From: Dysidea avara
Lineage: Eukaryota; Porifera; Demospongiae; Dictyoceratida; Dysideidae
DNA: 64,000 nt
Reading direction: 5' to 3'
NCBI RefSeq assembly: GCF_963678975.1
Contig: NC_089282.1
Location: 1-64,000, forward strand
Positions 1 to 64,000 of this stretch are shown in pieces. Within the stretch, counting starts at the first letter, position 1, and the number at the start of each line of letters is the position of its first letter. The position numbers and the translations under genes were made by a program. The notes beneath the pieces were generated by a model that was not told the DNA's origin, searched no databases, and was given only the letters and a program-made list of their open reading frames with translations.

Positions 1-1188
1 CCTAACCCTAACCCTAACCCTAACCCTAACCCTAACCCCTAACCCTAACCCTAACCCTAACCCTAACCCTAACCCTAACCCTAACCCTAACCCTAACCCT
101 AACCCTAACCCTAACCCTAACCCTAACCCTAACCCTAACCCTAACCCTAACCCTAACCCTAACCCTAACCCTAACCCTAACCCTAACCCTAACCCTAACC
201 CTAACCCTAACCCTAACCCTAACCCTAACCCTAACCCTAACCCTAACCCTAACCCTAACCCTAACCCTAACCCTAACCCTAACCCTAACCCTAACCCTAA
301 CCCTAACCCTAACCCTAACCCTAACCCTAACCCTAACCCTAACCCTAACCCTAACCCTAACCCTAACCCTAACCCTAACCCTAACCCTAACCCTAACCCT
401 AACCCTAACCCTAACCCTAACCCTAACCCTAACCCTAACCCTAACCCTAACCCTAACCCTAACCCTAACCCTAACCCTAACCCTAACCCTAACCCTAACC
501 CTAACCCTAACCCTAACCCTAACCCTAACCCTAACCCTAACCCTAACCCTAACCCTAACCCTAACCCTAACCCTAACCCTAACCCTAACCCTAACCCTAA
601 CCCTAACCCTAACCCTAACCCTAACCCTAACCCTAACCCTAACCCTAACCCTAACCCTAACCCTAACCCTAACCCTAACCCTAACCCTAACCCTAACCCT
701 AACCCTAACCCTAACCCTAACCCTAACCCTAACCCTAACCCTAACCCTAACCCTAACCCTAACCCTAACCCTAACCCTAACCCTAACCCTAACCCTAACC
801 CTAACCCTAACCCTAACCCTAACCCTAACCCTAACCCTAACCCTAACCCTAACCCTAACCCTAACCCTAACCCTAACCCTAACCCTAACCCTAACCCTAA
901 CCCTAACCCTAACCCTAACCCTAACCCTAACCCTAACCCTAACCCTAACCCTAACCCTAACCCTAACCCTAACCCTAACCCTAACCCTAACCCTAACCCT
1001 AACCCTAACCCTAACCCTAACCCTAACCCTAACCCTAACCCTAACCCTAACCCTAACCCTAACCCTAACCCTAACCCTAACCCTAACCCTAACCCTAACC
1101 CTAACCCTAACCCTAACCCTAACCCTAACCCTAACCCTAACCCTAACCCTAACCCTAACCCTAACCCTAACCCTAACCCTAACCCTAA
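1..1188. repeat. Terminal telomere array (CCCTAA)n
   Basis: About 198 head-to-tail CCCTAA units run from the first base to 1188, with a single slip (one extra C) near 35-40. The C-rich strand reads 5'->3' from the left edge, the orientation expected for a left chromosome end, so the window starts at a true telomere. The array stops abruptly at CCCTAA|GGCTGTACC. The near-perfect homogeneity shows active telomere maintenance of the TTAGGG type. Confidence 0.98.
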
Positions 1189-1466
1189 GGCTGTACCACC
1201 AGAAACGTTTCAAAGTTGGCGGACCATCTTATGAAGCTACACAGTAGTTTAACCACCGAGGAGAGACACCATTATTTAAAACTGGGAAGACAGCACGGAC
1301 ACCGTGTAAGTAGTTACTTTTCAATTATGTAACTATTTCAAGTAATTATTATTTTTGTACCAGCCTCCAGGTGTCAAAATTCAACAGGCAATTCGAAGGG
1401 TATTACAATACATCAATTTTATACAGTATTTATTACATTTACCATAACATATAGGCTAGGACACCA
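1189..1466 (+). promoter_or_regulatory. Telomere-proximal leader of the first YR gene
   Basis: This 278-bp stretch lies between the telomere and the first coding exon. No TATA box is evident. A GTGTAAGT donor-like site near 1302 could end an untranslated first exon. It also marks the left boundary of the first subtelomeric unit. The promoter role is inferred from position only. Confidence 0.35.
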
Positions 1467-3555
1467 ATGATGCCAGGTACCCTTACCCAAACAACATTAC
1501 CTAGCATATGCAGCAGCAACATGGTAAACTAAATGTTTATATATACATGTCAAGTTACTTACATGATGACCATAGCCTGCTGGATCAATGACTATGGCTG
1601 TTCAAGCATCACCACCTCAACTTCTTCAATCTAACAACACAGTAAGTTGGAATTTATATTAGTATTTTACTTACGTAAATAGACACAGAGTGCCAGTTTC
1701 TCAACTGTTCCTAAAGTTCCTCAACCTAACAACACGGTACGTAAGTTAGAATTTTTATTAGTATTTGACTTACAACTTACATAAATAGACACAACTGGTT
1801 GTACAGTGTGCCGGAGTCTCCACTGTTCCTCAAGTTCCTCGACCTAACAACATGGTACGTAAGTTAGCATTTTTATTAGTATTTGACTTACAACTTATGT
1901 AAATAGACTCAAATTGTTAAACAGACTACCGGCTTGTCCACTGCTCCTCAAGTTCCTCAATCCAACAGCATGGTAGGTTAGACATCCTTTAGAGCTTGTA
2001 TACCTGTAATTATTGTTGTACTGTAGGGTATCATCGAATCAATGGCTACAGCTGCTCCAGTACCTGCATTCCAAAGGTCTATGGAAAGTAACAGCATGGT
2101 AAGGCTGAACTCTACAGCTGTATAACACTAATTGATTGATGATGCTCACAGGATCAACCAGCCACCCCTTGCACGATGACTGCTACTCATAGTAAATCAT
2201 CCAATGATTACAACCTGGTAAGATTAAGTACATTTTGTGATTGCATAGTTTTATACACCGTCATCCACAACAGCCTAAAGAATTTGACTATGAAGGCTTC
2301 CAAACATATTTAAAGGTGTCATACAGCAAAAATCCAACTACTGCAAAATCCATAGCAAGGGATGTCAACTTGTACCTCGGCAGAGCAGAAGGAAGCAATT
2401 GCGATATTTTGAAGCTTCTAAACATAACAGAGCTTGAAAGGTTTATGGAAATAATGAAGGACCCGAAGCAACTGAAATTCAAGCCAAGCACACGGAAAGA
2501 GAAGCTGAACAGAATTAAATTAGCAATAAAATTTGCTAAACGCAGTATTGATGATGCACAGCTGTACTACAAGGCAAACAGGGTCATCGATTCCATCGAG
2601 GAATGGGTTCATGGGCTCAACAAAGATGTGAGTCTACAGAAACAAGAACGTGGCCTAGTAGTGAGAGAGATTTTACCACATCTGCAAGACCCGAACGAAT
2701 TTTTGAATGACCAGGAGGTATAAATATATGCCGACTCTCCGATTGTTATTAAATTGTGATATACATATGTAGGTAAAGGCTAAGCTAAGCAAGGCATTTG
2801 AGAATGCTTCCAGTGGACATTGTAACAAAGAAGAAATCGATACAATAACTGCATATGCAGCAGCAGCCACCATTTATGGAAATGGGCAGAGGTCAGGAGC
2901 TATTTCAAACCTCACCGTCGCAGAATTTGAAATGCGCGAGGAGAGCTATAGTGAAGAATCAGGAGATATGGTGGTTATTCCATGTGTACACCATAATACA
3001 GGGTCACAGGGGCTGGCTTATCTAGTGATTAGTGAGGAAGTTGATGACATGATACAATACTACCATGACAACATACGGCAGATGATTACTCCTGCAGCCA
3101 ATTGTGAACATTACCTCTTCTTGACTCGAAGTGGTGAACAATATGATCAGGTGTATCGACGAATCAAAAACACATTAGGGACAAAGTCTATGACTCCACC
3201 TCAGCCTGGTTTATACAGAGTGCTGATTTCCAGTGAGGCTAGACGTCACCTAGATGAAATGAAGAGACGCAAGACAGTAAAACACCTCAGTCACAGTGCA
3301 CAGACAAGTGAGACATACTATGAATATATGAACAATGTTGATGCCACAGAGGCACACGCAAACATCCGCACTCTATCTGCACTGCGACGGTGGAAGCAGC
3401 ATGAGGCAAAGCTTTTGACATCTAGATGGCCTCTATCTGGTGACCCTCCAGCTATTAAAGATATAAGAAATTTCATTAAAGAAAATCATATCACAAGAAC
3501 ATCAAAAGAGATTTTAGCCAAATGGCAACAGCTTCATAATAGTGAATATATTTAA
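1467..3555 (+). CDS. Tyrosine recombinase-like protein, subtelomeric copy 1 (9 exons)
   Basis: Proposed exons are 1467-1523, 1576-1641, 1689-1736, 1807-1854, 1925-1972, 2027-2098, 2152-2217, 2274-2717 and 2773-3555. Every junction is GT-AG and phase 0, giving 543 aa. Exons 1-7 are short, Ser/Pro/Asn-rich and repetitive; three are exactly 48 nt. Exon 8 is a helical N-terminal domain resembling the DNA-binding domain of YRs. Exon 9 holds the catalytic domain: box I Arg in YGNGQRSG, a Lys-like beta-hairpin (HHNTG where the sister copy has HHKTG), an Arg in LYRVL in place of HxxR, and KHLSHSAQT..ETYY carrying the late His and the Tyr nucleophile. The layout matches YRs of the Crypton or phage-integrase type. 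The start was chosen because the first exon opens with MM and ends in the same SSNM/donor context as later exons. The family call is by motif; the function is inferred. Confidence 0.72.
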
Positions 3556-3744
3556 TGTGAATGTACCTGTGCATTGTACAGTACGTGGTAACTTATTATT
3601 GCGACAGTTTCAAACTTACACAATATTATATCCACATGAAGTGCATGATACCTCATTGCATGACAGCGTGTGCCTGGTGTATCAGAATTCTGTCATGAGT
3701 TAATTCAGGAAGCGATTAACTGGGAGGGGGGGTCCATGAAACCC

Positions 3745-3870
3745 TTTTACCCCACCCCTGCCTTGTTGATGGTGTTCACAGGGTTGACCAGTCTCCAATT
3801 TCTCCAATGTTGAACAGCAAATGATGAAATGTCAACATATAAAGAGGGTAAAGGGTGAAGTTTCTATAGA
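3745..3870 (+). pseudogene. Degenerate YR exon-7 relic
   Basis: The stretch GATGGTGTTCACAGGGTTGACCAG near 3769 mirrors the acceptor and start of exon 7 of YR copy 1 (GATGATGCTCACAG then GATCAACCAG). No open frame survives. It probably remains from tandem duplication of the YR unit. Confidence 0.5.
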
Positions 3871-3910
3871 TTTTTCAATACGTCCAGTGTCCAAAGGGTG
3901 GTCCACAATC

Positions 3911-4428
3911 GTCTTCCAGTCAATATAACCTGGCTATCTAAAACGGTCACAAATGGTCACAGGGACCAGTGACTAAAACTGACATCTACGTTTATTTCCA
4001 ATACAGAGGTAGGGTACAAAATCAATGCCCTCTTCAATGCAGTATGGAGAAGTTGTAGAAGTACTTAGCAGTAAAAAAAGGACACCTGTATGGGATGAAA
4101 AATGTTGACATATAAAGGCAGCATCAAGACAAAAATCACAGACAGAAGCTTAAGGCACATATATAGATAGACCTCAAGCTCAATGTACTAAGTCTATATA
4201 TGCTGAATTTAAAATAATTATTAAGCCTATGGTTTGTATTTTACATTATGTAGCACATAACTTGCATATTGTGTACATTAAGAAAACTAAACTGGCGTAC
4301 GTACGCAGTAAACCGCCTCTTAGGGTGATAGATCGCCACACATGTATGCTACAATGATAATACAGCAAGCTGCTAATATTAAAAGCGTGCTTGATGCTAT
4401 TTACGTACTCACTTGTCCTTCCAACCGT
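3911..4428. repeat. Subtelomeric repeat of about 520 bp, copy 1
   Basis: It runs from TCTTCCAGTCAATATAACC to CTTGTCCTTCCAACCGT. It contains CGGTCACAAATGGTCACAG near its start, echoing the ATGGTCRCA motifs at the element 3' ends, and CGCCTCTTAGGGTGATAG near its end. Copy 2 follows almost directly and is nearly identical over its length. Confidence 0.85.
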
Positions 4429-4444
4429 CTTCCAGTCAACTTCA

Positions 4445-4963
4445 TCTTCCAGTCAATGTATAACCTGGCTATCTAAAACGGTCACAAATGGTCACAGGGA
4501 CCAGTGACTAAAACTGACATCTACGTTCATTTCCAATACGGAGGTAGGGTACAAAATCAATGCCCTCTTCACTGCAGTATGGAGAGGTTGTAGAAGTACT
4601 TAGCAGTAAAAAAAGGACACCTGTATGGGATGAAAAATGTTGACATATAAAGGCAGCATCAAGACAAAAATCACAGACAGAAGCTTAAGGCACATATATA
4701 GATAGACCTCAAGCTCAATGTACTAAGTCTATATATGCTGAATTTAAAATAATTATTAAGCCTACGGTTTGTATTTTACATTATGTAGCACATAACTTGC
4801 ATATTGTGTACATTAAGAAAACTAAACTGGCGTACGTACGCAGTAAACCGCCTCTTAGGGTGATAGATCGCCACACATGTATGCTACAATGATAATACAG
4901 CAAGCTGCTAATATTAAAAGCGTGCTTGATGTTATTTACGTACTCACTTGTCCTTCCAACCGT
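4445..4963. repeat. Subtelomeric repeat of about 520 bp, copy 2
   Basis: This is in direct tandem with copy 1 and nearly identical to it, with differences at only a few bases (for example GATGTTATT for GATGCTATT). The closeness suggests recent duplication or conversion. Confidence 0.85.
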
Positions 4964-5040
4964 AGAAGCCCACTATCAATTTGAAGGGTAGTGTTACATG
5001 TGTATGGTTATCTGACTTACATGTACAGCGCAGAGTCCCT

Positions 5041-5107
5041 ACTTCATTACTACTACTGCTGCTCCAGCATACGCATATATACCAAGGGTTCAGGGAAGTA
5101 ATAGCAT
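5041..5107 (+). pseudogene. Orphan YR exon-6-like fragment
   Basis: The stretch preceding TAATAGCATG|GTAAAT encodes a Thr/Ala/Pro-rich piece ending in SNSM. This is the same ending and donor context as exon 6 of YR copy 1, with an AG acceptor at the left. It is flanked by the repeats, not by a readable gene, so it is best read as a relic of another YR copy. Confidence 0.55.
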
Positions 5108-5379
5108 GGTAAATTAGAACTCTATAACATTTAAAGCATACCTTTTCAGGGGCAGATCCAGACATTTTAAAAGGGGGTTCCACACTGGAATTGCAACTTC
5201 AGCCTAATTGTAAGTGTAAGACCAGAAAAAATGGTCATCACCTGCTGACAATAGTTGCCTGCTATGTTGCTCCTCTTAAGAATACTGTGACTGCTCTATT
5301 AGAGTGTCTCGAGTAAGAGAGGCTCTTTTAAAAGGGGGGTGGGGTTCCATGACACCCTTTAACCCCCCCTCACCCCTGG

Positions 5380-5505
5380 ATCAGCCCCTCCTTATTGATG
5401 ATGTTCACAGGGTTGACCAGCGTCCAATCCAATCTGTCCAATGTTGAATAGCAAAGGATGTCAGTTTGTACCTCAGTAGAGCTGTTTAAATTTTTCTGTG
5501 GATTT
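5380..5505 (+). pseudogene. Degenerate YR exon-7/8 relic
   Basis: TGATGATGTTCACAGGGTTG resembles the exon-7 acceptor. The following GCAAAGGATGTCAGTTTG then TACCTCAGTAGAGC resembles exon 8 of copy 1 (GCAAGGGATGTCAACTTG then TACCTCGGCAGAGC). The frame is not maintained. Together with 5041-5107 this marks a decayed YR unit. Confidence 0.6.
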
Positions 5506-5540
5506 TTCAATACATCTAGTGTGCAAAGGGTGGTTCACAA

Positions 5541-6064
5541 TCGTCTTCCAGTCAATATATAACCTGGCTATCTAAAACGGTCACAAATGGTCACAGGGAC
5601 CAGTGACTAAAACTGACATCTATGTTCATTTCCAATACAGAGGTATATAGGGTACAAAATCAATGCACTCTTCACTGCAGTGCGGAGAGTTTGTAGAAGT
5701 ACCTAGCAGTAAAAAGAGGACACCTGTATGGGATGAAAATGTCAACATATAAAGGTGGCATCAAGACAAAAATCACAGACAGAAGCTTAAGGCACATATA
5801 TAGATAGACCTCAAGCTCAATGTACTAAGTCTATATATGTTGAATTTAAAATAATTATTAAGCCTATGGTTTGTATTTTACATTATGTAGCACATAACTT
5901 GCATATTGTGTACATTAAGAAAACTAAACTGGGGTACGTACGCAGTAAACCGCCTCTTAGGGTGATAGATCGCCACACATGTATGCTACAATAATAATAC
6001 AGCAAGCTGCTAATAGTAAAAGCGTGCTTGATGCTATTTACGTACTCACTTGTCCTTCCAACCG
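5541..6064. repeat. Subtelomeric repeat of about 520 bp, copy 3
   Basis: Same family as 3911-4428 and 4445-4963, somewhat more diverged. It is separated from copy 2 by the orphan YR exon fragments, so the repeat and the YR pieces were duplicated as one larger unit. Confidence 0.85.
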
Positions 6065-6306
6065 TAGAGGCCCACTATCATTTTGAATGTAAGCAGCTGG
6101 GGCTACACGTGGCTGCCGTTTTATGTTTTTACATGGCACGTGATTCTAACCGGCTGATAATTTTACGTTGCTTTAATTTTAACGGTTAAACATACGTGAA
6201 ATTTCCAACCGACTAGCTATACCTAAGGGTGCTTTGCTAAGAGCTGTGCTCAACTATGGTCAAATCTAAAACCTGTATACTGGCACCAGCAGGCTACCAC
6301 ACGCAG

Positions 6307-6329
6307 TGACGTCAAATATAATGACGTAA
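6307..6329. promoter_or_regulatory. Paired CRE-like sites upstream of YR gene 2
   Basis: TGACGTCA at 6307-6314 and TGACGTAA at 6322-6329 lie about 310-345 bp upstream of the proposed start codons of YR gene 2. CRE/ATF sites are common in animal promoters; activity here is inferred. Confidence 0.4.
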
Positions 6330-6673
6330 TTAGTAACCAAGAGCATGCGTGACGCGCATATGTTGACATGATTCCAGCAACATAAACCACGTCTAGTACA
6401 GGTAGAAATAGTGATGTTCTCGCTTCGTATGTGCATCCTAGAATTGGGTTATTGTTTCCTAAAACTACTCATTTTAGCCAGCTTTGTGTAATATACTGTG
6501 AATCTATTCAGGCATTTAACAAGCCTGACAATTGCCTACATAAAACAGGATATTGCAAGAGAAAATACTTTTTTTATGCATCATTGGGAATTCATATAAG
6601 ACTAAAAGCTTTAATTTGTACTTTAGTGACTCTACTGATGAATTTTACTCTAAATAATGATGTCCACAAAGAT

Positions 6674-9405
6674 ATGGCTGATTCAGAACCAGACTTTTCT
6701 TCTAAAAGGTGTGACAAGCAGCCAAGCAAGTGTGAAACAGGCCAGCAAAAATTGGTATGATTGCTATATAGCTGTGTAATGTTCAACGTATGTAACTACA
6801 TTTGATAGTTATACCACATGTTTAATTCTATACAGGTTAGCTCACATCTGCCAAGCAGTAACAGTTTTCTCTTAGTAAGCACATCAATTGTTACAATAAA
6901 CATCTATCATTATTATTCCACATATATTCAGGAAACAAACAGAGTTCTCTCAGAACTCCAGCCACCGCTGTCTGATGACTTTAATTTCAAAGGTTTTATG
7001 GCATACATTTTGACCACAGCTGGAGTAAGTAGGAATAAGGCAACTGCAAATTCTATTGTGTTGGATCTGATCCGCTTTTATGAAGTAACAACACAATCAT
7101 CCAAGGACTGCTTTGGCAAGATAGACACACTACTAACCAGATCCAACCTGGAGGCATTCCTAGAGTACATCAGAGAAGAAAAGTATTATAAACCAGCAGC
7201 AATTACTGAACAAATATGGAGACTACAATTTGCTATTAAATACATCATGGATCTAACTAACAGAAAAGACTACTACACTAGAGGAAGCCATTTGCTGAAA
7301 CTGTTAACAGATCAGAATCTTTCACTGTCACATAAAGCCAGCAAACGGCAAAGTAGAAGCATTGAAAAATGGTCATGTGTTGAAAGTGAAAAAGTGAGGG
7401 AGTAATGTGTGTGATATTATGTTAAATTTCTGGTCACACGTAATATATTTTATATAATACATATGCAGTATACACATCATACAGTATGTCACATGCATAT
7501 AGATATGTGCATTTAGTCAGTGATATTATACATTATGATGGTAATGTAGGTTAATGGACCAAAAGGAGATATATCCATGGCAGAGACGCATAAAATATTA
7601 CCACCTTTATGCAGCTCAAGTGATACTTCTACATCATCCAATGCACAAAGTAGCCAAGAAAAAAGAATAGTACAATATTCGGTATAGTATTAAGTGTTTC
7701 TCTGGCCAATTGTAATATTCTCACCTGCACAGGATGCTTTAGCTGCAATACAATCCATATATGATGACTCAAATGAAAGTGATGCCAGCACAGATGATGC
7801 TAATAACATTAGTCCTGTGATCACAAGCACAAGCACCGAGAGCATTATGTCAGATACAGTAAGAATAGTCATCGTATTTAGATGTGTACTCTTTGTGACT
7901 GTATCATGTAGGCAAGCACTGGGACACAAACAAGCATATGGTCAAGTGATGACAGCACTTCCATTTGCAGTGATGAATCAAACAGTGATGACAATCATCA
8001 ATTTACTTCTGATGCAGGTGGTGATATTTCCATCATTGACAATGATATAGGAAGCAAAGGTCCATCAAACTTTGACTTAATACATGGAGTGAAAGACTGC
8101 AATGTGCAGCTTCAAAATTATAAATTCAATTTTACTGGCTTTGCAAGATATTTAGAGGGTATTGCAGGAGGAAACAGAAATAAAGACGCTTCAAAAGCTA
8201 TTGTCCGTGATGTCCAAATGTTTTTTCAGGCAACACCAGCCACATCTAACAGTGACATTGATCGATTATTCAATAAATCAAATCTTGAAATGTTTTTTCA
8301 AAAACTCTTATCTGACAGGGAGTACAAACCCACCACTTTATCAGAGAAAATACGACGCATGAAGCTGGCAATAAAGTATGTGATCCATGCTGAGGATTCC
8401 ATGATGACAAATAAAGAGCTATTTATTAAAGGAAGTAGATTGCTAGAGTTATTGACACAGTGGTGCCTTTCTCTGTCCAAAGCAATTGCATTACAGCGAC
8501 AACAGCATTCTCTCACAATCACTGAACAATTACCGTTAGTGTTGGATCCACAGGAATTCTTAGAAAATAGAAAGGTATGGAGTAAAACAGTGATCATGGT
8601 TACAACTGATCAAATCATTTTTATACTTCTACAGGTTCAACATAACGTGCAAGAAGCAAGAACAGTATTGGGTGAAGGATTTGATAAACCAGCTGCTAAA
8701 ATTCTGACTGCATATGCTGCTGCATGCGTAGTCTATGGAAATGGACAAAGGTCTGGAGTTGTTACAAATTTGAGGATTGTAGAATTCAACCAACGCCAAC
8801 CATGTGATCATGAAACTGATAAAGTGGTGATAAATTGCCTGCACCATAAGACTGGACCTCAGGGGATTGCACATCTAGTAGTGACTCGTGATATTGAACA
8901 GTTGTTGGTTGACTATTACAACAAAGTTCGGCGGAAGATAAGGACATTTAACTTTTCTAATTCAAACAGATTTTTCCTAACAACCAATGGCTCTCTTTAT
9001 ACACAAGTGTATCGTAGAATGAAGGAGGCTCTATCTGTAGGACGTTTAAAACCTCCCAGGCCAAAAGACTACAGAATTTTGGTAGCCACAGATGCTGCAA
9101 GGGAGCTGAATGATGCAGATTTAAGAAGAGTAGCAAAACACCTTTGCCACAGTACAGAAACAAGTAGGCGATATTACCAGTTTAGCAACACAAATGATTC
9201 ATTGCTGGCTCATCAAGCTCTACAAAATCTTTCTGAAAGACAAAAATGGTCTACACAACACATCACAGCGTTGCTTAAAGAGTGGCCACTAAGCAATAGT
9301 CCACCAGGTTTAATGGTGTGTAGAGAGATTGCCAAGAACTATAAAATGAATCGAACTGGAAAGGATGTTCTGGACAAATGGAGACAATTGCAAAAATCTC
9401 TTTAG
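6674..9405 (+). CDS. Tyrosine recombinase-like protein, subtelomeric copy 2, with duplicated N-terminal domain
   Basis: Proposed exons are 6674-6754, 6836-6874, 6932-7393, 7550-7681, 7733-7858, 7912-8574 and 8635-9405. All are phase 0, giving 757 aa; an in-frame upstream ATG at 6638 is an alternative start. The exon at 6932-7393 carries a helical domain (FNFKGFMAYI to QNLSLS) paralogous to the one in 7912-8574 (FNFTGFARYL to WCLSLS), so the N-terminal domain occurs twice before a single catalytic domain. An Asp/Ser-rich linker (exons 7550-7858) separates them. Catalytic features are all present: YGNGQRSG (box I Arg), HHKTG (Lys), KDYRILVATDAA (Arg of the HxxR position) and HLCHSTETSRRYY (His and Tyr). 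The last intron matches YR copy 1 in position and phase. At 60 nt it is a multiple of three with no in-frame stop, so unspliced RNA would also be open. The model has no broken frame. Confidence 0.75.
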
Positions 9406-10391
9406 CAATTCCACATTCATGTTCACAGCAATCATTGTATGTAATATTGTGTGCTGAAACTATTATAATTGGAGAGCTGTTTGCAGTAGTACAATTGTTT
9501 AAGTTGGGCTAATTATACTGTCTGCAAGTTTCCACTCTATACATGAGATGTCCATTGTCCTGTACTAAAACAAACAAACAAACAAACAAACAAACAAACA
9601 AAAAAATGTATAAAACGCTGGGCATGTATGGTTAATTTATCAATCTAGAAAGCTAAATGTATAGTATAGATTGTGAGAGCCCTTCAATACAATACATATG
9701 TCATGGTGATCATGCACATTCCAACACAATAACTTTTTAAGAGTTCAGCTTGAATATTCTTAAAAGCTCATGCAATACCCTAATACAACATACACCTATC
9801 ATTAGCATATAGCTAGGTGATTCAAATGTAATATTTATTTTTAATGGATATAAGTGTAATGTATGTTACAGAAGTGTCCAGAAGTGTATTTGGTCTTAAC
9901 TTGCACCACAAAGCCAATTAAAAGCTTACTAAGTGATAACAATTTAATTGTCATAGTAGATTGGTATAAAAACTATGAGTCAAGTAAGTTTGAAAAAATA
10001 TGTGCCCACATACCCTGTTTTTACAGGCCCAGTCACATACAGTGAATGCAATACTTTGGCATGTAGAATCCACTTCACCCTTAAAGATTATTAATGACAT
10101 GCAATTGATTTACTAATGGCATCTACTATCATGACGTGTAGCTAGGATGTCACAGAAATTGTTAGATCAGTACATAAAATTGACTCACAATAGACAGTAA
10201 AAAGTAGCTATGGTTACATGCAAGACAATGGTTAGCACATTTAATGAGTGCAAACCTATGCTTAATATATATATAATGATCAGTCTGATAAGTAATTTCA
10301 GAAATGTAGCAAAAAAAATTGATTGTATCTAAGTTGACTCACAATAGATATTGAGATGTAGCCTATATGCAAGGACACACTATTAAAAGCT
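9406..10391. other. 3' flank of YR gene 2
   Basis: AT-rich sequence without a readable gene. It includes an (AAAC)n microsatellite at about 9569-9605. I see nothing else assignable. Confidence 0.5.
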
Positions 10392-10531
10392 AATGGTCGC
10401 AACTGGCTAAGTATCCTTGGAATGGTCAAAAATGGTCGCAAATACTTTCTAAATGGTCGCAATGGTCACCTGTAACGTATTTAATGGTCGCAAATGGTTT
10501 GATTTTTTTTTAAATGGTCGCATGTCCGGGG
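10392..10531. promoter_or_regulatory. ATGGTCRCA motif cluster and element 3' end (unit 1)
   Basis: ATGGTC-type motifs begin at 10393, 10422, 10432, 10453, 10462, 10484 and 10514; five continue as GCA. The cluster ends in GTCCGGGGCC, which abuts four CCCTAA repeats. The same arrangement recurs at 11895-12027, so it defines a conserved 3' terminus. By analogy with arm sites of other YR systems the motifs could be recombinase-binding sites; that is inference. Confidence 0.65.
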
Positions 10532-10555
10532 CCCTAACCCTAACCCTAACCCTAA
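10532..10555. repeat. Interstitial telomeric repeat (CCCTAA)4
   Basis: Four perfect CCCTAA units in the same orientation as the chromosome-end telomere. The left side joins CGGGGCC and the right side joins GGCATTGC inside the truncated YR coding sequence. The tract therefore separates two stacked units. Confidence 0.95.
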
Positions 10556-11098
10556 GGCATTGCACGGCTGGTGGTGACACGTGACATTGAACAATTACTT
10601 TATGAATACTACACACATGCTCGACTGAAAATACGAGCCAAAGAATTTACAAATTCTAATAGATTTTTCCTGACTACAACTGGCTTTCTATATACACAAG
10701 TATACAGAAGAATAAAAGAGGCTTTATCCATAGAAAATCTAAAGCCACCTAGGCCTAAAGATTACAGGATAATGGTTGCAACGGATGCGGCAAGAGAGCT
10801 GAATGATGTAGATTTACGAAGAGTAGCAAAACATCTATGTCACAGCACAGAAACAAGCAGGCAATACTATGAATTTAGCAACAATAATGATATGGTGCTT
10901 GCTCATCAAGCCCTTTGCAACCTCTCGAAAAAACGAAAATGGTCTAAGCAGCATATAACAGCACTGCTTAAAGAATGGCCATTAACCAACAGCCCACCTG
11001 GTTTAGCAGTGTGCAGAGAGATATCAAGAAAACATCACATGAGCAGAACTGGAAAGTAAGTATTGGACAAGTGGAGGCAATTAAAGAAGACAATGTAG
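10556..11098 (+). pseudogene. 5'-truncated tyrosine recombinase copy 3
   Basis: The frame enters at GIARLVVTRDIEQLL, which aligns with the middle of the YR copy 2 catalytic domain. Box I and everything upstream are missing. The KDYR motif and the HLCHSTETSRQYY block with its late His and Tyr remain. A TAA at 11057-11059 replaces an Asp codon, after which the family ending (LDKWRQLKK) still follows to 11098. The 5' edge is fused directly to interstitial telomere repeats, as expected if a chromosome end eroded into the gene and was healed. Confidence 0.85.
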
Positions 11099-11894
11099 TT
11101 GATATGTATGGAGTTTTACAAATACATACTTAAGAATTATTGTGAAGTATTCACTTGACACTCTGCTCTGAACTAAATTCATAGAATTGTAAAACAGTTA
11201 AAGATTATGCATTGTTGTGCACTGAGCTTTATAAGATTGATGTACTCTAATAGAACAGTCAGCAAAGTATTTGGTATACTCTAATAGAGTCCTCGATATG
11301 CATGCAGCTATCTAAGAGTAGCTTAGGGCACTTTGTGGCACAACTGAGCATAATAGGGGAATTTGAGTTGCCAATAGTCTTGCCTAACACAAAGTGCATT
11401 ATACATATACGTAGCTATGTTTTATGGGTTAAGTTGAATCCTATTAATCACTGAGAGATAGAATTACACAAATACTTTAAGTTTGGCTCATTTGTAGCTA
11501 GCAACAATCAAGAATCATTCCATACAAATTTCTCCTCTTGGGAAGCCACAAAAGTGCACAGCCTGTTACGACCTTGTTATGGATCCAAACTATATATATA
11601 TATATACACATATATATATCTCTTTTGGTCCACTGTTGCTCTACTAACATGTAGCTAATATTTATTTAAATTGGTAGGCATGATGTATTGCAGAAGCGAA
11701 TTTGCTACAATGGCTAATCACACGCTCATGCAAGTAGGAGGGTCTTACCGAGTAGGAGGAAAAAATTTGATTAACAGCCTGTCTGGGATGTGGCTAACAA
11801 CCATTCATTCACTATTGGCATTAACTATGATGTACATACAGATATACTGCATGTATCAAAAAGCATTTGGTCAAGATACCTTTGGTGGTTTTGG
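11099..11894. other. 3' flank of truncated YR copy
   Basis: No gene seen. It contains an AT microsatellite at about 11590-11618 and two ACTCTAATAGA stretches near 11244 and 11278 that recur elsewhere in the window. Similarity to the 3' flank of YR gene 2 is not obvious until the motif cluster. Confidence 0.45.
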
Positions 11895-12025
11895 AATGGT
11901 CGCAGTGGTCACAAAAAAATTTTAAATGGTCGCAAAACAACATTTAGATGGTCATAGTGGTCACAGATTTTGCATTAAATGGTCACAAATAGCAAGAATT
12001 AAAGAGATGGTCATCAAGTTCGGGG
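11895..12025. promoter_or_regulatory. ATGGTCRCA motif cluster and element 3' end (unit 2)
   Basis: RTGGTC motifs begin at 11896, 11906, 11926, 11948, 11957, 11979 and 12007. They are followed by AGTTCGGGGCC and then telomere-like repeats. This repeats the architecture at 10392-10531 although the spacer sequence has diverged, supporting selection on the motifs and on the CGGGGCC end. Confidence 0.6.
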
Positions 12026-12043
12026 CCATAACCCTAACCCTAA
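12026..12043. repeat. Interstitial telomeric repeat, short
   Basis: CCATAA followed by two CCCTAA units, in telomeric orientation. It directly follows CGGGGC and precedes a minisatellite. It marks the inner edge of the second stacked unit. Confidence 0.9.
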
Positions 12044-12657
12044 GTAAATGAGCCAAGAGTGTGTTGCGTGTTCTATTACAGTAAATGAGCCAAGAGTGTG
12101 TTGCGTGTTCTATTACAGTAAATGAGCCAAGAATGTGTTGTGTTCTATTACAGTAAATGAGCCAAGAGTGTGTTGTGTTCTATCAGAGTAAATGAGCCAA
12201 GAATGTGTTGCATGTTCTATTACAGTAAATGAGCCAAGAATGTGTTGTGTTCTATCAGAGCAAATGAGCCAAGAATGTGTTGCGTGTTCTATTACAGTAA
12301 ATGAGCCAAGAATGTGTTGTGTTCTATCAGAGTAGATGAGCCAAGAATGTGTTGCGTGTTCTATTACAGTAAATGAGCCAAGAATGTGTTGTGTTCTATC
12401 AGAGCAAATGAGCCAAGAATGTGTTGCGTGTTCTATTACAGTAAATGAGCCAAGAGTGTGTTGTGTTCTATCAGAGTAAATGAACCAAGAATGTGTTGCA
12501 TGTTCTATTACAGTAAATGAGCCAAGAGTGTGTTGTGTTCTATCAGAGTAAATGAGCCAAGAATGTGTTGCATGTTCTATTACAGTAAATGAGCCAAGAA
12601 TGTGGTGTGTTCTATTAGAGTAAATGAGCCAAGAATGTGTTGTGTGTTCTATTAGAG
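12044..12657. repeat. Minisatellite, 35/37-bp units
   Basis: About 17 tandem units of the form GTAAATGAGCCAAGAATGTG plus TTGCGTGTTCTATTACA (37 bp), alternating with a 35-bp version ending GTGTTCTATCAGA. The alternation gives a higher-order dimer. It starts exactly where the interstitial telomeric tract ends. Confidence 0.93.
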
Positions 12658-13015
12658 TAAAATTTAAGAGTTAGGGCATCAACCTTGTGTCCCTGAGGTG
12701 TCCCTTGAAACCAGATTACAAAACAAAGATTAGTCACATTTCTCTGTTGCTTTTATTGTTTAATGCTGTATTTTCAGTGTATAATGAAGAGTTTCTTAAA
12801 TAGTAAAAGTATTTAAGGTACAATAGAACACAGTTTATTTTGGCTCATGTACTCACACGATGCTCAAACAACTGCTATTCAGGCACTCCATGTACAAGAA
12901 CAGCAATAAATGCCCATATATTTATTTGTGGTAAGACACTTAATTGCCATTATAATTGCAACTGGAATTAGCCATTACTTAATTTTCAAAATAACTATTC
13001 TCTAATGAAGTCTCC
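12658..13015 (-). terminator. EPRS1 3'UTR and polyadenylation region
   Basis: This is non-coding sequence downstream of the EPRS1 stop on the minus strand. AATAAA on the minus strand (TTTATT at 12834-12839) lies about 180 nt past the stop and is a plausible poly(A) signal. The exact cleavage site cannot be read. Confidence 0.5.
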
Positions 13016-41985
<28,970 letters not shown>

Positions 41986-42165
41986 TTCACTACAGTAAAG
42001 TGACACGTGTTAAGACGGTGGTGACGTCACGAAACGGATGACGTCACAACAACTATTTAAACCTCGCATCGTCGCATGACTCGCAGTTAGTCTTTGCTGT
42101 GCCAGTGAGTACACGGGCTGCTGTGGATACCTATCGATTAAATCACTCAGTTTAAACTTTTCGCA
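41986..42165. promoter_or_regulatory. Divergent EPRS1/ferritin promoter
   Basis: Only 180 bp separate the start codons of EPRS1 (minus, 41985) and ferritin (plus, 42166). Two perfect palindromic CREs, TGACGTCA, lie at 42022-42029 and 42039-42046, with an E-box CACGTG at 42004-42009. TATTTAAA at 42054-42061 is a TATA-like box aimed at ferritin. CRE sites act in either orientation, so shared control of both genes is plausible but inferred. Confidence 0.7.
42092..42118 (+). promoter_or_regulatory. Iron-responsive element in ferritin 5'UTR
   Basis: The loop CAGTGA (42103-42108) is closed by a perfect five-pair stem, TGTGC (42098-42102) with GTACA (42109-42113), counting one G-U pair. An unpaired C at 42097 is at the canonical bulge position. 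Below it a G-C pair and G-U pairs continue a weak lower stem. It lies about 60 nt before the ATG and about 35 nt past the TATA-like box, near the mRNA cap as in known ferritin IREs. IRP binding would repress translation when iron is low. Confidence 0.82.
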
Positions 42166-42734
42166 ATGGCAACTTGTCAAGTTCGTCAGAATTACCACGA
42201 TGAATCAGAAGCCGGCGTTAACAAGCAGATAAACTTGGAACTGTACGCCTTTTACACCTACCTATCAATGGTTAGTAACGTGAACTCAACGAGCATTATT
42301 ACTTATTTGTGCCCATATAGTCCTACTATTTTGACCGCGATGATGTGGCGCTGAAAGGGTTCAGTAAGTTCTTCAAGAAATCTTCTGATGAAGAATTGGA
42401 GCACGCCGAGAAGTTGATGAAGTTTCAGAACCAAAGGGGAGGAAGGATTGTTCTAGCCGACATCAAGAAACCCAGCAAGGATGAATGGGGAAGTGGTCTC
42501 GACGCAATGCAAGCCGCCTTAGAGCTGGAAAAAGCTGTCAACAAGTCACTGTTGGATCTCCATGAAGTTGCCGAGAAACATAACGACTCGCAAATGCAAG
42601 ATTTCCTCGAGGGTAATTACTTGCAGGAGCAAGTAGAAGCTATCAAGGAGCTTGGAGACTACGTGACCCAGTTGAAGAGGGTTGGAAATGGCCATGGCGA
42701 GTGGCACTTCGACCGAGAGCTGGGCGAGGATTAA
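42166..42734 (+). CDS. FTH1: Ferritin, heavy-chain type
   Basis: This protein stores iron as a 24-mer shell and oxidises Fe(II) at a ferroxidase centre. Exons 42166-42270 and 42321-42734 are joined at a 50-nt phase-0 intron, giving 172 aa, close to the usual 170-180. The four-helix bundle motifs are [27 protein letters not shown] with the helix-A Glu and Tyr, [18 protein letters not shown] with Glu and His, [12 protein letters not shown], and [16 protein letters not shown] with the Gln. All H-type ferroxidase residues are present. There is no signal peptide, so it is probably cytosolic. The start is the first ATG after the IRE and fits the family N-terminus. Confidence 0.96.
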
Positions 42735-43127
42735 GCTGGACCAAACAGAAACACTATGAACAGAACGTTATCTTAGGTCCAATTTTTGTTTGTTTGATAA
42801 CGATGTTGGCATTGTATTCGTTGTGTGTAGCCAAAGGTGACCAAAATGGAAGCTTATGGGTTTTGTCACGTGCTGTGGTCACGAGTTACTTCCGAGAAAA
42901 GGGTTTGGTCGCGTGACTAGAGAAGTCGTACAGGAGGTGGCATCCGGCTAGGAAAGGACAAGGTTGTTGATCAAAGCACACACCAGGGCCTCAGTGCTCT
43001 TTAGGTTTATAGCTACGTGGACGTCAGAAGAGGGAGAGATAACAAACAACCAATTTTTTTAAAGAAGAAAGACCATCATTTCATCGATGAAAATTAGTCT
43101 ACAACAACAATAATGTCCCCGGACACA
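42735..43127. other. Ferritin 3' flank
   Basis: Presumed 3'UTR and intergenic sequence. No perfect AATAAA was found. Nothing else recognised before the TIR element. Confidence 0.5.
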
Positions 43128-43854
43128 GGTTGTATACAATCACTGGACTGGACTGGTGGACTGGACTACTGGACTCAGATTTTTTTTGTTTGTTTTTCAT
43201 TTTAGCACATATTTGGGCAACTGGTCGTAGCTATTGCTACATTGAATGTAAAATATGCAGGTGAATCTGTCTACTTGGCACTGTCTGTTATCTTAGAATT
43301 GTGTGCAATTCTCTCTCTCTCTTGGCATAATCTCTATTGTACGACTACCATTTGTCTTATCATGAAGTACAAACCATGTATACAGTACATGTGTATGTAG
43401 TGTTGTAGTAACCATGCAAGTTATAGTCATGGAGTCAGCTAGATTAAGTGGCGACAGTTAACTGTCTTGCTATTCAATAGCTGATAAAAAAGGTTCTATA
43501 GTTCTTGCATGACGGCAATAACAAGTGAAATCACATGCACAAGGTTTCAACCAATCAAATTGATTCATTTTGAACTTTAAACTATAATGACTGCATGTGA
43601 CTTCTGTTTTAGATTTGTTGACAAACAAGAACTATTAGAACCTCTGTACATAGCTGAAGCTGGGCAATGTTGACAAGTCTGGCATGATCACACCTTTCTT
43701 TTGTTTGTGTGTGGGGGAGTGGTCTAACTACATGAGACTAACATACTTGCAACCAGTTGCCCAAATATTTGGGTAAAAAAGGGAAAATACCTAAGTCCAG
43801 TAGTCCAGTCCACCAGTCCAGTCCACTAGTCCAGTCCAGTGATTGTATACAACC
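43128..43854. mobile_element. 727-bp TIR element with GGACT-repeat ends
   Basis: The ends are GGTTGTATACAATCACTGG and its complement. Both continue inward into GGACTGGACTACTGGACT repeats, for total TIRs of about 60 bp. A 9-bp duplication CCGGACACA lies at 43119-43127 and 43855-43863. No transposase. The end structure links it to the larger element at 15508-22320. Confidence 0.88.
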
Positions 43855-43863
43855 CCGGACACA

Positions 43864-44106
43864 CACTGCCACTCACGGAGCTATACCTCAACAGTGGGTG
43901 TGGCAAGGAGAAAAAAGGTACAAGAAATTTTCGTGGATTAGCGAAAAATGTGTGATTTTCGTGGTAATAAATTTTGGGTTTCGTTATGTCGTAGATATTG
44001 TACTGTACGGAGAATACAGGGGCCTTACGGAATCTTGCAATGATATCGAAAACTCAATACTAAGTTGCCAAGGTAACCTTTAAAAATCACGTGGAAATTG
44101 GCGCGA
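43864..44106 (+). promoter_or_regulatory. Upstream region of the uncharacterised gene
   Basis: It contains a MITE-like piece (AAGAAATTTTCGTGGATT near 43921, recurring inverted near 53885) and an E2F-type GGCGCGAAA at 44099-44107 immediately before the ATG. Promoter role is inferred. Confidence 0.5.
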
Positions 44107-45147
44107 AACATGTCGAAAGAAGCCAGTGGTAAAGCAGGGAGTGCGGGAGTTGGATTCCCAAATCTTCTGGGTTTAAATGCGCTTCAACTGTTGCCACTCC
44201 TAAATAACCAGAGCCTCGGAAACCAGCTGACCTTCAATTTAAATGGTGGTGGTTCAGTAGCTTCACGTCAAGCCGAGAGTCCTGTGCCTAGAGCAACAGC
44301 TACGTACAAGTATAATGTGAAGATTTTTAATCCAGCCTCTTCAGCAGCTGAGTCTCCAAAATTCATAGTTCGTCAACTACATAATTTTCAAGAGAAATTT
44401 GTCGATTTAGCTGCGGTAAAGACGAAGATAATTACGACATTCTGTACAGATGTACATTCTGTCAGCGAAATCAGTGCAGTTGGCTATTTCGAAGGAAAGC
44501 AGAAGCGATGGTTATGCGATGATATTGACGTACAAATGATGTACAAAGTGTTTACTGGTGCTAATTGTGAGATACAGTTGTGGTGTGAAAGGTCGGTGGT
44601 TAAGGAGTCAACAGGTAACAATAATAACAAACGTGTACCATCTAAGAGAGATCGACATGAAGAGGAAGTGAGCGATATTTTTGAAGATTTGAAGATGAAG
44701 CACAAGGAAATGGAACTGCCAAAACTGAGGTTATGGGCAAGAATGATTGCTAATGGTGTCCACGAGTCAACAGAGGAGCCACCTAATGTACCAATGATCA
44801 CAGGTACAGTGCCCAAACGTGCAAAGCGAGAGTCATTACATGATGTTGTAGTAGACGCTGCTAAAGCAATGGCACAGGCATTCACAGGATCGCCTTCAAC
44901 ATCACAGCATGTTGCTGTACATAATTCATCTGTTGCGGCATGTACCACAGCTGCCACTCAACCAACAGTGACCACTTCCACCGCCACATCTGTAGCCGCA
45001 ATTTCCCCATCTCGATTGGCAGATGTCAGAATGAAGCACTATGAGCAATTACGGTATTTACACAAGATGTTTGATGATGGTATTCTAAGTGAGGAAGAAT
45101 TCCTAGAGCAGAAAGGGAAGATTATGGACTCATTGAGGTTATTGTAG
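44107..45147 (+). CDS. Uncharacterised protein with SHOCT-like C-terminus
   Basis: A single-exon frame starting at MSKEASGKAGSAG gives 346 aa. Three blocks are visible. Residues about 70-155 form an alpha/beta-like region (YKYNVKIFNP to EIQLWCERS). A charged central block follows, with DIFEDLKMKHKE and PKLRLWARMI around 195-215. A Thr/Ala-rich linker leads to a C-terminal helical hairpin, YLHKMFDDGILSEEEFLEQK, resembling the short SHOCT oligomerisation motif. I recognise the general pattern as a conserved but unnamed invertebrate family and cannot assign a role. It converges on the transposase gene 200 bp away; whether the two belong to one element is unknown. Confidence 0.7.
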   Translation, partial: NMSKEASGKAGSAGVGFPNLLGLNALQLLPLLNNQSLGNQLTFNLNGGGSVASRQAESPVPRATATYKYNVKIFNPASSAAESPKFIVRQLHNFQEKFVDLAAVKTKIITTFCTDVHSVSEISAVGYFEGKQKRWLCDDIDVQMMYKVFTGANCEIQLWCERSVVKESTGNNNNKRVPSKRDRHEEEVSDIFEDLKMKHKEMELPKLRLWARMIANGVHESTEEPPNVPMITGTVPKRAKRESLHDVVVDAAKAMAQAFTGSPSTSQHVAVHNSSVAACTTAATQPTVTTSTATSVAAISPSRLADVRMKHYEQLRYLHKMFDDGILSEEEFLEQKGKIMDSLRLL

Positions 45148-45348
45148 ACTTACATTATACTGATCAGATTATAAATTTCGATTCACTTCTACTTGTCATG
45201 AACAGCAACCATTAGTTAGCTGTATACTGTTTGTTACTATTAGTTTTGTGTTATAATGGTGTTGCACTTACTTTTCAACAAAAGTTATTTCAAAAACTTA
45301 GCTAGATACTAAATACAATGCCTTATCTAACTATGATTAAAAAATCAG

Positions 45349-46338
45349 TTATCCATAAATCTGGCAATGATGTACATATTGTTGACAATCATCAGGAGTG
45401 ACAGAAGCAATAGCTGCAGCTATGCATGTCTCTAGGTCAACAACACCACTATGCAATGTACTCTCCATACATTTCAAAACGGTCTTGACTTTAGAGAAAG
45501 CCTCTTCTATGGGGTTATAGTCAGGAGAATATGGTGGCAGAAAGTGCACCATAACCCCAACTTCTCTCAACAATCCTGTAACATCACTACAATGGTGAAT
45601 TGCACAATTATCCATAATAACAATGCTATTTGGATTTGTTCCATTGAAATTCATCAGCATCGGAAGTAAACCTTCAATGAAGTCCTTGAATTCATCGGAA
45701 TCTACTGTGTCCTTAGTAAGTTTGTAATCCAGAATACCAGTGGTCGTCATCGCTACAATGGCTGATACACGTTGACCACGACATGTAAGTTTGTGTGAAG
45801 TGATCGGTTTACCCCTGACACTGTATCCATATTTCCTTAAACTATCCCTCATATCTGTACCAGTTTCATCCACAAACACCAACATACTTGAATCATACAA
45901 ACTTACATCTACTGCAAATGTTTCCCTTAAATGTTTATCTTGCCTGGCAGCTACAATCTTCATTTTCTGTCTGGTAAATCCACTCTTCTTTAAAAACTGA
46001 CACAACGTAGACTGGTGTACATTGACACCATACACACGACTTAATTCTTCCTGTACTTCCCTCAAATACGCACCTGGCTTATGCATCAACATGTTTAATA
46101 TAACTGCTTCCACAGGCTTGGTTAGCTTTAACACTCGGCAGTCCTTTGGATATTCTTTCTTACTTACACTACCGCCACTTGCATTGAACCGTTTCATGAT
46201 TCTAAACACAGTTGAAGGGTCTACGCAGAGATTGGAAGCGGTGGATTTATCATCCATCCCTAAAGCCAACTTATGCCACACGATCCTCCATCGTAGATCA
46301 TCCGAGTAAGCAGAGCACCTGCTTCTTTCAATAGACAT
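45349..46338 (-). CDS. Tc1/mariner (IS630)-type DDE transposase, intact
   Basis: The start was placed at 46338 (MSIERSRCSAYS), giving 329 aa; the frame stays open upstream to 46458. An N-terminal helix-turn-helix (DLRWRIVWHKLALGM, DPSTVFRIMKRFN) is followed by the catalytic domain: VFVDETGTDMRD (first Asp), IVIMDNCAIHH (second Asp) and PPYSPDYNPIEEAFS (Glu). I count 34 residues between the second Asp and the Glu, a DD34E triad as in Tc1-type enzymes. The frame has no disruption, unlike nearly every other transposon gene in the window. No terminal inverted repeats were found around it, so it may be active, recently dead, or domesticated. Confidence 0.88.
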   Translation of the reverse strand: MSIERSRCSAYSDDLRWRIVWHKLALGMDDKSTASNLCVDPSTVFRIMKRFNASGGSVSKKEYPKDCRVLKLTKPVEAVILNMLMHKPGAYLREVQEELSRVYGVNVHQSTLCQFLKKSGFTRQKMKIVAARQDKHLRETFAVDVSLYDSSMLVFVDETGTDMRDSLRKYGYSVRGKPITSHKLTCRGQRVSAIVAMTTTGILDYKLTKDTVDSDEFKDFIEGLLPMLMNFNGTNPNSIVIMDNCAIHHCSDVTGLLREVGVMVHFLPPYSPDYNPIEEAFSKVKTVLKCMESTLHSGVVDLETCIAAAIASVTPDDCQQYVHHCQIYG

Positions 46339-47314
46339 TATCACGTGACAATTCAAATGTTTCCTTGGTAACTTGGTTTTCGTTTTTAAGTTTATTGCAA
46401 GATTCCGTAAAATCCCTGTATAATATCTATGGTTATGTACAAACATCCTACGGATCACGTGATCACTATATCAACCACAAAACACGTAATACCGGAAACT
46501 ATATTGTGGCAAGTGTACAGGACACCGCTCTTCATGCTTGATGTTGTTAATAGGACAGTTCCAGCTACTTAGCCTCCCCAGTTCAGATGTAAATATTGTT
46601 AAAACATGTGACTACTGGCGGAGATCATCAAGGTGAGATTTCACACACAGAGTACCAGTACCTGAATCAATGTACCAGGCAGTACTTAATAATCTCTCTG
46701 CACCTTACACTGTGCCACAATCAAAATACACCAGCAAAAGAAAGTCAGATAGTTGGTTGTCAATGTTTCCTGGGGATCAGGCACCTAGCCTCCATGGATT
46801 GTTCTTACACACCTTAATGTAGTAGGGATCAAACAAATACCACAACAAAGGGTAGTCACACCTATACTGTCAGTTGAATTCAAAATTTGATCAAGGGGCT
46901 GTTGTACAGTGAATCAAGCAATCAAGATGTCCCGGAAAATGCACCTTTGAAAGTAACTTTATTTGGCGACATGAGAATGTACTAGGCTTTTATGGTTGAC
47001 AAATGCTCATATAGGGAGAAATCAAGGAAAAAAATTCAACTAATTCAAAAAAAATGCCAACCTGCTAGATGGTACGCTATTCACATATGTAGTGAGTGTG
47101 TGTGTGTGCTTGTGCATACGCATAAAACAGATATCGATGATCCTAGCTTGTTCACTATAATGCCATGAGCTGGATTTACTATTGGATATAACCTGTGTTA
47201 CTATTAATGGCTAGTAATGTTTATTATTATTATTATTTGTTTACTGTATAGAAACCTCCATATGGAGTATATAGTACAACAGATTAAATTAAGAATAAAT
47301 TGTAGTGATTGTAC
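46339..47314. other. Gene-free stretch
   Basis: The first 150 bp probably hold the transposase leader, including ATCACGTGAT near 46455. A (GT)n tract lies near 47093-47110 and a (TTA)n tract near 47219-47237. No gene recognised. Confidence 0.45.
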
Positions 47315-48010
47315 TTAGCTATAATTAATACATTGTTTAAATGTGCTTAAAGTAGGTGATTCCACAGTACTGCTAGATAGGTTATTCCATAATTTAATTG
47401 TAGAGGGGTAATAAGAGTAAAGGTAAGAGTCAATTCTGGAGTGTGGCTGCAAAAATCGTTGATCGTGACCTCATGTTTGGCTTGCTATTGGGATTAAATA
47501 GTTTCTATTATCGATGTGAACTTGTCTATGCACCATTTTATACATCGTAACTAGCTTCAAATTGTTCCATCGCTGTTCAAGAGTTGATAGATTCAGGTAA
47601 TCTAGTATCTCGGTTACACTAGCCCAGGGTGAATAATTGTTTGTAATAAACCTTACAGCTCTTTGTTGGACCATTTCTAACTTGTAGATGCTACTGTTAG
47701 TGTATGGAGACTAGACAGTTGATGCATACTCTAAGATAGGACGTACCATTGCTAGATAACACAGCTTCTTAGTTTGTTGAGTGCAAGAGCTAATATTACG
47801 TCGCAAAAAGGCATTGGCTGAATTCGCTTTACAGGTAACATGTTGGATATGGTTTGTCCACTTCAGGTGTTCATCTATTGTTACTCCCAGGTAAGTGGCA
47901 TTGTTAGATCTACAAATTTGATGTTGTTTCATAAAATATGTTGAGTTAGTTGTTAATATCCTGTTAGTGATCTTGAGGTGTACACATTTGCTAAGGTTGA
48001 ATATCCTCTT
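47315..48010 (-). pseudogene. LINE reverse-transcriptase C-terminal fragment
   Basis: Minus-strand frames read LSKCVHLKITNR, ATYLGVTIDEHLKWTNHI, LAMVRPILEYASTV then a TAG where Trp is expected, and MVQQRAVRFITNNYS. After a frameshift near 47470 they read YLYSYYPSTIKLWNNL. This is the thumb and C-terminus typical of jockey/CR1-type non-LTR retrotransposons, 5'-truncated. Confidence 0.82.
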
Positions 48011-49128
48011 TTTCTAACTCTAGGTGATATTTGACTTTAGCTTAGTGTTCACTTTAACTGGTGTCAGAGTTCTTGGCTGATATGGTGGGGTGGTATAGTC
48101 ACCAATTATCACTTGGTGATCATGAAAGCAACAAATGATGGGGAAATTTACCATTGAAACAGGAGAAAGTTTGAATGGCCCTAGGCAAGATGTTCAGAAA
48201 TACAGAGGATATTGTTGGACCTTAGGAACCAAGTGAGCTAGGTAGAGTAACCTTGTTTAAAGTATATATATGCTGTGTTATCACACTCATTGTAGAAGAG
48301 GTGCAAGACTTTCAGAGCCTCTATGCCTCATCTAGAGTAAGTGATGACATCATCATTATGTCATTGTGATTACATTTGTGGCTTCAGTTTTGGCGTATTG
48401 TGAAACTGATAACTATGGGGCAGAAATTACAAGTTTTTATGGACTGCAATTCTACAGAGTTGGTAAGAGTTGTGATCATCACTGGATATATAGATCCTTT
48501 GTTAGGTAGGAATGGGGCCATGCAACTACAGTCCCAAGTGTGTTATCCGGTCACTGTATAGTAAGATCACCTGGCCATCATGTAACCACAAACTGACCTG
48601 CTTAGTCCATCTACCAGTGTCATAAAGCTAAGAAATTTTGACTTGATTTCATAGTAATACACTTGAATGTACATATAGAAAATGTCCATGTGCTTAGCTT
48701 CATGTTAGCTAGATAATTGCTTTTACTGTGTTTTATTAGAATATGAAGTGCTGAGCTGGTTTGAAGGATTTATTATGGCAAAGTATTGTTGACTATTTGT
48801 AGAAAAGATAAGGGGCTATACATTTCTAATATTTCTCTCTGACCGAGTTAAACGTTAGTAGGTCATGTGCACTCAACTATTTAATTTCTCATCCTCACTA
48901 TACGTAGTGGCTATACATTTAAAGAAATTGTGAAACCTTACTTGTATACTGCATTGCCATATGACTAGACCACATCAGTATATATGATAGGAAATTTTGT
49001 TCTTAATTTGCCAAACTTTCTTGTCGTATGTAGTGACCGTGTCAAGCAGGTCCCTTTCAAGCAATTGGCTCCCTAACAATAAGGCCCTCAGTGTCTGATT
49101 CAATTTTATGTTTAATACAAAATATAAT
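48011..49128. other. Gene-free stretch
   Basis: No coding region, repeat array or inverted repeat that I could support. Confidence 0.4.
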
Positions 49129-49338
49129 ACGGTGGAACCTGTTATCCGAACCCCACTTATCCGGATTCTTGATTAACCGAACTACGGAAATGACTGCTCT
49201 ATTAGAGTAGTACTATTAGGGTAGTCAATAATACTAAAATGTTCAATGTTATTTATACACAGTTTCAGATATATGGATTTTTCAGACTCACAGACCACCC
49301 CTGGTCCCTAGGGGTTTGGATAACTGAGGTTCCACCGT
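49129..49338. mobile_element. Short MITE, pogo/Tigger-like ends
   Basis: ACGGTGGAACCTGTTATCC at the left mirrors GGATAACTGAGGTTCCACCGT at the right, with CGAACCCC/GGGGTTTGG continuing inward. At 210 bp it is non-autonomous. The expected TA duplication is not obvious. The interior carries ACTGCTCTATTAGAGT, seen elsewhere in the window. Confidence 0.65.
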
Positions 49339-51306
49339 CCCTGTAAATATTAATTTCAGTGTGAGTAGCTGAGAAACCGATACTGATAACTAACATGTCC
49401 TAACCTATCAGTAGTCATACTGATAACATGATATCATCACTGAAGTGGCAAGTACCTCCTGTAAACAACTTGCCTGTAAATCAAATCACAGCAAAGAAGC
49501 CAGTAAGTTATTAATACTATTAGTCACCAAGTTGCAATGTTTAACTACCAGATTTCTCTGTGCTTGGTGACCCACTGTCTGGAGGTGAAGTATATAGCTG
49601 AGGTTATTGGGAACCCAACATCTCAAATTGTGGTGTCTTTTGGACCTGGAAATCCATCCAGGGTGTCTTTCAAAAACACAGCATTAGGGTAGTTATTTTT
49701 TAAAAGTAACTCATTACTTATTAATTACAGTTACATACTATAATAATTATATTACTTTGTGTGCATGGCCTTAAGCTGTCATGTGCGCAACTACCACCTT
49801 GTGGGCTTCATTACTTTGTTGTGGCTAGGCATTACTCACTGGAGTAGTAAGAGATTTAATAACTTTGTAATAAAATTATGAGTCGTTACGGTAACTTCAT
49901 TACTTAGGTAATGCATTACATTTGTATGAAAAGTAACTTGAGTTATATTACTAGTTTTTATAGCATATTTCACTAAGTTTACAAAGGGTAATAACATTGT
50001 GTAACATATTGCATAGTAATGCATTACCCCCCAACAATGGCTCTAGATCTATATAAAACCTCATGAGTACATTGTGTGTAGTATTGTGGTTAGTTTGGTG
50101 TGGTTTTCATGACAGTTGACAAGTAGTAAGGAGTACCCTCATTCAGTCATCGTTTCTTAGAGCATCACTTTCGGTAGGTATCACGTTACAACTGCGTCTT
50201 GTCTGCAGTTACATGTGTATGTCTCTTGGCAGGCAAGGTGAATCATGACATAAGCAATTCTTAGTTTTGCAACACTTTTTATTTATTAAATGATTTATGT
50301 ATGCAAAATATCAACGTAAATATTGGTGACATTTTAACAATGGTGGAATTAACAACACTGCTCATACTTATCCTACCATCCAGTATTTATTACATTATAA
50401 TGAAAGAAAAAATTGTGCATTATTCAGAAATGTTTATGTCACAACATAAAGAAGCCTATGTCATGCCATCATATCATGGAACTTTATGTCACGACTATCA
50501 TAGCATCCCTACATTGAAATGGCATTACACTGGGAGGATTTTCACCTTCACTTCTGAATTTTTTCTGCATACTGTAGCTTCTCCATTGTAATGCTTATCA
50601 TTTGGTACTAGTATTCAGTTCCTTTGCTATAATGAATAAGTAAAAAAGAAGTATAGCGCACTCATAGTTTATAACAATTCTGTGTAGTGCCATATATACC
50701 AACGTGCTGACAGTGAAACTAGTATACCTTTGGACTAAACAATGGTATTCCGTATCGTGATGTAATGCACTAATACAAATGGGACCATGAAGAAGTGTCC
50801 TGATTAACAAGATGTCCTGTATTAGTGAGGTTCCCTGATTTCAGGGGTCTTAATGTGTGTATACTGTACACTAATACAATATGGAACAATGGACTGATTA
50901 TCAAGGATTTGTTTATGGTATGAAAATTATTAAAATGGTAATGGAAGATAGAGTTTACTAAAAGGTAAGTAAACTAGTAAAGTACACTTGTGCTGTGGCA
51001 AGATATTTTGTTTGAAGACATTTGGACATTTAACACTTCCCACAAAATCTAAAGCCATAGGAAATTTTTCACAGGACCACACTGAAGATCGCACATGGTC
51101 TATATGATGTAGATGAAAAACATCTTTACTAATGGCAAACACTTCAAGACACAATAGAGAAGTGATATACGTATAGCTAGATGTCTGCAGAAGGACAAAT
51201 ACAGTTTGATGGCTATGTCAACCAGAATAGAGTGCAATAGAGGTTTGAAGAACACAAGGGTGCACCTGTGACAATTTTAAAGTCTTTTAAACCCTGCTAA
51301 AAGTGT
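49339..51306. other. Gene-free stretch with a probable hAT-like remnant
   Basis: GTAATGCATTACCCCCCAAC at about 50012-50036 and GTAACTCATTACTTATTAATT near 49706 resemble the GTAAC-rich hAT-like MITEs at 34800, but the left terminus is unclear. The rest is unassigned. Confidence 0.4.
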
Positions 51307-51943
51307 CACAATCAAAATTAGTGCATAAATGAATGTACTGCATTTGTTCAATGGTTCAAAGGGTGCATTATTCGAATGACAAGCAAAGTTAGAATTTTGC
51401 ACATGCGCAACCTGCTTATATTAGCAAGCAGAAGACTACAAGAATCTGACTGTTCATCATCCCATGAACAGTTTTCGCCGTGGGCAGTTACACATGAGAC
51501 ACTAGAAAATAATGGAAGGTGGAAGCCATTAGGTGTCTGACAAGCCTATTAGCTTGTGTTCCACGAGTGACCACACCTACTGATAATCACGAAGTACAGT
51601 TGGGACAAGCTGTAGAGGAAGGACATTTATGAGTTGTGTACTGCTGTAAGGTTTCTAAACAGCAGCTACATCTTGTTGTGTGCTGCCATATCTTATTAAA
51701 CAGACACACAATAGTGTCGATGTGAGAAATTCCATTTGCCAAAGGGAACCAGAACAACGACTATTGTTTAATGAATTAAGCTACAATACACTCAAAATTA
51801 TGCCACCTGCATAATATTTAGCTACTGTATAGCTATATAGTTACATACAATGCTCACCAAATTAAAGTTTCGAATGTTGCACTCAAACCAATCAACATTC
51901 GACATTTATGCACTATTTATGCACTAATCAAAATACAGCAGCC
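51307..51943. mobile_element. Possible TIR element
   Basis: ATTAGTGCATAAATGAATG at the left is imperfectly mirrored by CATTTATGCACTATTTATG near 51905-51925. TTCGAATG/CGAATGTTGCAC motifs lie inside both arms. Boundaries and target duplication are not clear. Confidence 0.4.
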
Positions 51944-52170
51944 TACTGGGCCGAAACCGGCAATGGAAATCATTGTCAAAGTTTCTAAGGGTTGGGTTAT
52001 CTTTATAGCAACAGTTCTAAAGATCCTAATCTCACTTGAAATTAGCTCATAACCGGATGAAATACTTAATTATCCATAATTACATGGGATAGCCACTAAA
52101 AATTACAACTAATTAAACAAAGGAATAATTGAGGTGGAACTATACTTGTCTCAAGGACATACAGCATGAT

Positions 52171-52856
52171 AATGCGCCTATCAATTGTAACCCCCAGTAC
52201 GGGATCCATAGGGGGATTATAGGGTATTTATACGGGGGTTCACCTACAAAGTTACCCCCAGTAGTGGGGCTTTTGGTACAAGCATTTTTTATAACAATTG
52301 AATTGTGTAGCTATATTTAGTTAAATCACGTGACGTTGACAGGCCTGCCAACCTGGAAAGTAAAAAAATCTTGAGATTTCTGTACCTTTATTGTATTGCA
52401 GTGTGTAGTAAAAAAAAAACTGGTAGATGCTATGCTGAGACCAAAAAAAAAAAAGGTCTCGACTTTTTAAACTTGAAATCCGTGACATTCGCGCTACAAA
52501 CCGTGAGATTCTATCCAACGAAGGTTAGTGAAACCGTGAGAGTTAGCAGGCCTCAAAAACCGTGAGGTTCGATCTGCTGCCCTTGAGCAGGGTAGTGAAA
52601 CCGTGAGACTCACGGTAAACCCGTGAGAGTTGGCAGGCCTGCGTTGACCCGTAGCCAAACCTTAACGTGTATTGTCAAACCTTAACGTGATCATGGAGTG
52701 GGGGAATACCTCAGGGAATATAGGGGGTAGGTAGGGGATTAGACAAACACTTAGGCCCCAGTAATGGGGTTATTGTTCTTGCAGGGTGTCAAATCCCCAC
52801 CTTGTCCCCACATGGTCCGTACTGGGGGGGTAAGGGCCTAACATTGATAGGTGCAT
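52171..52856. mobile_element. TIR element with G-rich arms
   Basis: AATGCGCCTATCAATTGTAA then CCCCCAGTACGG at the left is mirrored by CCGTACTGGGGGGG then CATTGATAGGTGCATA at the right. No coding capacity. It contains a second TIR element at 52340-52641. Confidence 0.6.
52340..52641. mobile_element. Nested MITE, CAGGCCTGCCAAC ends
   Basis: The terminal inverted repeats are CAGGCCTGCCAAC and GTTGGCAGGCCTG. CGTTGA flanks both sides (52334-52339, 52642-52647). Internal ACCGTGAGA repeats occur four or more times. It lies inside the 52171-52856 element. Confidence 0.7.
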
Positions 52857-53408
52857 AAGTGTCAAGATCAAGATTCAGGTGGTACATTCATAAACATGGT
52901 TGATAATTTAAAAGAAAAATGGTGAGCTCAAGGAGAGATTTAATGTATCTTAGGTTCCCTGGGCTAGTGGTAAGTACCTCGTACAGGTTCTGCCTTCTGT
53001 GCAAACCCTCCAGTATCCAATTAACTGGCAGCTAGACTTCCAGGTGTAAACGTATTAAAGTAACTTGATTCAGGCACTGATACGATGTGTGCGTGAAATC
53101 TCACCTTCATCATTTTCGTCGTTAATCACCATGTACCAGTTTGAATCCCTGCAATTACCGCCAAACAAGAAGGAGAGTATATTGTTCACGTGGCACAAGT
53201 ACGCATCGGTGAAGTTTCCCGTGTTGCGTAATTTTTTGTGGTTACAATATAATCACGTGATCCCGTAGGATGTCTACATAACAAAACCCATAAAATTTAG
53301 TGTCTATTGATCACGTAATTTCGTCACATTACGTAGTTCAGTTAGCCTTAGAGTCAGGGGGCACACAATTCTTCCTCTTAAAATACTGCAGCAGAGACAT
53401 CTGGCAGC
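52857..53408. other. Gene-free stretch
   Basis: Near 53254 it contains TCACGTGATCCCGTAGGATG, matching the inverted TCCTACGGATCACGTGATCA upstream of the DD34E transposase (about 46447). The likely explanation is a remnant of the same transposon family. Otherwise unassigned. Confidence 0.45.
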
Positions 53409-53721
53409 TGGAAAAAGAAGAGGGAGTATGGTGACCGTGTCCGTGAGGTGGAGTTGGCATCTTTCACTCCTTTAGTTTTCTCAACAACTGGGGGTATGGG
53501 CAGGGAAGCAGTCACTTTTTATCGCTGTTTAGCCGAGTTACTTTCCAAACGTAACAACACCATGACCTACAGCAGCACTCTTGCGTGGCTTCATTGTTTG
53601 TTGTCCTTTTCTCTTTTAAGATCTGCAACTATGTGCATCCGGGGAAGTCGTTCCATCTCTTACAGATCATCTGATGCTTCCCCGGAACTGGGCCTTGTAA
53701 GTGGCCCTAGGGACTTTTAAT
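53409..53721 (+). pseudogene. Retroelement-associated C-terminal fragment
   Basis: The frame YGDRVREVELASFTPLVFS, GGMGREAVTFYRCLAELL, LAWLHCLLSFSLLRSATMCI resembles a segment often found at the C-terminus of invertebrate retroelement-encoded polyproteins. Only this piece is present and no start is visible. Family naming is from memory of the pattern, so it is tentative. Confidence 0.5.
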
Positions 53722-53821
53722 TGTCCCCATTATTGTTGTTTCAGTTGTGTCCAGCACGCATGCCTTTTGTGCTGGGGGTGGTAGGCGGGAAGCAGCTGGA
53801 AAAAGATAGTTAACCGCCGGC

Positions 53822-53905
53822 TTACGCGTGGTTTCGTGGATATTGTTTGCACCACGAAATCCACGAAAATTATTATCCCACGAAAATTTCTTGCCTTACC
53901 GGTAT
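53822..53905. repeat. TTTCGTGG hairpin repeat
   Basis: GTGGTTTCGTGGATATTG and CCACGAAATCCACGAAAATT form a hairpin. The right part, CCACGAAAATTTCTTG, is the complement of the AAGAAATTTTCGTGG piece at about 43921, so this is a dispersed MITE family. Confidence 0.55.
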
Positions 53906-54102
53906 ACGCCAGTGTCAACATTCAGAGCAATCCTTAGCCATATCAAAACTCATGTCAAATTAACCCATACATTACATACAATTTTCCATAAAATATTATT
54001 ATGCGTAAAATCTATGGTAAAATCAATGTACAGCAGCCTATGGAGGTAAGTTGGTTTTAAGTTACGTTATTCATCGTTCTGAAGGCGGTATCAAAATTGT
54101 TC

Positions 54103-57100
54103 GGGATTGACTAAGTTCACCCAATCCCATGTCACTCACGTGACTAGTATTATGTAACCACAGTCGATTGCGGGTGAATCACGAGGTGACGTAACACGTA
54201 CCTTACAACTCTTATTAGAGCGCTTTTACGATGATGTGGACTTGCAGGATGCTTGTAAGAGAAGAACAGCGGTTTCTTTGTTGGGACTAGACCAAGTTTC
54301 ACTGGGGTTAGCTACTGAACAAAGAAACTAGAGTACTATAAATGGTAAGTAGGAATGTATTACATTATACTGGTAGCTAGCTCCATAGTAAGGCTACAGT
54401 CCACTAATACTTCCACTGTGGCCAAATAACTGGACTGCTTACAAAGCTGCCGTAGTTCTTTTTCCAAGTCAGTACAGAGGCCAAACAGAAGTTGTCAGGC
54501 TATGGTGCATGGCTGTTAAATACTCATTCTGTATTCTGTTAGTGCTGCTGTTGGGTATGCCCTAGTTGTTGCATGCTGCCTAGAATTTACTTGATTGACA
54601 CAATAACAATATACTCCAACATACTGGGCAAGGCAATGTTTCTCATCATCTACCAGGCTGTGTTCCCTTTATCAACTGTCCCTTGTCATCCTTGGCAGTA
54701 TTTAGGTCGTTGTGGAACTTCAGGCCTGGCCACTATTTGTGACACTTGGACAGTCTTGCCTGAGTAGCCCAGTGATAGTTTGCTGGGCAATATGGCTGCC
54801 AGAAGTGTGCGTATGTCTTCGGTTGTGTCCGGTCGTATTTTTCTTCAGTAGGAAACTATTACATTGTTCAAGTGTACCCAGCTGTTTAAGTGGGGATCAG
54901 CTGCCAGTTAACACCAGATCCCCCATTAGATTAACCCAGGTCCTGACTTTAATTACTATAACTGGTTGTACTGATTTTTACTGGGGAAGAAATTCCCCAG
55001 GTATATATATATATGGATGTACATAGTACATGTTACATGATATCTGATAACAGGCCTAGGTACTGCATGATACATGACGGAACCATTTCTTGATGAGAGC
55101 ACTGAGATTATTTGCAAGAAATCAGTTTTCGTCATTGGAATGTCTGCCCGGATTTGGTGGTTGGGCCAAAAAAACTTCTGTTGAAGGTGTTGCTAGTACA
55201 CCGCAATTATCTACTGGTGTTGTAGCTGTTTCTTCTGATTCTTTTATTATGATAAGTAAAACTGTGGACACTGAGGTGAACTATAAGTAGCTACCCCTCA
55301 ATGGCATCATTCATTGATCCATAGTTGCTGCCATGGAAGGCTTCCCTACAGGAGAGCTCTGAAAATTGTCCTTTATCTCAATAGGATCTCGGTGGGTTGA
55401 ACAATGTACTATTAAGGTAAGAGCTAGCTACTTAAATGCAGTGGAACCTCTTAAGTAAAGGACACTTGGGGACCATGCTTGCTTGTTCTCTGTATGGAGG
55501 AGTCCTATGCAGGAAGGTTGACGTTATTTTAACTTGCAAAATTATTTTAGCAATTCTTTTAGCTAATATTCTGAAGGCTGCAACACACAACTTAGCAAGG
55601 AAGTGTACACACTACATTACATTAGACACAAGTATGGCTTAGACAGCAACTAGCTAGCTTTACAGTAGACTGCATGATAACATAATGTAACTACTTAGTT
55701 TCTTACATACCTATTTATTCATAATCACCGTAAATGTTCCACAACACTCCTCCCAATTTGTACTGACTTAAAGACATAAGAGTATTGTAATAATTGGTGC
55801 AGTGCATGTTGTCTCTAATAGTGTGGAGGATTGACTTTAAGGAACTGCAATTAAATCAATATGTTTAGAGGTAAAGGCATGTATTCAGTGCACAGCAGGG
55901 GTACTCATAGATTGTCCATTACTTGTTATATAGAGGTGTACAAAGGTTACCAAATGGTAGGGGCCCATGATGTAGTGTCCGTAATTAGGAAATGTCCATT
56001 TCAGCGAATGTCCATTAATCGAGAATCTACTGCTGCTAGATTTGTATACAACCAATTGGTAAAAGTTGCTAGCCGGTTCTTCCTGCTTCACAGGTAAGGT
56101 ACATACACATACACTGTATATCATCCTGATATGATGTGGATAATTTTAGGTCGTAAACAACAAGGCATAGGTGTTCTCAACCAGGTGTTTTAACAGGTGT
56201 TGATTCACTGAAGTTACTGCTGATGGTGCATATTGACAGGTAAGGTTAGGTCTTGCAACAAAACTGTTTCTAAAGGGGAATTCTTTAGCATTACTTTACT
56301 AACTGCACTACAGCCAACTAACCTTATCGTATTTAGTGGAATTGCAATTATTGGGCACTAATTAAGTTGTCCGGGTGCCTATGTATGCAACTTATGGGAC
56401 CAAATTATATAACCTTATTAATAGAGGTGCTACAGATAATTGATTTGAAATGTTATGATAACTATTCATGTAGGAGGCATCTGATGACCTCATCACCAGC
56501 CATGCTTACAAGGTTATCATGAGCTCTTAAAGACCAAGCCATCCTACACTGTATTATTGGAATGTGACAATGAATGGCAAAGTAGCCAAAGGCTATGGAG
56601 ACAAGAGAAGGCAGCTAGAAAGAAAAACATCGGTCATACTTGTTTAGTGTTGTACAGTCATTATGTTCAATAATATCTGAAGAATAAGAGAAGCCGAGAA
56701 ATAAAGAATAATGACACAGCTTGTCTAGACAGCATCCTAACATTCAACTATACATGAATTGAGACCTTCCATATGCAGAATAACTCTACTGTAAAACATG
56801 GTATGCATAAAATCTTTTGATCTTTGGGTCTTTAAAATCACTAAGAGACCTCTGGAGAGTTCACTCAGATCTTTGTGGCTTTAAAAAACTTTGACGTCGC
56901 CTTGGATTTTTATGTATCATCCTTAGTGTTTAAAACCACAAAGATCCTCATGGTAGGTCTCTAACTATTACTTAGTGTCTGTAAAAGTACTGCTTACTAC
57001 AGTAGAGTGGTTAAACGACAAATTTTGATGACATTGTTCACTATTGTGATGTGATAAAAGTACCAAATTTTATGTACAAGTTGAGTAAGGTATACTAAAT

Positions 57101-60100
57101 CATTTTAGATATGGTGCGACATCCAAATCACTGCAGAAAGCCATACAAGTATATTCAAATCTTTGTTTTTGTTTAAATAGCATGAATGTAATTTCAAATT
57201 TAGTGCAATCAGAAAATGTAATCAACTGTACTTAGTCACTTCTAAAGGTGCCAATATTTCAGTGTAAAAAGTAGAGACACAATCCGATAGAAACAGTATC
57301 TATGGTTTTGTATACCTTAATTCTCCATGCTTCTTAACATTGCAAGCTAATGAATGACCTGGATGGACACCTCAGCTTCTGGATGTGTTGTTTATGGACA
57401 CCTCCCTTGATCAGCTCCTGGCCAGATCTTTAAACTTGACATAGACTACAAACGTTTTACAAAGCATTCCACACCCAAATTCCTTTAATTATCTTCCAAT
57501 GACCAGAGAAACCAGGCAATATCATTTCATGCCTCCAACAACACCTACAACATCATACCAAAAAAAAGCTTTTTTTCCAAAACAGTACAAGAATGGAACT
57601 CGTTACCACAATTCCTAATCGAACTAGATGGCTTTGATTCATTTTCTATTTCAAATTACTGTACCAATGTGAATGTATGATTTTTTCTTCCTGAGCATAC
57701 CAGCATTGACAAATGCAGATGTAAAGTGTCAGTATGTTCACTTTTATGGCTTCTTCAATACATTTCTGTTGGTTTTACTTTTCAGGTTCTTTGAGCATAT
57801 GATGGTTACTTTTAATGGCACCATATCTAATATCATATTAGTATGAATCAAGCAAACATGTGATCAGATTTGCGAAAAGGGGTCTTCCACACTTACCAAC
57901 TTTGATGGTTAATGACTTATGATTGGAAAATGCTACTGACTTGACATTTGGCTAGTAGTGAGTACTAACATAGCTTTATGGATGGAGAAAATTTCAGGTT
58001 TGTACATTAGCTGAACACTAAGTTATGAGTTGATCTCCTGAGTTCATACAAATGGATGTGTGTGGAACACCCCTTTCGTAAATCCAGTCACATTGTATCA
58101 AGTTTGGAGCTTATATCAAAAAGTTAACAATTTTTTTTTTGCTTAGCCGCTCTACTATTATGGACACCAACTAATAGTGTCCTGATTATCAAGGCTTCCT
58201 GCTTTTCCAAGTCCGTCTATGTACTATGGGATACTTTGGGATCTTTACTGAGTGTCCAGATTGCACAGGTGTTGCTGTAACAGGTTAATGGATTCCACTG
58301 TACCAGGTACTAATGACTATTGGTCATTAAATCTCCATCTGCTGCAAATGCTTTAAGGTGTGATATTATTACATGGTTACTTGTGTACAAAGTGACCTGC
58401 TAATTAGTAAGGGTAAGTGAAATTAAATTAACGCATTCTTTGCTATCCAAACTTTCTCATGGACAAATTTAGACAAGTCTTATAACTTGGTATTATTATA
58501 GTCATGAAGGAAATGATGATTTCAAACTGTCTAGGTGAAGGGGAGCAGTGTAATAAGCAGCACACACAATAGTGTAAATGTGGTCTAATTTTATTTGGTG
58601 ATTTTAATTGGGAGACTATGCATTGGTTTTGTAACCATGGCATGGAGGGATATTGGCAGAATTTCATTTCAGGGAATTTTGTAGTTTAAATTTCACACCA
58701 ATGAAACCACATATCTGGTAATTCATTATATCCTTTAATTATACATTAGATAATCACACATAATAGCTGTATTGGCCTGTCAGATCAGTATTGCTCCATG
58801 TCATACTTCAGACAGCCATTCCTCCAATATCCCCTGTATACAAATACAGCAGTAATACCTCTTTTAAGCATCTAACTCTCCACTAGCTATGTAGACAAGG
58901 TCTTTAGCCTTGCACACTCCCTAGCAGATTTTTCAGGTCCAGAGCTTATAAAGATCAGAATGGATGGATGGATCAGTTAGATTATATCAACCAATCGAAC
59001 TAACATAAGTTGGACACTGACTTTGCCCTTCTTCATCACATTCCACAAGTAGATAGCTTCATCTTTAGGAGCTCAGGACAACCCTTGCGAACATGGTTGG
59101 TGATGAGATCATTAAATGCTTCCTACATGAATATATTTATCATGATACTTCATCTATTTATAAGGAGTATCTCTGTCATATAGTTTGGTCCCATAAGTTG
59201 TGAACATAAATTAACATACATGGGTATCTGGACAATTAGTGCCCAATACCTCAAGTTCACAGTACACAAATAAGGCAAGCAAGATGGTTCTATCATTCCA
59301 TCACACAAACTGGCTCACACCAGGTACTTCAGGGATGTGCCCAGGTTTAGAATAGTGGTGGCTACAAGAGACAGGGATAAGTCCAGAAATGTTGTGTGAG
59401 GCCTTAACTCGTGTATGGCAGAGGTGAATTTGTAGTGGTTGTTGAGTGGTAGTGGTGGCTATTTCATTTGAGAGGTCATACCGACCGCTGTGGGCTCATC
59501 CCTGCTTCATGGTTTGTAACAATGTTTAGTTTAGTACATGGGCCGTGTGCATAAACAGTTCAGGTGGACCTAATATCTTGCAAAAATGGTCCAACTAGAT
59601 CACATGTGACAACAAAATGGTTGTGATGATATACATAGGATAGTTGATTACTTCACCCAACAGTATCACAGTTAACATCCCACCCATGGTACACTGCACA
59701 TGTTTCCACTCAAATAGATAGCCAGGCCATTTGTTAGTCTATGAATGGAGCCATACTAGTATATAGTGCTGTGGTAAGCTTTCTGATCGGCCAGGCAAAG
59801 TACAGATAACTTGTTTCTGATTGTCCACTTAATACCTCAGCTTCGATACAGGGTGGGTTAGGAAATTAGGAGTAGGCAATAATGAAAAAGACTATATCTC
59901 AATAACTTTCAATAATGAAACCAATTATCACAATAATAATGAGTCTTTACAGGTGCAAAAAAATTGTTTACGAGCAAGCAAGTAATTATTCTCAAAATGG
60001 TTCAAACAGCACTGCCACAACTGGTTGGAGAAATGTCTCACAAGTGTACCCTCAAACTGCCCTTGTTAACAGTATACAAAGGTTTCTATTATCTCAATAA

Positions 60101-61208
60101 TTAGAAAATCAATCACAGCTGTAAGTCATACAGGTGTATAAGTGATTATTGCACAGCACTTATCTAGGTAACCAAAATTGCAACAACAGCAGGCTATTTG
60201 TCACTACAAAGATTTGAAAGACATTGTAATCACAATTGCTTATAGACCCTAAGGAATGGTCCAGCTAAACATTGCTATGGCTTCAGATTTCATGATGTTT
60301 TATTTTTATGGGGAAACTGAGGGCAGTAACGTTGAGTGTTCTATTACAAATACAAAGTGGAATAACTAGACATGGAACAAGTCTTTTACCTAGTAACTTA
60401 CTTTTCAATAGCAATACTTTACCTTTCAGATTCCTTTACATTAGCATTTATAGAACATATACATTTTTTGCCCTATAAAAAGGTGGATGCACTTTTCACG
60501 GCATGTATTAAAGTGCTACACCCTTGTGCGCACAGAGTCTATACTGTTATCGCTTTTCTGAAAACATTTCATAGATGTAAATGATGGTTTGTCTATCGTA
60601 ACATCGAGCTTGCACAAATTACATAATATATTTTAAGGTGGTGGATGTAAAGTGAGGTAGGCTGCAAAAACTAGGGCATACCCAACAGCACTACCAGTGA
60701 ATACAGAATGAGCATTAATAGCCATGCACTGTAGCATAATTAACAAGCTGACAATTGGCTGTTTCTTCTGTTTGGCCTCTGTACTGACTTGGAAAAAGAA
60801 CTACGGCAGCTTTGTAAGCAGTCCAGTTATTTGGCCACAGTGGAAGTATTAGTGGACTGTAGCCTTACTATGGAGCTAGCTACCAGTACAATGTAATACA
60901 TTCCTACCATAGATATTCGAGTGTATTCTAATACCTATGTTCCTACTTACCATTTATAGTACTCTAGTTTCTTTGTTCAGTAGTTACCCCACTGAAACTT
61001 GGTATAATCATTGGAAGACATTTGATCACTTACACTGATTTTCAAAACAAACCGCTGTACAAACATCCTGCAAGTCTGAAACGTAAAAGCGCTTTAATAA
61101 GAGTTGTAATGTACGTGTTACGTCACCTCGTGATTCACCCGCAAAATACTGTGGTTACATATCCTAGTCACGTGAGTGACATGGGATTGGGTGAACTTAG
61201 TCAATCCC
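54103..61208. mobile_element. 7.1-kb long-TIR element with 9-bp target duplication
   Basis: The termini GGGATTGACTAAGTTCACCC and its complement extend into inverted arms of roughly 480 bp (54103-54580) and 540 bp (60670-61208). A perfect 9-bp duplication, AAATTGTTC, lies at 54094-54102 and 61209-61217. Long TIRs, G-rich ends and 9-bp duplications fit Mutator-like elements. The interior of about 6 kb has no recognisable transposase; the longest open frames are about 100 codons. The arms carry E-box (CACGTG) and CRE-like (TGACGTAAC) sequences and a shared ATAAATGGTAAGTAGG donor-like site, so they could act as outward or inward promoters. Confidence 0.82.
57440..57665 (+). pseudogene. LINE ORF2 3'-terminal fragment inside the long-TIR element
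   Basis: MTRETRQYHFMPPTTPT and, after a frameshift, FFSKTVQEWNSLPQFLIE match the usual C-terminus of jockey/CR1-type reverse transcriptases. It is a short 5'-truncated insertion. Confidence 0.65.
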
Positions 61209-61217
61209 AAATTGTTC

Positions 61218-62040
61218 GGCCAACGCATAATACTCCTCTATCCGATGATAACAAATTTTATTCAAAGCTGAAGTATTTACAGGTTGCAAATTTACAACAA
61301 ACGATGGTAAGTAGCAACTTGTGCAATAGGCACTATCCCAAACCACGCCCACTTTTCGGACGCCATTTTGAATGGGGCCAATTTCAATAATCACTAACTG
61401 CACTGCATGAAATTCAGCGATGAAGAAAGCTCGAACTAAGTGGTATTGTCAAACAATAGTCCATGAAAGCTTTTAATGCTGCAAATTCTTTGTTCTGGCT
61501 AAAGGCAGGTGATTATCAGGTGATGAACAAGGCGCGAAGCGCTGACGACACTAATTCCCTTGTTTACCTGTACAAGGAGCGCCTGGAATGGTCAGCCGCT
61601 ACTACGGTTACTATCACAAATAATTTACCGCAGTAATGGATACTAAAATACTACCTATTTGCTTCGCAGTGCTACCTGTGTGGGCCAACAGGGCAATTTG
61701 GGTTGTCGATGCTTCGCGCCTTGTTCAACCCTGATAACCACCTGCCCCTAACCAATTTACAACCTCGAAGACTTCCACGGCCAATTGTTCGACAATACTC
61801 CCCAGTTCGAGCTTTATTCATCATCGGATTTCAATGTAGCGCAATCGTAATAATTGAAACTGGCCCCATTCAAAATGGCGGAAAGCTGTTGCTATGACAA
61901 TTACGTAGCTTTGGATTGTGTCAATACAAAATCCATTGGAGAACAAATCTCGAATTTCGCGTTATAATTAAATAGTGGCATCACGCCGTTACCATGGCGA
62001 TTAGGAATTTTGTTCAGCCGGAATCAGATAGAGCATAAGG
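61218..62040. other. Inverted-repeat region with a nested MITE
   Basis: CCATTTTGAATGGGGCC near 61362 is inverted relative to GGCCCCATTCAAAATGGCGG near 61861. Between them lies a 243-bp MITE (61504-61746) with ends GGCAGGTGATTATCAGG and CCTGATAACCACCTGCC and internal GAACAAGGCGCGAAGC arms. No gene recognised. The AAAATGGCGG core also resembles a YY1 site. Confidence 0.55.
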
Positions 62041-62198
62041 AGTTTGTCGCGAGCCACACGACAATTAACGACCCGGTTCACAGCTACTACAATGCAGAGC
62101 TGCAACTTTTATTCGTACAATAACTAACTCACTTAGCAACGGCCTTTACTGAGCCAGCTAAAAAAACCGGTTCAACAAGTTATACAAGTTACGTAACA
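62041..62198 (-). repeat. Probable BEL/Pao LTR segment
   Basis: On the minus strand, TGTTACGTAACTTGTATAAC begins next to the end of pol and AATAAAA follows downstream, as expected of a 3' LTR. The partner LTR would lie outside the window, so the borders are guesses. Confidence 0.4.
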
Positions 62199-62507
62199 TA
62201 AATACACGTAATTAGTTTCTCGCGTGATCCGCGACACTCCCCAGGAGGGACATCATCATCATCAGGGTCAAGCCACAACTTCAGCATACTTCTTGCTGCA
62301 ATGGCTGCATTACAAGTCGGCTGGCTTGTCCTTGGTGTACACGAGTCAACTGGAGCATCATTACTCTCATCATCATTCAAGTCTATCTCATGGGGTATCT
62401 CATCAATGTCACTACCACTATTCAGTTTACTGTCAGTATCCTTGTTCTCCATGTTAGATACATCAGTGTCAATAGTTGTTTCATCTGGACATTCAATAGG
62501 GTACAAC

Positions 62508-62951
62508 TAGTCTCGTGTGGCCAGACCGCTTTTTTCCGTATACTGGGTGGGAAAAAAAGGGTCTGGTGCAACTCCAATAGCTGTTTACTTCTGAGCCGTC
62601 CCCACATTCTGGGGACGCTAATTGAATAACATTGGTCACAAAGGAGGTGCCATGACATCAGTAAACTACGAAGTATTCCTACACTCCTGCTCCGGTTGTG
62701 AGTCTTGTTACACGATGAGGATTAACTTTCAAGACGCTATAAAAGAGACATCGGAGCAAATTATGATCCGTTTAAAGAATAAACAGATCTCTAGTTAACT
62801 TACTGACGTCATGGCACCTCCTTTGTGACCAATGTTATTCAATTAGCGTCCCCGGAATGTGGGGACGGCTCAGAAGTAAACAGCTATTGGAGTTGCACCA
62901 GACCCTTTTTTCCCCACCCAATATATGGAAAAAAGTGGTCTGGCCACGCGA
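62508..62951. mobile_element. Fold-back element in the BEL/Pao pol C-terminus
   Basis: Arms of about 140 bp (62515-62660 and 62805-62948) are near-perfect inverted copies. They include GTGGCCAGACC/GGTCTGGCCAC ends, GGGAAAAAAAGGGTCTGGTG and CCTCCTTTGTGACCAATG. ACAAC at 62503-62507 and 62952-62956 is a likely 5-bp duplication. Pol sequence resumes on the left with YPIECPDETT, completing the reading from RAVSML. Confidence 0.85.
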
Positions 62952-63100
62952 ACAACATACTGACTGCTCTATTAAGGTACTTGTTTGGTGCAACATTAAC
63001 CTTTGCTGATCTAATTTTCTGGTCCTTTTCCTTTATAACTTCAACAATTCTACCAACTCTCCAATGTCCACGAGGTTAATTCTCCTTTACCAACACAACA

Positions 63101-63979
63101 TCACCAATTTTGGGAGGTGTTCAGTGTTGGTATGTTCTTTGATCCCTTCAATGGCACCTGTGATTTTTCTCTTAGACTTAAGAGATATCCATTTCTCCAT
63201 AAAATCCAAAATTGGTTTAGACGATTCTGTCCTCTCTTCCAAGTTTGCAATAGTGCTTGTGAAGATGTTGCTTTCTTAGCAACCTCAAACTCTGGGTCAG
63301 GATCATCCAATACATTGGGAAAGATGTGTTGTGAATGGAACGACAGAAAATTTGATGGTGTGAGTATCATACTAGAATTGATGTCATCATCCACATATAC
63401 TAGTGGGCGGGAGTTCACCATTGCTTCTGTTTCTGTTAAAGTTGTGACTAACTGCTTTTCTGTCAAGCATTGATTTCCAATGGTTTTCCTCAGAGCTCTT
63501 TTAGTTAAACCCACCAATCGCTCATAAAAACCTCCCATCCATGGGGCCAACTCAATAATAAATTTCCATTGAATACCTTGTTTGGAAAGGAAGTCATCTG
63601 ATATTTGAAGCTTAGCATTACTTAACATTTGTTTAACTGCTTTAAAATGTTTTGCATTGTCAGAAATTATTTGTCGTGGAACTCCACGGCGAGCCATGAA
63701 ACGACGTAAGCACAAAAGAAATTCATCAGCAGACATACCTTCTACTAGTTCTAAATGTATAGCTCTTACCACCATACAGGTAAACAAGCACACCCATACC
63801 TTCTTGTAGATTGGTTTATCACCATTTGCGTACTGCTTGATATAAAGTGGCCCAAAGTAATCTAGCCCTGTGTATTCAAATGGTAGAGCTTCTACAACTC
63901 GTTTCTTGGGCCAGGGTGGCATGTCTGGCTTTCTATAAGCAGTTCCTTCACACCGACAACAGACTCTACATTGTTTCAA
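63101..63979 (-). pseudogene. BEL/Pao integrase
   Basis: A continuous frame of about 290 codons contains CRVCCRCEG, the first catalytic Asp in FEYTGLDYFGPLY, the second in PRQIISDNAKHF and the Glu in GGFYERLVGLTKRAL. Integrase reads through to SQNW and a stop. The expected continuation (PKIGDVVLVKEN, HWRVGRIVEVIKE) is in another frame from about 63110 to 62960, so a frameshift separates them. Confidence 0.88.
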
Positions 63980-64000
63980 CAGCTTTCTAACAGTTGACCT

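What the first reader, a model, noticed from the sequence alone, without database searches (positions are those of the whole stretch)
1189..12043. Stacked telomere-bounded units carrying tyrosine recombinase genes
Seen: a YR gene family occurs three times in the first 11 kb, and the zone is divided by CCCTAA tracts all in telomeric orientation. Unit 1 (1189-10531) is flanked by telomeric repeats on both sides; unit 2 (10556-12025) likewise. Known: YR elements such as Cryptons integrate by recombination between a circular form and a short matching site. Inference: these are DNA elements that use the telomeric repeat as their integration site and pile up at the chromosome end. That would be a recombinase-based counterpart of telomere-targeted retrotransposons. 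I do not know of a description matching this exactly.
Basis: partly seen in the sequence, partly recalled or inferred. Interest (0 to 1): 0.88.

Follow-up and report, generated by a model that had tools for sequence, protein, structure and literature searches.

The report
Recombinase elements stacked at sponge telomere
At one chromosome end of a marine sponge, DNA units that carry tyrosine-recombinase genes lie within the telomere repeats, and their recombinases end in a DNA-binding-type domain with some likeness to that of a telomere-binding protein, so they may be mobile elements that live in telomeres, though copies elsewhere in the genome could not be examined.

Summary
A 1.2 kb CCCTAA tract opens the window; two more CCCTAA tracts in the same orientation (24 and 18 bp) bracket a 9.3 kb and a 1.5 kb unit. 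The genes are divergent tyrosine recombinases (YRs): conserved catalytic residues, confident AlphaFold model, collinear alignment to XerC/XerD; curated families support this only weakly. Unit 2 is not a second complete unit but a 5'-truncated relic of an anciently diverged relative, cut mid-gene by telomere repeats. Both units share a 3' tail ending in CGGGG, set against telomere repeats, conserved although synonymous sites are saturated and the rest of the 3' flank is not alignable. New here: the recombinases end in a Myb-like domain; one of two profiles of it ranks TRF2, a telomere-repeat binder, first among solved structures (E about 0.1, not significant). Best reading: a DNA element using telomere repeats as attachment site through a Myb-fused recombinase. 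Main rival: a Y'-like subtelomeric block spread by recombination. Telomere-specific YRs are already known in endogenous nimaviruses of crustaceans, so this is a new variant of a known kind. The genome-wide test could not be run.

The parts
1..1188 (+). terminal telomere tract (CCCTAA)n, chromosome end
   Evidence: TRF: 197.8 copies, 99% match
1189..10531 (+). unit 1: recombinase-carrying unit, 5' end GGCTGTACC next to CCCTAA, 3' end CGGGG next to CCCTAA
   Evidence: sequence, junctions
1685..1975 (+). tandem 118-bp exon-like repeats in the 5' part of gene A (2.5 copies)
   Evidence: TRF, direct repeats D8, D9, D13
2241..2717 (+). gene A, exon with core-binding domain (reading frame opens at 2241; exact exon start not determined)
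   Evidence: ORF, blastp to homologues
2718..2772 (+). gene A intron (GT...AG, 55 bp, not a multiple of three, holds an in-frame stop)
   Evidence: sequence
2773..3555 (+). gene A, last exon: catalytic YR domain plus C-terminal Myb-like domain; Asn at the position of the active-site Lys that is invariant in the 65 homologues
3907..6080 (+). three copies of a ~535-bp repeat, each with GGTCACA motifs near its start
   Evidence: direct repeats D2, D3, D6, D7, motif scan
6809..7405 (+). gene B: reading frame for an N-terminal (core-binding) half only of a related recombinase
   Evidence: ORF, about 34-43% identity to N-halves of C-type homologues
7912..8574 (+). gene C, exon with acidic N-terminus and core-binding domain
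8575..8634 (+). gene C probable intron (GT...AG, 60 bp, in frame without stop); absent from the D. avara protein P0002, matched by in-frame inserts of other sequence at the same place in P0003 and P0004
8635..9405 (+). gene C, last exon: catalytic YR domain (R, K, R, H, Y present) plus Myb-like C-terminal domain (9238-9402)
10390..10531 (+). 3' tail of unit 1: seven TGGTC sites, terminal CGGGG
10532..10555 (+). internal telomere tract, four CCCTAA repeats
10556..12025 (+). unit 2: 5'-truncated relic of a related unit
10556..11098 (+). C-type recombinase gene fragment (pseudogene; in-frame TAA at 11057-11059), nearest protein found P0072 (94% over 129 aa)
11890..12025 (+). 3' tail of unit 2: seven TGGTC sites, terminal CGGGG
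12026..12043 (+). internal telomere tract CCATAA CCCTAA CCCTAA
12043..12661 (+). subtelomeric satellite (72-bp period, alternating 35 and 37) on which the stack rests

Best explanation
These are copies of a DNA mobile element that lives in telomere repeats of a sponge (Dysidea avara or a near relative). The element carries two tyrosine-recombinase genes (types A and C), each with a C-terminal Myb-like domain. The proposed cycle is: the Myb domain brings the recombinase to TTAGGG/CCCTAA repeats; the recombinase joins the element's 3' tail (TGGTC sites and terminal CGGGG) to a telomere repeat, using CCCTAA as the short identical sequence at both ends of the unit; later chromosome shortening and telomerase healing truncate the outermost copy from its 5' side; new copies then enter the distal telomere tract and leave short internal tracts between units. 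Shown: the anatomy, the shared conserved 3' terminus, the truncation, the conserved YR residues, purifying selection on the gene, and no other enzyme domain that Pfam can see in unit 1. Inferred: Myb-guided targeting, the recombination step, a circular intermediate, mobility as such.
For: YR: in 65 homologues H190, K191, R266 and Y300 (P0002 numbering) are among ten invariant columns and R158, H288, H291 are at least 90%; AlphaFold2 pLDDT 91.6, pTM 0.83; Pfam Phage_integrase in 5 of 65 members at E up to 0.1, best 2.7e-4; profile alignment collinear with XerC+XerD, E 0.0075, and with four known recombinases, E 0.0085, where R158, R266, H291 and Y300 fall on the catalytic residues, against a best of 0.021 in 10 controls. 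Targeting module: at E up to 1, 15 of 25 C-terminal domains match Myb_DNA-bind_4 (best 1.2e-4) and 14 of 25 Myb_DNA-binding (best 7.6e-4), 15 of 15 and 11 of 15 in the C and third clades; profile A6 against 177,635 PDB sequences gives seven hits at E up to 10, the first six all TRF2 Myb. Defined 3' end: tails align with score 48, 0 of 1000 shuffles reach it, while the rest of the 3' flank (975 and 784 bp) scores 30, within 100 shuffles (mean 24.9, maximum 33), although the genes differ by dS about 2.3 (saturated) with dN 0.14. Seven TGGTC sites in each tail, helically phased (random fraction 0.029 and 0.013). DNA rather than RNA copying: gene A's 55-bp intron is present in unit 1, tails do not fold better than shuffles, no Pfam domain at E up to 0.01 in six frames of unit 1 by a scan that does find the RT of a DIRS-like element nearby. 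Two-gene unit: of 22 shared-contig-length groups among 159 homologues, 12 hold an A and a C type; label shuffles average 6.6 and 43 of 5000 reach 12.
Against: Only one complete unit was seen, so a fixed 5' end is untested. Unit 2's 5' telomere junction is explained by breakage and healing without any recombinase. No 11-bp inverted repeats (spacer 4-9, at least 9 matches) within 100 bp of any of the four junctions. TRF2: E 0.099-0.52 is not significant, the six chains are one protein, profile A6 was put together after the first profile A4 had shown TRF2 only third (E 1.9, behind SKA1 at 0.03 and an ATPase at 0.98), and a single-sequence search found no Myb. For the member shown, both Myb Pfam scores lie below the curated cut-off. 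YR: genes A and C themselves have no Phage_integrase hit; hhalign probabilities are only about 5%, single XerD (E 0.05), lambda Int (0.19) and Cre (0.31) score no better than the best control, and the controls were single sequences while the two best queries were small alignments; PHROGs and NCBIfam gave no integrase. The Pfam scan of unit 1 also misses the recombinases themselves, so it excludes only well-known domains. The TGGTC motif and the 10.5-bp period were chosen after looking. Gene A has Asn in place of the conserved Lys. Gene C's intron is in frame without a stop, so it rests on the P0002 gene model. Genomic positions of other copies unknown.
Confidence: 0.53

Rival explanations
1. 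Subtelomeric block of the Y' type: recombinase-related genes that happen to lie near telomeres are copied between chromosome ends by ordinary recombination between telomere tracts; the recombinases play no part, and internal CCCTAA tracts mark the joins.
For: Stacked units with short telomere tracts between them, all in one orientation, is what end-to-end recombination and healing give. Truncation of unit 2 is explained by breakage and healing. Purifying selection also fits a host gene family.
Against: Two lineages saturated at synonymous sites share the same 3' tail and CGGGG end in the same repeat phase while the sequence between gene and tail has no detectable similarity; random joins would not keep that end. 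The Myb-like domain on the recombinase would be coincidence.
Confidence: 0.25
2. Retroelement of the telomere-attaching kind (Athena/Terminon-like Penelope elements): the 3' end of an RNA primes on the G-strand overhang; copies are 5'-truncated and capped by telomerase; the recombinase genes are passengers.
For: Same polarity (3' end inward), 3' end directly followed by telomere repeats, 5' truncation by short telomere tracts, head-to-tail stacking; these traits are described for Terminons in PMC6431247 (passages; the polarity is recalled). Penelope-like elements can keep introns (recalled).
Against: No reverse transcriptase seen in six frames of unit 1, by a scan that finds a DIRS-like RT elsewhere in the window at 4e-18; no hammerhead match at E up to 5; tails fold no better than shuffles (z +2.28 and -0.10). 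A non-autonomous copy driven by an RT elsewhere is not excluded.
Confidence: 0.12
3. The genes are a domesticated host recombinase or DNA-binding family, not a mobile element, retained near telomeres for a telomere function (compare WOC, a Crypton-derived protein that sits at Drosophila telomeres, PMC3212892, passage).
For: Strong purifying selection, Myb-like domain, A plus C pairing.
Against: Many divergent copies and fragments on many contigs (119 homologues), a pseudogene in unit 2, an N-half-only gene B, and Asn in place of the active-site Lys in gene A: turnover typical of mobile DNA.
Confidence: 0.05

Closest known systems
Telomere-specific endogenous nimaviruses of crustaceans and their telomere-associated tyrosine recombinases (Bao 2020 PMC7016691, passages; Kawato 2023 PMC10871703, abstract and passages)
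   Same: tyrosine recombinase encoded by an element that inserts specifically into telomere repeats; repeats on both sides; no obvious target-site duplication for Nimav-1_LVa; some genes with introns
   Different: viral genomes (majaniviruses 278-401 kb) with nimaviral genes against a 9.3 kb unit; the majaniviral recombinases carry C2H2, SAM-like and arm-binding parts, and the main text names no Myb (0 occurrences); host telomere TAACC against CCCTAA. Whether the recombinases are related was not tested.
Cryptons (Kojima and Jurka 2011 PMC3212892, passages)
   Same: eukaryotic DNA elements whose characteristic enzyme is a tyrosine recombinase, with a fused C-terminal DNA-binding domain in one group, and 5- or 6-bp direct repeats at the ends proposed as recombination substrates
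   Different: Myb-like instead of GCR1_C; two recombinase genes; the direct repeat is the telomere repeat itself. The paper's main text has no word beginning Myb, sponge or Amphimedon; of its telomere passages the one that bears on this is WOC, a Crypton-derived protein at Drosophila telomeres.
Athena/Terminon telomeric Penelope elements of rotifers (PMC6431247, passages)
   Same: 3' end set against telomere repeats, 5' truncation by short telomere tracts, head-to-tail arrays
   Different: no reverse transcriptase found, no hammerhead ribozyme, tail not structured as RNA
HeT-A/TART, TRAS/SART, and yeast Y' elements (recalled; PMC5537684 on HeT-A and TART seen only in a search listing)
   Same: units stacked at chromosome ends; Y' units parted by telomere repeats
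   Different: reverse transcriptases or a helicase, not tyrosine recombinases

Membership tests
Tyrosine recombinase superfamily | catalytic R ... K ... (H/K)xxR ... H ... Y in order | tested here: met
   R158, K191, R266, H291, Y300 conserved in 65 homologues; R158, R266, H291, Y300 in register with XerD R148, R247, H270, Y279, K191 one column off XerD K172 (XerD residue roles recalled); the first His of HxxR is not conserved (K, G, S or C)
Tyrosine recombinase superfamily | core-binding plus catalytic domain fold | tested here: inconclusive
   confident AlphaFold2 model; comparison with solved structures could not be run (fold search never accepted a job)
Tyrosine recombinase superfamily | significant match to a curated family model | tested here: inconclusive
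   Phage_integrase in 5 of 65 members, best 2.7e-4; none for the pieces of genes A and C themselves
Crypton | YR as sole enzyme, no reverse transcriptase or DDE transposase | tested here: met
   six frames of unit 1, no Pfam hit at 0.01; same scan finds an RT at 4e-18 in a control stretch. Excludes well-known domains only.
Crypton | GCR1_C domain (CryptonF group) | tested here: not met
   Pfam scans of the C-terminal domains at E up to 1 list Myb families, no GCR1_C
Crypton | 5- or 6-bp direct repeats at the two ends | tested here: inconclusive
   unit 1 is bracketed by CCCTAA repeats, but in a telomere this cannot be told from the target itself
Crypton | recombinase falls inside the Crypton tree | not tested
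   no Crypton sequences were fetched
Telomere-specific nimavirus | nimaviral core genes on a genome of about 280-400 kb | tested here: not met
   unit 1 is 9.3 kb; its only reading frames of 150 aa or more outside the telomere tract are recombinase pieces, and no Pfam domain is seen. Nimaviral genes were not searched for by name.
Telomere-specific nimavirus | same recombinase family (C2H2, arm-binding) | tested here: inconclusive
   no C2H2 match by Pfam; no sequence comparison made
Terminon/Athena | Penelope-type reverse transcriptase | tested here: not met
   for unit 1, positive control
Terminon/Athena | hammerhead ribozyme before the terminal telomere repeats | tested here: not met
   Rfam at E up to 5 on 1150-12700: three unrelated weak matches, no hammerhead
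Terminon/Athena | 3' end abuts telomere repeats, copies 5'-truncated | tested here: met
   (one truncated copy)
TRF-type telomere-binding Myb (telobox) | profile similarity to TRF1/TRF2 above other Myb domains | tested here: inconclusive
   TRF2 takes ranks 1-6 of 7 PDB hits with profile A6, at E 0.099-0.52; with the earlier, wider profile A4 it is third at E 1.9; none with one sequence
TRF-type telomere-binding Myb (telobox) | binds TTAGGG duplex | not testable with these tools
   bench assay needed

The most novel reading that the evidence does not exclude
A family of small, non-viral, two-recombinase DNA transposons in sponges that targets telomere repeats by a TRF-like Myb domain fused to the tyrosine recombinase, using the host telomere repeat as its own recombination core and surviving end erosion by stacking outward: a recombinase counterpart of telomeric retrotransposons, with targeting borrowed from, or convergent on, shelterin.
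Probability: 0.34. Interest if true: 0.8.

Novelty: new variant of a known kind. Interest (0 to 1): 0.62.

Why it matters
If true, telomeres are colonised by a further sort of mobile DNA beside retroelements and viruses, with a readable targeting device (recombinase plus telomere-type Myb) that can be tested directly in vitro. It would give a compact natural recombinase that acts on TTAGGG repeats, and sponge chromosome ends as a place to see telomerase healing and mobile DNA in turn. It also offers a non-viral comparison for the telomere-specific nimaviruses, of whose integration PMC7016691 says that little is known of the mechanism.

Tried and rejected
Rejected: unit 2 as a second complete unit (it starts mid-gene). 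A LINE-like retrotransposon copied from spliced mRNA (gene A intron present, no RT found). A Terminon (no RT, no ribozyme, unstructured tail). DIRS-type: units carry no RT, although DIRS-like elements lie elsewhere in the window. Canonical YR core sites: none found at the junctions.

Led nowhere: viral-contig scans with P0002, A2 and the junction pattern and genome-contig scans gave no relative (7, 23 and 32 pattern stretches, none confirmed; none at all in 37 and 38; the tool says that the window's own genome may be left out); PHROGs and NCBIfam on the 8 rows of A2 gave nothing useful; PDB sequence searches with P0001 and A3 gave no recombinase. The whole-genome question was asked 23 times in the same form (genome search own) and never answered. 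Fold search was busy 14 times (58, 65, 71, 77, 82, 87, 90, 92, 95, 101, 105, 108, 112, 116) and closed; a second structure prediction (C-terminal domain alone) was busy at 59, 66, 72, 86 and closed at 137.

Choices made by hand or after looking: the 25 rows of A4 were picked from the 47 of 65 A3 rows that show the C-terminal domain, plus gene A; the 15 rows of A6 were picked. The TGGTC motif and 10.5-bp period were set. In one search the 1144-bp pair (proteins from different sources) is probably chance; it is left in the 12. The tree has 72 rows: 64 of the 65 A3 rows (P0056, under 220 residues, was dropped), five more homologues (P0065, P0072, P0077, P0078, P0100) and three window pieces; its Myb label was set by a string match.

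Full report
WHERE IT IS. The window starts at a chromosome end: 1188 bases of CCCTAA. The nearest named relative of gene C is an uncharacterised protein of the sponge Dysidea avara (P0002): identical over 118 aa of the N-half and 98.8% identical over 256 aa of the C-half, on a 40.5 Mb contig. The window is therefore taken to be D. avara or a very near relative (inference). A chromosome-level D. avara genome is published (PMC12909245; abstract and passages seen); its main text holds no word beginning telomer or transpos.

ANATOMY. Unit 1 (1189-10531) holds, all on the + strand: gene A (last two exons 2241-2717 and 2773-3555, preceded by tandem 118-bp exon-like repeats at 1685-1975), three ~535-bp repeats (3907-6080), gene B (N-terminal half only, 6809-7405), gene C (7912-8574 and 8635-9405), and a 3' tail (10390-10531). 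Four CCCTAA repeats follow (10532-10555), then unit 2 (10556-12025), then CCATAA plus two CCCTAA (12026-12043), then a 72-bp satellite. The host gene next to the satellite, on the - strand from about 13 kb, carries prolyl-tRNA synthetase domains, so unique chromosome begins here. All tracts and all recombinase genes have one orientation: gene 5' ends face the telomere, 3' ends the chromosome.

UNIT 2 IS A RELIC. Its first base lies inside the recombinase gene (blastn: unit-2 base 1 to window position 8863, 75% over 528 bp). It carries an in-frame TAA. It is not a sister copy of unit 1: between gene C and the fragment, synonymous differences are saturated (dS about 2.3) while dN is 0.14, with differences 31, 22 and 86 at codon positions 1, 2, 3 over 179 codons. 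In the tree it groups with P0072 (support 100/97), 94% identical over 129 aa, apart from gene C. So two old lineages of the same kind have entered this chromosome end.

THE SHARED 3' END. Within the last ~140 bases of both units a stretch of about 100 bases aligns (score 48; 1000 dinucleotide shuffles: mean 17.7, maximum 35), whereas the stretch between gene and tail (975 and 784 bp) scores 30, within 100 shuffles (mean 24.9, maximum 33). Each tail has seven TGGTC sites, spaced 29, 10, 21, 9, 22, 30 and 9, 21, 22, 9, 22, 28; phasing at 10.5 bp is matched by 2.9% and 1.3% of random placements (motif and period chosen after looking). Both end CGGGG and run on as CC[C/A]TAACCC in the same phase. 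A terminus kept through saturated divergence next to the telomere repeat is the main evidence for an element with a defined end. As RNA, all 200 shuffles of the unit-1 tail fold at least as well (z +2.28) and 84 of 200 for unit 2 (z -0.10), so nothing points to a structured RNA end; recognition as DNA is inference.

THE GENES ARE TYROSINE RECOMBINASES. Pfam gives no integrase hit for the window's own pieces. In 65 homologues H190, K191, R266, Y300 are among ten invariant columns and R158, H288, H291 are at least 90%. Five of the 65 match Phage_integrase at E up to 0.1, best 2.7e-4. The AlphaFold2 model of P0002 is confident (pLDDT 91.6, pTM 0.83). With letters fetched from records, hhalign of the 65-row profile gives E 0.0075 (probability 5.2%, 278 columns) with XerC+XerD and E 0.0085 (4.7%, 306 columns) with XerC, XerD, Cre and lambda Int together; in the latter the alignment is collinear and sets R158, K263, R266, H291, Y300 on XerD's R148, H244, R247, H270, Y279, with K191 one column off K172 (XerD roles recalled). 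Ten unrelated E. coli proteins give E 0.021 (yigB, 96 columns) to 0.87; single XerC gives 0.013, XerD 0.05, lambda Int 0.19, Cre 0.31, so single sequences barely part from controls. I take YR as well supported but remote. Gene C has all five positions; gene A has Asn in place of the Lys.

A MYB-LIKE DOMAIN AT THE C-TERMINUS. After the catalytic Tyr the model has a separate three-helix domain (326-335, 345-354, 361-374). Scanned alone at E up to 1, 25 hand-picked domains give Myb_DNA-bind_4 in 15 (best 1.2e-4) and Myb_DNA-binding in 14 (best 7.6e-4); 15 domains of the C and third clades give 15 and 11. The first profile, of the 25, ranks SKA1 (0.03), an ATPase (0.98) and TRF2 Myb (1.9) in the PDB. 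A second profile, of 15 rows from the clades that keep the DKWR-type helix, chosen after that result, returns seven hits, the first six all TRF2 Myb (E 0.099-0.52), aligned over profile positions 30-53, RTGKNILDKWRQLKK on RTAVMIKDRWRTMKR. One sequence alone finds no Myb. So the domain is Myb-like with fair confidence; TRF-like is a lead, not a result. In the tree (72 rows) the domain marks the A clade (17 rows), the C clade (29 rows) and a third clade (7 rows), a few cut rows aside; a clade of 18 rows lacks it. Those 18 would be the natural comparison: do they sit away from telomeres?

A TWO-GENE UNIT. Homologues sort into A (52), C (67), a third Myb-bearing type (7) and Myb-less (33) (159 proteins). 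Five of the 12 are contigs under 13 kb other than the doubtful 1144-bp pair (5941, 8229, 9351, 9536, 12261), close to the spacing seen here.

NO OTHER ENZYME SEEN. Six frames of unit 1 with stops as X give no Pfam match at 0.01. The same kind of scan on a control stretch of equal length (three frames) finds the RT of a DIRS-like element (4e-18) and the prolyl-tRNA synthetase gene, so an ordinary RT would have shown; the scan misses the recombinases themselves, so unfamiliar domains may hide. Rfam gives no hammerhead at E up to 5. Gene A has a 55-bp GT-AG intron with an in-frame stop. Gene C's 60-bp GT-AG stretch (8575-8634) is absent from P0002, and P0003 and P0004 have in-frame inserts at the same place; it is probably an intron, but being in frame it could also be read through.

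MECHANISM. Most likely: Myb-guided recombination of an element end into a telomere repeat, with CCCTAA itself as the short shared sequence, then erosion from the outside and telomerase healing, then new copies further out. The steps after anatomy are inference. The rival that needs least is the Y' kind: blocks copied between ends by recombination in telomere tracts. What tips me to the element is the conserved terminus and the fused DNA-binding-type domain. A telomere-attaching retroelement fits the polarity and truncation (compare Terminons, PMC6431247, passages) but no RT, ribozyme or RNA structure was found.

KNOWN OR NEW. Telomere-specific tyrosine recombinases are in print: Bao 2020 (PMC7016691, passages) found an endogenous nimavirus flanked by (TAACC)n, with no obvious target-site duplication and the boundary undetermined; Kawato 2023 (PMC10871703, abstract and passages) tied such insertion to a recombinase family distinct from DIRS and Cryptons. 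Kojima and Jurka 2011 (PMC3212892, passages) note that WOC, derived from a Crypton, sits at telomeres. Of ten searches of the open library, six bear on whether a non-viral element of this kind or a Myb-fused recombinase at telomeres is described; none of the listed titles or opening lines does so. I saw only passages of a few papers, and the library lacks most subscription papers. Hence: new variant of a known kind.

LIMITS. One chromosome end, one complete unit. The own-genome search was asked 23 times without an answer; structure comparison was never accepted. Misassembly at the two short internal tracts cannot be excluded without reads.

Noticed in passing
window 16710-20595 (-) and 35944-39234 (+): Two DIRS-like retroelements: an RVT_1 reverse transcriptase on the first (4e-19; 4e-18), and on both pieces that look like a DIRS recombinase (recalled resemblance). 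The reading frames are broken. No blastn match to the telomeric units.
   Followed up: partly
window 12800-15400 (-): Intron-rich host gene with prolyl-tRNA synthetase domains (ProRS-C_1 2.7e-12, HGTP_anticodon 2.2e-4) starts right after the satellite, about 13 kb from the chromosome end.
   Followed up: partly
window 45349-46470 (-): Uninterrupted 373-aa transposase with DDE_3 (1e-26) and HTH_23: a Tc1/mariner-like element.
   Followed up: partly
window 1685-1975: A 118-bp exon-plus-intron-like unit is repeated in tandem (2.5 copies) at the start of gene A.
   Followed up: no
window 3907-6080: Three ~535-bp repeats with GGTCACA motifs like those of the 3' tails; they may be remnants of older element ends inside unit 1.
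   Followed up: no
window 6809-7405: Gene B codes for a core-binding half only and stops; it may act as a partner or be a relic.
   Followed up: no
homologues P0006, P0007, P0009, P0011, P0014-P0018 and others: A clade of 18 recombinases without the Myb-like tail, a natural control for the telomere-targeting idea.
   Followed up: partly
window 12043-12661: Satellite with alternating 35 and 37-bp spacing directly under the telomeric stack.
   Followed up: no
window 24359-26035: Long minisatellite, 77 copies of a 21-bp unit.
   Followed up: no
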